Assembly: GCF_000686525.1 (NCBI RefSeq)
Contig: NZ_JMKT01000001.1
Coordinates: 1 to 64,000 of the forward strand
DNA: 64,000 bases
Direction of reading: 5' to 3'
Source: Desulfonatronovibrio hydrogenovorans DSM 9292
Lineage (GTDB): Bacteria; Desulfobacterota; Desulfovibrionia; Desulfovibrionales; Desulfonatronovibrionaceae
Of this stretch, positions 1-64,000 are shown in pieces (position 1 is the first letter of the stretch; every line of letters starts with the position of its first letter). A program made the position numbers and the translations under genes. The notes under the pieces are model-generated. The model was not told the DNA's origin, did no database searches, and saw nothing but the letters and a program-made list of their open reading frames with translations.

Positions 1-212
1 TGGTTTTCTAAGCCGCCTATGCGGCGGTTCACTTCATCCCGCTTGCCATTATCGGCGGCATGGATTTCTAAGCCGCCTATGCGGCGGTTCACATTGAAGT
101 GATGTGGTCTAGGCCAAGGAGGCATTTCTAAGCCGCCTATGCGGCGGTTCACATTAACACAACCACCAACCGGATTGACATCAATTTCTAAGCCGCCTAT
201 GCGGCGGTTCAC
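1..212 (-). CRISPR. Type I-F CRISPR array, leader-proximal end
   Basis: Four identical 28-bp repeats lie at 5-32, 65-92, 125-152 and 185-212, separated by three different 32-bp spacers (33-64, 93-124, 153-184). Positions 1-4 are the tail of another spacer, so the array continues to the left. Read on the minus strand the repeat begins GTGAAC, has a 5-bp hairpin CCGCC/GGCGG around a GCATA loop, and ends CTTAGAAA. This matches the 28-bp, short-hairpin, 32-bp-spacer format of type I-F repeats cut by Csy4. The csy genes next door, transcribed the same way, fix the orientation. The newest spacer should be 153-184, beside the leader. No spacer obviously matches the rest of the window by eye. Confidence 0.97.
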
Positions 213-348
213 TAGAATATTTAGTTATAACATTCTGTTAAAACAAAAAGTTACGCTGATATTGGCAACAATACCTTCCACTATAGATGCATCAGCTAAC
301 AATTTGAATTTATGAAGTAAATTATCAAAACTCCAGGACCAAGGTTAA
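213..348 (-). promoter_or_regulatory. AT-rich CRISPR leader
   Basis: This 136-bp stretch between the csy4 stop codon and the first repeat is much richer in A+T than the surrounding genes, as leaders usually are. It contains no open reading frame with a ribosome-binding site. It would hold the promoter of the array (minus strand) and sequences needed for spacer acquisition. I could not place a convincing -35/-10 pair or IHF site. Confidence 0.7.
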
Positions 349-939
349 TCAAAAGTATTCCACCCCAGCGGAAGAATTTATGCCAAAGGTGTTGAATCTC
401 CCTTGGCCGGGAGAATCCAGAAAATGACGTTTTATATAGAATGGATAAACATTATTACCCGTGCTTGTACTGCGGATCACGAAAAAGGGGCAGTCAGGAA
501 AAAAATCTTGCTTATAATCAGCGTAGAACTCCTCTGCCTCTTCCCTGGTCATATCATGTCGTTTCATCCTCCTTCTTATGAGTTTTTCTTTACCATGGTC
601 ATGTCTGAGCCTGGAATAGGCAACGTAACCTTTAATCCTTGATCCGGGTATCGGCCGTGGTGCAGTAACGTGCAGATAGTCCCGCAGATTGGACAGGGCG
701 CCTGGAATATCCATGGAGGAAAAGTCTTTCTCCCAACCATGGACATATACCTTGTCTCCAAGCACGGGTCCGTCCTCGTCATATCCAGGAAAGGACACGC
801 CAAAAGGAACTGTTTCCCGGCTGTCCTTTATCCGGACAAAATGATTGTGCAAGGCCTGCATAACATGACTCATCAACACCGGACCGGTTACTCCGGACCC
901 CTCATCAGGTATCAAGCTGATCTGGACATACTTTCGCAT
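349..939 (-). CDS. cas6f: Cas6f/Csy4 crRNA-processing endoribonuclease
   Basis: The 196-residue product should cut the pre-crRNA at the base of each repeat hairpin and stay bound to the crRNA 3' end in the type I-F surveillance complex. It follows the Csy4 pattern: a start like MRKYVQISLIPD, then LMSHVMQALHNHF, whose His near residue 27 aligns with the catalytic His29 of Pseudomonas Csy4. The arginine-rich RRRMKRHD helix binds the hairpin, and a C-terminal STSTGNN segment supplies the active-site serine. I chose ATG at 939 because GGAGAGG lies upstream, inside the end of csy3. A longer reading from 969 lacks such a site. It is the last cas gene before the leader. Confidence 0.95.
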   Translation of the reverse strand: MRKYVQISLIPDEGSGVTGPVLMSHVMQALHNHFVRIKDSRETVPFGVSFPGYDEDGPVLGDKVYVHGWEKDFSSMDIPGALSNLRDYLHVTAPRPIPGSRIKGYVAYSRLRHDHGKEKLIRRRMKRHDMTREEAEEFYADYKQDFFPDCPFFVIRSTSTGNNVYPFYIKRHFLDSPGQGRFNTFGINSSAGVEYF

Positions 940-943
940 GGCA

Positions 944-1978
944 TTAATCACCCCCCTCTCCAAACACACCGCCCCTGACCAGCATGGCCATCATGTATTT
1001 CTGATCGTTGATATCAAGTTCGCTCAAACCCTGCTGCACGGCCTTGTCAAACAAGGTGTAAAAATCATTATTCTTTGGTTCCCGATAAGCCTTTCCTTCA
1101 TTAGTAACCGCTCCATAAGAATTAATAGAAATAGGCTTGTCCGCCTCTGGATGATACCAGTCATCAATGGTGTGAATTGCGTTGGTCACTTTCTGAGGAT
1201 GCAGGGCGGCTGCCTGGAAGTCCTTGCCCTGATATTTATAATTCGCCTGAAAAAGATGCTTGCTTTTCTTGCCCTTGCCCCTGGAATTATCCAATACTAA
1301 CTCCTGGCTTGGATAAACCTCCATCCCTGGAAAACGCTTTACGCAGGCATCTATCTCCAGATTGATATGACTATTTTGACCGGACAGCACGTCAGCCATT
1401 TTCTTGCCCAACTCATTAGTTTTTTTTCCCACTTCATCTTCCAACTCGCCGAATTTCGTAAGAGGAATATTTAAAAATACATAGTCCTTGCCATCAGCTT
1501 TTATCGTTATTTCAATCTGTTCTGCTCCCAAGCGGTTACGCCACAGGAAACGGCCGTTGGCCAGATTAACAGCATATCTCCTGGCAAGCTCCATAAACCG
1601 GTCATTTTTGGCAAACTCGGAAACAATTCCCTCGATTTTTTTCTTCACAGCGGGGTTGTTGCAAGCGCACGGCTCCACTTTTCCAGCCACCTGGATATTA
1701 AAACGGACCCTGAGGGTGTCTTCGTCCATGCCCAAGGCGCAGTAGTCAACAGTCTGCAAGTTTGGATTCTCAATACTCGCTTCCACTTTGGTCTGATTTT
1801 GATCCTTGTCCTTCAAGCGATTATCAATCACTCCCCGTACTGATTTTTCCTGAATAGGCAGGGGGCGACCAATACCATTTTTTCTTTCATCCCATTTAAC
1901 ACCGAAAAAAAGTGCATTGGAGCTGGACAAACGGCGGTCAAAAGCCAATACAGATGCCTTGTTTTCGTTTTTTGCCAT
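944..1978 (-). CDS. cas7f: Cas7f/Csy3 backbone subunit of type I-F Cascade
   Basis: The 344-residue protein is the crRNA-binding backbone subunit, present in several copies per complex. The length and the opening (ASVLAFDRRLSSSNALFFGVKW) are typical of Csy3, as are GIGRPLPIQEKSVRG and the C-terminal NSYGAVTNEGKAYREP region. ATG at 1978 is preceded by AAAGGAG, which lies in the last codons of csy2; the csy2 TAG is only 2 bp away, so translation is probably coupled. Csy4 begins 4 bp after its own stop codon. Confidence 0.95.
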   Translation of the reverse strand: MAKNENKASVLAFDRRLSSSNALFFGVKWDERKNGIGRPLPIQEKSVRGVIDNRLKDKDQNQTKVEASIENPNLQTVDYCALGMDEDTLRVRFNIQVAGKVEPCACNNPAVKKKIEGIVSEFAKNDRFMELARRYAVNLANGRFLWRNRLGAEQIEITIKADGKDYVFLNIPLTKFGELEDEVGKKTNELGKKMADVLSGQNSHINLEIDACVKRFPGMEVYPSQELVLDNSRGKGKKSKHLFQANYKYQGKDFQAAALHPQKVTNAIHTIDDWYHPEADKPISINSYGAVTNEGKAYREPKNNDFYTLFDKAVQQGLSELDINDQKYMMAMLVRGGVFGEGGD

Positions 1979-1980
1979 GA

Positions 1981-2874
1981 CTATTCTCCTTTATTTTGAT
2001 TTGTATAAACATACATTCCATGGGCTTCGTCCACGCTCGGCTGCCATAGAACTTCTCTCAGCCTACCAAGACGAATGGGCATAACAAACTCGCCCAATGT
2101 AATTACATTCTCTGCAAAACAATGCAGGCATTCAGGGTCGCGCTGATTTTTAACCTGCCCTGTTTCGGATATAGCCCTGTAGCCGACAGCGATGGGAACA
2201 AGCCATCCCGGTTCTTCAGTTTTTCTGCGCCAGCCAACAGTTTGTCCGTTCTCATCCTCCTCACGACGTATTTCCAGATGATCCAGTAAAGCATCCAGAG
2301 CGTCCTTACCGTCTTCCATCAATTCTTCTATCAGATCTCTCCTTTCAACAAGGGCAAAGCCGGGCATGAGCAGGCGCAGCAAACGCTTTTCATCCGCCTC
2401 ATCACCGCAGTTCCGGCAAACAATATTTTCCGCGCCCCAGATCGTTCCTCCGGCAAAACGCATGCTGGGCAAAAGATCTTGCACATCTCTCTTCAACTCA
2501 CTGAAGTTCAAACCTTCACCCTGGATTTTAATTATCAAGGAAACCCGCATGTCCGCCTTACCCTCCTCAATAAACGGAACACCCTTAAGAAGCCCATTTT
2601 TGTCTTTTTCAACGTGTTTCTTGAGATAAGGCGGGTTCTTGCTCAGAGAAAGCCTTGCCTGCCATCCAGTTTTCCGAACACGTGGCTCAAAAAAATGGCA
2701 GGACACACCTGCCAGGGGTAGAAGAATCCCAGGATACCCTGATTGCAGCTTTCTCTGCAGGGCATGGACAAATCCCATAATCGCTGGAATCCCAGGGAAG
2801 CCATTGACTATGGGAGAGGAATCCATGCTTGCCTCGGTCACATCCATTTTCTGAATTACAAGATAGCTATCCAT
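1981..2874 (-). CDS. cas5f: Cas5f/Csy2 subunit of type I-F Cascade
   Basis: The 297-residue protein pairs with Csy1 to hold the 5' handle of the crRNA. Identity rests on its place between csy1 and csy3, its length and the Csy2-like N-terminal block (SSPIVNGFPGIPAIMGFVHAL), followed by HFFEPRV. A small cysteine pair occurs later (CRNCG). ATG at 2874 has AAGGAG 7 bp upstream and overlaps the last 8 bp of csy1. The longer reading from 2970 would overlap csy1 by more than 100 bp and is unlikely. Confidence 0.93.
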   Translation of the reverse strand: MDSYLVIQKMDVTEASMDSSPIVNGFPGIPAIMGFVHALQRKLQSGYPGILLPLAGVSCHFFEPRVRKTGWQARLSLSKNPPYLKKHVEKDKNGLLKGVPFIEEGKADMRVSLIIKIQGEGLNFSELKRDVQDLLPSMRFAGGTIWGAENIVCRNCGDEADEKRLLRLLMPGFALVERRDLIEELMEDGKDALDALLDHLEIRREEDENGQTVGWRRKTEEPGWLVPIAVGYRAISETGQVKNQRDPECLHCFAENVITLGEFVMPIRLGRLREVLWQPSVDEAHGMYVYTNQNKGE

Positions 2875-4069
2875 CAAGATACTCCTTGGCCAATTTGGCT
2901 GTCTCCCTGAAAAATGCTTCACCCGGTTCAATTTTCTTTTTTTGTGGATCAGAATGAACCATCCTCTCAAAAGTCCGGCAAATAAAGCGGCTGATCTGCG
3001 CTGCTATTTCCTCCTGCCAGTCTGCGCTCTGAACCATGTCATCTTCGTGAGCAACTGGAGCATAAGGATCAAGCCATGCTTTCTGGGCCGGGGGCAGTGC
3101 AGCGTATTTGTGTTCCAGGGACCAGCCAGGATCGGCACTGGATATGATTTTCTCCGCAGGCCATATTACTCCACGTTCAATTATTGCCCGAAGAATGCCC
3201 TTCTTTTTTCTGCGTGCCCAATGGGTATTGGGATCTTGGAGTAAAGACGAATAGAGCGAAATGAACAGATGGCCAACTCCTTTTTGAGCTTCCTGGGGAT
3301 TTTTAGGGAGGTAGACCCTGATTTGGTTGAAAAAATTGCGCTTTGGCAATTCATAGTCCCTTCCAAGCGAGGGCGGAAGACATGTCAGCACCCTTACATT
3401 GCCGCCGTTTTCATTATTCAGATGGCTGACATTTTGCGGCTTTGTCCCGCCATATTTTCTCACCCAGTGATCCACAAATGAAATCCGGACATTATACTCT
3501 TTGTTGTTTTCTATTCTAGTATCCCACTCGCGAGAGTTTATCCGGGACTTCATTTCCCAGATAAGCACGGAACAGGGCAGCAGGGTCATCAGTCTGTACT
3601 GGCCATTTTCCAGGGGCAGATAAACCTGTTTAAGCTTAAAATCAGTTCGTGAAGAGAATTTGCCCTGTTTTTCTCTTTCCTGAAAATTTTCCGCCCATCT
3701 TTTCAATTCTTTTTCATCAACTGAGGCAATACGCTGTAAATCTGAAGAACCATGCTCTAAGTGCTCCCTTACTGTCCTGCCATCCTGCATCATTGCTTCC
3801 ATGGTCTTGGAATGTGGCAGGTAAACTGCATTGCCTGTTGCATAATCTTTCAATTCTGCCTTAAAATTGCCGAAACAAACATACCCGCCTTCACATTTTG
3901 AATTCTCGCAGAGGATAGACATATCATCCTTAGCCTGGGGATGAGTATACTTCCCGATATGGGTAGCCGGGCGCATCATATTTTTCAGCTCCCGGGCAAG
4001 GTTCTCCCTGAGCATCTCGCCAGGGTCCTTTTTTTTCTGTGCGGCCAATTCTTCCAATGTTTGCGGCAT
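2867..4069 (-). CDS. cas8f: Cas8f/Csy1 large subunit of type I-F Cascade
   Basis: The 400-residue large subunit should recognise the PAM and help hold the crRNA 5' end. Support comes from position in the conserved cas1-cas2/3-csy1-csy2-csy3-csy4 order, a length close to the family norm, and Csy1-like segments such as ATHIGKYTHPQAKDD near the N terminus and SGNAVYLPHSK-like residues (ATGNAVYLPHSK) soon after. ATG at 4069 follows a near-perfect AGGAGGTGAG ribosome-binding site. It starts 19 bp after the cas3 stop codon. The ORF stays open to 4201, but that extension runs inside the end of cas3 and has no ribosome-binding site. Confidence 0.94.
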   Translation of the reverse strand: MPQTLEELAAQKKKDPGEMLRENLARELKNMMRPATHIGKYTHPQAKDDMSILCENSKCEGGYVCFGNFKAELKDYATGNAVYLPHSKTMEAMMQDGRTVREHLEHGSSDLQRIASVDEKELKRWAENFQEREKQGKFSSRTDFKLKQVYLPLENGQYRLMTLLPCSVLIWEMKSRINSREWDTRIENNKEYNVRISFVDHWVRKYGGTKPQNVSHLNNENGGNVRVLTCLPPSLGRDYELPKRNFFNQIRVYLPKNPQEAQKGVGHLFISLYSSLLQDPNTHWARRKKKGILRAIIERGVIWPAEKIISSADPGWSLEHKYAALPPAQKAWLDPYAPVAHEDDMVQSADWQEEIAAQISRFICRTFERMVHSDPQKKKIEPGEAFFRETAKLAKEYLDG

Positions 4070-4088
4070 AAGCTCACCTCCTTTTGGT

Positions 4089-7000
4089 TTATTCAAACAG
4101 GCTTCCAAAATCCTTTTCCTGCCACAAGCCAAGGTCAGGATTAAATTTAAGCGCTTTCTGCCCGGCCTCCAACATGTAGTCAGGCACTGAGATCTCTCCA
4201 AACTTGGTTGCGGCCTGATTAACAGTTAGCCCTAATTCCTGACCGATGTCCTCAAGCTGGGAATAATAGTTTACCGGCAACCAGAGACGCTTTTTCTCTT
4301 TCCAGCTCAAGCCCACGTGCTGAAAATTCACAATATCAAACAAGATGAATTTTCCTGAGTCATCCTTTTTATAAAACTTTTCCCTCAGATCTGGCTCTTC
4401 TGGAAAAATAAAAAAGTTTTGCTCACGACTTCCCTTTCTGAACGGTCTTGCCCTTTGAGCAATATCTGTCAGATAATATGGCCCATACAGCCACCCGGAC
4501 ACTTTTTTGTAATCACTGTTTTCTCCCTGGGTTAAAAACGAATCCAGGCTGACATGTTCTAGGTGAAGAAGACTTTTCTGTGGATTTGGTTTGCTGATGC
4601 GGCCGATTCTCATTCCAGAATCAATCCGTTCGTTTATCATGTGCTCATCCAGGATTTCACGCAGGTCATGACTTTCCAGGCTTAATTCTCCTGATTCGTA
4701 ACCTGGGCGTGTGTAAGCAATCTTTTCCTTGAGCAAGGCCCGGATATTGTGGCTCAGAACAACGACGTTCGGCGCATTAAGCCTTTGTCTTTTTCTATGT
4801 CTGAGGACACGACCTGCCATCTGTACCAGGGACCTGACCGAAGAAGGCTCCAGCACGGCCCAGTCAAAATCATGATCCCGGCCGACTTCCTCCACCGGAG
4901 TGGCCACAACTATGAACAGAATGTTCTTTTTCCTTGTCTGCTTAATATGCTTGTATACCTCTGGGTGTTCACAGGCCTTTTCCGGATTCTTGCGCTTGAG
5001 TACCGCGTCAAGCATTTTTTCAATATAGTGGCGAGAGATAAGCGGGAACCTGGAATGATATGGAAGAACCTTGATCTCTGTATCCGGAGGAAGATCCGCC
5101 TGCAGAAAAAAACGAGCCATTTTCACACATGGTGTAATATTGGCCATGCGCACCACGCCAAAAGACACATTTTTGTTCCTGTAAACACCGGCATGCTGAC
5201 TGTGGAGTTCCAGTACTGAGTCCAGGACCTGACCGGTAAAATTGTCCACGCTGACAGGCTGGATTGCCCCCTTGCGTTTAACCGGCTGCTTCCGGATTTT
5301 TTTGATGCGCAAGGCAGTAAACCTGTCATGTTGTTTTGAAAACTCTGAACCATTTCCAAAGCTGGCAACCCTGGCCCCCATGGTTTCATCAACCCAGGAG
5401 CACAACACTTCCTTTTTCCGGCCCCTGGTGTGGGCAAACAGCCTCCAGCCTCCCAGGTAGGAATTAAAGGCACCCTCAGCCACGGCAGGAGGTATGGTAG
5501 CAGAGGACAAGAGCACGTTGCGGCCGAGCATTCCGGCTAGATGCACCAAGCGCAGGATGGCCACCAGATCGCTTCCGTCAAAGTCATCCACTTCATCAAT
5601 AACCAGGTCAGCAGAAAGCATCCGCAACCAAGGCAGAATGTGTCTGCCCCTGCTCACCCCTTCAGTAGCCCCCATGACATGATCAATGGTGCAGACCAGT
5701 ACCGGGCTGTACAGGATCTGTCTGGCCTGGTGGGTAGCCAGCTTGGTGGACAACTTTTCATCCAGCACATTGGAAGAAAAGATCACCTCTTTCCAATCCG
5801 AATAAATATTCCAGCCTGGCTCATCGCGGTCACTTTCCTGATTATTTCGCAATTCGTGCAAATCTCTGAAGGGTCTTGAGCCTACAACTACGGCCAATTC
5901 TGAACTGTCCAGGCCGATGCGGTCCCGGTATTCATCCCCGGTCTGCAAAGTCAAACTTCGAAGTCCCAGCGCAAGGGTATATCTCAACCTTCCACCCTGG
6001 ATAGCATTCATAACCTTGGCATTACCAAAAGTCTTGCCTGTGCCGGTGCTGGCCATGTTCAGGCAAAACACACCTCTTTGCCCTATTCCGGATTCTTTTA
6101 CACTTTTGCGTACCCTGTCCGCAGCCCGGTCCTGCCAGACAAAATCACCTTTTGATTTCCTCTCAATCGCCTCGGTAGATTCCACACATGCAAGTCTTTG
6201 TTCAAAATAGGGGAACAAGTGGCAAAGGGAGAGCGCCTCGGTGGTTGCGTCAAGCAAATGAGAATCAAGCAGGACCGGGGAAGAACCGATTCCCTTTTTC
6301 AAGGACTTAGCCCACAGCGCATCTGGCTTGTCGCTTCCTTTGGCTGAATGATTGTTCTCCTTTTTGTTCTTTTCCTGACTTTCCGCCTTGTGGGAGGATT
6401 CATGATCGCCGATCATCAAAGCGGTTCGAGCTAATACAGCCATCTGCCGTAGGGACTTGCCCCACTCTGCGTTAAGGAATACTTCTTTTTGCACAAGATT
6501 CTTCCCCCGCGCGGCCCATTTAGCAGCCCTCTTGGTCCAGAGGGAGGACCGGCAGGGAAGCCCACGAGAAAAAGACCATCCGCAATGTGTCTCGACCTGC
6601 TTCTTCAAAAAACCCCATTCAGAATTCACCGAATGTAGAAGCGATTCATGAAGGCTACACGGCGAAAGCGAACCATCTTTTGGATGGGGCAATAAATGAT
6701 GGCTCAATATCAGCCAACCTATCAAAATAGAGAGGGGATCTTGCAGGGCCTTGAAGGGAAAACAGTCTTGTTCAAGACAGACACCAGCCCGGTTAATCAA
6801 CTCCTTTTCCATTGAGACATGGGGGTGTTGCAGATCAGAAAACCATTCTTGCGGCTCCCTGCCCCGGACAAATGCGGCCCAAAAAAGAAGAGAAACAAAC
6901 TCATGTCGCAGATAGTCGGTATGTCTGTTCTCCCGCAACAAATCCTGGAAAGCATCCCATGCCTTGCCCCAGTCGTGAAACAGTCCGGCCAGTGCCACGC

Positions 7001-7340
7001 ATAATTTTATCGCCTCCAGATAATGCCAGTCGTTATCTAACTGTTTGATTGAATCAATCCGGGAGTAATTCGTGGGGACTATCCCATACCGGTTGAATTT
7101 TCTTTTGTTCCCGATAACCCACAACAGCCTGGTATTTCCATATCCAACAACCCTGTGACAGGCCACAGCAGTGTGTCTGCTTGCGTTCCGACTCAAAAGT
7201 AACTTTATCGTTTTGAGCCCTTCCATGGTCAAACGAGTTTTCCACGTGCTCTTTCCCACCCTCTCCGCAAAGCTGTCCAAGATCTGGACTGTTCTCTTGC
7301 GGGCTTTTTTCTCACATTCGGAAACAAAAAAAACTATCAT
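4089..7340 (-). CDS. cas3: Cas2-Cas3 fusion nuclease-helicase (type I-F)
   Basis: This 1083-residue protein has the domain order specific to type I-F. A Cas2-like domain covers about residues 1-90. A Cas3 HD nuclease follows, with HDWGKAW near residue 122. The superfamily 2 helicase has STGTGKT (Walker A), IDEVDD (DExx box), SSATIPP (motif III) and QMAGRVLRH (motif VI), and a C-terminal domain comes last. It is recruited to targets bound by the Csy complex, unwinds and degrades them, and through Cas2 joins Cas1 in spacer acquisition. ATG at 7340 shares one base with the cas1 TGA (TGATG). The codon just before it is TTG and could extend the protein by one residue. Confidence 0.97.
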   Translation of the reverse strand: MIVFFVSECEKKARKRTVQILDSFAERVGKSTWKTRLTMEGLKTIKLLLSRNASRHTAVACHRVVGYGNTRLLWVIGNKRKFNRYGIVPTNYSRIDSIKQLDNDWHYLEAIKLCVALAGLFHDWGKAWDAFQDLLRENRHTDYLRHEFVSLLFWAAFVRGREPQEWFSDLQHPHVSMEKELINRAGVCLEQDCFPFKALQDPLSILIGWLILSHHLLPHPKDGSLSPCSLHESLLHSVNSEWGFLKKQVETHCGWSFSRGLPCRSSLWTKRAAKWAARGKNLVQKEVFLNAEWGKSLRQMAVLARTALMIGDHESSHKAESQEKNKKENNHSAKGSDKPDALWAKSLKKGIGSSPVLLDSHLLDATTEALSLCHLFPYFEQRLACVESTEAIERKSKGDFVWQDRAADRVRKSVKESGIGQRGVFCLNMASTGTGKTFGNAKVMNAIQGGRLRYTLALGLRSLTLQTGDEYRDRIGLDSSELAVVVGSRPFRDLHELRNNQESDRDEPGWNIYSDWKEVIFSSNVLDEKLSTKLATHQARQILYSPVLVCTIDHVMGATEGVSRGRHILPWLRMLSADLVIDEVDDFDGSDLVAILRLVHLAGMLGRNVLLSSATIPPAVAEGAFNSYLGGWRLFAHTRGRKKEVLCSWVDETMGARVASFGNGSEFSKQHDRFTALRIKKIRKQPVKRKGAIQPVSVDNFTGQVLDSVLELHSQHAGVYRNKNVSFGVVRMANITPCVKMARFFLQADLPPDTEIKVLPYHSRFPLISRHYIEKMLDAVLKRKNPEKACEHPEVYKHIKQTRKKNILFIVVATPVEEVGRDHDFDWAVLEPSSVRSLVQMAGRVLRHRKRQRLNAPNVVVLSHNIRALLKEKIAYTRPGYESGELSLESHDLREILDEHMINERIDSGMRIGRISKPNPQKSLLHLEHVSLDSFLTQGENSDYKKVSGWLYGPYYLTDIAQRARPFRKGSREQNFFIFPEEPDLREKFYKKDDSGKFILFDIVNFQHVGLSWKEKKRLWLPVNYYSQLEDIGQELGLTVNQAATKFGEISVPDYMLEAGQKALKFNPDLGLWQEKDFGSLFE

Positions 7341-8296
7341 CAAGGCCGTCCGTATTCAGAACAGATTGCTTTAACAGAATCTATCATCAAATCCAACGCC
7401 TTATGGCTCAAGAACAAGTCGATGATTGTATCACGAAACTCCTGTTCCCGATCACCGCGTAAATCACTGATAAACGCTGTAGGCAAAACCAGAGCGTCTT
7501 TCACTAGATCAGCTACATCGAAGACCAAAGCTCCCCTCCTGGTTTTACCATGCATAACCGGAAAACCATGGGGAATACCCAAAACCCATAGACATGTTGC
7601 TGCCAAACCATAAGCAAGATAATTGCCGTGATTCAAATAATCGTTGGCCCTGTCTCCCCCTTCGTGTTTTCTGGTAAAATCACTAATATCCAGAGCCGTT
7701 GCTACATACCTGTATATCCCTTTGGTTGCCCTGGCCTCGATCTGCAATAGTTTCTGCGTATCCCCGGCACCAATGACCTCTTTTCCGGTGCGTTCAAGTA
7801 TTCGCTGCATGTCCGGGTCATCAGCGTACAGCCCATATTCCTGGTATAGACCTTCATGCTCCCAGATCCGGCGAATGTTATCTACCCGCCTCTGCTGAAG
7901 CTTTTTTGCAACTTCCAGGCGGATTCCGGCATCCAGCCAGAATGAGAGCCACTGTTGGACATATTCCGTGGGCCGATACTCGCTTTGCGGTGAAAGCCAT
8001 TCCACTTCAGTTCCGGCAAATAGCGGACTGCCCCCGCCCCCGCAGAATCCCAGCATGACTCCGGCGGCAGAGAGCATACGCACAGCAGCCTGGGTAATGG
8101 AAGTTCCTGTGCCAAGGAGTATCACAGAGGTATTGGCAATGGGAATATTCCAATAGGCCTGCTTGTCCTGATCCTGGGTCAGATATTCAACTCTGCCGCT
8201 GTTAACCAATACCCGGCAGTGTTCAAGATAATATATATTCGCCCGTTTGGAGTGCAGGATTGCTTTTAGGTGTTTTTTTTCAGCTAACATATTCAT
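7340..8296 (-). CDS. cas1: Cas1 integrase (type I-F)
   Basis: The 318-residue protein integrates new spacers at the leader end of the array, acting with the Cas2 domain of Cas2-3. Cas1f features include the glycine-rich GVMLGFCGGGGSPL segment, GDRANDYLNHGNYLAYGLA in the all-alpha core with the metal-binding His, and VMHGKTRRGALVFDVADLVKD. ATG at 8296 has AAAAGGGG about 6 bp upstream. It forms an ATGA overlap with the stop codon of the four-helix-bundle gene, so the two are translationally coupled. A second ATG at 8290 is possible. Confidence 0.96.
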   Translation of the reverse strand: MNMLAEKKHLKAILHSKRANIYYLEHCRVLVNSGRVEYLTQDQDKQAYWNIPIANTSVILLGTGTSITQAAVRMLSAAGVMLGFCGGGGSPLFAGTEVEWLSPQSEYRPTEYVQQWLSFWLDAGIRLEVAKKLQQRRVDNIRRIWEHEGLYQEYGLYADDPDMQRILERTGKEVIGAGDTQKLLQIEARATKGIYRYVATALDISDFTRKHEGGDRANDYLNHGNYLAYGLAATCLWVLGIPHGFPVMHGKTRRGALVFDVADLVKDALVLPTAFISDLRGDREQEFRDTIIDLFLSHKALDLMIDSVKAICSEYGRP

Positions 8297-8796
8297 TCCG
8301 AACCCCTTTTTAGAGGATGTCCCTCAGGTAAGCTCTCCCGCAACTTCTTTTTAAAAACAGCTGCATCCTTTTGTATTTGATACTGCTTCCTGGATTTTTC
8401 ATTCAGGTGCCTCTGACCTTTGATTTCTGTATTTTGCAGATGATCTGCCCAAGCCCGGAGCTGGCGGGAACAGCTCTCTGCTGTGGATTTCAGATTTGAA
8501 ATTTGAGGTTTGAAATTGGCAAAGGAAGAGCGATGTTCCAGAAAACAGAGCATGGAACGTACTTCACCTGCCGACCCTCTGGCAATATACAGAAAAACCA
8601 GCAGCTCGCTGGTGGTCCCGCGCTCAAATCCTTCGGCAATATTATTGGACACGGACAGGGCAGCCCGCTCCAACTGATCCCTGAGACTGTAGCTTCCTTT
8701 CCAGTCAGGCCCTTCAGTTAAGTTATAAACCTCATCTGCAAGTTTGATGGCTTCCTGCCAGACCGGCAATTCCTCAAAACGATTAAACGTTGCCAC
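8293..8796 (-). CDS. Four-helix-bundle (S23/IVP-like) protein, coupled to cas1
   Basis: The 167-residue product has the signature of the four-helix-bundle family known from 23S rRNA intervening-sequence proteins and the Avd proteins of retroelements: SLRDQLERAALSVSNNIAEGFERG, followed by LLVFLYIARGSAGEVRSML. These proteins form oligomers that bind nucleic acid; the role of this one is unknown. It starts with GTG at 8796 (GAGGTG 6 bp upstream) and its TGA overlaps the cas1 ATG. Usual members have about 120 residues. Here a charged C-terminal tail of about 50 residues is added. An AT-rich in-frame insert near 8488-8525 codes FKPQISNLKS, a type of insert I have seen in other members. It is the first gene of the cas operon proper. 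Confidence 0.88.
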   Translation of the reverse strand: MATFNRFEELPVWQEAIKLADEVYNLTEGPDWKGSYSLRDQLERAALSVSNNIAEGFERGTTSELLVFLYIARGSAGEVRSMLCFLEHRSSFANFKPQISNLKSTAESCSRQLRAWADHLQNTEIKGQRHLNEKSRKQYQIQKDAAVFKKKLRESLPEGHPLKRGSE

Positions 8797-8884
8797 GGTT
8801 CACCTCGATAAAACTTTTTCCTTGAATCTATTTCCACCCTAGCACACCCGGACCGTCATTTCATGTCTGTCAAAAAACAAATCT

Positions 8885-9850
8885 TCATTTTTTATAAATC
8901 CGGGCCATTTTCTGAATTTCAAAAGCCACTTCCTGCTTCAACTCCTCAGGACTGACCACTTCCACGTCCGATCCGAATGACAGCACCTTCAGCTTGATCT
9001 CCCGAAAATCAGCCACCGGGATTTCCAGCTCCAGGGAGCCGTCTTCCAGGTCTCTCATCTTTTGATCCGGATGCCAGATCTGCTCCCTGATCCATCTGGC
9101 CCTGAACCGGCTGAACCGCAGAATAACCGGCCTGTTTTCCCGGCCTTGAAAAATGCCAAAACTCTCCTCCACCTGGTACTGCCACTGATCAGGAGGCCGG
9201 GGGACAAAAGTCTTGTCCTGCTGCTGCACCTCCTCCATCCTGGACAGATAGAACTTGCGCCAGTCCTTTTTGCCCAGGCAAAAGGCAATAAGCACCCATG
9301 ACCCCATATAATGCTGTAGATGGTGGGGCTCCACGCTCCGCTTGGTAGTCTGGTTCATGGCCGGAGAAGTATAGGAAAAACACAGGATTTTCTGGTCCAG
9401 CAATGCCCTGGAAACATCTTCAAAAACCTGGGCCTGGGCTGGAGAATGCCCGTTCCAGACCACGGAAAAAGACTGCTCCATTTTCTGCCTGGTCAGGCCC
9501 ATGCGGCTGGTCCCGGCAATCAGCTTCCGGCTGAAGTCTTCAATGGAAGAGCTGATGTACCCCCCAGTGCTCTTTTCCAGGAGGTTCCAGGCCAGGATCA
9601 GAGTCAGGATTTCCTCCTGACTGAACCTGGCAAAGGGCAGCTCAAAACCTGGTTCTATGTAATAATACCCTTTTCTGGTCCGGTCGTATTCAATGGGAGC
9701 CTGGAATCTGTCCCTGAAACTGGTCACGGTCCGCTGGGCCGTTCTGGAAGAAATTTCAAATTTCCGGGCCAGACCTCCTGGGCTGGGAAAGGCATTCCGG
9801 CATATCTGGCTGTGCAGCCACAATATGCGTTCCAAAAAATTCTGATTCAT
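8885..9850 (-). CDS. WYL-domain transcriptional regulator beside the cas operon
   Basis: The 321-residue protein has an N-terminal winged helix (about residues 10-60, SRTAQRTVTSFRDRF as recognition region) and a C-terminal WYL domain (about 140-315, with GSWVLIAFCLGKKDWRKFYLSRM). WYL proteins sense ligands, often nucleic acids, and several regulate CRISPR or other defence genes. It lies 88 bp upstream of the four-helix-bundle/cas1 operon on the same strand, so it may control that operon or be co-transcribed with it. ATG at 9850 is preceded by AAGGAG. A TTG at 9868 has no ribosome-binding site. Family assignment is firm; the target is inferred. Confidence 0.9.
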   Translation of the reverse strand: MNQNFLERILWLHSQICRNAFPSPGGLARKFEISSRTAQRTVTSFRDRFQAPIEYDRTRKGYYYIEPGFELPFARFSQEEILTLILAWNLLEKSTGGYISSSIEDFSRKLIAGTSRMGLTRQKMEQSFSVVWNGHSPAQAQVFEDVSRALLDQKILCFSYTSPAMNQTTKRSVEPHHLQHYMGSWVLIAFCLGKKDWRKFYLSRMEEVQQQDKTFVPRPPDQWQYQVEESFGIFQGRENRPVILRFSRFRARWIREQIWHPDQKMRDLEDGSLELEIPVADFREIKLKVLSFGSDVEVVSPEELKQEVAFEIQKMARIYKK

Positions 9851-9956
9851 GCCGAATTTCTCCTTCAACTGACCATAGTCAGGTCCATGTTAAATCCGGT
9901 GGATACTTTTTCACCCTGACCATTAAGTAACTTTTAAACCGAGTGATTTTCCTGGT

Positions 9957-10026
9957 CCTTGCAAGCAAAGCAATCTCAGCTGGCTATCCATACTATTGCC
10001 CCGCACCTTCGGGGTGCTCGCAGTAA
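9957..10026. repeat. Degenerate dispersed palindromic repeat
   Basis: In the 426-bp gap between the WYL gene and the next gene, two related arms face each other: CCTTGCAAGCAAAGCAATC at 9957-9975 and ATTGCCCCGCACC...GGGGTGCTCGCAG at 9995-10023, the second with an internal GCACC/GGTGC hairpin. The pattern 'TTGCGAG...GCAAT' is a dispersed non-coding repeat I recognise from many bacterial genomes. Only this copy is visible here. I see nothing coding in the rest of the gap. Confidence 0.45.
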
Positions 10027-10276
10027 CAGCAATCCCGGGCAGTTACATTAAGAAGCCCTCTGTTTAGCAGGCTTGATAAGGACTTTTTCAACCCGCTGTT
10101 GGGAAAATAAAAAACCCAGGCCAAACCGAACATAAATATTGTTTTAAATCAAGGTGGTAGCCAGGTTAAGGTCTGGAGGATTCAAGTCCTGGTCAGTCCT
10201 GCCCGGTCAGGTACTCATTGCCAAACCCGGAAAACAGACTTATGGGATTTTTTACAGGAAAAATAAGGAGGAAATT

Positions 10277-10453
10277 ATGTGCAATGGTTGCGGTTGCGGA
10301 CCTGAAAAGGAATCCAAACACCAGAAATATGTTCACACCCATGAACACTCCCACGGAGACAAGACCCATTCCCATCCCCATGAACACGATCACGACCATG
10401 ATCCCAAGACCGGGGAAGCAATACCCCATTCCCACGACCACAAAAAAGACTAG
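10277..10453 (+). CDS. His-rich 58-residue putative metal-binding protein
   Basis: This small gene starts at ATG 10277 with a strong AAGGAGG site and ends just before an intrinsic terminator, so it is a complete single-gene unit. The N terminus, MCNGCGCG, contains three cysteines. The rest is dominated by histidine, aspartate and glutamate, with repeats such as HTHEHSHGDKTHSHPHEHDHDHD. That composition resembles the metal-storage tails of nickel or zinc chaperones (SlyD, HypB, ZnuA-type loops). Function is inferred from composition only. No metal enzyme gene lies next to it. Confidence 0.75.
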   Translation: MCNGCGCGPEKESKHQKYVHTHEHSHGDKTHSHPHEHDHDHDPKTGEAIPHSHDHKKD

Positions 10454-10460
10454 TCCATAA

Positions 10461-10490
10461 AAAAGGGAGCCGTAACGGCTCCCTTTTTTT
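10461..10490. terminator. Bidirectional intrinsic terminator
   Basis: A perfect GGGAGCCGT/ACGGCTCCC-type stem with a very short loop is flanked by an A run on the left and seven Ts on the right. It can terminate the His-rich gene from the left and the cytochrome operon from the right. Confidence 0.93.
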
Positions 10491-10508
10491 GCCTGGATCT
10501 TTCCAGGT

Positions 10509-13175
10509 TTAATCCCGTTTGTTCCTGGTTCCCTCCAGGATACCCGGATGATGGCCCTCAAAATCCATCTCCTGGATATGGCAGACCGCGCAATTATTGT
10601 TGGCCCCGATGGCATAAGGCTCATTCTGATACTGCAGGGGCTGGACATTGTCCCGGTCCAGTCCGAACTTATTCACAGCCGGATACTCGGCATGGGTTGC
10701 CCCGTGGCAGGACTGGCACATCAGCCCCACATCATCGGCCCGCAGCCGGTACAGCTCGCCCACCTGCTCGTTCCAGACATTAAAGGCCCGAACATCATGA
10801 CTCTCCGGCTGTTCAAAGTCCCTGTGACAGGTCAGACAGTCGGGCTGCTGATTCCAGGGGGTCCTGGGGTTGATCTCATCCAGGGAAGCCACCAGCCTGG
10901 GCTCGATATGGCGCATCAGCTTGCCGGCCCGCTCAGTCTTGCCCTGTTCATATTCCCCTTTCAACAGGGTCAGGGCGTGATCTTCCAGGGTGCCGTGACA
11001 ATAGGTGCAGTCCAGCTTGACGGTGGTGGCATGCACCCCGCGCTTGCAGTCGGTGTATCCGTCAGGATGGCTGGGGTGACAGGTATTGCAGGTTTCCGGG
11101 CCTTCCCGGTCGGTCAGGTAGTTGGCATGAAAACCGTGGATGGCTGCCGGCAGGTTCAAAAGTTCAGGATCGCCCTCAGCATTGAGCAGGGGATCAGCAT
11201 GGCAGCTCTGACAGAGTACGGGCTGTCCAGCCTCGGCCCCGGCCATGAGTTCGGTCCTGTTGCGCTTGTCGTGGAGCTTAAGCACATCCGAAGCAGTTTC
11301 TGCGGCAATGCCCATGGTCCCCTGGACCCGCCATTCTCCGCCGTGACAGGTATTGCAGCCCATTTCCGCTGATACCGGGGCCACGGCCTTGGTCCAGGCC
11401 AGGAGTTCCCCGGTATTCTGGTCCCAGGCTTCCACGTAAAAGAACGGGTACGGATTGATGCTTCCGTCGTCAGCATAGGGTACAACCGGAATCCCTCCGG
11501 CCACAAAGGTCATCAGGTCGTCATTCAGGGTGAACCGGCCTTCCATGCCCAGACCGGTGGGTCCGACATTCCTGGAGATTTCCCGGCCCATCAACGACCT
11601 GGAATTATCCCAGAATGAGACATGATCAGCCGGGTTTTCAAAACCCTGTTCCACCCGGTAAGTGATTACTACATCGTCCAGAACGATTTCCGGAAACGCA
11701 TCCCTGCGCACCAGCTGGGCGTACAAGGTATTGCCCGGGGGCAGCATTGACCAGTAATCATCGCAATCGGTTATGCACTTGAGCCCCAGGTTGTTCCAGG
11801 CCAGGAGCACGTATTCGTCTGTTTCAGGATCAAAGGGCGGAATTTCAAAGTCAATTACTGCAGGCCGGGGCACTTCAGGGGTAGAAATAGCCCTGGCATG
11901 AATATCCTCCACAATAAACCGGGCCAGGGCCAGACGCTCCTGTCTGGTGCCCATGAATCTGGGCATATAGTCGTAGATCTTGCCTATACCATTCAGGGCC
12001 GCATCCATGCCGTACAAACCGTACTTGGCTGTAATGGGCCGGATGTCGTTAAGTGGCCCGTCCAGGCTGTGACAGCTGATACACTGCAGGTTGAAGATCT
12101 CCCGGCCGGCTGCATTCATGTTGGCCTCGGTGATCTCCCGGTTTTCCACCCACCTGGCCAGGGTCAAAAGACCCTGCTCATTGATCTGCTCTTCCATTTC
12201 CACTGGAATGGAATTGGAATACATGTGTTCATAGATGACAAAAGGCCTGCGCCCGGCCTCGCGCATCCATTCAAAGCTGCCCATGTATAAAAGCCCGATG
12301 AACAAAAGGACAAAGGCTACCGGACGCTTGATGCTTCCGGGCATGCGGATGGAATACAAAAGCCCGCCCAGGACAATAATTACTGAGAGCCAGATAAAGG
12401 CCCGGAAAAAGGGTACGATTTCCGGGGAACGCCCCAGGATCATGGCCTTGGCCCCTTCGGGCACGGCTGAGAGATACCACAGACCGGACAGGATGAGAAA
12501 AACAAAAGGTAAAAGCAGCCACTTGGCACAGTAGCGGATCATGGTCTCCCGGAAATCCGGGTCCTTGATCCAGGACGAGGTCACAAACCCGTACAGACCG
12601 GCCAGCATCAGGGCGATAAAGGTCCGGAAAAACAGGGCCGGCCAGAAGGTCGGGTTAAAAAAGGCGTGCCAGACATTGCCTGTCTCCAGCCAGGCCCCTG
12701 GCGAGAGCATAAAGGCGATGATCCCGTTGATCATGAACAGGGACAGCCAGGCAAAAATAAAATAGAGCCAGCCCACCAGGAGGTGTTTTTTGCGCTCCAT
12801 TTTGCCGAAAGTATAAAAATAGACAAAAATGGCCACGATCTCGGCCATGAAAAAGACCCATTCAATGGCCCAGAAATAGACAAAGGTATGGATCAGCCTG
12901 GACGTGGCTGCCGGGCTGATCAGGGAAATGGCAAACCAGATGCCCACCCCGGACACTGCCCCGAAGACCAGAGTCAGGAGCATGAAGAACTTGGCGTGTT
13001 TTTTAGTGTAATCCAGGATCTGCTGCGAGTTTTCCCGGTAGCCTTTTTTCTCGGTCAGCACCAGAAACAGGCCGCCGCCTATGGCAAAATGGGCCACAAA
13101 CACATGCAGCACAGCTATGATCGCTATCCAAAAGCCCCCGCCCAGAGTATACAGTTCCCATACTGGATAGTTCAT
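10509..13175 (-). CDS. bd-like quinol oxidase subunit I fused to octahaem cytochrome c
   Basis: This 888-residue protein begins with about nine membrane spans (residues 10-325) resembling CydA, with His residues in the first helix (AVLHVFVAHFAIGGG) and a conserved HTFVYFWAIEWVFFMAE segment. The remainder lies outside the membrane and has eight CxxCH haem c sites: CISCH near residue 365, then CNTCH, CQSCH, CNTCH, CTYCH, CLTCH, CQSCH and CAVCH between about 600 and 875. I infer quinol oxidation coupled to a multihaem electron outlet rather than O2 reduction, as in the cytochrome c-containing relatives of the bd superfamily. ATG 13175 directly follows the TAA of the partner gene, with AAGGAGG inside the partner's end. 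An intrinsic terminator follows. Confidence 0.85.
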   Translation of the reverse strand: MNYPVWELYTLGGGFWIAIIAVLHVFVAHFAIGGGLFLVLTEKKGYRENSQQILDYTKKHAKFFMLLTLVFGAVSGVGIWFAISLISPAATSRLIHTFVYFWAIEWVFFMAEIVAIFVYFYTFGKMERKKHLLVGWLYFIFAWLSLFMINGIIAFMLSPGAWLETGNVWHAFFNPTFWPALFFRTFIALMLAGLYGFVTSSWIKDPDFRETMIRYCAKWLLLPFVFLILSGLWYLSAVPEGAKAMILGRSPEIVPFFRAFIWLSVIIVLGGLLYSIRMPGSIKRPVAFVLLFIGLLYMGSFEWMREAGRRPFVIYEHMYSNSIPVEMEEQINEQGLLTLARWVENREITEANMNAAGREIFNLQCISCHSLDGPLNDIRPITAKYGLYGMDAALNGIGKIYDYMPRFMGTRQERLALARFIVEDIHARAISTPEVPRPAVIDFEIPPFDPETDEYVLLAWNNLGLKCITDCDDYWSMLPPGNTLYAQLVRRDAFPEIVLDDVVITYRVEQGFENPADHVSFWDNSRSLMGREISRNVGPTGLGMEGRFTLNDDLMTFVAGGIPVVPYADDGSINPYPFFYVEAWDQNTGELLAWTKAVAPVSAEMGCNTCHGGEWRVQGTMGIAAETASDVLKLHDKRNRTELMAGAEAGQPVLCQSCHADPLLNAEGDPELLNLPAAIHGFHANYLTDREGPETCNTCHPSHPDGYTDCKRGVHATTVKLDCTYCHGTLEDHALTLLKGEYEQGKTERAGKLMRHIEPRLVASLDEINPRTPWNQQPDCLTCHRDFEQPESHDVRAFNVWNEQVGELYRLRADDVGLMCQSCHGATHAEYPAVNKFGLDRDNVQPLQYQNEPYAIGANNNCAVCHIQEMDFEGHHPGILEGTRNKRD

Positions 13176-14234
13176 TTAGCCCTCCTTTCCTGCCTCAAAG
13201 GCCAGCCTGAGCATGTAAAAGACCGCTCCCAGACCCAGGACAAAAACAATCAGGAAGATGAACAGGGGAGCGTATTCCGGAATGACCACCCGTTCCGAGG
13301 GATGGTAATAGGGAGCCAGGTAAGCGTTTCTGACCAGGTCCCGCATCAGGACCATAAAGGTAATGGTCAGGATCAGCCCGCCGGCTGTGGCCCAGACCAT
13401 CTTTTTGAAGCTGAACACAAGGATGAGCCCTACTCCGCACAGCCCCACCAGGAAAATCCCGGTATGAAGCATGGAACCGCCCATGAACAAAAGCATGATC
13501 TCCTGGGGCAGACTGATGAGAAACCACAGGCCCACAGCAATCTGAACTATGGTGGCGTATGAAAACCAGGTCATGCCCTGGTCGATATATTCAGTCCCCT
13601 TGGGATCAGCTTTGAGTTTCCAGTTGATGGCCATGACCAGGCCGCCCACTGCCACCGAGGCCACCACAAAGTGCAGATACCTGGGAATCAGGGTGGGATC
13701 GCCCAGATTGAGCATGGTCCCGGACCGGTTCTCAAAATACCCGGTCCATTTTTCAGGACTGAGCATCAAGGTCATATTATTGGTGAACATAAAGGCGATG
13801 ACCAGGGCCAGGACCACGGACAGGCCCAGGAAGTAGACCCTCAGCTGGGGCCACTGGTCGTATTTGAAGTCATAAATATAAGCGCTGTAATAAAGAATCA
13901 CCAGGATCCCTACCACACTCAGCCAGTAAACAGCCATCATGATCGAACTGACGTAGATGAACTGTCCGTAGAGGACCTGGAGGAAAAGCAGAGGAGCCAC
14001 TCCGAAATTGATGGTAAAGGCAATCTTGTAGGGCAGCTTCAGGGAGAAATCCTTGCATACCGGACAGGCCTCATTTCCCTTCCTGACCAGCCGGACCAGG
14101 GAAATGATTCCGGTGCCCAGCATGGCGTTCATCAGCAGAAGATGAAGGATAAAGGTCAGGACCAGAAAAAAATAAAACCATCCCCAGCTGGTCGGGATGG
14201 TATCGGCAATGGGGACCAGGCTCCAGGGGTCCAT
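13176..14234 (-). CDS. Membrane partner subunit of the bd-like/multihaem complex
   Basis: The 352-residue protein is almost entirely hydrophobic, with about eight or nine predicted membrane spans, and has a CPVCKD pair in a cytoplasmic or periplasmic loop near residue 60. It is the first gene of a two-gene unit with the octahaem fusion. By position it corresponds to a second integral subunit (CydB-like role), but I see no clear CydB signature. ATG at 14234 has AAGGGAG at a good distance; a TTG at 14240 is a poorer alternative. The 267-bp gap upstream is divergent with the PilZ gene and should hold promoters for both. It contains a GACCACCTCTTATGAGTGGT dyad at 14412-14431. Confidence 0.75.
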   Translation of the reverse strand: MDPWSLVPIADTIPTSWGWFYFFLVLTFILHLLLMNAMLGTGIISLVRLVRKGNEACPVCKDFSLKLPYKIAFTINFGVAPLLFLQVLYGQFIYVSSIMMAVYWLSVVGILVILYYSAYIYDFKYDQWPQLRVYFLGLSVVLALVIAFMFTNNMTLMLSPEKWTGYFENRSGTMLNLGDPTLIPRYLHFVVASVAVGGLVMAINWKLKADPKGTEYIDQGMTWFSYATIVQIAVGLWFLISLPQEIMLLFMGGSMLHTGIFLVGLCGVGLILVFSFKKMVWATAGGLILTITFMVLMRDLVRNAYLAPYYHPSERVVIPEYAPLFIFLIVFVLGLGAVFYMLRLAFEAGKEG

Positions 14235-14502
14235 AATCAATCTCCCTTTCAGGTCATGGGTTGCAGAAAAAATATCCCGGACTCTTGCCTAAACAAAGAT
14301 TAAACACTAAATAAAAACAGAAGGATAATATCAATCCTGATCTTTGGTACAGATAAAAAAATGTATTTTTACCATACTTTATTTTGAGTACCTGTGCAAC
14401 GAAAAAAATCCTGACCACCTCTTATGAGTGGTAAAATCTTTTATCCCGGACCCAACTTTTGACTTGAGCTGTTTTTTATTTCAACATTAATCCGGAAAAA
14501 AT

Positions 14503-14883
14503 ATGCAGGATGAAAAAAGAAAAAGATTCAGAATCAGCCTTGATTTGCCGGTAGTCATCAAACAGGGAGATATCCGGCTGGTCTCCATGACCAGAGATAT
14601 AAGCCTCAAAGGACTCCGGGCCGAGTTCCGCTCTGAACTTGAGGCAGGCTCCCCCTGCTCCCTGAGCATCAGGCTCAGTTCAGGGGTCAGGATTGATATC
14701 CAGGCTGTGGTCAAATCAAGTTCGTCAAGGGGAACCAGTTTTGACTTCATCAGGATAAATGAACAGAGCTTTTTCCACCTGCGCAACCTGATCAGGCTCT
14801 ACTCGGATGACCCTGACCAGGTGGACCGGGAACTCTTCCAACCAGCCTTTGACCCTGATTCCCTGAACCGGACCAGACCATGA
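14503..14883 (+). CDS. PilZ-domain protein (c-di-GMP receptor-like)
   Basis: The 126-residue product is a single PilZ domain. The N-terminal RKRFR fits the RxxxR c-di-GMP-binding motif, and DISLKGL about 25 residues later fits the D/NxSxxG motif. The following beta strands end in FDFIRINEQSFFHLRNLIRLY, a common PilZ closing helix. It should respond to cyclic di-GMP; the output is unknown. It is followed 25 bp later by the M16 protease gene and may be co-transcribed with it. Confidence 0.87.
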   Translation: MQDEKRKRFRISLDLPVVIKQGDIRLVSMTRDISLKGLRAEFRSELEAGSPCSLSIRLSSGVRIDIQAVVKSSSSRGTSFDFIRINEQSFFHLRNLIRLYSDDPDQVDRELFQPAFDPDSLNRTRP

Positions 14884-14908
14884 CCTTACAACCTGGCGGA
14901 GATACAAC

Positions 14909-17539
14909 ATGCTTAAAAATATAATCAAAATTGCAATCCTTCTTCCAGCCCTATTAATACTTACAGGAAACCAGAACATGGCCCAAGCCCAGGAATACTA
15001 CATCCTCCCCAATGGAATGGAAGTGCTCATTGACCAGGATGACCGCTTCCCCCTGGTATCGATGCGTCTTTATGTCAGGGCTGGATCAGCCCATGAACAG
15101 CCGGGCCAGGAAGGCATCAGCCATTTTCTTGAACACATGGTCTTCAAAGGGACCCAGAAACGGGGTCCCGGGCAGGTGGCTACTGAAATTGAAGAGGCCG
15201 GTGGGTATCTCAATGCAGCCACCAGCTTTGACTACACCGTGTACACCATTGACCTGCCTGCCCAAAAGTGGAGGCTGGGCCTGGATGTGCTCCAGGATAT
15301 GATCTTTGGCTCGGTGTTTGACCCGGATGAACTGGCCAGGGAAAAAAACGTGGTTCTGGCTGAAATTCAGAGATCTCTGGACAATCCCGGAAGCAGGGTT
15401 TTCAGGTCCATCCAGTCCATGATTTTCCACGAAACCCCTTATTTCCATCCCATCCTGGGATACCCGGAAACAGTCAAAAGCTTTGAACAGCAGGATCTCA
15501 AGGATTATGTCCAGCACATGTACCAGCCCGGATCCATGGTCCTGGCTATCAGCGGCCGGGTTCAGGCCGACCAGGTCCTGGACGAGGCCCGGAAACTGTT
15601 CGGAGGACTCCAGAACAGTGACCACCTGACCCTGCCAAGGCCCATACCTGATATCTTTGACCGGGCCATGGCCCCCCAGGACCGGGTCAGAGTGGAACAC
15701 GGCCCGTGGAGAAAAGCCTACATGGCCATGGCTGTCCCAGCCCCGGACCTCAACTCACCAAAGACGGCAGCCTTTGATGTGCTGGCCTACCTTCTGGGCG
15801 GGGACAGCACTTCCATGCTCTTTCGTCAGTTCAAGTACGACCTGGAAATGGTGGACCATATCTCTGCCCAGGTCCTTTCCCTGGAACGGGCCGGCCTGAT
15901 GTATTTCTACGTCCAGCTGGGTCCGGACAGGATCGAACCCTTCTGGGAACAATTCCTGGACAGACTGACCACACTCAAGGCTGAGGACTTTTCTGCCGGG
16001 CAGATCCAGCGGGCCGTGACAAATATCGAGGACAGTCTGTTCCGGGCAAGGGAGACCCTGGGTGGAAAAGCCGGCAGACTGGGATTCAGTCAGCTCTTTG
16101 AGCGATCACCCCGGGCTCAGGAGCAGTACCTGCACAACCTGCAGCGGGTCAGCCACCAGGATCTCCAGGATCTAATCGATAATTATCTCTGCCCGGAGCA
16201 GATGGTGGTCACCACCCTGACCCCGGAACAGGTCCCCCTGTCCCGGGACCTGCTTGTTTCCTCTCTGGATCAGGCTCCCTGTCCAGACCAGAAGCCTGAG
16301 CCTGAACTGCTGCCGGAAGAAGGAGAGACCAGGATCCTGGATCTGGGGTCCGGCAGGACCCTGGTCCTTATCCCTGACCATCACCTGCCCCATGCATCGG
16401 TCAACATAGCCTGGCCCGGGGGAAACAGCCTGGTCTCCGGTGACCAGCAGGGGCTGCCCGAACTCTCGGCCAGGACCCTGACCAGGCAGACCCGGGACAG
16501 GTCTTTTGAACAGATTCAGGAATTCCTGCGGGACAGGGCCTCTTCAATCACCGCTTCAGCATCCAGGGACAGTTTCAATGTGTCAGCCAGGTTTCCCAGA
16601 GACCACAGTTCCCAGATCCTGGATCTGATTTCTGAAATGATTCTGTCTCCGGGATTCGGACCAGGTGAACTGCAGCGGGCTGCTTCCGACCAGATAGCCG
16701 ACATCAGACAGCAGGAAGACCGGCCCCTGGGTTATGCCTTCAGACACCTGTTTCCCTTTTTGTTCGCTTCCGGGTCTTATGGCTACCTGCACCTGGGAGA
16801 GGAGGATTTCCTGGAGCAGGTCACTCCGGAAATGGTCCAAAGCTATTGGGACAGCCAGAGAGCCCAGCCCTTTGTGGTTTCAGTCTGCGGAAGCATTGAC
16901 CAGCAGGCCCTGGACCGGTTCGTGGATTCCCTGAAAACAATCCAGGTCCGCCAGGAGGAACTGACTCCGGACTTTATCTGGTCTGATCAACGGATTAAGG
17001 ACGTGGACCTCAAGGACAGGAGCCAGGCCCATATCCTCATGATCTTTCCCATTCCAGGCAAGGAACACGGGCACACTCCCGGCCTCAGCGTCTTGAACAG
17101 GGTTCTGGCCGGTCAGGGGGGAGTGCTGTTCAGAGAGCTGCGGGACAAACAGGGACTGGCCTATTCAGTGACTTCCCTTCTCTGGCAGAGTCCTGCCACC
17201 GGATTTCTGGCCCTGTATATCGGGACCTATGAAGACAGGGTGGACCAGGCAGTGGATGGATTCCAGCAGGTTATTGCCGGACTCAGGGATCAGGAACTGG
17301 GCAGGGATGAAGTGGCCAGGGCAGCCAATCTTATCTACGGAGAATACCACCGGGGCAGACAGACCATTTCCAGCCGGTCCAGCGAAGCCGCTTCCCTGCT
17401 GGTACAGGGGCTGGATCTTGAATACAACCTGGAAATGACCGAACTGGCCGCCCAGATCACCCCTGCCCAGATCAAGGAACTGGCTCAAACCTATCTTGAT
17501 TCTGATCAAAGCTATCTGATGCGGATTCTGCCCAAATGA
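14909..17539 (+). CDS. Exported M16-family zinc metallopeptidase
   Basis: The 876-residue protein starts with a signal peptide (about residues 1-27, ending AQAQ) and contains two tandem M16 halves. The first has the active-site HxxEH as HFLEH at residues 72-76, with the distal glutamate expected in the region REKNVVLAEIQR. The second half lacks the motif, as is normal. Members degrade peptides in the periplasm in a clamshell of about 900 residues, which fits. ATG 14909 has GGAG 8 bp upstream. It ends base to base with the convergent lipoprotein gene (TGA 17537-17539, then TTA). Confidence 0.92.
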   Translation: MLKNIIKIAILLPALLILTGNQNMAQAQEYYILPNGMEVLIDQDDRFPLVSMRLYVRAGSAHEQPGQEGISHFLEHMVFKGTQKRGPGQVATEIEEAGGYLNAATSFDYTVYTIDLPAQKWRLGLDVLQDMIFGSVFDPDELAREKNVVLAEIQRSLDNPGSRVFRSIQSMIFHETPYFHPILGYPETVKSFEQQDLKDYVQHMYQPGSMVLAISGRVQADQVLDEARKLFGGLQNSDHLTLPRPIPDIFDRAMAPQDRVRVEHGPWRKAYMAMAVPAPDLNSPKTAAFDVLAYLLGGDSTSMLFRQFKYDLEMVDHISAQVLSLERAGLMYFYVQLGPDRIEPFWEQFLDRLTTLKAEDFSAGQIQRAVTNIEDSLFRARETLGGKAGRLGFSQLFERSPRAQEQYLHNLQRVSHQDLQDLIDNYLCPEQMVVTTLTPEQVPLSRDLLVSSLDQAPCPDQKPEPELLPEEGETRILDLGSGRTLVLIPDHHLPHASVNIAWPGGNSLVSGDQQGLPELSARTLTRQTRDRSFEQIQEFLRDRASSITASASRDSFNVSARFPRDHSSQILDLISEMILSPGFGPGELQRAASDQIADIRQQEDRPLGYAFRHLFPFLFASGSYGYLHLGEEDFLEQVTPEMVQSYWDSQRAQPFVVSVCGSIDQQALDRFVDSLKTIQVRQEELTPDFIWSDQRIKDVDLKDRSQAHILMIFPIPGKEHGHTPGLSVLNRVLAGQGGVLFRELRDKQGLAYSVTSLLWQSPATGFLALYIGTYEDRVDQAVDGFQQVIAGLRDQELGRDEVARAANLIYGEYHRGRQTISSRSSEAASLLVQGLDLEYNLEMTELAAQITPAQIKELAQTYLDSDQSYLMRILPK

Positions 17540-18046
17540 TTATCTGGCCAAGGCCCCTTCACTGGCAAAGAACACGCTTCTTTCGCCGGTCAGGGGCTTG
17601 TCCTGGCTGGGCCGGACATATCTGCTTTCAGACAGGTTCATCCGGTAGCCAAAGGTCAGGAAGATATCCCTGGTTACCGGCATCTTTTCCGGCTCCAGCC
17701 GGAACTCAAAGGGGATGCCATCCACCGGATCGAGTCTGCGGGTGGAAAAGACCTGATGGTCCCTGGCCAGGACCTTGCCTTTTTCATCGCTCAAATATAC
17801 AGCCAGCCAGAAATCATGAAGCCATTCTGCCCAGCCCGGCAGGACATCGGTTTTGGGCAGGGCCACCCCGGTGACCACGTAATCCCCGTTTTCCACCATG
17901 CTCACATACTCAAAATCCAGGAACCTCATGCCAAGGTGGTCTGTCTGGTTCAGACTGAACGGATTCTTGTCCAGATGTCTGACGCTCAGATGAGAGCACC
18001 CGGCCATGAACAGAAGTACTGACAACAACAAAATGATTTTCTTCAT
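17540..18046 (-). CDS. Putative lipoprotein of unknown function
   Basis: The 168-residue product has a lipoprotein signal peptide (KKIILLLSVLLFMAGC), with Cys17 as the expected lipidation site. The mature part has no domain I recognise. It resembles a beta-rich outer-membrane-associated protein (for example FEYVSMVENGDYVVTGVA, then a FEFRLEPEKM segment). ATG 18046 has AGGAAAAAG upstream. It is convergent with the M16 gene, with no gap. Confidence 0.75.
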   Translation of the reverse strand: MKKIILLLSVLLFMAGCSHLSVRHLDKNPFSLNQTDHLGMRFLDFEYVSMVENGDYVVTGVALPKTDVLPGWAEWLHDFWLAVYLSDEKGKVLARDHQVFSTRRLDPVDGIPFEFRLEPEKMPVTRDIFLTFGYRMNLSESRYVRPSQDKPLTGERSVFFASEGALAR

Positions 18047-18142
18047 CTTTTTCCTCGCTAACCCCTGACCGGTCAGTTAAATCCAGTTAAAGCCCAGACC
18101 CTGCCAGAACCGGGTTCAGCGGTTAACTTAGCAGGATAAAGA

Positions 18143-18751
18143 TCAGGCTGAAAGCTTTGGCAGCCCCATAACGATCATCTCGGCCAGGGTCAGATCCACT
18201 CTGGGCAGACTTTTGATCTTGGGTCCGACAAAGGCCTGCTCCAGCCCGGCCAGCTCTCTGTAGAACAGGGTCCTGTCCAGTTTTGGGTACTCCCTGAGGT
18301 CCCCAGTCTTTTCCACAGACCTGAAACAGCCTGGAAACTCAAGCTGCTGCCCGTCAGGCCGGGTATGAACCGTAGGCACCCCGTGCAGCCTGCAGATCAT
18401 GAGGCGGTGAGAATAAAGCATGCACAGGCCGTTTTCATTGACCGGACACATGGAATCCGGCTTCCTGCCCTGCTTCAGATCCCTGTCCATCTGCACCACA
18501 TAATCCCGGGCCCGGGAGATGATCCGGGTGCGCAGTTCAGGAGCACATTGTTCCAGTCCTTTCAGAAAATAAGCCCATTCCACCCTGGTGTGATGCCGGA
18601 AATAGCTGGTACAGCAATTTTCCGGACAATCCATGCAGGTGAACCCCATCTCCCGGGCGATCCCGGCATATGCCTCTTCCATCTGCTCATACAGCCTGCC
18701 CAGCCTCTGAAAAACCACTCTGGGCATGGCCTTTTTTATCTTTCCAGCCAT
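18143..18751 (-). CDS. YkgJ-like cysteine-cluster protein
   Basis: The 202-residue protein contains two cysteine groups: CMDCPENCC near residue 38 and MCPVNENGLCMLYSHRLMICRLHG near residue 102. This spacing resembles the YkgJ/UPF0153 family, proposed to bind zinc or an Fe-S cluster; no function is established. It overlaps the 3' end of the shikimate-kinase-like gene by 16 bp and has no good ribosome-binding site, so it is probably translated by coupling. Confidence 0.65.
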   Translation of the reverse strand: MAGKIKKAMPRVVFQRLGRLYEQMEEAYAGIAREMGFTCMDCPENCCTSYFRHHTRVEWAYFLKGLEQCAPELRTRIISRARDYVVQMDRDLKQGRKPDSMCPVNENGLCMLYSHRLMICRLHGVPTVHTRPDGQQLEFPGCFRSVEKTGDLREYPKLDRTLFYRELAGLEQAFVGPKIKSLPRVDLTLAEMIVMGLPKLSA

Positions 18752-19293
18752 TTGATTATCTTGTCTGCGTTTTGCTCAGGTCCAGCCAGGTCAGTATCAA
18801 TGGTCAGCCTGGCATATCTTTTGTACAACGGTCTTCTTTCCAGAAAGACATCAGCCATGGACTGGCCCGGCTTGATGGCCAGCCCCCTGGTGGAGGTGTT
18901 TTGAAGCCGCTGCTGGATGGTCTCCAGATCTGCCTTGAGATAGACGATCCTGCCCAGCTCCTCCAGCCTTTTCATGGCCCGGACACTGTAGACCACACTC
19001 CCGCCTGTGGAGATGATGGTCCTGAAAAAATTCATGGACTCCACCAGCTCTTCTTCAGCCTTTAAAAAGCCGTCCAGACCCAGACGATCCCGGACAGCCT
19101 GCAGGGGCATGCCCCACCAGGACTCCAGGAGGTAGTCCGTGTCCACCCAGGCCAGGCCTGTTTTTCGGCTGATTATCCGGCCCATGGTGGTTTTGCCTGA
19201 CCCGGGCATACCGATGAGGATCAGACTGCTTCCCAGTTCCGGCTGGCAGCGTTTGATCAGATGTGGGACCATGGCATTATTCTTGTGGCTCAT
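18736..19293 (-). CDS. Shikimate kinase-like P-loop kinase
   Basis: The 185-residue protein has the AroK/AroL fold signature: GMPGSGKTTMGR (Walker A, near residue 29), DTDYLLE with the DxD of the shikimate/metal site, STGGSVV (Walker B-like GG motif), and a lid region with RGLA. Shikimate kinase phosphorylates shikimate in aromatic amino acid synthesis. An N-terminal extension of about 20 residues and the overlap with a Cys-cluster gene are unusual, and no other aro gene is nearby, so the true substrate may differ. The start is uncertain: 19293 (AGAAGG very close) or 19272. Confidence 0.78.
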   Translation of the reverse strand: MSHKNNAMVPHLIKRCQPELGSSLILIGMPGSGKTTMGRIISRKTGLAWVDTDYLLESWWGMPLQAVRDRLGLDGFLKAEEELVESMNFFRTIISTGGSVVYSVRAMKRLEELGRIVYLKADLETIQQRLQNTSTRGLAIKPGQSMADVFLERRPLYKRYARLTIDTDLAGPEQNADKIIKWLER

Positions 19294-19431
19294 CCTTCTG
19301 AAGCAAGATTATGCCAAAATACAGTAAATGAAAAGTCCCGGGCCGGGCAAAAATTCCCGGGATCAATAATTGACCTGCCTCTGTCCAGAACCTATAAAGA
19401 CAGATGTGTCTCAAAAATAACGGAGAAGAAC

Positions 19432-20040
19432 ATGCCAGACAAAGGACTTGAAATCATTCTGGACCATTCCCGCCAGGGAGCTGCAGCCAGGGAGAAATTC
19501 TTTGCCGCCCAGGCGGAAACCCTGGTCCATGTGGCCAAAATAGCTTCTGCCTCTCTTGTTGAAGGAGGCAAACTCATGTTCTGCGGCAATGGCGGAAGCG
19601 CTGCCGATGCCCAGCACCTGACAGCTGAATTCGTGAACAGGTTCATGATGGAGCGTCCTCCCCTCCCGGCCCTGGCCCTGACCACGGACACCTCTGTCCT
19701 CACCTCCATCGGCAATGACTACTCCTTTGACCGGATATTTTCCAAGCAGGTCAGGGCCCTGGGCCGGGAGGGAGATGTCCTGTTCTGCATTTCCACTTCC
19801 GGAAACAGCTCCAACCTGACCCGGGCTCTGATCAGGGCCAGGGAAATGAAGATCATAACCGTTGGCTTTGCCGGGAAAAACGGAGGAGAAATGAAGAATC
19901 ACTGCGACCACCTGCTCCTGGTGGACCACAAATCCACCCCCCTCATCCAGGAGATTCAGATTACAGCCGGGCACCTTTTGTGCCGGCTGGTAGACTATTA
20001 TCTCTTTGAGGCAGTGGATGAGCTGAAACCATATCTTTAG
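19432..20040 (+). CDS. gmhA: Sedoheptulose 7-phosphate isomerase
   Basis: The 202-residue protein has a single SIS domain. It converts sedoheptulose 7-phosphate to glycero-manno-heptose 7-phosphate for lipopolysaccharide core heptose. GmhA hallmarks are CGNGGSAADAQH, the following TAEFVNRF with the catalytic glutamate, SIGNDYSFD, and STSGNSSN for phosphate binding. ATG 19432 with GGAG upstream gives the normal family length; the ORF runs further upstream only because it is open. FmdB and amidohydrolase genes follow closely. Confidence 0.93.
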   Translation: MPDKGLEIILDHSRQGAAAREKFFAAQAETLVHVAKIASASLVEGGKLMFCGNGGSAADAQHLTAEFVNRFMMERPPLPALALTTDTSVLTSIGNDYSFDRIFSKQVRALGREGDVLFCISTSGNSSNLTRALIRAREMKIITVGFAGKNGGEMKNHCDHLLLVDHKSTPLIQEIQITAGHLLCRLVDYYLFEAVDELKPYL

Positions 20041-20054
20041 GAGGAATGACATAA

Positions 20055-20297
20055 ATGCCTTTACATGAATTTTTCTGTTCCAAATGTGCAACAGAGTTTG
20101 AAGAGCTGATTTTTAAGGAGGACGACCCGGTATCCTGTCCTGACTGCGGATCAAGCAACGTGGAAAAACTCATTTCCGCATGCAAGTTCAAAACCGGAGG
20201 GCCCATAGTGGCCGGGAGTCCGTCAGCCAGTGCCTCCCCAACCCGGTCTTCCAGCGCCTGTGCCGGCTGTTCCGGTGGAAACTGTTCCTCATGCTGA
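20055..20297 (+). CDS. FmdB-type zinc-ribbon protein
   Basis: The 80-residue product starts with the FmdB-family ribbon: MPLHEFFCSKCATEFEELI, then CPDCGSSNVEKLIS, giving a four-cysteine zinc site. The tail is rich in Ser, Gly and Cys (CAGCSGGNCSSC), as in many homologues. The family takes its name from a formamidase regulator, but most members have no proven role. It lies 14 bp after gmhA. Confidence 0.88.
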   Translation: MPLHEFFCSKCATEFEELIFKEDDPVSCPDCGSSNVEKLISACKFKTGGPIVAGSPSASASPTRSSSACAGCSGGNCSSC

Positions 20298-20309
20298 TCC
20301 AGGTGCTTT

Positions 20310-21632
20310 GTGTCCCTTTTAATTAAAAACGTTCTCCTGAACAGCCGGGTCCAGGATGTGCTTATCCAGGACAGCCGTTTTACCGCTGTTTGTCCGGACC
20401 TGCAGGTCCAGGCCTCCCAGGTCATTGATGGTACCGGGAAGGCCATATTTCCGTCCTTTATCAATGCCCACACCCATGCGGCCATGACTCTGCTCCGGGG
20501 ATATGCCGACGATCTGGAACTCTTTACCTGGCTCCAGGATCATATCTGGCCCTTTGAGGCCAGGCTGACCTTTGAGGACATCTACATCGGAGCCAGACTG
20601 GCCTGCCTGGAAATGATCAAGACCGGAACCACCATGTTCTGCGACATGTACTGGCATATGCCCGCCACCATCAAGGCCGTGGAGGAGATGGGCATCAGAG
20701 CGGCTTTGTCCTCGGTATTCATCGACTTCTCCGACCCCAAAAAAGCCAAGGAGTTCCGGGCCAGAACCAGAAAATTCTTCCGTGAAAACAAACCTGACGA
20801 GCGAATCACCTACATCTTAGGCCCCCATGCAGTCTATACTGTATCCAGAGACTCCCTGATCTGGCTCAGGGACTTTGCCGCTGATAACAACCTGCTCATT
20901 AACATCCATCTGGCTGAGACCCGCAAGGAGGTTGAGGACTGTATCCAGGGGCACGGCTTGAGACCAGTGGAATTTCTGGAAAGCATCGGCTTTTTGGGAC
21001 CCAACGTGATTTCCGCCCATACCGTATGGGTCAATGCACAGGAGATGGATATCCTGGCCAGCCGGGGAGTCAAGGTGGTCCACAACCCGGTCTCCAACAT
21101 GAAGCTGGCCTCCGGGGTCTTCCCCTTCAGGGAAATTCACAAACGGGGAATATGCATTGGTCTGGGAACTGACGGGTGCTCTTCCAACAACAACCTGGAC
21201 ATGCTGGAAGAGATGAAGATTGCTGCTCTGCTGGCCAAGTCAGCCGGTCTGGAAGGAGCGGCTGTACCGGCCAATGTCCTGGAATCCGACCTCAGACAGT
21301 ATCTGGAACAGGTCTACCTGGATCCCACCCTGTTCACTGCGGCCCAGGCCCTTGAATGCGCCACCCTCAACGGTGCCCGGATCTTCGGCCTGGATGCCGG
21401 CCGGATCGCTCCAGGCAAGCTGGCTGACTGCATCCTGGTGGATCTTAACCACTACTCCCTGGTTCCAGGCCATGACCTTGTCTCCAACCTGGTTTACTCG
21501 GCTTCCAGCGAGTGCATAGACACCACCATCTGCAACGGGCAGGTGCTCATGCAGAACCGAAAAGTCCCCGGTGAAGAGGAAATAATCAAAGAGGCCAGGC
21601 AATGGGAAAAAAATATCAAGAACCGGGCCTGA
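20310..21632 (+). CDS. mtaD: Amidohydrolase, S-adenosylhomocysteine/methylthioadenosine deaminase type
   Basis: The 440-residue protein is a cytosolic metal-dependent deaminase of the MtaD/ATZ-TRZ group. Metal and substrate residues are visible in order: NAHTHAAMTLLRGYADD (HxH), INIHLAET, ISAHTVW, and GTDGCSSNNNLDM (catalytic Asp). The likely reaction is deamination of S-adenosylhomocysteine or 5'-methylthioadenosine. The start is GTG 20310 with AGGTG just upstream. Its last 31 bp overlap the adenosyltransferase gene, which suggests coupled translation. Confidence 0.85.
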   Translation: MSLLIKNVLLNSRVQDVLIQDSRFTAVCPDLQVQASQVIDGTGKAIFPSFINAHTHAAMTLLRGYADDLELFTWLQDHIWPFEARLTFEDIYIGARLACLEMIKTGTTMFCDMYWHMPATIKAVEEMGIRAALSSVFIDFSDPKKAKEFRARTRKFFRENKPDERITYILGPHAVYTVSRDSLIWLRDFAADNNLLINIHLAETRKEVEDCIQGHGLRPVEFLESIGFLGPNVISAHTVWVNAQEMDILASRGVKVVHNPVSNMKLASGVFPFREIHKRGICIGLGTDGCSSNNNLDMLEEMKIAALLAKSAGLEGAAVPANVLESDLRQYLEQVYLDPTLFTAAQALECATLNGARIFGLDAGRIAPGKLADCILVDLNHYSLVPGHDLVSNLVYSASSECIDTTICNGQVLMQNRKVPGEEEIIKEARQWEKNIKNRA

Positions 21633-22135
21633 TCCTGGTTTACACCGGCAATGGCAAAGGCAAGACCACTGCAGCCGTTGGCCAGGCCGTAAGAGCCCTT
21701 GGATCAGGGATAAAAGTGGCCTTTGGCCAGTTTCTCAAGCGTGACGGCCAGGCTGGGGAACAGCTTATCCTCAAGTCCCTGCTGGGCAATGACTTTCTGG
21801 CTTCCGGCCACGGATTCTACCGGGATGAAAAGGACCGGGGCCGGCACCGGTCCGGAGTCCTTGACCTGCTGGCCTGGGTCCAGGACAGGCTGGACCAGGA
21901 CTACCAGCTCATAGTGCTGGATGAAGCTGTCTATGCCCTGAACATGGGCCTTCTGGAAAAAGAAGAACTGACCAGAATCATGGACAGGTCTTCAAGCCAG
22001 GGGACCAGCCTGGTCCTGACCGGAAGAAATGTTCCTCAATGGCTCCTGGAACGGGCGGACACTGTTTCTGATATCCTGGAAACCAAGCATCACTTCCAGA
22101 AGAATATCAGCGCCCGCAAGGGGATTGAATATTAA
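21602..22135 (+). CDS. cobO: Cob(I)yrinic acid a,c-diamide adenosyltransferase
   Basis: The 177-residue protein belongs to the CobA/CobO/BtuR family, which attaches the 5'-deoxyadenosyl group to Co(I) corrinoids. The P-loop TGNGKGKTTAAVGQAVRA, FLKRDGQAGE and VLDEAVYALNMGLL segments are diagnostic. It overlaps the amidohydrolase gene. A CCAGACCAG/CTGGTCTGG hairpin without a T run follows at 22137-22166. The other cobamide genes of the window (cbiR, cobU) lie 16 kb away. Confidence 0.92.
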   Translation: MGKKYQEPGLILVYTGNGKGKTTAAVGQAVRALGSGIKVAFGQFLKRDGQAGEQLILKSLLGNDFLASGHGFYRDEKDRGRHRSGVLDLLAWVQDRLDQDYQLIVLDEAVYALNMGLLEKEELTRIMDRSSSQGTSLVLTGRNVPQWLLERADTVSDILETKHHFQKNISARKGIEY

Positions 22136-22320
22136 ACCAGACCAGTCCTTTTTGGTTCTGGTCTGGAAATCCTTCTGCCCGGGCCTTTAACTGGCCGGAT
22201 CCCTTAAGGCCTGGAGAACATGAGTGCAACCTCTTCAGGCCTGGTGCTGGCAAAGGCAGTCAGGCCGGACTGTTAAATATAAAAATCCTCAGCTCTGATC
22301 CAGATCAGTCCCTGTATTGA

Positions 22321-23160
22321 TCACTTGAAGCTTCGCTTGTAGGCCATGGCCAGGAAAAGGGCAAAGACAGCCGCGCCCACCCCTATGAGCACGTCATAGT
22401 ACGGCGGAGCGGTCAGACTCAGACGCATGAGCAGGGTGGAAATGGCAAAGCCCGAGTTTCTGAAGATATCTTTGAACTGGGGGAAAAAGCTGTGGGATAT
22501 AAGCACGATAAGCACGTCGCTAAAGACCAGGATGGTGTAGAATTCTGCAAAAAATTCCACTCCGTCATGGGGCATGAACCAGGCTGCTACATTATATGCT
22601 GCCAGGGCGGAAAACAGAAAAAGCAGGATCAGGGCCACCATCTTTTTGGCTCCCACAAACTGAAACAAGACCCCGCCTGAACCGGCTTCCTCTCTTTTTA
22701 CCTGCTGCCTGTAGTAAAAACTCAGCAAGACAAAAATGGTCAGGGCTCCCAGGCCGTATGCACCGATGCGCAGAACAGCATCAAGCTGACCGGCCAGCTT
22801 GATGGGCTCGGAAAAATGGATCAGTTCCTTGAAGGCATTGCGCAAAAATATCAGGGCCAGGATCTCAAACTGTTTGCCCACGGCCCTGGAGACCGAGCAG
22901 GGCAATATAAAGATCAGACTGATGACCTCGCTGATGAGCAGCAGGGAAAAAGCCAGTTTAACAGCATAAAACGGGTTGGTAGGGATTATTTCAGACAAAA
23001 GGCCGGGCAAAAGACTGAACCGGTTCAACTCAATGAGAATAAGGCTGACCAGAAAGACTCCGATCAGGGTCAAGGTCACCATTTTCCTGGTGGTTTTATG
23101 CTCCCAGAAATAATGCAGGGGGTCATAAACATGGTGGACTCGTTCAATGAATCTGCTCAA
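22321..23160 (-). CDS. Integral membrane protein of unknown function
   Basis: The product has about 279 residues and seven or eight predicted membrane spans. A short soluble start, FIERVHHVYDPLHYFWEHKTTRK, precedes the first span. I recognise no family with a known function. The reading frame stays open to 23253, but that upstream part is encoded by the stem of an intrinsic terminator, so a start there is unlikely. I chose TTG 23160, which has a weak GGGATG ahead of it. The start is therefore uncertain. Confidence 0.65.
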   Translation of the reverse strand: MSRFIERVHHVYDPLHYFWEHKTTRKMVTLTLIGVFLVSLILIELNRFSLLPGLLSEIIPTNPFYAVKLAFSLLLISEVISLIFILPCSVSRAVGKQFEILALIFLRNAFKELIHFSEPIKLAGQLDAVLRIGAYGLGALTIFVLLSFYYRQQVKREEAGSGGVLFQFVGAKKMVALILLFLFSALAAYNVAAWFMPHDGVEFFAEFYTILVFSDVLIVLISHSFFPQFKDIFRNSGFAISTLLMRLSLTAPPYYDVLIGVGAAVFALFLAMAYKRSFK

Positions 23161-23212
23161 AAGACATCCCGTTACAATCAGTCCGGCAGTGCCCGGAGTG
23201 TGTTGATGAATG

Positions 23213-23250
23213 AAAAAAAGACCGGAACCCGTTGGTTCCGGTCTTTTTTT
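23213..23250. terminator. Bidirectional intrinsic terminator
   Basis: A 17-bp inverted repeat (AAAAAAAGACCGGAACC / GGTTCCGGTCTTTTTTT) with a CGTT loop. On the minus strand it follows the FlgO-like lipoprotein gene and should end that operon. Confidence 0.93.
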
Positions 23251-23279
23251 CATCTTTTTCCGGCCAAGTAAAGGCCGGC

Positions 23280-23882
23280 CTAAAAACCGGCCAGGACATT
23301 GGGCTCAAAATCAGATCCCCCTCCAGGGCCGGCCTGATCCGGGGATCCCCCGGGGTCCAGGGCAAGCCTGTTGTAGGGGAGGATATAGTCAAAAGAAGCC
23401 AGAACTGAATGGTCCATGGAACGGATTATCCGGGCGTTGACATAAACCTGGTTGTAAACCACTGAATATGTTCCGGTCAGCACTGCGTAGGCCTGAACAT
23501 CCCTGGAAAGCAGCTCCGGATCCCTGGAAAGGATCAGCTCTCCCTGCTCCATATCCATCCGCAGACTGGATTTGCCGGTCCGGATATCAATGAAATTCAA
23601 GCCGTAGCACGAAACCAGTCTGGACGCTATCTGGTGGGGCAGGACCCGGCCCAGGGGGCTGGAAAGGTCGAGATCATCCAGGCTGACAAATGAAGCGGCC
23701 AAAACCGGTCTTTTGCCCAGATCATGGTTTGCAAGCTGGTGCCCCAGGACATCCGCAGCCAGATAGTTCTTCTCCACCAGGCTGAAAACCTGACGTTCAA
23801 GAGGGGCTTCCTTCCGGAGGCATCCGGGCATAATCAGCAAAATAATTAATGCCATGGTAACTTGAAAATAAGGTCTTAACAT
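23280..23882 (-). CDS. FlgO-like lipoprotein
   Basis: The 200-residue product has a lipoprotein signal (ALIILLIMPGC) and a FlgO-type domain: a SFVSLDDLDLSSPLGRVLPHQIASRL block, then EGELILSRD-like residues (MEQGELILSRDPELL) and a YAVLTGTYSVVYNQVYVNARII block. FlgO proteins were first described as outer-membrane lipoproteins needed for flagellar stability in Vibrio; in other bacteria their role is open. The C terminus is Gly/Pro/Asp rich. It is the last gene of a minus-strand trio. Confidence 0.8.
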   Translation of the reverse strand: MLRPYFQVTMALIILLIMPGCLRKEAPLERQVFSLVEKNYLAADVLGHQLANHDLGKRPVLAASFVSLDDLDLSSPLGRVLPHQIASRLVSCYGLNFIDIRTGKSSLRMDMEQGELILSRDPELLSRDVQAYAVLTGTYSVVYNQVYVNARIIRSMDHSVLASFDYILPYNRLALDPGGSPDQAGPGGGSDFEPNVLAGF

Positions 23883-23938
23883 TGTTCTGCCTTTTCAAAG
23901 CTGTCTTGATCCGGAGTCCATCCTTGACGATCCGGTCC

Positions 23939-24751
23939 CTAGTTCAGATCCCTGAATATCTTTTTCTGCACTTCCATGTCCCACCCTTCCCCAGGCAGGC
24001 CGTGGTGGGTCCTGAACTTTCTCAGGGCTTCCCTGGATCTGGGTCCCCAGATTCCGTCTATGGGTCCGGTATAATAACCCATCTGGGCCAGCCTGGCCTG
24101 AATGACCCTGGCATCTGAACCCACTGCCGGGTTGAGGAACAGGGCCGGGTATTCAACCACAGGAGGCTCTACCGGATCAGGTTCCCGCAGGGTAAAAGGC
24201 CTGGCGGTCTGGGTCCGGACCACCAGATCCTCCAGATCCGAATCCATGGGAAAGACTTCATCAAAGGCTGCCAGGATCCTGTTGGATCCAGTATCCAGGA
24301 TTCTGGCAGATACCTGCATCCATTGACCGTATTTGGAATAAGTCCCAGCTATGACCGCCCGGACCTGATAAGCCTCTGTCAGATTCAGAATATCCCTGGA
24401 CAAAGCCAGCTCGCCCACTCCTTCCTGGATAATCAGACTGTCCTTGATCAGCCTGACATCCTGCACGTCATAACCGTGCTGGGCAAACCTGGAGGCAAAA
24501 AGCTCTCCCAAGGCCCGTCCCAGGGAAGATGTCTCCCTGAGCTGGTCAAGATCCACAAAGCTGGCGTAGGACAGCCTGTCCAGCCGGGTCAGTCCGGGGC
24601 TTAAATTGTATTCAAGCATGTCAGCCATGAAATAGGCCTTTTCCCTCAGGGCGTGAGCACCGGCCTGGCTGTTCAGACCGGGCAGATGCCCGGCCCACAG
24701 GGTCAATAACATGGCCATGAGCAGGCCTTTAAATATTCTGTTTTTGTTCAT
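23939..24751 (-). CDS. FlgO-like protein with C-terminal peptidoglycan-binding domain
   Basis: The 270-residue exported protein has a signal peptide, then a FlgO-type domain (about residues 40-175: SYASFVDLDQLRETSSLGRALGELFASRF, VGELALSRDILNL, AVIAGTYSKYGQWMQVSARI). A peptidoglycan-binding-1 domain follows (about 205-268: VIQARLAQMGYYTGPIDGIWGPRSREALRKFR). The combination suggests anchoring of a FlgO-type complex to the cell wall. It is a paralogue of the next gene downstream and lies 56 bp before it. Confidence 0.83.
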   Translation of the reverse strand: MNKNRIFKGLLMAMLLTLWAGHLPGLNSQAGAHALREKAYFMADMLEYNLSPGLTRLDRLSYASFVDLDQLRETSSLGRALGELFASRFAQHGYDVQDVRLIKDSLIIQEGVGELALSRDILNLTEAYQVRAVIAGTYSKYGQWMQVSARILDTGSNRILAAFDEVFPMDSDLEDLVVRTQTARPFTLREPDPVEPPVVEYPALFLNPAVGSDARVIQARLAQMGYYTGPIDGIWGPRSREALRKFRTHHGLPGEGWDMEVQKKIFRDLN

Positions 24752-24786
24752 GAATCTTCCTGAATCCTTTGTTCCCTGTTCAGTCT

Positions 24787-25458
24787 TTACTCCCGGACCC
24801 GGTCAAGGCTGTAGCGCCTGAGCCCGGGTTCATTGGTCCTGACAAGATGCCTGTAAAGCCAGGCATCCTCCTGATGGACTGGAAAATACCACGTCCCGGC
24901 ATAAAGGATGGCATCTTCATCCATCATGGCCACCTGGACCACCGCTTCCAGACCTGTGCTTCTGTCCCTTGCCCTGACCTGCTCTTCTCTGGTCTGGTCC
25001 TCTTCACTGCACTCTTTTTTTTCCGAGCCATTGGTCAGGGTTACCCGGGGATAGCAGACAGGCTTGTGTTCCGGGCCTGGAACCTGGTGCCTGACCAGAT
25101 CCACCTGGTGAAAGATCTTTATCCTGCGCGGCTCACCCATGGATACCATCAGTCCCTCACCAGCCAGGGAGGACTGAAGCATCCGGTAGAAAGACCGGTC
25201 AAAGTCGGTACTGCCTCCCGGGACCACCCACAGGACCTGGTCCCTGAGAAAATAGTTACTATCAACTACCCTGCGGACCTGGGCCGCTGATTCCTGGGCC
25301 AGCTCCTGCCAGCGGTCCACTGAGCCTGCAACCGGAACCAGATCCTGATCTTCAGCTGGATGCCCGTCCTGCTCCAGGGCCCCGGCTCCCACCGGAAGCA
25401 CCAGAACCATGGCCCAGATCAGACTCAGGCATAAGGCTGCAATCTTTGCTTTTGTCAT
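24787..25458 (-). CDS. Exported protein of unknown function, first of FlgO trio
   Basis: The 223-residue product has a signal peptide (KIAALCLSLIWAMVLVLPVGAGA) and a mature region I cannot assign. A SNYFLRDQVLWVVPGGSTDFDRSFYRMLQSSL segment is faintly similar in layout to the FlgO proteins downstream. A short cysteine pair (CYPR...KKECSE) may form a disulfide. ATG 25458 follows GGAGAGGG. Given 35-bp spacing to the next gene, the three genes are probably one operon and one machine. Confidence 0.68.
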   Translation of the reverse strand: MTKAKIAALCLSLIWAMVLVLPVGAGALEQDGHPAEDQDLVPVAGSVDRWQELAQESAAQVRRVVDSNYFLRDQVLWVVPGGSTDFDRSFYRMLQSSLAGEGLMVSMGEPRRIKIFHQVDLVRHQVPGPEHKPVCYPRVTLTNGSEKKECSEEDQTREEQVRARDRSTGLEAVVQVAMMDEDAILYAGTWYFPVHQEDAWLYRHLVRTNEPGLRRYSLDRVRE

Positions 25459-25686
25459 ATGAATTCCCTCTCCAGGGCAGTCAGGTCTCATTGCGGCACC
25501 CCCTGGACCATTTATCGGAAATGAACCGGATTTCTTTAACCTCATCACCCTGGAACCTTAATTCCTTGCCAGGCAGCAGATTCCGGGATATTGACCTCTG
25601 TTTCAGAGAAAAGTATGTTTCAGGGCTTTTACGTCCAAAATATAATCCCATGGCTCAACCATCAGGACCAGGGCAACGAGGAACGA

Positions 25687-26982
25687 ATGAACAAGGAAAA
25701 ACGCTTTCTTCCGGACCTGAACCCAGAGCAGCTTGCTGCCCTTCAACTGGAAGGTCTTAAATGGACCGTGGCCCATGCCTGTTCAGGTTCCCCTGCTTAC
25801 CGGGAAAAATTTGATCAGGCCAGAATAAAGCCTGAAGATATAACCTCCCTGGCGGATATTGAAAAACTGCCTTTTACAACAGTTGAAGACCTGCGCAGGG
25901 GCTACCCTCTGCCCCTTTTGAGCGTCCCCCAGGAACAGATAGTCCGGATCCATGCCTCTTCAGGCACCACAGGCAAAAGAAAAATTCTGGCTTACACCCA
26001 AAAAGACATTGACACCTGGAAGGTCATGATGGCCAGGTGTTTTGAGCTGGCCGGGCTGACCACTCTGGACCGGGTCCAGATAGCTGTGGGCTATGGACTG
26101 TGGACGGCTGGAGTCGGCTTTCAGCTGGGCTGTGAACACTTTGGGGCCATGGCCGTGCCCCTGGGACCCGGCAACCTGGATTTCCAGCTCCAGTTCCTCA
26201 CAGACCTCCAGCCCGCCTGTCTGTGTTCTACAGCTTCCATGGCCCTGCTCCTGGCCGAACAGGTGGAGAAGATGGGGCTCCAGGACAGGATCAAACTCAA
26301 AAAACTAATCTTCGGGGCTGAGCCCCACACTCCCAAAATGCGCCGCAAGATTGAGCAGACCCTGGATCTGGAAGACAGCTTTGATATTCCGGGCATGACC
26401 GAGGTCTACGGACCAGGCACTGGACTGGAGTGTTGGGAGCACAAAGGGATGCACTACTGGGCTGACATTTTTATCCTGGAAATAGTTGATCCTGTCTCCC
26501 TCAAACCGGTCCAGCCCGGACAGACCGGGGAGATGGTCATAACCACCCTGCGCAAGGAAGGGGTTCCTCTGATCCGTTACAGGACCAGAGATCTGACCCG
26601 CATCCTGCCTGATCCCTGTCCTTGCGGATTGAATCTGCCCCGGCATGACCGCATCCTGGGACGCTCTGATGACATGTTCATCTTTCGCGGAGTTAATATC
26701 TATCCCGGCCAGATCGCTGAAATCCTGGAAGGGTTCAAAGACATCAGTTCTGAGTATCTCATCACCCTGGACCGGAAAAAGGGCCTGGACTTCATGCAGA
26801 TCAGTGTTGAACGCAAAGAATCGGCCTCAGCTGACAATGATTCTCACCTGGCCGGGCTGATTTCCGCCCAGATCAGGAAAAAAGTAATGGTCCGGGCCGA
26901 GGTGGATATCCAGGGGCCGGGCAAGCTGCCCAGGTCCATGGGCAAGTCCAGAAGAATCCTTGACCAGAGGGATCAGGACTGA
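25687..26982 (+). CDS. Phenylacetate-CoA ligase family (PaaK-like) AMP-forming enzyme
   Basis: The 431-residue protein activates a carboxylic acid, typically phenylacetate or another aryl acid, as its CoA thioester. Motifs are HASSGTTGKRKI (phosphate-binding loop), FGAEPHT, YGPGTGLECWEHKG and YRTRDLT with the adenylate-binding Asp, then GRSDDMFIFRGVNIYPGQI at the hinge to the C-terminal domain. Desulfovibrionales often carry several such paralogues of unknown substrate. ATG 25687 has GAGGA upstream; the longer open frame to 25591 has no support. Convergent with argC. Confidence 0.88.
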   Translation: MNKEKRFLPDLNPEQLAALQLEGLKWTVAHACSGSPAYREKFDQARIKPEDITSLADIEKLPFTTVEDLRRGYPLPLLSVPQEQIVRIHASSGTTGKRKILAYTQKDIDTWKVMMARCFELAGLTTLDRVQIAVGYGLWTAGVGFQLGCEHFGAMAVPLGPGNLDFQLQFLTDLQPACLCSTASMALLLAEQVEKMGLQDRIKLKKLIFGAEPHTPKMRRKIEQTLDLEDSFDIPGMTEVYGPGTGLECWEHKGMHYWADIFILEIVDPVSLKPVQPGQTGEMVITTLRKEGVPLIRYRTRDLTRILPDPCPCGLNLPRHDRILGRSDDMFIFRGVNIYPGQIAEILEGFKDISSEYLITLDRKKGLDFMQISVERKESASADNDSHLAGLISAQIRKKVMVRAEVDIQGPGKLPRSMGKSRRILDQRDQD

Positions 26983-27019
26983 CTGCAAACAACCCGGACC
27001 TGTCTCCCCCTGGAAAAAG

Positions 27020-28075
27020 TCAGGGCATCAGGGCCTGACTGTCCAGCCCCCAGGCCTGATCAAACCCGGACATGAGGTTGGCGTTGGCCACGGCCTGTCC
27101 CGAAGCCCCCCGGCACAGATTGTCTATGGCTGAGACCGTGACCAGCCGGCCGGTCCGTTGATCAACAACTATTCCCAGATCGCAGAACATGGTTCCCCTG
27201 ACCCATCTTGTTTCCGGCAGGACCCCATCCGGCATGACCCTCACCCAGGGATGCTTTTGGTAAAAAGACCTGTACAGGCTTCTGATCTCATCCAGACTGG
27301 TTTTTTTCTCAAGCCTGGCATAGCAGGTGCTTAATATTCCCCTGCTCATGGGCACCAGATGGGGACTGAAAAAAAGGCTGACCTGAGAACCGCAGGCCCT
27401 GGACAGTTCCTGCTCCATCTCAGGGGTGTGTCTGTGCCTGCCCAGGTTGTAGGCTTTAAAACTGTCAGCCACCTCGCAGAAAAGGGTGCTGGTCCTGGCT
27501 GTCCGGCCTGCACCGCTGGTGCCGGATTTGCTGTCCACTATCAAATCTTCAGGGCTGATCAATCCTTCCTTCAGGGCCGGATAAAGGGCAAGGATCACTG
27601 AAGTTGGATAACAGCCGGGGTTGGCCACCAGGTCAGCATCGGTAATTTGAGGGCTGTACAGCTCAGGAATTCCGTAAACCGCCTTTTTCAGAAGGTCCTG
27701 GTGCCTGTGCCCGGTCTGGTACCATTCTGAATATACCAGGGGATCATTAAGCCTGAAATCAGCACTCAGATCAACGACCTTGACTCCCAGCCCCATCAAA
27801 GAGGCAGCCATGTCCATGGCCTTGGCATGGGGCACGGCCAGAAAAACCAGCTGGGCGTCCCTGGCAATCAACTCGGGCTCAGGTATGGTCACAGGCAGCA
27901 GCCCAGGTGCTGTCCCCTGAAAATGGGGAAAGACATCCTGAAGAGCCATGCCTGCGCTGGATCTGGAGGTAACCGCGCTGATTTCAAACCCGGGGTGTCT
28001 GGAGAGTATCCTGACCAGCTCCAGGCCCGTATACCCGGTCACCCCTACCACAGCTACTCTTATTCTGTTGTCCAT
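27020..28075 (-). CDS. argC: N-acetyl-gamma-glutamyl-phosphate reductase
   Basis: The 351-residue NADPH-dependent enzyme makes N-acetylglutamate semialdehyde in arginine synthesis. Recognisable parts are the NADP-binding GVTGYTGLELVRILSRHP, VANPGCYPTSVILALYPAL with the active-site Cys, SGTSGAGR, and RHRHTPEMEQEL with the catalytic His. ATG 28075 is preceded by AAGGAG. No other arg gene is adjacent. The roughly 300-bp gap upstream, divergent with the kinase gene, shows no further gene. Confidence 0.95.
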   Translation of the reverse strand: MDNRIRVAVVGVTGYTGLELVRILSRHPGFEISAVTSRSSAGMALQDVFPHFQGTAPGLLPVTIPEPELIARDAQLVFLAVPHAKAMDMAASLMGLGVKVVDLSADFRLNDPLVYSEWYQTGHRHQDLLKKAVYGIPELYSPQITDADLVANPGCYPTSVILALYPALKEGLISPEDLIVDSKSGTSGAGRTARTSTLFCEVADSFKAYNLGRHRHTPEMEQELSRACGSQVSLFFSPHLVPMSRGILSTCYARLEKKTSLDEIRSLYRSFYQKHPWVRVMPDGVLPETRWVRGTMFCDLGIVVDQRTGRLVTVSAIDNLCRGASGQAVANANLMSGFDQAWGLDSQALMP

Positions 28076-28382
28076 TATCTTCAACTCCTTTTATTCAGAC
28101 CTGAATTGAAATCCCGGCCAGGCTCACAGCCGGACGGTACTGCTGCGTCCGGACCCGGGACTGGGCACCGGTCCTGGCAAATCTCCACCGCACTTGCTGT
28201 CCAGAGTATTGCTCCTTGCCGGTAAAATCAAGCTGAAGGCATTTTCCATCCTTCTGGTTCTTCCGGTCTTTCCCTGCCCGGGTATCCTCTTGACTGATTT
28301 TCACCTAGTAAGATAAGCTTGAAAATAGCGTTTTAAAAACTCCAGCCTCCACCAGGTCCCAACCCCAACCCGGAGAAGACCC

Positions 28383-29906
28383 ATGCATCAACCCGATGAA
28401 AGCCTTTATCAGGACCATATATGCATCCTGGAAGAAGCGGAAAAGGGCTTCCAGATCGGAATAATCGGCACTGGAGTAGGTTTTGGCTCCATCCTGGAAC
28501 TGGTGAGCAAGCCTGAGCTTGAAGAATTTTTTCCCAGACTGAACCTGATCGCCCTGGCCCTGGCCAAAAGCGATGACCCCAAAAAAGTTAAACGGGCCCA
28601 GTCCATGGGGGCCAGAATCTACAATGATTATAATGATATGCTGGCCAGACACCCGGAAATTAACCTGGTTATAGAGCTTTCCGATCAGCTCCAGCTCATA
28701 AAAAAGCTCAGGCAGAGCCTTCCCTCCCGTATCTCCATCATTGATCACACCGGGGCCACTTTCCTCTGCGGGATGCTCATCATGGCTGAAGTCAGCGACA
28801 AATGCCGGATCAACCTTTTCCAGCAGCAGGCCATATTTTCAGCTTTATTCGACCAGATCCAGGACGACATCCTGCTCCTGGACATCAGGGGGAAGGTACT
28901 GGATGCCAATCAGAGTGTTATCAGAAAACTGGAGAAATCCAAGCCGGACATAGTCGGCAGTTTCTGCTGGGAAGTCTTTTCAGACATGATGCCTGCCTCA
29001 GGATGCGACCTGGACACTCCGGACTGTCCTTTCCGAAAAACCCTCAGTCAAAAAAAGCCGGCTGAATCCCTGCAGACCTGGGTGGATAAGCATGGAAGGG
29101 CTCATTACTACCGGATCTACACTTACCCGGTCTTTAACGAGCAGGGAGTCCTGACCAAGGTGGTGGAGATGCGCAGGGACATTACCCTGAGGACGGAAAT
29201 GGAGAAAAGACTTCAGCAGTCGGAAAAACTCGCTGCTGTTGGCGAACTTTCCACCTACATCGCCCATGAGATCCGCAATCCCCTGTTTGCCATTGGAGGC
29301 TTTGCCAATTCCCTCCTCAGAAAAGGGGAACTGGACGAACCATCCCGGGAAAAAATCAAGATCATTCTCCAGGAATCCAAGAGACTGGACAATATCCTCA
29401 AAAACATCATCAATTTCTCCAGGCCCACCCAGTCTGAAGAGCTCGACGTCAATGTGAACAAGGTTATCATGGACATTATGCAGCTTTTCAGAATGAGCTG
29501 TGAAGAACAGAGCATCAAGACGGAAATGGAGCTGACCCCTGATCTGGCCCTGGCCAAGGGAGATCCCGAGCTTATCAAGCAGTGCCTCATAAACCTCATC
29601 AAGAACTCCATAGAGGCCATGCCCGACGGCGGAACCCTGACCATGTCCACCAGCATGGACCAGAATTTCATCGTGGTCCGGGTCAAGGATACCGGCCAGG
29701 GCATCCCCAAGGATATCCGGGAAAAAATATTCAATCCTTTTTTTTCCACCAAAAAAGGAGCTGGAGCAGGCCTTGGACTGGCCATGACCAAAAAAATAGT
29801 TGAAGATATGGGAGGCCGGCTCGATCTTTTCACCCAGGAAGGAAGGGGAACCACTGTGGCTTTGCATCTGCCCCCGTCTCTGGCTGTTGAGGGCGGCAGA
29901 ACATGA
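28383..29906 (+). CDS. NtrB-like histidine kinase with N-terminal Rossmann-like and PAS domains
   Basis: The 507-residue soluble kinase has three parts. Residues about 23-130 look like a nucleotide-binding Rossmann fold (IGIIGTGVGFGSILELV, then alternating strands ending IIDHTGATFLCG). A PAS domain spans about 150-275 and contains a CDLDTPDCPF cysteine pair. The kinase core follows, with phospho-acceptor His295 in AHEIRNPL, an N box (NLIKNSIEAM), DTGQGIP and GAGAGLGLAM. No membrane span is seen. It overlaps the next kinase gene by ATGA, so the two are coupled. No response regulator lies in the window. Confidence 0.9.
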   Translation: MHQPDESLYQDHICILEEAEKGFQIGIIGTGVGFGSILELVSKPELEEFFPRLNLIALALAKSDDPKKVKRAQSMGARIYNDYNDMLARHPEINLVIELSDQLQLIKKLRQSLPSRISIIDHTGATFLCGMLIMAEVSDKCRINLFQQQAIFSALFDQIQDDILLLDIRGKVLDANQSVIRKLEKSKPDIVGSFCWEVFSDMMPASGCDLDTPDCPFRKTLSQKKPAESLQTWVDKHGRAHYYRIYTYPVFNEQGVLTKVVEMRRDITLRTEMEKRLQQSEKLAAVGELSTYIAHEIRNPLFAIGGFANSLLRKGELDEPSREKIKIILQESKRLDNILKNIINFSRPTQSEELDVNVNKVIMDIMQLFRMSCEEQSIKTEMELTPDLALAKGDPELIKQCLINLIKNSIEAMPDGGTLTMSTSMDQNFIVVRVKDTGQGIPKDIREKIFNPFFSTKKGAGAGLGLAMTKKIVEDMGGRLDLFTQEGRGTTVALHLPPSLAVEGGRT

Positions 29907-31780
29907 GCATGACCAGAAAAACAGTCATTGCTGTATCTTTGCTGGTGCTTGTTTCATCAGCCATATTTCTCATGGCCTACCGGGCCAATCGCGAACTCCA
30001 GGACATGGTCACGACCCAGTTCAACAACCAGCAGCTGACCCTGGCCAGAAAAATAGCCCAGGACATCCGGTCCCACTTTGAATTCCTTGAAACCGCACTG
30101 GCCACCTACTCCACCCATGTTGACACCCCGGGTATCCGGGCAAGATCAGAACACCACTTTCAGATTCTCAAGGACTGGCAGGTCCTGGCCCTGGGGGTAC
30201 TGCACCAGTCAGACCCGCAGGCCCCGTTCATCTCCAGCCCGGATCTGAAATCCCTGGAAGAGATCGGCCTGACCTTTCCCTGGGCTGAATTCAACCAGTA
30301 TCTGGAGTCTGACAGGCTGCATCCTTTTTTCTACAGCCGGACCATAAGACCGGCTTCCGGTCCCTTTGAGCAATCCTTTATCAAAGTCATTGCCACTCAC
30401 AGGCATCCGGCCCTGACCGCCCCGGTCCATGCCGGACAGATGGAACACCCCGGGGCCAGGATCAGCTTTTTTATAGTGGATGCCACAGCTGTTGCCGGAC
30501 GCTATGCCCGGGGAGTGATATCCGGAAAAACCGGCTATCCCTGGGTCCTGGATGAAAACGGATACTTTCTGTACCATGTGGAAAGCGACTTCCAGGGGCA
30601 GGATTCAACAACCATCCGCCAGGAAAGAAATCCGGACATATCCTATGAAAGAATCAACACCCTGACCACGGAAAAGCTGCTCAAAGGCCTGGAGGGAACC
30701 GACTGGTATATTTCCGGATGGCACTGGGATGTGATCAGAGAAATGAAAAAGCTTCTGGCCTTCAGCCCGGTCAGTCTGCCCCTGTCCCCGGCCCGGGACG
30801 CTGAACAGCTATTCTGGTCCGTGGGACTGGCAGCCCCGGAAAGCGAGGTTTACGGAATGATCCAGCCCATTGTCATCCGGCAGTGGGCGGTTGCCGGGCT
30901 TTTTTCCTTTTTTGTGGCCTCGGTCCTGCTGGCCCTTTACCTGTTATCCCTTCGCTGGAGCAGTGTGCTGGCCCTGAAAGTTGAAGAAAAGACCCGCCAC
31001 CTTCTCCAGTCTCAGGATCTGTTGCGCAGGGAAAAGGACAAAGTCGAGCAGGGCATGGCAGAACTGGTCAAGACTCAGCAAAAGCTGGTCCAGTCTGAGC
31101 GTTTTGCTGCCATAGGTGAGGCTGCAGCCCATCTTTCCCATGAGATCAAAAACCCTCTCATCCTTATGTCCGGCTTTGCTGCCCAGGTGATGCGCACCCT
31201 GCCTCAGGATGACCCCAACCGGGAAAAACTGAGGATCATTTCCGACGAGGCCAAGCGTCTGGAAAAGATGCTCAACCAGGTCAGGGACTTTACCAGGCCC
31301 CAGCAGCTCAAGAAAAAAACCGGAGACATTAACCAGCTCATCCGGGAAACCGTCAGGCTGGTCAGTACTGAACTGGACAGTCTGAAAATAGAGTGCAGGC
31401 TCAATCTGTCCCCGGACGTTCCGCCCATGGACTTTGATCAGCATCAGATGAAACAGGTCTTCCTGAATCTGCTCAAAAATGCCTGGGAGGCAATGCCTGG
31501 AGGAGGCTGGATTACCATCACCACCTCTGTAGAGCGCAGCAGGGTCTTGGTCTGCATTGAAGACACCGGAGTAGGGATTTCAAAGGACAAGCTCAAGAAA
31601 ATATTCAGCCCGTTCTTCACCACCAAGGACAAGGGAACCGGCCTGGGCCTGGCTGTGATCTACAGGATCATTCACGACCACAACGGGGATATCCGGGTTG
31701 ACAGCAGGCTCAATACAGGTTCCACCTTTACCCTTTACCTGCCGGTCTCGACTGATAAAATGCGGTCCACCCCAGCCTAG
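29903..31780 (+). CDS. Membrane histidine kinase with periplasmic Cache-like sensor
   Basis: The 625-residue protein has an N-terminal membrane span (about 6-24), a long periplasmic sensor region of the Cache/PAS-like type (about 40-320, with GYPWVLDENGYFLYH), and a second span near 330-352. A coiled coil follows, then the kinase core with His413 in SHEIKNPLILMSG, NLLKNAWEAM, DTGVGIS and GTGLGLAV. It senses an external signal; the partner regulator is not visible. The start overlaps the stop codon of the preceding kinase gene, and both kinases may feed one regulator. Confidence 0.9.
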   Translation: MSMTRKTVIAVSLLVLVSSAIFLMAYRANRELQDMVTTQFNNQQLTLARKIAQDIRSHFEFLETALATYSTHVDTPGIRARSEHHFQILKDWQVLALGVLHQSDPQAPFISSPDLKSLEEIGLTFPWAEFNQYLESDRLHPFFYSRTIRPASGPFEQSFIKVIATHRHPALTAPVHAGQMEHPGARISFFIVDATAVAGRYARGVISGKTGYPWVLDENGYFLYHVESDFQGQDSTTIRQERNPDISYERINTLTTEKLLKGLEGTDWYISGWHWDVIREMKKLLAFSPVSLPLSPARDAEQLFWSVGLAAPESEVYGMIQPIVIRQWAVAGLFSFFVASVLLALYLLSLRWSSVLALKVEEKTRHLLQSQDLLRREKDKVEQGMAELVKTQQKLVQSERFAAIGEAAAHLSHEIKNPLILMSGFAAQVMRTLPQDDPNREKLRIISDEAKRLEKMLNQVRDFTRPQQLKKKTGDINQLIRETVRLVSTELDSLKIECRLNLSPDVPPMDFDQHQMKQVFLNLLKNAWEAMPGGGWITITTSVERSRVLVCIEDTGVGISKDKLKKIFSPFFTTKDKGTGLGLAVIYRIIHDHNGDIRVDSRLNTGSTFTLYLPVSTDKMRSTPA

Positions 31781-31822
31781 ATCAGAATAATTGGATCCAA
31801 CCGGTTTGATTTTTATAAAGGG

Positions 31823-31851
31823 TTGTTTTTTCCCACTGAAATGGTTATGTT
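31823..31851 (+). promoter_or_regulatory. Candidate sigma-70 promoter
   Basis: TTGTTT (31823-31828) and TATGTT (31846-31851) are 17 bp apart, 41 bp upstream of the small gene at 31892. Each box matches the consensus at four of six positions. Evidence is by eye only. Confidence 0.3.
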
Positions 31852-31891
31852 TACCTGAAATGAATCTGCAAACTTTTTCAAGGAGGAAATC

Positions 31892-32167
31892 ATGAGTATC
31901 ACCAGGGACGATCTGAAAGCAAAGATTCTAAAACTGTTTCCTGAGATAGAAAAATATGGCCTGGGCTTTGATTTGGAAATGGATGATTCCAAAAACGCCT
32001 GGATTGCCAGGTTCAAGAAAGACCAGCATGAACTGGCCACCCATCTTGAAGAAAAGGATGTGCAAGAGTGTCTGGCCGGAATCAAGTGTTTCAACCTGGG
32101 GATCCAGCTGGGTCAGTTTATCCGCAATTACTGCGAGGACGGCAAGGACTGCCAGCTTGGCATGTAG
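31892..32167 (+). CDS. Small soluble protein of unknown function (91 aa)
   Basis: ATG 31892 follows AAGGAGG and the gene ends just before an intrinsic terminator, so it is a convincing free-standing gene. The product is charged and mostly helical, with a C-terminal region of three cysteines (ECLAGIKCFNLGIQLGQFIRNYCEDGKDCQLGM: Cys in ECLAG, IKCFN, NYCED and KDCQL, four in all). This could hold a metal, but I recognise no family. Confidence 0.75.
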   Translation: MSITRDDLKAKILKLFPEIEKYGLGFDLEMDDSKNAWIARFKKDQHELATHLEEKDVQECLAGIKCFNLGIQLGQFIRNYCEDGKDCQLGM

Positions 32168-32190
32168 CCCGGCCTGAAAAAACTCATAAA

Positions 32191-32237
32191 AAAAGGCCAG
32201 TGCCCGGTCTGAAAGGACCGGGCACTGGCCTTAATAT
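32191..32237. terminator. Intrinsic terminator
   Basis: A long stem (AAGGCCAGTGCCCGGTC / GACCGGGCACTGGCCTT) with a TGAAAG loop, preceded by a run of A. It separates the small plus-strand gene from the convergent DUF1844 gene; the A run makes it strongest on the minus strand. Confidence 0.9.
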
Positions 32238-32286
32238 TTATGCGGCACTGCTCTTTGCCCTCCCTGAATATCAGGGACTGGAACAG

Positions 32287-32703
32287 TCAACTGGCTTTCT
32301 GGACGTATTTCATCCTGACCTCGAAAAGAAAATCCTTAAGCATCCTCTCCTCTTCCGGGCTGAGATTACCCCTGGTCTTTTCCTCCAGCATGGCCAGGAT
32401 ATCGATGGTGTGCTTGGCCATGGGCAGGTTGACCCGGTTCTCTCCGGTTTCATGATCAGCGATTTCCCCTAGATGCATCAGCACTGAAGAGCTGAGTGAA
32501 AGGACAAACGTGGCAAAATCCACCCTGGGCAGGGGAGTATCCTCTCTGGCTGAAGCCCTTTTGTAATCTTCAGCAGCTTTTTTGCGCTCCATCTTTCTGG
32601 CCTGTCCCTCCTGGGGGGCGGCTTTTTCCCCGGTCCCGGGACCTTCATCGTCAAACTTTATCCTTCGGTCAGTAACTTTTATCTTTTCATTTTCATCGCT
32701 CAT
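32287..32703 (-). CDS. DUF1844-family protein
   Basis: The 138-residue product has a charged, probably disordered first half and a C-terminal helical DUF1844 region: PRVDFATFVLSLSSSVLMHLGEI, then NLPMAKHTIDILAMLEEKTRGNLSPEEERML. The family is widespread in Deltaproteobacteria and its function is unknown. ATG 32703 follows CAGGAGG; the longer reading to 32733 is not supported. Confidence 0.87.
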   Translation of the reverse strand: MSDENEKIKVTDRRIKFDDEGPGTGEKAAPQEGQARKMERKKAAEDYKRASAREDTPLPRVDFATFVLSLSSSVLMHLGEIADHETGENRVNLPMAKHTIDILAMLEEKTRGNLSPEEERMLKDFLFEVRMKYVQKAS

Positions 32704-32827
32704 CCTAAACCTCCTGAGAAAATTTACAGCCAATTGCCCAAATGAACCGGGCTGGCCGGACCAAAAAAAGTATCAGCTTAAGGCCTGGTCTGCTGGTCAG
32801 TCCACCCTGAAAAATCTCTGGTCATCT

Positions 32828-33976
32828 TTAGCCCCCAAGGACTTCCTCATAAGCGGCCATAGCCCTTTCCAGATAATCGTCAGCCCCTGAGTAACCCCCG
32901 CAGCGGATCAGGCAGGAACGCAGGGCATATAATCCTGCCAGGAGATCGGACCAGTCCACATAGCCCATATGTCCCATCCGGACAATTCTGCCCTTGAGAT
33001 GATCCTGTCCTCCGGCCATGATCACATTATAATCACTGGCCGCCCTGGTCAGCAGCTTTACTCCGTCCACTCCGGGCGGAAGCTTGATGGACGTCAGGCC
33101 CCAAGTATAATTTTCTTGGGCCAGCAGTTCAAGTCCCAAACTGTCGGCTCCGGTCCTGACCAGAGAGGTCATGGCCTGCTGCCGTTTAAAAATATTGTCC
33201 AGTCCATGTTTCTGAAAATATTTCAGACACTCTTCCAGGGCCACAATCAGGTTGATGGCCGGAGTGAAAAGGGTCTGCCCGGCAAGGCATTTTTCTCTTT
33301 CCTTGAGCAGGTTGAAGTAAAAATTTCCAGGTCCAGCAGCCTGAGCCTTTTCCCAGGCCTTCTGACTCAGACTGATAAAAGCCAGCCCGGGCGGAAGCAT
33401 TATCCCCTTTTGTGAACCTGTGACAAGGCAGTCTATTCCCCACTCATCCATGGGACAGGGGGAAATACCCACAGCTGATATTCCGTCCACCACCAGCAGT
33501 CTGTCCGATGACCTGCACAGACCGGCCAGATCTTTGACTGGGTGCAGAACCCCTGTGGAGGTCTCAGAAGCCTGGACCAGCAGCCCCTTGATGTCAGGGT
33601 ACCTTGACAATGCATTCTCAACGTCCCTGGGTTTGACTGCCTGACCCCACTTTATGGGCAGGGCCACCACTTCCAGTCCATGGGCCTGGGCTATTTCCGA
33701 CCATCGCTGTCCGAACTTTCCTGCCTCCACCACCAGGACCTTTTCACCCGGGATAAACAGATTGGTCACTGCAGCATTCATGGCCCCGGTTCCAGAAGAG
33801 GTCAGAATCAGAACAGGCTCTTTGGTGCCGAAGAGATACTTTAGTCCCTGCTGCACCCGGTCCATGATCTCCTTGAAATTCGCTTTGCGGTGGTGAATCA
33901 TATCCCTGGCCAGGGCCAGACGGACATCTTCGGGCAAGGGGGTCGGGCCGGGGGTTAAAAGTCTCAGCTTATCCAA
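32828..33976 (-). CDS. Class V PLP aminotransferase (alanine-glyoxylate/serine-pyruvate type)
   Basis: The 382-residue enzyme starts LLTPGPTPLPEDV, typical for the alanine-glyoxylate/serine-pyruvate/2-aminoethylphosphonate transaminase group. SSGTGAMNAAVTNL binds PLP phosphate, VDGISAVG carries the cofactor-binding Asp, and the Schiff-base lysine lies in TGSQKGIM. It probably interconverts serine or alanine with glyoxylate or pyruvate. It lies 60 bp downstream of polA on the same strand. Confidence 0.88.
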   Translation of the reverse strand: MDKLRLLTPGPTPLPEDVRLALARDMIHHRKANFKEIMDRVQQGLKYLFGTKEPVLILTSSGTGAMNAAVTNLFIPGEKVLVVEAGKFGQRWSEIAQAHGLEVVALPIKWGQAVKPRDVENALSRYPDIKGLLVQASETSTGVLHPVKDLAGLCRSSDRLLVVDGISAVGISPCPMDEWGIDCLVTGSQKGIMLPPGLAFISLSQKAWEKAQAAGPGNFYFNLLKEREKCLAGQTLFTPAINLIVALEECLKYFQKHGLDNIFKRQQAMTSLVRTGADSLGLELLAQENYTWGLTSIKLPPGVDGVKLLTRAASDYNVIMAGGQDHLKGRIVRMGHMGYVDWSDLLAGLYALRSCLIRCGGYSGADDYLERAMAAYEEVLGG

Positions 33977-34035
33977 GTTTCTGACTCCTTTATTTTTTAT
34001 GGTGGGTTGTCCTGTTCAGCCTCTGCAGACCAAAA

Positions 34036-36618
34036 TCATTGGTGAGCCTCAGCCCAATTGACACCAGCCCCCCACTCAACTGCCAGGGGAATGTCAAACT
34101 TTTCCACTTGACTCATGATCAGGGCCAGCCTCTGCCCTGCCTTCTTTGCTCCGGCTTCTGGCACTTCAATAAGCAGTTCATCATGGACCTGCAGGATCAG
34201 CTCAGCTCCCAGCTCTGCAAGCTCCTGGTCCATATCCACGGCCAGCATGGCCTTTTTGATGATGTCTGCAGCAGAACCCTGGACCACTGTATTGATGGCC
34301 ATTCTCCTAGCCTGCTGGGCAAGATTGGCATTCCTGGAATTAATGTCCGGTACAAGCCTTCTCCGGCCAGCAATGGTGGTGACGTATCCCTTTTCCTTTG
34401 CTAGAGATTCAATATGGTCATAGAACTCTCTGACCCTGCCCAGCTTGCTGAAATATATCCGGATGAACTCCTTGGCTTCTTCCATGGATATGGACAGCTC
34501 ACGGCTGAGCTTCAGGGGCCCCATTCCATACAGCAGACCGAAATTAATGGTTTTGGCCTTTCTGCGCTGGTCCGGGGTGACTGACGAAATATCCTGGTCA
34601 AACAGCAGACCGGCTGTCCGGGTGTGGATGTCTTCCCCCCTGGCAAAGGCATCCAGCAGGTTGGGATCCCCTGACATATGGGCCAGAATGCGCAGTTCAA
34701 TCTGGGAATAATCAGCCGCAACCAGCACCCTGTCAGCTGAAGGGACAAAGCAGGCCCGCATCCTTGGCCCGAACTCCCCCCGGATGGGGATGTTCTGCAG
34801 ATTGGGATTGCTGCTGGACAACCTGCCCGTTGCCGTAGCCAGCTGATTAAAGGTGGTGTGCAGCCGTCCGTCTGCCTTGACCTTGCCCGGCAATGGTTCG
34901 AGGTAGGTGGACCTCAGTTTTTCCAGGGTCCTGTATTCCAGAATCAACCCGACCACAGGGTGTTCCCGGCGCATTGCCTCCAGCACGGTATTGGAAGTGG
35001 AATAAGCACCGCCTGGGGTCTTGCGTCCGGTCTTCAGCTTGAGATCATCAAACAGGACTTCTGCGGTCTGCTGGGTGGATCTGATATTAAATTCTTTGCC
35101 GGCCAGGGAAAAGATCTCTTTAGTCAGCTCTTTCAGTCTCTGCCTGACCTGACCCAGAAAATCAGCAAAGGCCTCCAGATCAATCCCTATTCCCCTGGAT
35201 TCCATCCTGACCAGAACCGGAATAAGAGGCATTTCAAGGTCCTGCATCAGTCTGTCCAGCCCGGCGGATCTGAGGCGTTCATCCAGAAGGGTCCCGATCA
35301 AAAGGGCGGCCAGGCCCTTGTTTTCTCTGGGTACATCAACCTCTCGAGAGTATGCCCGGTAAATATGTTCAAAATCGTATTCCCTGGCCTCAGTATTCAA
35401 AAGATAGGCCGCCAGGGAGATATCAAAAAAGTCTTTACTTTCAGGATCTATCCAGGCCCTGTCCAGCCTGGCCAGATCCTTGAGGGAAAAAACATAGATC
35501 CTTATCCCTGAAAGCCTTTTGCGCATCTTTTCAGGCCCGGTCTGAATCTCCCACTCCTGATCCCCGGCTCCCAGTAAAAAGCCCTGGTCAACGGGATACA
35601 GGCCGATTTGGTCCAGATTTTCCATGTCCGGAAACCCGGATTGTCTGGAAACACGCTTTTTCTGGCCGGACATACCGGACATAAAGGACAGCTGCCTTTC
35701 TTTTTTAGGAACTGAGCCGGCCAGGTCTCTGGCCAGAGACCTGAATTCATATTTCTGCAAAAATTCCAGCAGTTTCTGGTGGTCGGCTTTTTCAATCTCA
35801 AGGTCGCTGGCCTGGACATCATTCTGGCAGTCAAGCCTGAGCCTGGTCAACTGTCTGTAGGTAAAAATGACCTCAAGGTGATCCTGGAGTTTTTTTTGAT
35901 CCCTGGCTGCAAGCTGGTCAAACCCATGCTTAAGGTCCTCCAGGGTGGGATGGTCCGCCAGCAGGGAGGCAGCGGTTTTGGGTCCTATGCCCGGGACACC
36001 GGGGATATTGTCGGAACTGTCTCCCACCAGGGCTTGAAAGTCCGGCCACTGAAAAGGCTCCAGACCGGTCTGCCTGCGAAAGTCTTCCACTGTCATCAGG
36101 ACTTCCTTTTTTCCTCCTGGATCCCACAAAAAAACGCGGTCATCCAGAAGCTGGCGCAAATCCTTGTCTGAGGCCACAATGACCACTGGATGTCTGTTTT
36201 TGAGAACCGAAGCCTGACCAGCTATCAGGTCGTCAGCCTCCACCCCGTTGGATACAAAAGTTCTGAAGCCCAAAAGCTGGACAGCCTCCAGCAGGGGTTT
36301 GACCTGAACAGCTAGATCCTCGGGCATCTTGGGGCGCTGGGCTTTGTACTGATCATAGATCTCGTTTCTGAAAGTCGGACCCTTGCCATCCAGAAAAAAC
36401 GCACCGTACCTGGGCCTCTCTTCCCGAAGGAGCCTGATCAGTATTCTGAGGACTATGAATATGGCGTTGGTGGGAAAACCATCGGATCGCTTGAGGTCGG
36501 GAAAAGCGTAAAAGGCCCGGTACAGAAAAGAGCTTCCATCAATGAGAAAGACCGGTTCCTTGCTAAGGGAGAGTTTTTCTTTCAGCACTTTCCTTGTCTC
36601 CAGAAATCGGAAAACCAT
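34036..36618 (-). CDS. polA: DNA polymerase I
   Basis: The 860-residue protein has an N-terminal 5'-3' exonuclease (LIDGSSFLYRAFYAFPDL, later GDSSDNIPGVPGIGPKTA), a middle region without an obvious 3'-5' exonuclease DxE motif, and a family A polymerase. The last shows DYSQIELRILAHMSGD (motif A), RRKAKTINFGLLYGMG (motif B) and VHDELLIEVP (motif C). It fills gaps and removes RNA primers. The start is uncertain. ATG 36618 overlaps the DHH gene by 56 bp and has only a distant GGGGAA. GTG 36588, after AAGG, matches the usual family N terminus better. Confidence 0.94.
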   Translation of the reverse strand: MVFRFLETRKVLKEKLSLSKEPVFLIDGSSFLYRAFYAFPDLKRSDGFPTNAIFIVLRILIRLLREERPRYGAFFLDGKGPTFRNEIYDQYKAQRPKMPEDLAVQVKPLLEAVQLLGFRTFVSNGVEADDLIAGQASVLKNRHPVVIVASDKDLRQLLDDRVFLWDPGGKKEVLMTVEDFRRQTGLEPFQWPDFQALVGDSSDNIPGVPGIGPKTAASLLADHPTLEDLKHGFDQLAARDQKKLQDHLEVIFTYRQLTRLRLDCQNDVQASDLEIEKADHQKLLEFLQKYEFRSLARDLAGSVPKKERQLSFMSGMSGQKKRVSRQSGFPDMENLDQIGLYPVDQGFLLGAGDQEWEIQTGPEKMRKRLSGIRIYVFSLKDLARLDRAWIDPESKDFFDISLAAYLLNTEAREYDFEHIYRAYSREVDVPRENKGLAALLIGTLLDERLRSAGLDRLMQDLEMPLIPVLVRMESRGIGIDLEAFADFLGQVRQRLKELTKEIFSLAGKEFNIRSTQQTAEVLFDDLKLKTGRKTPGGAYSTSNTVLEAMRREHPVVGLILEYRTLEKLRSTYLEPLPGKVKADGRLHTTFNQLATATGRLSSSNPNLQNIPIRGEFGPRMRACFVPSADRVLVAADYSQIELRILAHMSGDPNLLDAFARGEDIHTRTAGLLFDQDISSVTPDQRRKAKTINFGLLYGMGPLKLSRELSISMEEAKEFIRIYFSKLGRVREFYDHIESLAKEKGYVTTIAGRRRLVPDINSRNANLAQQARRMAINTVVQGSAADIIKKAMLAVDMDQELAELGAELILQVHDELLIEVPEAGAKKAGQRLALIMSQVEKFDIPLAVEWGAGVNWAEAHQ

Positions 36619-37627
36619 TACCGGCGGACTGTTTTCCCCTGGTTCTTTTCCTGGCGTTGAGTTCAGCCAGGCGCTGCAGAATAAACTGCTGGGCATGCTG
36701 TCTGTCTATCTTGTCCAGGGGGATCTCTGCCCTGGCCATCTGTTTGTGCCCTCCTGCCGGGCCCAGGTCCCCGAACATCTGGGAGGCCATTTTGCCCATG
36801 TCCTTCCGGAGTCCATCTCCCCTGAAGATGACGACTAGGGAATCCTCATGGATTCCGCTGACCATGCCCCAGGAAATATTGTGCACCCGGGAAAAGAAGT
36901 CAGCCAGGATGACCAGGATATCCGGTGATTCAACCTTGCCCATGAATATGCTGGAGCCGTGACCCAGAAGCTTTATTTTCCGGAAAGCCAAGGAAAAATA
37001 CTTGATCCACTCCTTGCGGAATTCAGAACGGACGATTTTCTGCAAAAGAAGGGGATTATAAAACTTGGTCAGATACCTGAAGGCCCTGACATCCACATCG
37101 TTGAACTTGCGCTCGAAACTCTGGGTGTCGGTCTTGATCCCGTAAACCAGGGCAGTGGCCAGAAGCTTGCCCGGTCTGATGTTCAGGTTGTAGAGATATT
37201 CAGTCAGAAGGGAGCTGGTGGCCCCGTAATCAGGGTTGATCTCCAGATAATCGGCCTGGGCTGGCTTGTCTTTGGGCAGAGGATGATGGTCCAGGATTAC
37301 CGAGAACTGGTGTTTTTCAAAGTCCGGATGATGATGGGGCTGGGAATCCACCAGGGCGAACCTGTCGTACTGGGCTGCAAGGGGAGGGGTCAGCTTGAAG
37401 AGAGGGATGCGCAGCAGCTTGATCATGGCCAGATTGTCAGGCCTGGAAATATCATTAACATGGGCAATGGCCACGGTCTGGACCTTGCGGTACAGGATAC
37501 GTTTCAAGGCCATGGCTGATGCCAGAGCGTCCGGATCGGCATTGATAAGGATCAGCAGACGTTGGTCCTTTTTGAAAAGCTCAAGCATCTCCTTGAGCCG
37601 GCTGCCGAGATTACGAAAATAAGCCAT
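36563..37627 (-). CDS. DHH-family phosphoesterase (NrnA/oligoribonuclease-like)
   Basis: The 354-residue protein has the DHH nuclease motifs in order: NADPDALASAMAL (DxD), ALVDSQP, VILDHHPLP (the DHH motif) and, in the DHHA1 domain, GPAGGHKQMARAEIP. Relatives degrade nano-RNA, cyclic dinucleotide products or 3'-phosphoadenosine 5'-phosphate. Overlap with polA suggests a nucleic-acid housekeeping unit, but the substrate is not determined by sequence. ATG 37627 has GAGG at good distance. Confidence 0.85.
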   Translation of the reverse strand: MAYFRNLGSRLKEMLELFKKDQRLLILINADPDALASAMALKRILYRKVQTVAIAHVNDISRPDNLAMIKLLRIPLFKLTPPLAAQYDRFALVDSQPHHHPDFEKHQFSVILDHHPLPKDKPAQADYLEINPDYGATSSLLTEYLYNLNIRPGKLLATALVYGIKTDTQSFERKFNDVDVRAFRYLTKFYNPLLLQKIVRSEFRKEWIKYFSLAFRKIKLLGHGSSIFMGKVESPDILVILADFFSRVHNISWGMVSGIHEDSLVVIFRGDGLRKDMGKMASQMFGDLGPAGGHKQMARAEIPLDKIDRQHAQQFILQRLAELNARKRTRGKQSAGNGFPISGDKESAERKTLP

Positions 37628-37633
37628 AATTCC

Positions 37634-38137
37634 TCATTTAATTTTTACAGGCAGACCTGCCACTACCAGGGTCACCTCGCTGCATATCCCGGCCAGTCTC
37701 TGATTCACCTGGCCCAGAAATCTTGAAAAACGGCGGACATAGCCGGATGCCGGAACAGGGCCCAGTCCAACTTCAGCCGATACAAATATGAGTCTCTTTT
37801 CCTGCAGCATAGTTAAAACATTGAAAAAATCATGTACATACGTCTCCGGGTGTTCCCTGGAAAAGACATTGAACACCCAGAAATCAATACTGTCCACCAG
37901 AACCGCATCCACCCTGGCGCCAAGGTTCTTGAGGCATTCACCCAGGCCGTGATCCACCTCCAGAACCGGAATATCCGGATTTCTGGCAAGCTTATGCTCT
38001 AAGATCTGCCGGTTAAACTCCAGATCCCGGGCTTTCCCAGTAACCACCAGGGCAAGTGATCCCGGCTCCTTTTCCAGAAGGCGCAGTCCTGCTTCACTCT
38101 TGCCCGACCTTGATCCTCCAAGAATCAGGCTAAACAA
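37634..38137 (-). CDS. cobU: Cobinamide kinase/cobinamide-phosphate guanylyltransferase
   Basis: The 167-residue protein is the bifunctional CobU/CobP type, which phosphorylates cobinamide and adds GMP before the lower ligand is attached. The P-loop LILGGSRSGKSEAG at the N terminus and FVSAEVGLGPVPASGYVRRFSRFLGQVNQRLA near the C terminus are diagnostic. Its start overlaps the end of cbiR by 8 bp, tying the two steps of cobamide salvage together. Confidence 0.92.
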   Translation of the reverse strand: MFSLILGGSRSGKSEAGLRLLEKEPGSLALVVTGKARDLEFNRQILEHKLARNPDIPVLEVDHGLGECLKNLGARVDAVLVDSIDFWVFNVFSREHPETYVHDFFNVLTMLQEKRLIFVSAEVGLGPVPASGYVRRFSRFLGQVNQRLAGICSEVTLVVAGLPVKIK

Positions 38138-38867
38138 AGTCCATCCCCCAAGGATCAGCCATTTGAATCAAAAACTCTTTGGAGTCAAGCAATTCTTCCA
38201 GACTGAACACCTCCAGAAGGACCGAAGTACCTTCCCTAACCTGCGACAGAATGAGTTGCAATGTTCTTTTTCCAGTCTCGCTGATCACAGGCAGGGGAGC
38301 ATGCCCGGCATGATCTTCCCGGCCATAGACATGGACCAGGGAAGTTCTTTCCCAGACCAGATCCTTTTCCAGGATGTGCTCCTGGTCATAGGCCAGAATA
38401 TGGCCGATATCCAGGCAGATCCCCAGTCCCTTAGATCCAATCACCTCCCAGAGATTGGAAAAGTCCCGGCCATTGATGTTCTCCACCAGTAGACTCCGGG
38501 GGTTTAGACCGCTACCTTGCCAGAGAACAGCCAGTTCCTCCAGCTGTTCAGCCCTGGCCGGCGGGTGCAGCACAAATTTATCCGGTCCCAGAAAAGCTGC
38601 TTTTTCAACCAGTGCTGAAACCACGTTGAAAACCTCTGGAACACCTTTTTCCCATTTCAAATCAAGGGGCAGGTGAACGTGATAGCTGAGCCCCATCTCC
38701 CCGAGAACCAAGGGCAGATCTGTCTGATCATAGCCGAGGCTGGCTTTGGAATCAAAAAAAAGCAGCCCCACTTCACTTACCAGCTCCTTCAGGACCTGGA
38801 CGTTTTCAGGAATTCCACCCGGAACCACATAGGAGGTCCCGCCAAGAATAAACTTTTTTCTGCTCAT
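38130..38867 (-). CDS. cbiR: CbiR-like cobamide remodelling hydrolase (TIM barrel)
   Basis: The 245-residue protein looks like an AP-endonuclease-2-type TIM barrel, with HVHLPLDLKWEKG, KFVLHPPAR, LLVENINGRD, GICLDIGHILAY and LVHVYGREDHAGHAPL carrying the metal-binding Glu, Asp and His residues. CbiR enzymes cut the nucleotide loop of existing cobamides so that the lower ligand can be exchanged. The direct coupling to cobU (8-bp overlap), whose substrate would follow from that cleavage, supports the call. Other members of the barrel superfamily remain possible. ATG 38867 has AGGTGAG upstream. Confidence 0.8.
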   Translation of the reverse strand: MSRKKFILGGTSYVVPGGIPENVQVLKELVSEVGLLFFDSKASLGYDQTDLPLVLGEMGLSYHVHLPLDLKWEKGVPEVFNVVSALVEKAAFLGPDKFVLHPPARAEQLEELAVLWQGSGLNPRSLLVENINGRDFSNLWEVIGSKGLGICLDIGHILAYDQEHILEKDLVWERTSLVHVYGREDHAGHAPLPVISETGKRTLQLILSQVREGTSVLLEVFSLEELLDSKEFLIQMADPWGMDFV

Positions 38868-39445
38868 ACATCTCACCTATCTTTATCAGCAGGTTGTTTC
38901 AAATCATTTTTTTCATTCTTCTGGCCGGCTGAAACAGCAGGGAGGCATGGAACATCAAAGACGGGGCAGACTTGCTTGATTCTGAATTTTCAGCCTTGCT
39001 GAAGAAATCATCAGCTGCTCATGACCAGACCCTGGAAGTTTCAAGAAAACCGGACATTTTTTCAGCTTCTTGGCAGATCCTGGTCTTGAAGATTACAAGA
39101 ATTTATGTTTGCTTTTTTTCCGATCCAGGGCTATGTACCCTTGAAATCCTCAAGGCATGCATATTGCAGATTTAAGTACTATGCAAAAAGTAAAATGTTT
39201 TTTCCAGCACCACCTGAACCCGCTTCATGTCTATTGTCGTCTGCGGGGGGCAGGCTTGAAGCCGGTCATGGCCCAGAGGATGTGTACCCTCTATGAAAAA
39301 TTTGTCTATAATCTGATCCTGAAATAATCTCGCCTTTTATCAAGTTGAACTGTTCTGCATATTCATTCCATCCAGCTGCACACCTGACCGGGAAATTTGT
39401 ATTTCAATCCTGAAATTCAGCTTTCTTCCCCCAAAATAGCCGGAC
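38868..39445. other. 578-bp region with no recognisable gene
   Basis: Between cbiR and the helicase fusion gene I see no reading frame with a ribosome-binding site and protein-like sequence, no tRNA and no strong terminator. Base composition is more AT-rich than in the neighbouring genes. I checked it for a cobalamin riboswitch because of cbiR-cobU but could not find the conserved core by eye. Confidence 0.5.
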
Positions 39446-42400
39446 TCACTTTAACTTCAGGGCCTTTTCCTTTTTTTTCCTTAAAATCTTTCCCCGGCTT
39501 GTACGCACAGCCTCCTGGGGCAACTCTGCCAGAAATCTTGATTTCTTGAGGTTGACCTGGCGGCCGAATATTCTTCTTGAACCGGAAAGGCTAAGATAAA
39601 GACGCTGCTTTGCCCTGGTCAGGGAAACGTATAAAAGCCTTTTTTCCTCTTCCGTGTCCCACCTTTTCTTTTCAGAATCCATCTTTCCCAGCAAAACATC
39701 AATTCCGGCAAAAGGGATGATCCCATCCTCCAGACAGGGAAGAAACACAGCTTCAAACTCCAGGCCCTTGGCAGCATGCATGGTCATGATCACCACCTTC
39801 TGGGATACGGCCTCCACCTGGGCCAGTTCACTCTCCAGCCTGACCTGGTTGATGAGTCCGGTCCATCCTCCATGTCTGGCGTACTCCTGAACCAGGGTTT
39901 TAAAGGCCCTGCTTTGCCAGAACATCCGGTCAAAGGGCGGCATATCATCCAGATACGAGGAAAGGGCTTTTGGTCCTCCAGCCAGAATTTTTTCCGGGCA
40001 GTCAAAGGCCTCTTTATCCCCTCCAGTTCCCAGGACCCGGCCTGCGGCCTTGAGAATCAGTTCAATCCTGGGATCCTTAAAATAAGGCAGATCCTCCGGA
40101 ATACTGACCGGAACACCGAGCCTCTGGAGTTCCTTTTCCAGGGGGGGGATCAGCCCTTTGAACCTGACCAGGACAGCGATGTCCGACGGGGCCAGGACGG
40201 AGCGGTCCGGGTCTGCATCGCTCTGCCAGTGGGACGTGCCGCCCAGAAGACCCTTTATTTTCTGTCCCATCCAGTTGGCTTCCTGCGATGAGTGCACGGC
40301 CTGGAAAAGACGTATCTCGCCAGGAATGTCTTTCTGAGCCTTGAGCCCTGGATCACCCGGAAACAGGGTCCCGGCAAAATCAAGGATGGACTGGGCTGAG
40401 CGATAGTTCCTGGACAGGACCAGTACCTCCAGTTCCGGCCAGAATTTTGACATTTCTTTCCGGACATCTTGGAGGGCTCCCCTGAATCCGTAGATAGACT
40501 GCCTGGGATCGCCGATGCCGAAAAAGCCTTCCCCGCTCCGGGGAACCAGCTCCCTGATCAGGGACAGCTGCAGCCTGGACAGGTCCTGAACTTCATCCAC
40601 CAGAACATGAGTAAAGGGCCGCACAAACTTTCCACTTTTGATCTCTTCAAGCCAGAATTCCAGGAGGTCGTTGTAGTCAACCAGGTTCCAGTCCTGTTTC
40701 TGCCGGGCGTAGCTACTCCCTGCTTCTGAAAGCTTGGTCCGCATTTCCCTGGCCAGAGACAGTTCCCTCCAGGCATCCTTCAGGGCTGTGCCTTTCAGTC
40801 CGGGATTGGCCATGGAAAAGACCCTGGCTGATTCCTCTTCTCCCAGGATCAGGGGTTGTTCGCCGTAAATATTTTGCCAGTATTCAAAAGCCATGGCATG
40901 AATGGTTTCAGCCCGGGGCAAAGCCTGGTCTGGGCCATGCAGAGCGGCCAGTCGTTCCTTCAGTTCTCCTGCAGCCTTGCGGGTAAAGGTCAGGATCAGG
41001 ATATGCCTGGGATTGATGCCTGATTCAAGAAGTTCACTGACCTTGGCCATCAGAGTCTGGGTCTTGCCGGTACCTGGTCCGGCCAGGACCAGGACTGGGC
41101 CATGGACATGCCGGACCGCCTTGATCTGTTCAGGATTGAGGCTGATCTCCTGGTTTTGTTTAACAGGGACAACTCCTGCAAACTGGACCGGTTCTCCAGG
41201 TTCATATCGGCCATCATCCCCCTGGGGCACATAGCCGGCCAGCCTTTTCCCTTTTTTAAACTCGTCTCTTTCCCTGGGAGAAAACACCCTTATCCTGCCA
41301 AATTGACCGTCAAAGCCCGGCTCCCGGACCACTTCCCCGGACCGCATCCTTCTTAGAGCCTCAGCCAGGACAGAGGAGTGTCTGCTGATGTCTTCCGATG
41401 GAACGTGCCTCAGGATGTTCATTTCAGATCCGAACTTTTTGATCGTCTGATTGTAGAAGGCCTGGACCTTTTTGGTTTTAGGGCCAACCCCCAGGAATTC
41501 GGATATAAGTTCCTTCAGAGGGATGACTGAAAAGAAGTCAGGCTGAAATGCGGGTTTCTGCGGAGCTTCACGGTCGGCCAGGGATAAGACCCTGTTCAAA
41601 ACGCCTACAGTCACCTCCTTGCCGCAGACCGGACACAGGCCCTTGCTGGCCAGGGTCTGCCTGGGGTCCATGACCACCCCGCATTTCCGGTGTCCGTCCA
41701 GGTGATACTTTCCTTCCTCAGGATAAAACTCCAGGGTGCCCAGGAACCTGTGGCTCAGGCCTTCCCTGCGCAAAGCCCGGTAGATGCCCTCAAAGCTCAC
41801 TCCACCCTGAAATATGTTCACTTCCCTGCCAAGGTTTTCAGCTGAATGGGCGTCTGAATTGGATACCAGGGAAAACCTGTCCAGTCTGCTCCACATCCAG
41901 TTCATTTCCGGATCAGAGGAAAGCCCGGTTTCCAGGGCAAAGATATGCGGTGCCAGATCACCAAAACACTCTTCAATACTGTCAAATCCGGACTTGGACC
42001 CGAACAGGGAAAACCAGGGAGTCCAGATATGGGCGGGGATCACATAGGCCATGGGGTGGGTTTCCAGAACCATCTCCAGAAGGTTTCTGGAGTCAAGGCC
42101 AAGAATGGGGCGCCCGTCAGACTCCAGATTGCCTACCCTGGCCAGCTTTTCATTGAATTTCAGAACCTCTTCAAAGCCCGGCATGAACACGAGGTTATGG
42201 ATCTTTCTGACCCTGCCCCCCCTTTTGTAGATGGAACTTATCTCAGCTGATAGAATAAATCTGGTCCTGGGCTTGAGCTGGCCTTCATAGCCCGGCACCA
42301 TGGAACTGAGATCAGGTTCACCCTTCAGATGAAGCAGGCCGTCAGAGTCCTGATACAGATGCTCCTCCAGCATCTGAAGCCATCCCGGGTGGGTGAAGTC

Positions 42401-42526
42401 ACCGGTCCCAACCACGCTGATACCTTTGACCTGAGCCCAGGCCGCCAGTCCGGCCGGGTCCAGGCTCTTGCTGGTGGCCCTTGAATAACGGGAGTGAACA
42501 TGCAAATCTGCAAGAAATATATCCAT
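39446..42526 (-). CDS. Endonuclease Q-like PHP nuclease fused to UvrD/PcrA helicase
   Basis: The 1026-residue protein joins two enzymes. Residues 1 to about 400 follow Endonuclease Q: ADLHVHSRYSRATSK (PHP metal motif), GTGDFTHPGW, SNSDAHSAENLGRE, a zinc-ribbon half CPVCGKEVTVGVLNR near 298 and FGSEMNILRHVP. EndoQ nicks DNA beside deaminated bases and other lesions. From about 455 a superfamily 1A helicase follows: LNPEQIKAVRH (Q motif), LAGPGTGKT (about 478-486), TFTRKAAGEL, VDEVQDLS, GDPRQSIYGFRG, MTMHAAKGLEF and VSLTRAKQRL. I infer a single-chain repair machine that cuts and unwinds. It abuts the MogA-like gene (TAAATG). Confidence 0.9.
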   Translation of the reverse strand: MDIFLADLHVHSRYSRATSKSLDPAGLAAWAQVKGISVVGTGDFTHPGWLQMLEEHLYQDSDGLLHLKGEPDLSSMVPGYEGQLKPRTRFILSAEISSIYKRGGRVRKIHNLVFMPGFEEVLKFNEKLARVGNLESDGRPILGLDSRNLLEMVLETHPMAYVIPAHIWTPWFSLFGSKSGFDSIEECFGDLAPHIFALETGLSSDPEMNWMWSRLDRFSLVSNSDAHSAENLGREVNIFQGGVSFEGIYRALRREGLSHRFLGTLEFYPEEGKYHLDGHRKCGVVMDPRQTLASKGLCPVCGKEVTVGVLNRVLSLADREAPQKPAFQPDFFSVIPLKELISEFLGVGPKTKKVQAFYNQTIKKFGSEMNILRHVPSEDISRHSSVLAEALRRMRSGEVVREPGFDGQFGRIRVFSPRERDEFKKGKRLAGYVPQGDDGRYEPGEPVQFAGVVPVKQNQEISLNPEQIKAVRHVHGPVLVLAGPGTGKTQTLMAKVSELLESGINPRHILILTFTRKAAGELKERLAALHGPDQALPRAETIHAMAFEYWQNIYGEQPLILGEEESARVFSMANPGLKGTALKDAWRELSLAREMRTKLSEAGSSYARQKQDWNLVDYNDLLEFWLEEIKSGKFVRPFTHVLVDEVQDLSRLQLSLIRELVPRSGEGFFGIGDPRQSIYGFRGALQDVRKEMSKFWPELEVLVLSRNYRSAQSILDFAGTLFPGDPGLKAQKDIPGEIRLFQAVHSSQEANWMGQKIKGLLGGTSHWQSDADPDRSVLAPSDIAVLVRFKGLIPPLEKELQRLGVPVSIPEDLPYFKDPRIELILKAAGRVLGTGGDKEAFDCPEKILAGGPKALSSYLDDMPPFDRMFWQSRAFKTLVQEYARHGGWTGLINQVRLESELAQVEAVSQKVVIMTMHAAKGLEFEAVFLPCLEDGIIPFAGIDVLLGKMDSEKKRWDTEEEKRLLYVSLTRAKQRLYLSLSGSRRIFGRQVNLKKSRFLAELPQEAVRTSRGKILRKKKEKALKLK

Positions 42527-43315
42527 TTACGATCCTGTAGCACAGTCCATCGGGTCTCCCTGCAGCTTTTTAAGGGCGTGTTTCAGAGAAGGAACAATGG
42601 GAGCCAAATTTTCACGAACTCCTTTTGGACTTCCAGGAAGATTGATGATCATGCTTTGCCCCAGAGTCCCGGCCACTGCCCTGGAAATGGCGGCATGGGA
42701 GGTTATAGTCAGGGAATGGGCTGTCATGGCCTGTTCAAAGCCGTGGAGCCGCTGATCCATGACTTTTAAAGTAGCCTGGGGAGTGATGTCCCTGGGACCA
42801 AGACCTGTGCCGCCTGTGGTAATGATCAGGTCATAACCGGCTCCAAGGGCCAGGTGAACCAGAAGCGACCTGAGCAGGTCACCATCATCAGGGATCATGA
42901 ATCCCCTGGCAAGGTCAAGCTCTAAGCTTGAGCCAATCATATCCCGGATCAGAGGACCGCTTTCATCCTCCCTTTGCCCCCTGGCCCCTTTGTCGCTCAG
43001 GGTTATCCAGGCCAGGGAAAAAGCCTTTTTTATCATGGCCAGATCAATAGTTTTTTCAATCAGGAAATCATCCAGAGACCGGAGTTTAAGGAAAATTCCC
43101 CCGGAATCCGACTGATCAGCGCTCCAGAACTTGTCCAGGACCTGGAATCTGGGCCTGTCAGCCACCAGAAGAGTTCCAGCCCTTAAGGCCTTGATTCTGC
43201 TGTAATCCAGGCAGTAGCCTCCAGGACCTGGCCCGGGCCTTTGAAAACCCAGCAGGTAATCGTGGTCACAGACATAGGATCCCCTGGCTGTTATGCTGAT
43301 TACTCCGGTCGACAC
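42527..43315 (-). CDS. MogA/MoaB-type molybdenum cofactor protein with N-terminal extension
   Basis: The C-terminal 165 residues form a MogA/MoaB domain, which adenylates molybdopterin before metal insertion: AWITLSDKGARGQREDESGP, then LIITTGGTGLGPRDITPQAT and MIINLPGSPKGVREN. About 95 residues precede it, including GVISITARGSYVCDHDY, that I cannot assign; a small MOSC-like or barrel add-on is possible. The start is GTG 43315 with AGGGGG upstream. Molybdenum or tungsten enzymes are expected in a sulfate reducer. Confidence 0.83.
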   Translation of the reverse strand: MSTGVISITARGSYVCDHDYLLGFQRPGPGPGGYCLDYSRIKALRAGTLLVADRPRFQVLDKFWSADQSDSGGIFLKLRSLDDFLIEKTIDLAMIKKAFSLAWITLSDKGARGQREDESGPLIRDMIGSSLELDLARGFMIPDDGDLLRSLLVHLALGAGYDLIITTGGTGLGPRDITPQATLKVMDQRLHGFEQAMTAHSLTITSHAAISRAVAGTLGQSMIINLPGSPKGVRENLAPIVPSLKHALKKLQGDPMDCATGS

Positions 43316-43380
43316 TTGATCCCCCTGGTCATATGATTCTGAAGAAGTCCCTGGGCAGGTTCCGGGCCTGTAATTTCACC

Positions 43381-43430
43381 AATGAAGCCCATCTTTGCTC
43401 CAGTTTAAGGAGCTATTGATGGGCTTCATT
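43381..43430. terminator. Inverted repeat at the end of the liv operon
   Basis: A 13-bp perfect inverted repeat, AATGAAGCCCATC (43381-43393) and GATGGGCTTCATT (43418-43430), encloses a second GCTCC/GGAGC repeat. It includes the last bases of the livF stop codon. It has no T run on either strand, so it may stabilise the 3' end rather than terminate on its own. Confidence 0.55.
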
Positions 43431-44136
43431 ATCCGCCCAGGTAGGCCTTGCGTACTTCTGGGTTTTTCAGCAGCTTGTCAGCCCTGTCCTCCAGGACTAT
43501 CCGGCCCACTTCCATCACATATCCCCTGTGGGCCAGTTTCAGGGCGGCCCTGGCATTTTGCTCCACCAAAAGCACGGTAACTCCGCTTTCATTGATCTGC
43601 CTTATGGTTTCAAAGATGGACTTGACCAGGATGGGAGCCAGGCCAAGGCTTGGCTCGTCCAAAAGAAGAATCTTGGGATTGGCCATGAGTCCCCTGGCAA
43701 TGGCCAGCATCTGCTGCTCTCCCCCGGACAGGGTACCTGCCAGCTGTTCCTTTCGTTCCTCGAGCCTGGGGAACAGGGTAAAGATCCATCTCAGGGTCTT
43801 TTTGGTCAGGTCTTTGTCGGAAATGGTAAAGGCTCCCAGATCAAGATTCTCCTGCACAGTCAAGGTGGAGAAGACCCTCCTGCCCTCCGGCACCTGGGCT
43901 ATGCCATGGCTGACAACTTCGTGGGCCTGGAGCCTGCTGATTTCCAGATCCCTCAGGAAAATACCCCCTTTTACCGGAGGTACCAGCCCGCTGATGGTCA
44001 TAAGGGTGGTGGACTTGCCAGCCCCGTTGGCCCCCAGGATGGTGACAATCTCTCCGTCCTCCACTTCCAGATTTATACCGTGCAATGCTTCCACATTGCC
44101 GTAGTTCACATAAAGGTCCTTAACGGTTAAGAGCAT
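43429..44136 (-). CDS. livF: Branched-chain amino acid ABC transporter ATPase LivF
   Basis: The 235-residue ATPase has GANGAGKSTTLMTISGL (Walker A), LSGGEQQMLAIARGLM (signature), ILLLDEPSLGLAP (Walker B) and the H loop VEQN characteristic of LivF. It drives the LivHM permease with LivG. It is the last gene of the operon, begins 2 bp after livG and ends in an inverted repeat. Confidence 0.95.
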   Translation of the reverse strand: MLLTVKDLYVNYGNVEALHGINLEVEDGEIVTILGANGAGKSTTLMTISGLVPPVKGGIFLRDLEISRLQAHEVVSHGIAQVPEGRRVFSTLTVQENLDLGAFTISDKDLTKKTLRWIFTLFPRLEERKEQLAGTLSGGEQQMLAIARGLMANPKILLLDEPSLGLAPILVKSIFETIRQINESGVTVLLVEQNARAALKLAHRGYVMEVGRIVLEDRADKLLKNPEVRKAYLGG

Positions 44137-44138
44137 GG

Positions 44139-44909
44139 TTAATCCTCATCCTCGTCTATTCCCAGATAGGCCTCAATGACCCGCTGATTCTGGGTGATTT
44201 CCTGGGGGGTGCCCTGGGCTATTTTAGCACCGTGTTCAAGGACCACTATGTCTTCACAGATGCGCATGACCAGGTTCATGTCATGTTCGATCAAAAGAAC
44301 TGTCAGACCCCTGTCCTGCATTTTACCTATCAGCCCTACCAGCAGCTGGGTTTCATAATCATTCATACCCCCGGCAGGCTCGTCCAGGACAATGAGCTTG
44401 GGATTGGTGGCCAGAGCTCTGGCTATTTCCAGAAGTCTCTGATTGCCGTAGGACAGGTTCATGGCCTTGGACTCAAGGTGCTCCCTGAGACCAACAAATT
44501 CCAGTTCCTGCAGAGCCCGGCCCAAGGCCATTTTTTCTTCTCTGCGCTGGGACGGCAGACTGAGCATGGCAGAAAGAACTCCTGAACGCATCCTGCAGTG
44601 GCAGCCGGCCAGGACATTCTCCAGCACGGACAGATTCTTGAACAGGCGAATGGTCTGAAAAGTTCTGGCAATACCCAGGGATACGATTCTGTTGGTCTTA
44701 AGTCCGACAATATTCTGGCCGTCAAAGAGAATCTGGCCCTGGTCCGGAGCATAGTTACCGGTAATGAGATTAAAAACCGTGGTCTTGCCTGCGCCGTTGG
44801 GTCCGATAAGGCCTACGATCTTACCCTTTTCAACTTCAAAGTCGACATCATTTACCGCCATCAGTCCGCCGAACTTCTTGGTCAAATTTTTGATGCTCAG
44901 CAGCGTCAT
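44139..44909 (-). CDS. livG: Branched-chain amino acid ABC transporter ATPase LivG
   Basis: The 256-residue ATPase has [34 protein letters not shown] with the SYG-type signature, [11 protein letters not shown] and a [11 protein letters not shown] loop, all typical of LivG. It overlaps livM by 4 bp (ATGA). Confidence 0.95.
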
Positions 44910-45868
44910 AAGGTCTTGTCTCCGGGTTTTATTTTATGAAGGGGATATTTACGGGACAGCGGAGGCAGGAAGCCCTGGGGTCTGAAGACCATCATGGCCA
45001 CCATTGCTGCACCGAACACCAGCATCCTGGCCCCGGCAAACTGTCGAAAAATCTCAGGAAGGCCGATTATCAGAAATGCACCCAGAATAACTCCTCGAAT
45101 ACTTCCCGAGCCTCCCAGAATAACAATGACAAACAAAATGACCGATTCCCAGAAATTAAAGGATTCCGGGGAAATAAGCATCATCTTGGAAGCATAGATA
45201 TTGCCCACCATGCCCGCCCAGAATGCGCCCAGGACAAAGGCGATCAGCTTGTAGTAGGCAATATCGACTCCGCTGCCTTCTGCAGCAACTTCGTCATTTT
45301 TTATGTAATTCAAAGCCCGGACAAAACGCGATTTTTCCAGTTGGTGAAAAAGAAAAACGCTCAGAGCCAGGAACGCCCAGATATAATAGAAAAACTCATG
45401 AGGCCTGCGGATAGTGAAGCCAAAAAACTCCGGCCTGGAAATGCCGAAGATTCCGTTGGAACCACCGGTAATTCCGAAAACATTGTTCACCAGCGCAATG
45501 CGGACCACCTCGACAATGGCGATGGTCACAATGAGCAGATAATCCCCGCGCAAATGAATTATGGGCCTGGCCACAAGATAGGCAAAAAGGGCTGCTGCAG
45601 CCCCGCTCACCGGAAGCAGCAGCAGAATGGGGACACTGTAGGACGTGTTCAGAATAGCCGTGGTGTAGGCCCCCACAGCAAAAAAAGCAGCATGGCCCAT
45701 GTGAAAAAGCCCGGTGTAGCCCACAATAAAATTCAGACTCAGGGCCAGAATGGCGTACAGGCCGATATTGTTGATGACGTCAATCCAGTAGGCATTGAGG
45801 AAAAACGGACAGGAAAATATCGCCGCTGAAAAGGCCAGGACCAGGATGGTGTTTTTGTGTTTAAGCAT
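44906..45868 (-). CDS. livM: Branched-chain amino acid ABC permease LivM
   Basis: The 320-residue membrane protein has about nine or ten spans and LivM features: [31 protein letters not shown] and, before the last helices, [15 protein letters not shown]. It forms the inner-membrane channel with LivH. It starts 28 bp after livH and overlaps livG. Confidence 0.94.
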
Positions 45869-45896
45869 GCTTTGCTTCCTGCTTGGATTTAATAGA

Positions 45897-46802
45897 TCAG
45901 ACCTTGTCCGCGACCCGTTCCCCCAGAATTCCGGTGGGCCGGAAAATGAGGATCAGGATGAGCACCATGAAGGCGATGCCGTCTTTCCAGGCAGTGGAAA
46001 TAAAAGCTGCTCCCATGGCCTCAATGACCCCCAGCAGGAGACCGCCCAGCATGGCTCCGGGGATATTGCCGATTCCCCCCAGCACAGCCGCGATAAAGGC
46101 CTTGAGTCCGTACGACCAGCCCATGGTAAAGTTGACCTGGCCGTAATACAGGCCGACCATGACTCCAGCTGCTCCGCCCAGGGCCGGTCCGATAAGAAAG
46201 ACCAGGGAGATGATCCGGTTGACGTTTATACCCATCAGCCTGGCAGCCCCATGGTCAATGGCCACCGCTCTGATGGCTGTTCCGGTTCTGGTTTTCTGAA
46301 CAAAAAAGTACAGGATGCCCATGAGCACAATGGAGGTCACCAGGACAAGTATGCGCAGCAGGGGTACGTCAAGCCCCAGGATATTCAGGGTAATCCTGGG
46401 AAGGATATCATCCGGGTAGACCCTGAACCTGGGACCCCAGATAAGCATGACCATATTGGAAAAAAAGATTGATGCTCCAAGGGCGGAAACCACTGCGGAA
46501 AGCCTGTCAGCCTGTCTCACCGGACGGTAAGCCACTCTTTCCAGAATCACTCCGACAATACCCACCAGGGCCATGACCATCATGATCAGGATCAGAATCC
46601 CGAAAAAGGGATTGAGAAAGGCTGTCACCGTGTACGCGGTAAGGATGGTCAGCCCCAGGTATGAGCCGATGGTAAACAGATCACCGTGGGCAAAGTTGAT
46701 GAGCCTCATTACACCATAGACCATGGTGTAGCCCAGGGCGATAAGGGCATAGATCCCGCCTACGGCCAGACCGTTTATGAGCTGTTCAAAGAAAAATTCC
46801 AT
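45897..46802 (-). CDS. livH: Branched-chain amino acid ABC permease LivH
   Basis: The 301-residue permease has the LivH start NGLAVGGIYALIALGYTMVYGVMRLINFAHGD and the conserved loop GGIGNIPGAMLGGLLLGVIEA. About eight spans are expected. ATG 46802 has only a weak ribosome-binding site, consistent with lower synthesis than the binding protein upstream. Confidence 0.94.
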   Translation of the reverse strand: MEFFFEQLINGLAVGGIYALIALGYTMVYGVMRLINFAHGDLFTIGSYLGLTILTAYTVTAFLNPFFGILILIMMVMALVGIVGVILERVAYRPVRQADRLSAVVSALGASIFFSNMVMLIWGPRFRVYPDDILPRITLNILGLDVPLLRILVLVTSIVLMGILYFFVQKTRTGTAIRAVAIDHGAARLMGINVNRIISLVFLIGPALGGAAGVMVGLYYGQVNFTMGWSYGLKAFIAAVLGGIGNIPGAMLGGLLLGVIEAMGAAFISTAWKDGIAFMVLILILIFRPTGILGERVADKV

Positions 46803-46902
46803 TTCTTTTTATCCGGAGTTAGATGATGCAAAGGGACAAAACATCAGCGGGCCATATGTGAGTGCCCGGCTGCAGCCGGACTTATAAGCAGCAAAAGGAA
46901 TG

Positions 46903-46934
46903 AAAGGCGCACCAGAAAAGTCCGGTGCGCCTTT
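46903..46934 (-). terminator. Hairpin between livJ and livH
   Basis: An 11-bp stem (AAAGGCGCACC / GGTGCGCCTTT) with a ten-base loop lies 14 bp after the livJ stop codon and 100 bp before livH. On the minus strand only a short, mixed T tract follows. It may act as a partial terminator or mRNA stabiliser that keeps the binding protein more abundant than the permease. Confidence 0.65.
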
Positions 46935-46947
46935 AAAGTCAGGTCAG

Positions 46948-48072
46948 TTAGTCCTGCATGACAAAGTTGCCTTCACCGTCAACCCGGTACAGGCGGTACA
47001 GTTCACCCACCCGGTCCCCGTGCTGGTCAAAGGCAATATTTCCGGTCAGGCCTTCAATGTTCAACTCATTATGCATGTAGGCGGCCAGCTCATCCTTGTC
47101 CAGGCTGCCTGTGGCCTTCATGGCTTCAGCCAGGACCAGAAAGCCGTCCCCGGCCAGAACCGCCCAGATGGAGCCCGGGTTGGAGCCGTGCTTGCTGTTA
47201 TATGCAGCCAGAAAATTCTGAGCCTGAGGTGTAGCCAGATCCTGGGGCACAGGCGGACTCAAAAAGTAGAAGCCCTCAGCAGCAGCCCGGCCGGCAATGG
47301 CCACCAGATCGGGATTATTGGTGGCGTCACCCCCGATAAAGGGAACATCCCAGTTCATTTCATTTTTCTGTCTGAGAAGAAGCCCGGCCTCGGGAAAATA
47401 TCCGGTAAAAAAGACCACTTCAGGGCCGGCATTTCTCAGTCTGGACAAAATCGTACTGTAATCGCGCTCACCTGGGGTCAGGGCGTCGAAAAACACTATT
47501 TCCTTGTTGTCCTGCTCCAGAAGCCCCCTGGTTTCATCGGCCAGGCCCCGGGCATAGGATGTGCTGTCATGGAGAATGGCCACTTTATTATAGCCCATGG
47601 CCGCAATGGTCTCGGCAGCAACCCGCCCCTGTTCGTCGTCCCTGGGGGAGGTGCGGAAAAAATACTTGAGGCCTTTCTGGGTCAGACGGATGGAGGTCGC
47701 ACCGTTGGCGATCTGAATAATGCCATAATCATCATAGATGTTCTGGGTTGCCTCGGTGATGGACGATCCATAGGTTCCGATTACAGCTGCAACGTTCCGG
47801 GTGGCCAGCCTGTTGGCTGCAGAAACAGCGGTCCTGGGATCGCCGCCATCATCCTCCACCAGGATCCTGACCTGCTGACCGTTGATTCCCCCTGCTGCAT
47901 TGACTTCCTCAGCCAGCAGCTGGACAATATCCCTCATGTCCTGACCTTCACTGGCCCAGGAACCGGTCAGAGGGCACATGAGACCGATGCGTATTTCTGC
48001 CCAGGCATTACCTGCGCCAAAGAATAGAGCCATTGCCAGGGATAAAACCAGGAGTTTGATCCGTGTCTTCAT
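46948..48072 (-). CDS. livJ: Branched-chain amino acid-binding periplasmic protein
   Basis: The 374-residue exported protein has a signal peptide (about 1-25, ending NAWA) and the LivJ/LivK type I binding fold: IRIGLMCPLTGSWASEGQDMRDIVQLLAEEVN, VIGTYGSSITEA for ligand contact, and DYSTILSRLRNAGPEVVFFTGYFPEAG. It delivers leucine-type amino acids or related compounds to LivHMGF. ATG 48072 has a perfect AGGAGG. It is first in the operon. Confidence 0.92.
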   Translation of the reverse strand: MKTRIKLLVLSLAMALFFGAGNAWAEIRIGLMCPLTGSWASEGQDMRDIVQLLAEEVNAAGGINGQQVRILVEDDGGDPRTAVSAANRLATRNVAAVIGTYGSSITEATQNIYDDYGIIQIANGATSIRLTQKGLKYFFRTSPRDDEQGRVAAETIAAMGYNKVAILHDSTSYARGLADETRGLLEQDNKEIVFFDALTPGERDYSTILSRLRNAGPEVVFFTGYFPEAGLLLRQKNEMNWDVPFIGGDATNNPDLVAIAGRAAAEGFYFLSPPVPQDLATPQAQNFLAAYNSKHGSNPGSIWAVLAGDGFLVLAEAMKATGSLDKDELAAYMHNELNIEGLTGNIAFDQHGDRVGELYRLYRVDGEGNFVMQD

Positions 48073-48249
48073 CTACTGCCTCCTAAAACAAGGTTGAAAG
48101 TTTTACCTGCCTTGAGTTGCCAGACCATGGGGATGGGGCCAGATCACAAAATTGTAAATAAAATCTCCATGGTAACTGATATCTGATAATAGAAATAACG
48201 GATCAAATCAAGAATAAATCAACATCTGAAGTTGCCCTGCCAAAGAATG

Positions 48250-48735
48250 TCAGACCAGTTCTATCTTCTTGATGATAACAGGCTCCTTGGGCACGTCATC
48301 ATGAAAGCCCCATTTCCCGGTCTGGACCTGGGCCATCTTGTCCACAACATCCATGCCCTCGACCACTCTGGCAAATACCGCATATCCGAAGTCCCTGGCC
48401 CCATGGTCCAGGAAATGATTGTCCGCAAGGTTGATGAAAAACTGGCTGGTGGCGCTGTCCTTGTCCTGGGTCCTGGCCATGGCCAGGGTGCCGCGCATAT
48501 TCAAAAGGCCATTTTTGGCCTCGTTCTTTATGGGCGGATCAGTCTTTTTTTCAGCCATACCCTCGGTCATGCCCCCTCCCTGGATCATGAATCCGGGAAT
48601 GACCCGGTGAAATATGGTCTCATTATAAAAGCCCTTTTCAATATAGTTCAAAAAATTCTCAACCGTGACCGGAGCCCGGTCAGCTTCCAGCTCAATAGTA
48701 ACATCTCCGTGATTCGTCTGCATTAGTACCTGCAT
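48250..48735 (-). CDS. Cyclophilin-type peptidyl-prolyl isomerase
   Basis: The 161-residue cytosolic protein is a small bacterial cyclophilin. The catalytic arginine lies in [15 protein letters not shown], with [18 protein letters not shown] and [17 protein letters not shown] as later signatures. ATG 48735 follows GGAG; the TTG at 48747 in the same frame is less likely. It accelerates proline isomerisation during folding. Confidence 0.95.
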
Positions 48736-48871
48736 TGTTTTCTCCAAGTAAAATGTTTATGATCTATATTAAAGATCCAGGCCAACAGGCTCAAAAAATA
48801 TTAGCTTTATGCCGGCTGTTTTGCAATCCGCTATTTGTCCGGCCTAACAGTGTATTGAAAAAGTCATTATC

Positions 48872-49001
48872 AGACAGGCTGTTCAAAAATTCCAAGGGCA
48901 AGAAACAAAAAAGTTCAAGGTTGCAGCGTAATTATCCATACGTAAGAGTTTGAACTTTTGGAGCGACCAAGCCAATTGGGAGAATTTCAACAGTCTGCTA
49001 A
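48872..49001. repeat. MITE-like imperfect inverted repeat (about 130 bp)
   Basis: The outer arms are GACAGGCTGTTCAAAAATTC (48873-48892) and GAATTTCAACAGTCTGC (48982-48998). Inside are a second pair, AAAAGTTCAA (48909-48918) and TTGAACTTTT (48950-48959), and a central TTATCCATACGTAA. The left arm is preceded by TGAAAAAGTC, a motif commonly found with this dispersed non-coding element in Deltaproteobacteria, as I recall it. There is no transposase. It fills most of the 338-bp gap between the cyclophilin and oxidoreductase genes. Confidence 0.75.
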
Positions 49002-49073
49002 GGACTGCCCTGTTGTCCTCCCCGATCCAGAGACAGAACCCGAAAAAAGCCCGGCCGGGCAAAAGGAAGCATT

Positions 49074-50525
49074 ATGAGTCACAGGTTTGATTATGATCTG
49101 GGAATAATCGGTGGTGGAGCTGCCGGCCTGACTGCTGCCTCGGGCGCGGCCCGGCTGGGTGCCAAGACCCTGCTCATTGAAAAAGAAGAAAAACTGGGTG
49201 GAGACTGTCTGCATTACGGCTGCGTTCCCAGCAAGGCCCTGATTCATTCGGCCAAGGCCCTGCATACCATAAAAGATTCGCAGAGGTATGGCTTGCCCAG
49301 GGTGGATCCCGGCCCGGTGGATTATGCCCGGATCAGACAGAGGATAATAGATGTCATTTCCGTAATCCAGAAGCATGATTCAGAAGAGCGGTTCTGCCGG
49401 CTGGGCGCTGAGGTCAGGTTCGGCCGGGCCAGATTTGTGGACGAACACAGCATCCAGCTGGAGAGCAGAAAACTGTCCGCTGCAAAATGGCTCATAGCCA
49501 CGGGCTCTTCCCCGGCTGTTCCCCCCATACCCGGCCTGAACAGGACATCCTATATCACCAACAAGGAACTATTTTATCTGGACCGCCTTCCGGAGTCCAT
49601 GATCGTCCTGGGCGGTGGACCCATTGCCGTGGAAATGGCCCAGGCCATGAACAGGCTGGGGGTAAAAGTATCGGTTATTCAGAGAAGCCCGCAGATCCTG
49701 ACTAGAGAAGACCGGGACATGGCTGACCAGCTGCTTCAGATCCTTCAGGCAGAAGGAGTCGATTTCTATCTTGGGGCATCAGCTGCAGGAGTCAGAGACC
49801 ATGGCCGGCAAAAGGAAATCCTTTTTAAACAGGCAAATGGAGATGAAAAAAGAGTCACTGCTGAAACAATCCTTGTTGCCCTGGGCAGGACTCCCAATAC
49901 AGAGGGGCTTGACCTGGAAAATGCCGGGGTCAAATTCGGTCCCAGGGGAATTCAGGTGGATGCCAGGCTCAGGACTTCTCAGAAACATATCTTTGCTGCC
50001 GGGGACATAACCGGTGATTATCAGTTCACCCACACGGCCGGATATGAAAGCGGAATTGTTCTGGCTAATGCGATTTTTCGTCTGCCCAGAAAAGCAGACT
50101 ACACCATTATGCCCTGGTGCACTTATACGGATCCGGAACTGGCCAGCGTGGGCCTTAACGAAAAAAGGGCGGCCCTGGCCGGCATTGATCATACAGTCTG
50201 GACCGAGGAATTTTCCGGCAATGACCGCAGCCTGACCATGGGCAACACTAATGGTAAGATCAAAATGATCCTGAATAACCGGGAAAAAGTAATCGGGGTC
50301 CAGATCCTGGGGCCAAGTGCAGGTGAACTCATCAATGAATGGGTGGCGGCCTTAAGCGGCAAAATAAAGCTTACCACCCTGGCCTCGGCTGTTCATCCGT
50401 ATCCTACCCTTGGCGAGATCAGCAAACGGGTGGCTGGATCATACCTGGCTCCAAAGATCTTTTCCAAAAAGATCCAAAAAGGACTCAAATTCTTTTTCAG
50501 CCTTAAGGGCCGGTCCTGCAGCTGA
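49074..50525 (+). CDS. FAD-dependent pyridine nucleotide-disulfide oxidoreductase (Lpd/MerA-like)
   Basis: The 483-residue flavoprotein has IIGGGAAGLTAASGAARLG (FAD), the redox disulfide GGDCLHYGCVPSK, GGGPIAVEMAQAMNRLG (NAD(P)H), IFAAGDITGDYQFTHTAGYE, and AVHPYPTLGE with the C-terminal His-Glu pair. It lacks the heavy-metal domain and the terminal CysCys of true mercuric reductase. It belongs to the broad Lpd/MerA-like group often linked to membrane TVP38 proteins, but none is adjacent here. Its substrate is unknown; the C terminus ends RSCS. Confidence 0.88.
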   Translation: MSHRFDYDLGIIGGGAAGLTAASGAARLGAKTLLIEKEEKLGGDCLHYGCVPSKALIHSAKALHTIKDSQRYGLPRVDPGPVDYARIRQRIIDVISVIQKHDSEERFCRLGAEVRFGRARFVDEHSIQLESRKLSAAKWLIATGSSPAVPPIPGLNRTSYITNKELFYLDRLPESMIVLGGGPIAVEMAQAMNRLGVKVSVIQRSPQILTREDRDMADQLLQILQAEGVDFYLGASAAGVRDHGRQKEILFKQANGDEKRVTAETILVALGRTPNTEGLDLENAGVKFGPRGIQVDARLRTSQKHIFAAGDITGDYQFTHTAGYESGIVLANAIFRLPRKADYTIMPWCTYTDPELASVGLNEKRAALAGIDHTVWTEEFSGNDRSLTMGNTNGKIKMILNNREKVIGVQILGPSAGELINEWVAALSGKIKLTTLASAVHPYPTLGEISKRVAGSYLAPKIFSKKIQKGLKFFFSLKGRSCS

Positions 50526-50697
50526 ACAGACCTGCAAAGGATCAACCCTTAGTGTCCAGACAGTGCACCAAAGGATAAAATTTCAATCTACCCATTGACT
50601 TTTTCTATGGAATATTCTGTTTTATATTCAATGCGCCAATATGTTTGTCTCAGGTTCTTTATAACCCTGCGACAGTACTCCTTAAGGAGGGTTGCTT

Positions 50698-50991
50698 ATG
50701 AAAAATGATGATCTGAAAAAAATGCTGACCACCATCTGCCTGACCGGACTTCTGGCCGGCTCAGGCATTGGAATATCAGCATGCAATGCCAGCGGATGAG
50801 GATCTTCCAACAGCAATGCGGTCGGCAATGCCAATGGAAGCGGCTGAGGAGCAACCAACGGAGACGCAGGTAGCGCTCCAGCAGGAAGCGGTTGAGGTGC
50901 AACTGACATCGGTGCCGGGGGCACCGATGATAGTGACCAGGAACCCAAGCCAACTCCCGCACCCAGCGGTTGAGGCGGAGGCTCCAATTAG
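50698..50991 (+). CDS. Selenocysteine-rich precursor peptide (four in-frame UGA)
   Basis: ATG 50698 has a near-perfect AAGGAGG 6 bp upstream. The frame reads 97 residues to TAG at 50989-50991 if UGA codons at 50797, 50845, 50893 and 50971 are read as selenocysteine (residues 34, 50, 66, 92). All four sit in the same context, AGC-GGN-UGA-GGN (Ser-Gly-Sec-Gly); the first three are exactly 48 nt apart. Each is followed by a SECIS-like hairpin. Residues 1-31 form a leader with a charged start (KNDDLKKML) and a hydrophobic Gly-rich stretch ending ISACNA. The core is rich in Gly, Ala, Asn and Ser. The radical SAM/SPASM gene follows. I infer a RiPP-like precursor; the family resembles the predicted 'selenobiotic' peptides. 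A conventional reading would stop at residue 33. Confidence 0.88.
50804..50840 (+). promoter_or_regulatory. SECIS-like hairpin after UGA 1
   Basis: The upper stem GCAATGC/GCAATGC (50813-50819 with 50825-50831; central A-A mismatch) carries a GGTCG loop. A lower stem CTTCCA/TGGAAG (50804-50809 with 50835-50840) lies below a small internal loop. The loop GGU is 21-23 nt after the UGA. The loop is close to the GGUCU of the E. coli fdhF SECIS. Confidence 0.82.
50860..50879 (+). promoter_or_regulatory. SECIS-like hairpin after UGA 2
   Basis: Stem GGAG-a-CGC / GCG-CTCC (50860-50867 with 50873-50879), seven pairs with one bulged A, and an AGGTA loop. The loop GGU is 22-24 nt after the UGA. A bulged base and an AGGU loop are also features of the fdhF SECIS. 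Confidence 0.82.
50907..50929 (+). promoter_or_regulatory. SECIS-like hairpin after UGA 3
   Basis: A perfect 10-bp stem, CATCGGTGCC (50907-50916) with GGCACCGATG (50920-50929), and a GGG loop 22-24 nt after the UGA. The stem begins 11 nt after the UGA. The loop lacks the U seen in the other three. Confidence 0.8.
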
Positions 50992-51008
50992 CGCAGTTGG
51001 CGCTGATT
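50986..51008 (+). promoter_or_regulatory. SECIS-like hairpin after UGA 4, spanning the stop codon
   Basis: Nine pairs, AATTAGCGC (50986-50994) with GCGCTGATT (51000-51008; one T-G wobble), and an AGTTG loop. The loop GU is 23-24 nt after the UGA. The TAG stop codon (50989-50991) lies inside the left arm, so half of the element is untranslated. Confidence 0.8.
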
Positions 51009-51019
51009 TCCAACGCTCA

Positions 51020-51051
51020 GGGCGGCGGCATCAGGCGCATTTGCTCCGCCC
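51020..51051 (+). other. GC-rich hairpin between precursor and maturase genes
   Basis: GGGCGG (51020-51025) pairs with CCGCCC (51046-51051) around a 20-base loop, 12 bp before the maturase ATG. No T run follows. It may limit expression of the maturase relative to the peptide. Confidence 0.5.
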
Positions 51052-51063
51052 ATCCTGAAAAAA

Positions 51064-52662
51064 ATGCCGGACAAAAATACCCTAGAAACAGCCTGCCCAT
51101 CCTGCCGGGCAATACTGGGCCAGGACGCGTGGTCTCAGGTCTGTGCCCGATATCTCCTTGACAGCCCTGATGATTTTCCTGATTTCCTGGACCAGCTTGA
51201 AACCCTTCCTCCGGGCCTAGCTTTTATTCCGGACCTGGCCAGGCTTGAGCTGGCAGTGGCCAGGATAGCCGAATGTATTCCAGCTGAACCTGTGGGCAGT
51301 CATGATGTAAACACCTGCCTTGAACTGCTGGATCTTGACTGGTCCGGCCTCTGCTCCCTGGTAAAAAACAGAAACAGGGAGAAAACCAGTCCACCCAGAA
51401 ACATCAAGGAAAAGGTCCTGGTGTGGAAACAGGGTGATGAAATTCTATTCAGGCCGGCAACTGCCAATGATCTTCTGGCCCTGAAGCTGGTCCTGGAGAA
51501 CATAAACATCTCTGAAGCAGCAAAAATTGCCAACCGCCCTTCTTCTTATATCTGGCCGGTGATCAATGAAGCCAGGCGTAATGGCATCCTGGTGGGGGAA
51601 AAAACCAGAATAGCCAGAGACCCTGAAGTATTTGAAGTCAAATCCCACCTTGCCCCCAAATATCAGCAAGCAGATGTGTTCACCCTGCAGTGGCACATAA
51701 CTCAGGCCTGTGATTTAAATTGCAAACATTGCTACGGCAGGGAAAGCCGGAATCATCTGGACCTGGACAGTGCCTTGAGGATACTGGATGAATTCCAGCA
51801 CTTCTGTAAAAACAAGAATGTCCATGGCCAGGTCAGCCTGACCGGGGGTAATCCACTTCTTCACCCTGATCTGGAAACAATCCATGCAGCAGCTTCAGGC
51901 ATGGGCTTTACAGTAGGCATCCTGGGCAATCCCACTTCAGAAGATCAGCTGAAAAAGCTGCTGAAAAAAGGACCGATCTCCTTTTTTCAGGTCAGTCTGG
52001 AAGGCCAGGAAGAACACAATGACTATATCCGCGGCCAAGGACATTATAAAAAAGTCCTGGGGTTTTTAGATGTCTTGAAAAAACTGGATATATACTCCAT
52101 GGTTATGCTCACCCTGACCAGGGCCAATGCAGGCCAGGTCCTTTGCCTGGCCCGGGAGATCCAGGACAGGGCTGACCTCTTCACCTTCAACCGGTTGTCA
52201 ATGGTGGGGAGTGGAGCTCATCTGACTCCGGCTGGGCAGGATGAGTTCAATGAACTTCTGGCCGACTACCAGGAGCAGGCCAGAACCATGTCAGTCATGG
52301 GATTCAAGGACAATCTGCTTAATCTTTTCAGGTTCAGGCATGGACGCCAGCTATTCGGCGGCTGCACCGGTTATGGGTGCGGCGCAGCCTTTAATTTTGT
52401 TTCCGTGCTTTGCGACGGAGAGGTTCACGCCTGCAGGAAATTTCCCTCCAGGCTGGGCAGTATTTATGATAACAGCCTGGAACAGATTTATGATTCCCAA
52501 GTTGCCGCTAAATACAGGAAAGGATCAAAAGGGTGTGTTGGCTGCGCCATCAGACATGTCTGCGGAGGATGCCTGGCAGTGACCTACAGCCATGGCCTGG
52601 ACATATTCCAGGACCGTGACCCCTATTGCTGGATGAACCAGAGCCAGGAGAAGTTCAGATAA
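51064..52662 (+). CDS. Radical SAM/SPASM peptide maturase for the selenopeptide
   Basis: The 532-residue protein has an N-terminal region of about 200 residues (with an early TACPSCRAI pair), a radical SAM core and a SPASM domain. The [4Fe-4S]-SAM motif is CDLNCKHCYG near residue 219, followed by SLTGGNPLLHPDL. The SPASM domain carries FGGCTGYGCGAAF, LCDGEVHACRKFP and GCVGCAIRHVCGGCLAVTYSHG, then a final DPYCW; these cysteines would bind auxiliary clusters. Such enzymes modify ribosomal peptides, and the Sec-rich peptide gene directly upstream is the obvious substrate. It resembles maturases of the predicted selenobiotic family. ATG 51064 has no clear ribosome-binding site. Confidence 0.9.
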   Translation: MPDKNTLETACPSCRAILGQDAWSQVCARYLLDSPDDFPDFLDQLETLPPGLAFIPDLARLELAVARIAECIPAEPVGSHDVNTCLELLDLDWSGLCSLVKNRNREKTSPPRNIKEKVLVWKQGDEILFRPATANDLLALKLVLENINISEAAKIANRPSSYIWPVINEARRNGILVGEKTRIARDPEVFEVKSHLAPKYQQADVFTLQWHITQACDLNCKHCYGRESRNHLDLDSALRILDEFQHFCKNKNVHGQVSLTGGNPLLHPDLETIHAAASGMGFTVGILGNPTSEDQLKKLLKKGPISFFQVSLEGQEEHNDYIRGQGHYKKVLGFLDVLKKLDIYSMVMLTLTRANAGQVLCLAREIQDRADLFTFNRLSMVGSGAHLTPAGQDEFNELLADYQEQARTMSVMGFKDNLLNLFRFRHGRQLFGGCTGYGCGAAFNFVSVLCDGEVHACRKFPSRLGSIYDNSLEQIYDSQVAAKYRKGSKGCVGCAIRHVCGGCLAVTYSHGLDIFQDRDPYCWMNQSQEKFR

Positions 52663-52663
52663 A

Positions 52664-53473
52664 GTGAACATGCTGCTCATGGATCAGGAGCTGGTCATCA
52701 GACTCAGCTTTTTTCTAGGGATTTTTTCAATTATGGCCCTGTGGGAAAACAGATATCCCAGACGAAAGCTGACCCAGCCAAAGTGGAAAAGATGGCTCAA
52801 CAACCTGGGCCTGACCCTGTTCAATTCTGTTCTGCTCAGGATTCTCTTCCCTGTGGCTGCAGTAGGTGTAGCCATCCTGGCCCAGAACAATCAGTGGGGG
52901 CTGTTCCAGCAGCTGGCTGTTCACCAGATCCTGGCCGGAATTGTATCCATAATCATCCTTGATTTTGCCATTTATTCCCAGCACCTTATTTTCCATAAGG
53001 TTCCCATTTTGTGGCGCCTGCACCGGATGCACCACACTGACCTGGATATTGACGTGACCACCGGGGCAAGGTTTCACCCGGTTGAAATCATTCTGTCCAT
53101 GCTCATCAAGATCGGGATTGTTCTGGCCCTGGGAGCTCCGGCCTGGTCTGTGGTTGTTTTTGAGGTTATCCTCAATGCCACGTCCATGTTCAATCACAGC
53201 AATGCATACCTAAAGGCTTCCATTGACCGTTTCCTGAGGCTCATGGTGGTGACCCCGGACATGCACCGGGTCCACCATTCTGTGCTCATCAAAGAGACAG
53301 ACAGCAATTACGGTTTTAACTTTCCCTGGTGGGACCGGCTGCTGGGAACCTACACCGATCAGCCTAAAGCTGGACATGATAAAATGACCATTGGCCTGGC
53401 CAACTACCGTGATCCAAAATGGCTCAGGCTGGAATGGATGCTTTTCACTCCTTTTGCCCGCTGGTATCGCTAA
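52664..53473 (+). CDS. Membrane fatty acid hydroxylase/sterol desaturase family protein
   Basis: The 269-residue protein has about four membrane spans and the three histidine clusters of the di-iron hydroxylase superfamily: HLIFH, HRMHH and HRVHH, with FHPVEIILSM and FNHSNAYL between them. Members hydroxylate or desaturate lipids or other hydrophobic substrates using O2. It starts (GTG 52664, or ATG 52670) 1 bp after the maturase stop codon, so it is probably in the same operon. Whether it acts on the peptide, on a lipid anchor or on something unrelated is open. An O2-using enzyme is notable in a presumed anaerobe. Confidence 0.85.
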   Translation: MNMLLMDQELVIRLSFFLGIFSIMALWENRYPRRKLTQPKWKRWLNNLGLTLFNSVLLRILFPVAAVGVAILAQNNQWGLFQQLAVHQILAGIVSIIILDFAIYSQHLIFHKVPILWRLHRMHHTDLDIDVTTGARFHPVEIILSMLIKIGIVLALGAPAWSVVVFEVILNATSMFNHSNAYLKASIDRFLRLMVVTPDMHRVHHSVLIKETDSNYGFNFPWWDRLLGTYTDQPKAGHDKMTIGLANYRDPKWLRLEWMLFTPFARWYR

Positions 53474-53635
53474 AACAACAACTGTCTGAATCAACGGTCC
53501 TGCTGTATAAGTATCCTGTCTCCAGACTGCTGCCCGTCTAAGCAGACGGCTTAAGGTCAAAGCCTTTATATTGCCTGAGTTTTATGGCATAGAAATCCTG
53601 GAGTATCTCAAATTTCTTGTTCAATCCTATGGTAT

Positions 53636-53641
53636 TATACT
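53636..53641 (+). promoter_or_regulatory. Candidate -10 element of the OpuC-like operon
   Basis: TATACT lies 15 bp before the first ATG of the transporter operon, preceded by a poor -35 (TTCTTG, 16 bp away). The first gene has no ribosome-binding site, so the transcript would have a very short leader. Confidence 0.3.
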
Positions 53642-53656
53642 GAACCTTCAAGACAA

Positions 53657-54313
53657 ATGAGCTTTATCACTTTCATCCAGTTCAACTCCGGGCTGATCCT
53701 GGAATACACCCTGAACCACATTTCCCTGGTCCTGACTGTCCTGGTTTTTTCTCTGGGCCTGTGGATCTTCACCGGTCTGGTCATCAGCAGGTATGACCGG
53801 CTGGCCGGGACAATCATCAGCCTGAGCAACATACTTTTCTGCATCCCCAGCATATCCCTGTTCGGCCTGCTCATGACCGTTCCAGGTCTTGGACTGGGCC
53901 GGAGGACAGCGGTCCTGGTTCTGGTGCTTTATGCCATGATGCCCCTGGTCCGCAGCGTTTATCTGGGCATCAAATCCGTAGATCAAAGTGTCATGGAAGC
54001 CGGAAAGGGCATGGGCATGACCCGGACCCAGATATTGTTCAGAATCCAGATACCCATGGCCTGGCCCATGGTCTTTACAGGCATCCGGGTTTCTCTGGTC
54101 CTGATCACCGGCATTGCCACCATGGCCACCTTTATCGGGGAAAAAAACCTCGGCCGGCTCATCCATCAGGGCATTACCAGAGGCAATGCTGATATGATTA
54201 TTGCCGGAGCAATCATGGTCTCCATAATCGCCCTGGCCCTGGACTTTATCATGGGACGCATTGAAAAAAGGATCATTTCGCCCGGACTGAGATACCAGGC
54301 TGGTGACAGGTAA
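53657..54313 (+). CDS. Osmolyte (glycine betaine/choline-type) ABC permease, OpuCB-like
   Basis: The 218-residue membrane protein has about five or six spans and the binding-protein-dependent transport signature EAGKGMGMTRTQILFRIQIPMAWPMVFTGIRV. Length and sequence fit the short ProW/OpuCB/OpuCD permeases. The following ATPase, second permease and binding protein complete a heteromeric osmoprotectant importer. No clear ribosome-binding site precedes ATG 53657. Confidence 0.9.
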   Translation: MSFITFIQFNSGLILEYTLNHISLVLTVLVFSLGLWIFTGLVISRYDRLAGTIISLSNILFCIPSISLFGLLMTVPGLGLGRRTAVLVLVLYAMMPLVRSVYLGIKSVDQSVMEAGKGMGMTRTQILFRIQIPMAWPMVFTGIRVSLVLITGIATMATFIGEKNLGRLIHQGITRGNADMIIAGAIMVSIIALALDFIMGRIEKRIISPGLRYQAGDR

Positions 54314-54314
54314 C

Positions 54315-55280
54315 ATGATAGTACTGGACAAGATATGCAAGACCTTCCCCGGAAGTCGTACTCCAGCGGTTGACCAGATCAGTTTTCAGGTCAACCAGGG
54401 CAATATCTGTGTGTTTGTCGGTCCTTCCGGATGCGGCAAGACAACTATCCTGCGCATGATCAACCGCCTGGAAGAGCCGGACAGTGGTCAGATAAGCGTC
54501 AACAACCGTAATATTAAAAATCTGAATCCTGATATTCTGCGCAGGACCATGGGATATGTAATTCAGCAGATCGGGCTGCTGCCCCATAAGACCATTGAAC
54601 AAAACGTCTCCCTGGTTCCGGAATTGCTGGGCTGGTCAAAAAGCAAAACCGCGGCCAGGGTCCTGGAACTGCTGAGCCTGGTTGGGCTGGATCCCGATCA
54701 GGTCAGACATAAGTATCCCCATCAGCTCAGTGGAGGGCAGTCCCAGCGGGTGGGTGTGGCCAGGGCCATGGCTGCTGACCCGCCCATAATGCTCATGGAC
54801 GAGCCTTTTGGTGCAGTGGACCCCATTGTCCGGGTCCATCTTCAGGATGAATTCATACGTCTGCAGCAGAAACTGAAAAAAACCATCTGCTTTGTTACCC
54901 ACGACATCAACGAGGCCATCAAGATGGGCGATTACCTGATAGTTCTCAACCAGGGCCGCCTCATCCAGATGGGAACTCCCATTGAAGTTTTAACTGAACC
55001 AGCTGATGCCTTTGTCTTGGACCTGCTGGGCAATGACCGCGGGGTCAAGATCCTGGATCTGACCAGGTCCGAAACCCTGATGGAGCCCCTGGACCAGACC
55101 CCGGAAAATCTCGACCCATGCCTGGTTCAGGCTCTTGAACCGGTCAAAATCGCCCTGGAGCTGATGATGAAGAACAACACCGACCAGGTCGGGGTGTGCA
55201 GGAACGGACAGCTGGTTGGCATTCTCAGCTGGAACAGGATCAAACAGTACATCAACCGGGTCAGCGGAGAAGGAACATGA
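54315..55280 (+). CDS. Osmolyte ABC transporter ATPase, OpuCA/ProV-like
   Basis: The 321-residue ATPase has GPSGCGKTTILRMINRLEEP, YVIQQIGLLPHKT (Q loop, characteristic of the OpuA/OpuC group), LSGGQSQRVGVARAM, LMDEPFGAVDPI and FVTHDINEAIKMGD. One CBS-like unit ends the protein (DQVGVCRNGQLVGILSWNRI), where such transporters sense ionic strength. ATG 54315 follows the permease TAA by one base; GTG 54303 is an alternative. Confidence 0.93.
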   Translation: MIVLDKICKTFPGSRTPAVDQISFQVNQGNICVFVGPSGCGKTTILRMINRLEEPDSGQISVNNRNIKNLNPDILRRTMGYVIQQIGLLPHKTIEQNVSLVPELLGWSKSKTAARVLELLSLVGLDPDQVRHKYPHQLSGGQSQRVGVARAMAADPPIMLMDEPFGAVDPIVRVHLQDEFIRLQQKLKKTICFVTHDINEAIKMGDYLIVLNQGRLIQMGTPIEVLTEPADAFVLDLLGNDRGVKILDLTRSETLMEPLDQTPENLDPCLVQALEPVKIALELMMKNNTDQVGVCRNGQLVGILSWNRIKQYINRVSGEGT

Positions 55281-55921
55281 ACTTTGACATGAACCTGTTC
55301 ATGCACGCCATGACCAGTCAGGCTCCGCAATACCTCATCGAACACCTGCAACTGGTCATCATTCCTCTGGGCATTGCCGTACTCATCTCTTTGCCTGTGG
55401 GGATCATCCTGACCAGACCTGGCCAGGCCCATCTTGCCGATAGAATCATGATCCTGTTCAACGCTGGCCAGACCATCCCCCCTTTAGCGGTGATTGCTGT
55501 CTTTTTTCCCTTTCTGGGCCTTGGTTATGGTCCGGCCATCCTGGCCCTGACCATTTACGCCCTCCTGCCCATAGCCCGAAACACCATTACCGCTATTTCA
55601 GCTGTTCCCCATGAAGTCAAAGAAGCTGCCCGAGGCATGGGCATGACTCCAGGGCAGATCCTGTTCCGGGTGGAACTGCCCCTGGGCGTTCCAACCATCA
55701 TGTCCGGAATCAGGACCTCGGCAGTGCTCACAGTGAGTACTGCTGTTCTGGCCGCACTGGTGGGAGGCAAAGGCATGGGTGCAATAATCTTTGCCGGAAT
55801 CAACTTTTTCCGGGCTGAACTGATCCTGGCCGGGACAATATTCATCGGCCTGATGGCTATAGCCTTTGAGCGGTTCATTACCCTGCTTGAACGGCTTTTG
55901 GCTCCGGCCCATTTGAAATAA
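55277..55921 (+). CDS. Osmolyte ABC permease, OpuCD-like
   Basis: The 214-residue second permease has the same signature as the first (EAARGMGMTPGQILFRVELPLGVPTIMSGIRT) and a GQTIPPLAVIAVFFPFLGLG motif. ATG 55277 overlaps the ATPase stop codon (ATGA) and follows GGAGAAGGA; the longer frame to 55196 lies inside the ATPase gene. Two different permease subunits make this a heterodimeric OpuC-type channel. Confidence 0.92.
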   Translation: MNFDMNLFMHAMTSQAPQYLIEHLQLVIIPLGIAVLISLPVGIILTRPGQAHLADRIMILFNAGQTIPPLAVIAVFFPFLGLGYGPAILALTIYALLPIARNTITAISAVPHEVKEAARGMGMTPGQILFRVELPLGVPTIMSGIRTSAVLTVSTAVLAALVGGKGMGAIIFAGINFFRAELILAGTIFIGLMAIAFERFITLLERLLAPAHLK

Positions 55922-56025
55922 TCCAGGACATGAAGTAGGCATTAACTGACTGGCCGACATTTCAGTCCGCTAGGAGTGTCTGCTGATCAACCCACTGATT
56001 TTTGAACCTCAGCCAAGGAGGACTT

Positions 56026-56967
56026 GTGAAAACCCTGAACATTCTCGTCATGACCTTGCTTTTGGTCACTGTAATACTATCCGGCTGCGCATCAGAATCA
56101 GACCCTGATGGCAAAAAGACCATCAAACTGGCCACCTCTGCAGAATGGACCCAGCGCGCCGACGGCCTGCCCCACTTTCAGGAACACTATGGATTTGAAT
56201 TTCCGGAGCTGGCAGTTGTTGATCTCGGTCTGGCTTACCAGGCAGTCGGAACCGGTATGGCCGATGTAGGGATTGGCGATGCAACCGAAGGTCGAATCAT
56301 TCAGTATGATCTTGTGGTACTTGAAGACGATCAGCTTTTTTTCCCTGCCTATAACCCGGCTCCTGTTGTCCGTTCAAAACTCCTCAAGACTTATCCTGAA
56401 CTTCCCGAGGTCATCCACGAACTCTCTTCCCGTCTGGACCTGGAAACCCTGACCAGGCTGAACAAGATGGTCTCAGTGGACCAGACCATGCCCCAGGAAG
56501 CTGCCAGAAAATATCTTCTGGAACAGAATCTGATCCAGGATCAGTCACCGGAAAAAGACCCTCAAAAAGAAATTCCCATCGTGGTCAGCAGCAAGACCTT
56601 TACCGAGGCCCTGATTCTGGGATACTTGACCAGTTACCTGCTTGAGGACCGGGGCTATACCGTTGTTGATGAAATCGGGCTGGGCGAAACAGCTGTGATC
56701 ACTCCAGCCCTTTTTTCTGGTCAGATTGATCTTTATTGGGAATATACCGGAACCGGACTGATGAATGTCATGAGACATACTGAAGTAGTCACCGATCCCC
56801 GGGAATGCTATGGACTGGTTAAAAACTGGTATCTGGAAAACCATGATGTGCTCTGGCTGGACTATGCCCCGGCTAATAACACTTTTGTCCTGTTTACCTC
56901 CAGGGACCTGCATGAACAATACGGATGGAACAAAATCTCAGACTTGGGTGTATATCTGAGCCAGTAG
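56026..56967 (+). CDS. Osmolyte-binding lipoprotein with permuted OpuAC lobes
   Basis: The 313-residue product starts with a lipoprotein signal (VTVILSGC). In ordinary OpuCC/OpuAC proteins the SK-FTE...DLYWEYTGT lobe comes first and the DGxxxFxxxYGFxF...YDLVVLEDD lobe second. Here the order is reversed. Residues about 35-180 hold RADGLPHFQEHYGFEF and DGRIIQYDLVVLEDD-like sequence (EGRIIQYDLVVLEDDQLFFPAYNPAP). Residues about 190-313 hold VVSSKTFTEALILGYL, DLYWEYTGTGLM and NNTFVLF, ending KISDLGVYLSQ. Both lobes look intact. GTG 56026 has AAGGAGG. It completes the transporter operon. Confidence 0.88.
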   Translation: MKTLNILVMTLLLVTVILSGCASESDPDGKKTIKLATSAEWTQRADGLPHFQEHYGFEFPELAVVDLGLAYQAVGTGMADVGIGDATEGRIIQYDLVVLEDDQLFFPAYNPAPVVRSKLLKTYPELPEVIHELSSRLDLETLTRLNKMVSVDQTMPQEAARKYLLEQNLIQDQSPEKDPQKEIPIVVSSKTFTEALILGYLTSYLLEDRGYTVVDEIGLGETAVITPALFSGQIDLYWEYTGTGLMNVMRHTEVVTDPRECYGLVKNWYLENHDVLWLDYAPANNTFVLFTSRDLHEQYGWNKISDLGVYLSQ

Positions 56968-57051
56968 CTAAAAATGGTCGCCCCGGCCATAGGCACAAGC
57001 CAAGACCTGCCATAATCCTCCCTGGAATCCTCAGGGCACCATCCCAAGTTG

Positions 57052-57096
57052 AGCCCGGCCCGGAACACCCGAAACCACCAGGCCGGGCTTCTTTTT
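57052..57096 (+). terminator. Intrinsic terminator of the OpuC-like operon
   Basis: Stem AGCCCGGCC (57052-57060) with GGCCGGGCT (57081-57089), followed by TCTTTTT. It lies 84 bp after the binding-protein gene. Of the 594-bp gap to the efflux genes, the rest shows only the possible sigma-54 site and a TGCACAAAAGTGCA palindrome at 57137-57150. Confidence 0.88.
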
Positions 57097-57395
57097 CAGG
57101 CTGTTTCTTGCCCACCCTGGCCATGTGCTGCTCAATCTGCACAAAAGTGCATAACCTTGCACCATTGCCAGGACAATGTCCAAATCAATCAAAACTGGCT
57201 GTCTGGAAAACCTCAGGGTTGTCCCCTGATCCTGATCTCCAGAGAAATCATTTGGCAGACAACTCTTCCTTACGTTAACACCCCTGGCTCTTTAACATGA
57301 ATACATGATAATATTCAGACATATTATCTTCTCCGTAGTAGGCCATAACCCCAGGCCGACTCCAGCAACCAGGAACAGCAACCTCCATCTGAGCA

Positions 57396-57411
57396 TGGCA
57401 TGCAGATTGCT
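57396..57411 (+). promoter_or_regulatory. Candidate sigma-54 (-24/-12) promoter for the efflux genes
   Basis: TGGCATGCAGATTGCT fits TGGCAC-N5-TTGCW with one mismatch and has the exact GG-N10-GC spacing. It lies about 150 bp upstream of the membrane fusion protein gene. The palindrome TGCACAAAAGTGCA about 245 bp further upstream could be an activator site. Confidence 0.4.
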
Positions 57412-57561
57412 ATTCAATCTTTCGGGCCGTGCTTTACCCAGTGCCTGCTGACCTGGCTTCAGGCTGGATGAATATTTCCGGACCAAAGTTTACTTTGCCA
57501 GGCAGAATGCTTATTGTCTTTTACCTTATTTTGTGCCCTTAAATTGCCTCAGGAATAGTCA

Positions 57562-58743
57562 ATGAAAAAAATCTTTGGATATGTTGTGCTTGCTGCCCTG
57601 GTCTTTTTTCTGGTCCAGAAAATCTATGTTGAGGTTTTCCGTCAGACCGATGCTCCGGGCAGATCAGGCATGCCTGCCCAGGCTGTACAGGTCCAGCCGG
57701 TCAGGATCGCCACCCTCTATCATACTGCCCAACTGACCGGCAGCCTCAGGGCGGAAAATGAATTCATTCTGGCCCCCAAGGTTTCCGGAAGGCTGGACAA
57801 ACTCTATGTGGACATTGGAGATCAAGTCAGAAAAGGGGATGTCATCGCCAGGCTGGACAATGAAGAATACCAGCGTCAGGTTCAGGTGGCCCAGGCTGAA
57901 CTGGAAGTGGCCAGGGCCGGCCTGGGGGAGAGTGCCAGCGAACTTGAAGTCTCCCGCCGGGAACTGGACCGGGCCCTGCGCCTGGCAGCAAGTGACAGCC
58001 TTTCCCAGTCCGAGCTGGATCAGGTCCAGGCCAATTTTGATGTACGCCAGGCCCGGCATGAAGTTGCCCAGGCCCAGGTCAGACAAAAGCAGGCCGCACT
58101 GGAAGCGGCCAGGATCAGGCTGTCTTATACCATTATCAGGGCAACCTGGGAGGGCGGGGCTGAAGCCCGCAGGATCGGCCAGAAATTCGCCAACCAGGGT
58201 GCCATGCTCCAGGCCAACGAGCCCATTGTCTCTATTATCACCTCTAAAAACCTGATTGCTGTGGTCAATGTTATTGAGCGCGACTTTCCTTTCATCCGGA
58301 CCGGTCAGACTGCCAGAATCAGGGCAGATGCCTATCCGGACCAGAGTTTTGAGGGACAGGTGATCCGCTTTTCTCCTGTTCTGGATGAAGCCTCCCGCCA
58401 GGGCCGGGTTGAGGTACTGGTACCCAATCCAGATGGGATCCTGGCTCCGGGCATGTTCGCTCGGGTATCCATCCGTTTTTCAGAACATCCGGATGTAACC
58501 GCAGTCCCGGCTGAGGCCCTGGCCAGACGGCAGGGATACCAGGGGGTGTTCATGGTTGATGAACAGAGTATGCAGGCCAGTTTTGTCCCGGTCACAGTCG
58601 GGCTTGTTGACGGCGGTCTGGCCGAAATCAGGGAGCCCGACCTGGAAGGAGTAGTGGTCACCCTGGGCCAGCACTTGCTGGAGGACGGCATGCAGGTGAT
58701 CATTCCTGAGCAGCATCCCCGGCAGGAGGCGGTTCAAAACTGA
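57562..58743 (+). CDS. RND efflux membrane fusion protein
   Basis: The 393-residue periplasmic adaptor has one N-terminal membrane span (about 5-22). The lipoyl half-motifs are APKVSGRLDKLYVDIGDQVRKGDVIARLD and a second after the hairpin, with a coiled-coil hairpin (about 105-190) between them. The beta-barrel has RTGQTARIRADAYPDQSFEGQVIRFSPVLD, and a membrane-proximal domain ends the protein. It links the RND pump downstream to an outer-membrane channel. No TolC gene lies in the window. Confidence 0.93.
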   Translation: MKKIFGYVVLAALVFFLVQKIYVEVFRQTDAPGRSGMPAQAVQVQPVRIATLYHTAQLTGSLRAENEFILAPKVSGRLDKLYVDIGDQVRKGDVIARLDNEEYQRQVQVAQAELEVARAGLGESASELEVSRRELDRALRLAASDSLSQSELDQVQANFDVRQARHEVAQAQVRQKQAALEAARIRLSYTIIRATWEGGAEARRIGQKFANQGAMLQANEPIVSIITSKNLIAVVNVIERDFPFIRTGQTARIRADAYPDQSFEGQVIRFSPVLDEASRQGRVEVLVPNPDGILAPGMFARVSIRFSEHPDVTAVPAEALARRQGYQGVFMVDEQSMQASFVPVTVGLVDGGLAEIREPDLEGVVVTLGQHLLEDGMQVIIPEQHPRQEAVQN

Positions 58744-58858
58744 TAAGCATTAACAGCACCTTAGCGACAGAGTGGACCAGGACCACCAGGCTGGAAACAA
58801 TTCTGTTCTCCCGGCCCTTGGCTGATCTTTTGCAATGATGTACAACCCCAAAGTTTAA

Positions 58859-61800
58859 ATGAAAAATCTGACCATATTTTCCGTTGCCCGGCCGGTATTC
58901 GTGACCATGGCCACCTTCATTGTCCTCATCCTGGGCGCAATTTCCCTGTCCAGGGTGCCCATTGATCTCATGCCGGACATCACCTATCCCACCTTGAGTG
59001 TTCGGACCAGCTATTCCCATGCCGGGCCTGAAGAGGTGGAAACCCTGATCACCCGTCCTCTGGAACGGGCCTTCAGTGCTGTCCCCGGGGTGGAAGAAAT
59101 ATATTCCCGTTCCACTGAAGGCTTAAGCGATATCCGGATCACCTTTGCCTGGGGCACGGACCTGGATGCAGCAGCCAATGATCTGCGCGACCGGCTGGAC
59201 CGGGTCATTGCCAGTCTTCCGGATGATGCCGACCGTCCAGCCCTGCGCAAATTCGATCTGGCCAGTTTTCCCATCCTCATTCTTGGTGCCTCCAGCAGAC
59301 TGGATCCTGTGGAAACCAGGCGGCTCATCGAAGACGAAGTCCGCTACCGGGTGGAACGGGTTCCAGGGGTAGCTTCCCTGGACATCCGGGGGGGGCTGGA
59401 CCGGGAAATCCATGTTGACCTGATCCCGGGCCGGATTCAGGCCCTGGGCCTGACCCTGGATGAAATAATCCGCAAAGTCAGGGAAGCCAATATCAACCTT
59501 CCTGCCGGAATCCTGGAAAGCGGACCCAGGGAGATCTCCATCCGGACCCTGGGCGAATTCACAGACCTGGATGAGCTGGGCCGGACCATTATTGCCGTAC
59601 ATGAAGGCTCTCCAGTCAGGCTCAGGGACATTGCTGACATAAAAGATTCCTGGGAACGGGTGACCAGGATTGTCCGGGTCAATGGCCAGGACGGGGTCAG
59701 ACTGGCTGTGAACAAACAGTCCGGGACCAATACCGTGGAAGTTGCCAGCCAGGTCCTGCAGGAGATCGAACGCATCAACCAGGACATCCCCCAGCTGCGC
59801 ATCATCCCCATTATTGACACTTCCCAGTATATCCAGAGATCCATTTCCAATGTCACCGGCGCCCTGTTTTACGGCAGTTTTTTCGCGGTCCTGGTCCTGC
59901 TCTTCTTCCTGCGCAGCATTCGCGGCACAGCCATTGTCGGTGCAGCCATCCCCATTGCCATTGTAGCCACATTCATCATCATCTATTTCGGAGGCTTTAC
60001 CATCAACCTCATGACCCTGGGCGGTCTGGCCCTGGGCGTAGGCATGCTGGTGGACAACTCCATCGTGGTCCTGGAAAATATTCACCGCCACCGGGAAGGA
60101 GGCACACCCCCTGTTCAGGCGGCCATCAAGGGATCAGGCGAAGTGGCTGCAGCCATCACCGCCAGTACCCTGACCACCCTGGCAGTTTTTGTCCCTTTGA
60201 TCTTTGTCCGGGGCATGGCCGGGGTCATGTTTTCCCAGCTGGCTTATGTAGTCGGTTTTGCTCTGCTCTGCTCTCTGGCTGTGGCCCTGACCCTGGTGCC
60301 CATGCTCTCCTCCAAGTTTTTGATCCCCGTCACCAGGGATAAATCCCAGGACCCCTGTCTGAAGAACAGACTGTACGCCATGTCCTGCAGATTCTTTGCA
60401 AGCCTGGATGAGTCCTACAGGTCCATTTTAAGCTATTGCCTCAGGCACCGCTTCCAGACTATCGGGCTGGCCGGCCTGCTTTTGGCGGGCAGCCTGGCCC
60501 TGATTCCCCTTATCGGAACCGAAATGATGCCTCAGACCGATGAAGGGGAGGTCAGAATCAACCTGGAAATGGATGTGGGGAGCAAGCTGTCCGATCTTGA
60601 TGCTGCAGCCCTGCAGGTTGAGCAGATCATCAGAAACCAGGTCCCTGAGATCGACAGTCTGATCACCATGCTCGGCGGAGCAGGCTGGCGGTTTTCCGGA
60701 TCCCACCTGGGCGAAATCAGGATCAGCCTCAAGGAACAGCGCTACAGAGAGCGGTCCAGCCAGGAGGTGGCAGCTGACCTGCGGAGCAAGCTGAACCGGA
60801 TTCCAGGAGTAACCATCAGGACCAGGGCCGGTCAGGGTCTGTTCATTCTGCGTCTGGGCACTTCCGACGGTGACCGGATTGAAGTGGAAATCCGGGGTTA
60901 TGATCTGGATACAGCCCAGGCCCTGGCCGAACGCGTCCAGGAAATTGTGGAGAATGTCCAGGGCGTAGGTGTTGCCACCATCAGCCGGGAATCAGGCATG
61001 CCTGAGGAAAGAATCATCGTCAACCGGGACCGGGCTGAAAGCATGGGGGTCACGGTTTCCACTGTAGGCAACGCAGTGCAGACGGTTTTGTCAGGCACGG
61101 TGGCCGGAAACTTCAGAGACCAGGGCGATGAATATTCCATTCTGGTCAAACTGAAGCAAGCTGAACTTTTGCCTCTGCATGAACTTCTGGACATAACCGT
61201 TGCCGGTCTCGGTGGACACCCTGTTGCCCTGCGCAACCTGGTGGATGTCCAGTCCGGGTTCGGACCCATGAGCATTGAAAGAAAGGATCAGGAAAGAATA
61301 ATCACCATTTCCACGGACATGACCGGCAGAGACCTGAGTTCAGTCATCAGCGATGTCCGTCAGGAACTGAACATGCTGCCCGTACCCCAGGGCTTCAGCA
61401 TCTCCTTTGGCGGGGATTATGAAGAACAGCAGAAAGCCTTTAATGAGCTGGCCCTGGGGCTGATCCTGGCCCTGGTACTGGTCTACATGGTCATGGCCTG
61501 TTTGTATGAATCCCTGCGCGACCCGTTCATAGTCATGTTTTCCGTGCCCCTGGCCATAATCGGGGTGGTCCTCATGCTCTTTCTGACCGACACTACCTTT
61601 AATATCCAGTCATACATCGGCTGCATCATGCTTGGCGGGATCCTGGTCAACAATGCCATCCTCCTGGTGGCCCAGACCAATATGGTCCGCCAAGAAGAAG
61701 GCTATGAAATGTTTGCTGCCATTGAAGAGGTCGGACGCAGGCGGCTCAGGCCCATCCTCATGACCGCCCTGACCACCATCTTCGCCCTGATCCCCCTGGC

Positions 61801-61954
61801 CCTGGGCGTAGGTGAGGGAGGAGAGGCCCAGGCCCCCATGGCCAGGGCCATCATCGGCGGTCTGACCAGCTCCACCCTGATCACCCTGGTCTTTGTTCCG
61901 GTCATGTATACCTTCATCGCCAGAAAGGATGAACCTGGAAACAGGGCCCAATAA
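58859..61954 (+). CDS. RND-family multidrug/solute efflux pump
   Basis: The 1031-residue protein is an AcrB/MdtB-like inner-membrane pump with 12 expected spans and two large periplasmic loops. Family marks are [37 protein letters not shown] at the start, the [21 protein letters not shown] segment in TM4 with the proton-relay Asp, and [16 protein letters not shown] in the second half. It uses the proton gradient to export hydrophobic compounds. The substrate is unknown. The start at ATG 58859 has a weak ribosome-binding site, 115 bp after the adaptor gene. Confidence 0.95.
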
Positions 61955-61956
61955 AA

Positions 61957-61980
61957 ATGGCCCGCTTGGAAGCGGGCCAT
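61957..61980. terminator. Intrinsic terminator between convergent efflux and permease genes
   Basis: ATGGCCCGCT and AGCGGGCCAT pair around TGGA. On the minus strand the stem is followed by TTTTTATT, so it terminates the purine permease gene. It lies 3 bp after the RND pump stop codon and may also shape that transcript's end. Confidence 0.88.
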
Positions 61981-62022
61981 CAGGTTGACAACGGTCTAGA
62001 GGTCCTTGCCTGCGGTCATTGG

Positions 62023-63312
62023 CTAGCCCACGACAAACTTGAACAGAAACAGGACTGCAATGATGATCACCGGGATGGTCAGATCCCTGAACTTGCCGCT
62101 GAACATCTTAATGGCTGCGTAGGAGATGAAACCGAAACCGATTCCAGTGGCAATGGAAAAGGTCAGGGGCATGGCCAGGACCGTGACAATGGCCGGAACA
62201 TATTCAGTAATATCCTTCCAGTCGATATCCATGAGATTCCTGGCCATGATGCAGGCCACAAAGACCAGGGCCGGGGCTGTGGCATAGGCTGGAATGGCTC
62301 CGGCCAGAGGGGCAAAGAACAGGCAGAGCAGGAAAAGCAGGGCTACCACCACCGCAGTCAGGCCGGTCCGCCCGCCTGCTTCAACACCAGCCAGACTTTC
62401 AATGTAACTGGTGGTGGTGGAAGTACCCATGGCCGCACCAGCCACAGTTGCAGTACTGTCAGCCATGAGCGCCCTTTTCAGCCTGGGCAGCCGGCCCTTT
62501 TCATCCAGCATGCCTGTTCCCTGGGTCACTCCCACCAGGGTGCCTGCGGTGTCGAACAGGTCGGTCAGCAGAAAAGTGAACACCACTATGAGCAGGCCCA
62601 GCTCCAGGGCTGCCATGATATCCATCTGCATGAAGGTCGGGGCCAGGCTGGGAGGCAGGGACATCAGGCCTGGGGCGGGGGTAATCTTGAACAGGACTCC
62701 GACAAGAGTAGCCGCCAGAATACTGATCATGATCGCCCCTGGGATGCGGTGGTGGGTCAGACCGACCATCAGTCCAAAGGCCAGTACAGCAATGATGACT
62801 GTAGGTTCAGTCAGACTGCCCACTGTAACCAGGGTGGCCGGGTGGGCCACAATGATCCCGGCGTTTTTCAGGCCGATGATGGCCAGAAAAAACCCGATAC
62901 CACCGGCAATGGCGACTTTCAGGGTCCTGGGTATGCTGTTGATCAGCCACTCCCGGACCGGCAGGATGCTCAGGATGAAAAAGAGTACACCGGATATGAA
63001 CACAGCACCCAAAGCGGTCTGCCAGGGCACTCCCATTCCCAGGACAACAGTATAGGCAAAAAAGGCATTGAGCCCCATGCCCGGGGCCTGGGCAACAGGA
63101 TAGTTGGCAAGCAGGCCCATGATCAGTGTTCCAATGACTGCGGCCAGACAGGTGGCCACAAATACTGCGTCGCGGTCCATGCCGGCATCAGCCAGGATGG
63201 CCGGGTTGACAAAAATGATATAGGCCATGGTCAGAAAAGTGGTCACCCCTGCAATGACTTCCCGTTTGACCGTGGTCTTGTTTTCAGTAAGTTTGAAATA
63301 CGAATCCAGCAT
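62023..63312 (-). CDS. NCS2-family purine permease (AzgA/GhxP-like)
   Basis: The 429-residue membrane protein has about 12-14 spans and features of the hypoxanthine/guanine/adenine permease branch: REVIAGVTTFLTMAYIIFVNPAIL, QAPGMGLNAFFAYTVV, DLFDTAGTLVGV, and TSTTTSYIESLAGVEAGGRTG. ATG 63312 follows GGAGAG. It lies next to an adenine deaminase gene on the same strand, which supports purine base uptake for salvage. Confidence 0.93.
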   Translation of the reverse strand: MLDSYFKLTENKTTVKREVIAGVTTFLTMAYIIFVNPAILADAGMDRDAVFVATCLAAVIGTLIMGLLANYPVAQAPGMGLNAFFAYTVVLGMGVPWQTALGAVFISGVLFFILSILPVREWLINSIPRTLKVAIAGGIGFFLAIIGLKNAGIIVAHPATLVTVGSLTEPTVIIAVLAFGLMVGLTHHRIPGAIMISILAATLVGVLFKITPAPGLMSLPPSLAPTFMQMDIMAALELGLLIVVFTFLLTDLFDTAGTLVGVTQGTGMLDEKGRLPRLKRALMADSTATVAGAAMGTSTTTSYIESLAGVEAGGRTGLTAVVVALLFLLCLFFAPLAGAIPAYATAPALVFVACIMARNLMDIDWKDITEYVPAIVTVLAMPLTFSIATGIGFGFISYAAIKMFSGKFRDLTIPVIIIAVLFLFKFVVG

Positions 63313-63433
63313 CTTCTCTCCTACTCCTGGTTGGTATTGACGAACACTCTGCCTCCCTGCCTCCATCTAAAGGAAGGATCACCCCTGACAACTCCAAATA
63401 GCCAATCAAAAAACTTTAAGCTCCTGACCCGGT

Positions 63434-64000
63434 CTATTCCCAAAGCCCGACCACCTGGAACCGGCTAACATCCACCAGTCCCTGATCCGTCAGCTTGAGT
63501 TCGGGAATGACCGGAAGGGCCAGAAAAGACAGAATCATGAATGGATTTCCGTCCAGTCCCATGTCCAGGCAGGCCCTGTCCAGGGAGTGCATGGCCTCCA
63601 CCACCTGATCCAGGGGCAGGTCACTCATGAGCCCGGCAATGGGTAAAGCCAGACTGGCTGCAACTTTGCCCTTCTGGACCACCATCAGACCGCCGCCCAT
63701 AACCTGGGCCGCTCTGGCTGCAGCCAGCATGTCTGCGTCATTTGTCCCGGCAATGATCAGGTTGTGGGAGTCATGGGCCACAGTGGAGGCTATGGCCCCG
63801 TGCTTAAGGCCCAGACCGCGGACAAAGCCCAGCCCGATACTGCCTGATGCCCGGTGCCGCTCCACAACTGCCAGCTTGGCCAGATCATTATCCACATCTG
63901 CCTGGGCCAGGCCCTCAACTATCCTGGGCTTAACCAGGGCTTTTCCAGTCACGATCTGGCCGGGCAGAATATCTATGGCCCGGACCTTTTGTCCGGCTGC
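63434..64000 (-). CDS. ade: Adenine deaminase, C-terminal part (continues past window)
   Basis: The frame is open from the right edge of the window to the stop at 63434, giving the last 188 residues. They match the C-terminal half of Ade: VVERHRASGSIGLGFVRGLGLKHGAIASTVAHDSHNLIIAGTNDADM is the hallmark block, with ARAAQVMGGGLMVV and DGNPFMILSFLALPVIPELKLTD later. The enzyme deaminates adenine to hypoxanthine. The metal-binding half lies beyond position 64000. The next gene on the strand is the purine permease, 121 bp away. Confidence 0.93.
   Translation of the reverse strand, partial: AAGQKVRAIDILPGQIVTGKALVKPRIVEGLAQADVDNDLAKLAVVERHRASGSIGLGFVRGLGLKHGAIASTVAHDSHNLIIAGTNDADMLAAARAAQVMGGGLMVVQKGKVAASLALPIAGLMSDLPLDQVVEAMHSLDRACLDMGLDGNPFMILSFLALPVIPELKLTDQGLVDVSRFQVVGLWE

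Follow-up and report, generated by a model that had tools for sequence, protein, structure and literature searches.

According to a review, another SbtM, a relative of the maturase considered here, removes four hydrogens from cysteine (Cys) and selenocysteine (Sec) substrates alike, and a thiooxazole is reported in the Cys product (PMC11002830). The SbtA/SbtM system is also listed, under the label "selenobacteriocin", in a 2026 survey of 119 prokaryotic selenoprotein families and subfamilies which calls itself the most comprehensive inventory, and according to which most by far have just one Sec, while a few have two or three (PMC13188914). Among oxygen-dependent systems, the captophorins bind copper (PMC12668002), and MNIO precursors with PME1 partners carry Sec-type export signal peptides (PMC12452194).

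The locus described here lies in a 64 kb window, by which we mean the whole stretch of DNA analysed, from Desulfonatronovibrio hydrogenovorans DSM 9292. Residues 1-26 of its precursor match TIGR04081, the NCBIfam model of the SbtA precursor, with 40.2 bits (cut-off 30.5), and the gene downstream matches TIGR04082, the NCBIfam model of SbtM, with 635.7 bits (cut-off 350). As both curated models are passed, sbtA and sbtM are a member of the described family, sharing with this thio(seleno)oxazole RiPP system a leader and a maturase over the cut-offs, the SGUG motif and a precursor gene directly 5' of the maturase gene. The next best NCBIfam model for the window's SbtM is TIGR04340, the radical SAM/SPASM model of the ACGX system, of which it is not a member, its 162.9 bits being well below the cut-off of 400. 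A reading made earlier from the letters alone (hereafter the sequence-only reading) had named a predicted "selenobiotic" family to which the gene may belong, a word not found in the open-access literature searched; this family corresponds to the thio(seleno)oxazole RiPP that NCBIfam lists today as SbtA/SbtM, of which we take "selenobiotic" to be the older name. Both this family and its chemistry have been described before, so that the presence of four Sec alone does not define a new kind; what is new here is the link of SbtM to PME1 and the captophorins. With regard to number, the SbtA/SbtM representative tabulated in the inventory has two Sec (PMC13188914), against four in the window's SbtA.

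Four in-frame UGA codons and their predicted SECIS hairpins

The features of sbtA and its downstream flank are as follows.

50684-50690, + strand: ribosome-binding site of sbtA, AAGGAGG (sequence)
50698-50991, + strand: sbtA open reading frame, 97-residue precursor with four UGA codons (read with TGA as U)
50698, + strand: start codon of sbtA, ATG (sequence)
50797-50799, + strand: UGA 1, predicted Sec34 (kept in relatives)
50845-50847, + strand: UGA 2, predicted Sec50 (kept in relatives)
50893-50895, + strand: UGA 3, predicted Sec66 (kept in relatives)
50971-50973, + strand: UGA 4, predicted Sec92 (kept in relatives)
50989-50991, + strand: stop codon of sbtA, TAG (sequence)
50804-50840, + strand: predicted SECIS hairpin 1, apical loop GGUCG, 20 nt past UGA 1 (fold; passes the automatic test)
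50865-50875, + strand: predicted SECIS hairpin 2, core CGC-AGGUA-GCG, loop 20 nt past UGA 2 (conserved; fails the test)
50907-50929, + strand: predicted SECIS hairpin 3 (fold and alignment; passes the automatic test)
50987-51007, + strand: predicted SECIS hairpin 4, loop AGUUG 21 nt past UGA 4 (fold; passes the test)
51017-51058, + strand: hairpin between sbtA and sbtM (fold in the window, G011 and G448)

The sequence bears out what had been read from it earlier, namely a ribosome-binding site, an ATG and one frame running across four UGA codons to a TAG, with a common UGA context and a 48-nt spacing of the first three. All four codons stand in AGC-GGN-UGA-GGN, which makes four SGUG sites; UGA 1 and 2, and UGA 2 and 3, are 48 nt apart, and UGA 4 lies another 78 nt on. 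Across the window, the + strand has four copies of AGCGGNTGAGG, all of them inside sbtA, and the - strand has none, compared with a mean of 0.3 on both strands together in 20 dinucleotide shuffles of the window. The host genome (2.9 Mb, 98.87% complete) carries selA, selB, selD and a tRNA-Sec with anticodon tca, so that the Sec machinery for which the sequence-only reading had proposed a search is present throughout. The host selD (G000:C8:543155-544081, L172) has an internal TGA, and SelD is thus probably a selenoprotein itself.

The window's precursor was aligned with those of G011 (same genus) and G448 (same order). All four UGA codons are retained in the three precursors, which is not the pattern of random stops that a comparison of homologues might have revealed. 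Between the window and G011, 53 residues are identical over the 63 codons compared 3' of the first UGA, 28 of 40 substitutions fall at third positions, and dN is 0.112 at a dS of 1.076; the low dN relative to dS and the third-position bias therefore indicate selection on the protein past UGA 1.

The apical loops of hairpins 1-4, read by eye from the sequence and the folds, begin 20, 20, 21 and 21 nt past their respective UGA codons. An automatic minimum-free-energy (MFE) test, which asks for a loop 16-23 nt from the UGA, at least four pairs and a G within the first two loop bases, is passed by three of the four sbtA codons and failed by the second (50845); elsewhere in the window 325 of 2660 TGA triplets pass it (12.2%), as do 236 of 292 Sec codons across the SbtA family. 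Hairpin 2 is the weakest of the four, its loop at 20 nt being seen in the longest (52 nt) fold only, and its sequence is conserved in the three precursors. In the stem of hairpin 3, two pairs are altered on both sides among these precursors (alignment read by eye), and hairpin 4 extends beyond the TAG, with sequence conserved in all three past the stop, in the noncoding part. Of the four hairpins at matching distances claimed earlier, three pass the test and hairpin 2 does not, all four sites being conserved in the three precursors. In the family as a whole, the loop of the strongest hairpin lies 16-23 nt past the codon for 255 of 289 Sec codons versus 26 of 85 Cys codons; when the reference point was displaced by 4, 6 or 8 codons to either side of the Sec codon, 12 to 113 of 289 had a loop at that distance. 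A loop at 17-23 nt was found for 242 of 292 Sec codons versus 352 of 1460 dinucleotide shuffles. Scored by contiguous stem, G011 has another hairpin as its strongest past UGA 4 (16 nt), and past UGA 1 both G011 and G448 have other hairpins in first place (27 and 33 nt).

Could the gene be decayed, its UGA codons ordinary stops and its product a 33-residue peptide? The standard translation of the frame does stop at 50799, and in a predicted-protein collection of about 5.8 billion no read-through relative turned up (83 candidates, none with E <= 0.001). However, purifying selection continues across three further UGA codons, relatives retain all four, the hairpin-to-UGA distance is fixed, the leader passes the family model and a maturase gene adjoins, and on these grounds we regard decay as extremely improbable, much as the sequence-only reading had judged it. 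Its further suggestion that annotation had missed the gene holds for this one large collection but not for NCBIfam, which already models SbtA. The 97-residue precursor with four Sec that it had put forward is supported by the family models, the Sec machinery, the kept UGA codons, the placed hairpins and purifying selection, and we consider it very likely that the sbtA UGA codons are decoded as selenocysteine.

Some arrangements elsewhere in the family are of interest with regard to SECIS placement. In the SbtA genes of G652, G326, L184, L206, L216 and L252, pairs of Sec codons three codons apart are accompanied by a single strong hairpin, located 17 nt (20 in L252) past the second UGA and 26 nt (29) past the first, and it seems that one SECIS serves both codons. 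In ten others (G001, G002, G004, G007, G212, G257, G438, G439, G441 and G442) the last Sec codon directly precedes TAA; its UGA lies at the loop of a first hairpin, and a second hairpin is found in the UTR, 18-21 nt past the UGA. Of the 92 sbtA-sbtM intergenic stretches in the family, 38 fold with a z-score below -2, and part of the window's 51017-51058 hairpin, which is strong in G011 and G448 too, may be the tail of the last SECIS.

Family survey and the exchange of Sec with Cys

SbtM over the cut-off was found in 39 of 395 genomes of a phylum sample, 21 of 348 of a class sample and 7 of 18 of a family sample, the three samples overlapping. A leader over the TIGR04081 cut-off was present in 56 of 59 SbtM genomes versus 0 of 14 controls, and 11 of 80 named loci were without a precursor. 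Leaving out matches in G012 (C47), G393 (C82) and G217, 138 precursor reads were reduced to 127 unique ones by dropping the over-long L247 and identical copies; the window's own copy was excluded. Reads were ended at a UGA judged a true stop (two codons or fewer from another UGA, or outside a small-residue context), and the Sec counts depend on this stop rule because reads were cut there: among the 127, 10 precursors have no Sec, 10 have one, 47 two, 51 three and 9 four. Four is therefore the maximum counted in the survey (9 of 127, the window's copy, counted apart, also having four), raw reads with five or more UGA existing in L184, L218 and others. The 10 zero-Sec reads comprise three second copies beside a Sec precursor (G070, G213, G219), L223, whose zero is an artefact of the stop rule, and six Cys-only genomes. 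The SGUG context occurs at 107 of 292 sites of the family. Two SbtA genes near a single sbtM were seen in G070, G130, G159, G213, G219, G299, G335 and G653, and the two of G219 differ, Sec sites being present in one and only Cys in the other.

In five of the six genomes with Cys-only precursors, the sites are of the type TSCSG or SSCG and SelB over the cut-off is lacking; the sixth, G146, has SelB, and it is the one of the six in which further precursors were looked for beyond the stretches read. SelB is thus present in 1 of 6 Cys-only genomes versus 55 of 58 other SbtM genomes (Fisher p 4e-5). Similarly, selA is present in 1 of 5 Cys-only versus 24 of 25 Sec-precursor genomes (p 9e-4), a comparison of 30 named genomes in which the 25 were our own choice and completeness figures are absent. 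The exceptions are G146 (SelB, yet Cys-only), L209 (selA found, SelB not found) and L186 (Sec precursor, selA not found). The occurrence of Cys at the same kind of site in genomes without SelB suggests that conservation acts on the ring rather than on selenium as such.

This bears on whether the selenium rings might serve redox protection or selenium storage instead of the metal binding proposed below. The peptide is selenium-rich, with four predicted Sec in 97 residues, and most uncharacterised selenoproteins are considered likely to be redox-functional (PMC13188914). Against such a role, precursors of SelB-less genomes have Cys at these sites, and an oxidised ring would presumably be a poor selenium store; we therefore consider it unlikely and retain metal binding as the preferred reading.

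The leader and predicted export

50698-50781, + strand: SbtA leader (residues 1-28), a charged stretch followed by a hydrophobic one, predicted to be an export signal (TIGR04081 over residues 1-26; family statistics)
50782-50784, + strand: codon of Cys29, the residue predicted to begin the mature peptide and to be lipidated (lipobox rule)

The leader of the window's SbtA ends in a lipobox-like I-S-A-C. In the family, 121 of 127 precursors have at least two K/R within the first ten residues, and the best 11-residue Kyte-Doolittle window has a mean of 2.33 in the leader versus 0.02 in the rest, the ranges overlapping at their edges (leader minimum 0.61, core maximum 1.39). Of 127 relatives, 46 have a Cys at position 29, where the window's Cys stands. 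A lipobox-like Cys is likewise present in 46 of 127 precursors, with Gly before it in 43 of these; this count is by a position rule, an earlier sequence pattern (27 strict, 47 loose of 127) having missed forms. Among the 81 precursors without such a Cys, 73 have an xxA-like site by a permissive pattern. In L218, residue 29 of SbtA is a UGA at the lipobox Cys position, possibly a Sec at the lipidation site, an error or a decayed copy.

A hydrophobic N terminus might also be a plain recognition leader, removed by a protease in the cytoplasm and without any export signal, and TIGR04081 is indeed conserved in sequence over 27 positions, beyond hydropathy alone, as a recognised leader would be. The family layout is nevertheless signal-like, with its basic residues, hydrophobic stretch and Gly-Cys or xxA-like sites, and a leader without export function seems unlikely to us. 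For bufferins, preliminary results have the signal peptide as part of the recognised sequence (PMC12452194), which means that recognition and export can both hold. The leader statistics, together with the signal peptides of MNIO precursors, give good reason to infer export and fair reason to infer lipidation of the window's peptide, and on sequence features we consider it probable that this peptide is exported as a lipoprotein. A lipoprotein-type signal on a RiPP precursor is shared with the RiPP-lipoprotein DybA of the MNIO family, which differs in that its MNIO enzyme recognises a C-terminal motif of the substrate and makes another modification (PMC12636315).

The modelled PME1-like domain of SbtM and comparison with captophorins

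51064-52662, + strand: sbtM, radical SAM/SPASM maturase of 532 residues (TIGR04082; Pfam Radical_SAM and SPASM)
51064-51606, + strand: N-terminal domain of SbtM, residues 1-181, PME1-like fold with a helical part and an RRE part (structure model)
51709-51732, + strand: CX3CX2C of the radical SAM core, C216, C220 and C223 (alignment)

The sbtM gene starts 72 nt past the sbtA stop, and C216, C220 and C223 are invariant in 26 of 26 aligned SbtM. In the predicted structure, the first approximately 180 residues of SbtM are folded like the PME1-type partners that accompany oxygen-dependent MNIO enzymes, which form the same thiooxazole on copper-binding peptides destined for export (captophorins, bufferins). 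A fold search with the model of this domain lists 3dee; with the full-length model, radical SAM maturases (SkfB, SuiB) dominate and 3dee is not among the best 50 matches. Judging by fold and size, we take chain A of the TglHI entries to be the partner TglI. When the domain was searched against the PDB by sequence profile, one chance match was the sole result (1mhq, E 0.55). DUF2063, which together with an RRE makes up a PME1 partner, was seen by Pfam in 1 of 26 SbtM, namely that of the window, with an E of 0.00099 and under the cut-off, for which reason we do not claim kinship with PME1 by sequence; as modelled, the relation is visible by fold only. In the accessible open-access literature searched there was no statement of a PME1-like domain in SbtM, nor of a link of SbtM to captophorins. 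The window's genome has no match to an MNIO enzyme (PF05114) at E <= 1e-20. In the phylum sample of 395 genomes MNIO is present in 11, SbtM in 39 and both in none of the genomes listed for each; chance alone yields this zero with p 0.31, and hence no mutual exclusion is claimed.

The neighbourhood was surveyed as five open frames of at least 80 residues on each side of 122 loci, with figures taken from the 28 largest clusters. The largest cluster occurs in 26 of 122 loci, scattered over many places and both strands, and the next has 11; two clusters, of 10 and 8 loci, sit at place -1 on the opposite strand and resemble shadow frames of sbtA. The oxidoreductase upstream of the window's sbtA recurs in at least 4 of 122 loci, window included. 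A fatty acid hydroxylase family gene (52664-53473) begins one base past the end of sbtM; it does not figure in the 28 largest clusters of neighbours at other loci. At the edge of the window (5-212, - strand) are four CRISPR direct repeats (CRISPR-DR4).

The label "selenobacteriocin" would make the peptide a bacteriocin or a signal acting on other cells, which accords with a RiPP precursor, predicted modified residues and an export-like leader. The label carries no activity data in the accessible part of its source (PMC13188914), though, and among frames of at least 80 residues no exporter, protease or small partner gene keeps a constant position next to the pair in over 5 of 122 loci; we give this reading a small chance.

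The reading we prefer is that Sec insertion at each sbtA UGA would be aided by its own predicted SECIS hairpin, and that SbtM would bind the SbtA leader via its PME1-like domain (helical part and RRE). Its radical SAM/SPASM core would then remove four hydrogens per Gly-Sec pair, forming four 5-selenooxazoles. Thereafter the leader would work as a lipoprotein-type export signal (I-S-A-Cys29), leaving a lipid-anchored 69-residue peptide with four selenium rings outside the cytoplasm, where it may bind soft metal ions, as captophorin/bufferin-class thiooxazole peptides bind copper. Modification by SbtM at all four sites is in our opinion likely, and so is the joint occurrence of Sec insertion and modification; metal binding by the product, put forward by analogy, is a tentative proposal. 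To the whole, with SbtM as a radical SAM enzyme fused to a recognition module of PME1 fold and SbtA peptides as metallophores that carry selenooxazoles and are exported, we give a probability of about 0.4.

If true, anaerobes would rely on selenium and SAM radicals to produce a ring peptide, exported and metal-binding, of the same kind as aerobes obtain through sulfur and oxygen. The four Sec in a 97-residue peptide would be the substrate for ring formation, compared with the two or three Sec of the inventory's subset (PMC13188914), and the captophorin link would provide a first testable function for the SbtA family. With the captophorins and bufferins (MNIO with PME1; fontiphorin, oxazolin, gonophorin and the bufferins), SbtM and SbtA share the 5-thiooxazole, as reported for another SbtM, a putative PME1-like recognition domain according to the fold of the model, a leader laid out like an export signal and several sites per peptide. 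They differ in that the enzyme is a radical SAM protein and not an O2-using MNIO, that the recognition domain is fused to it, and that SbtA has Sec instead of Cys, copper binding by SbtA being a proposal by analogy. If our reading is true, the SbtM and captophorin systems would have recognition fold, export-signal leader and ring in common and differ in the oxidising enzyme, which suggests a single recognition fold paired with two unrelated oxidising enzymes for the same ring.
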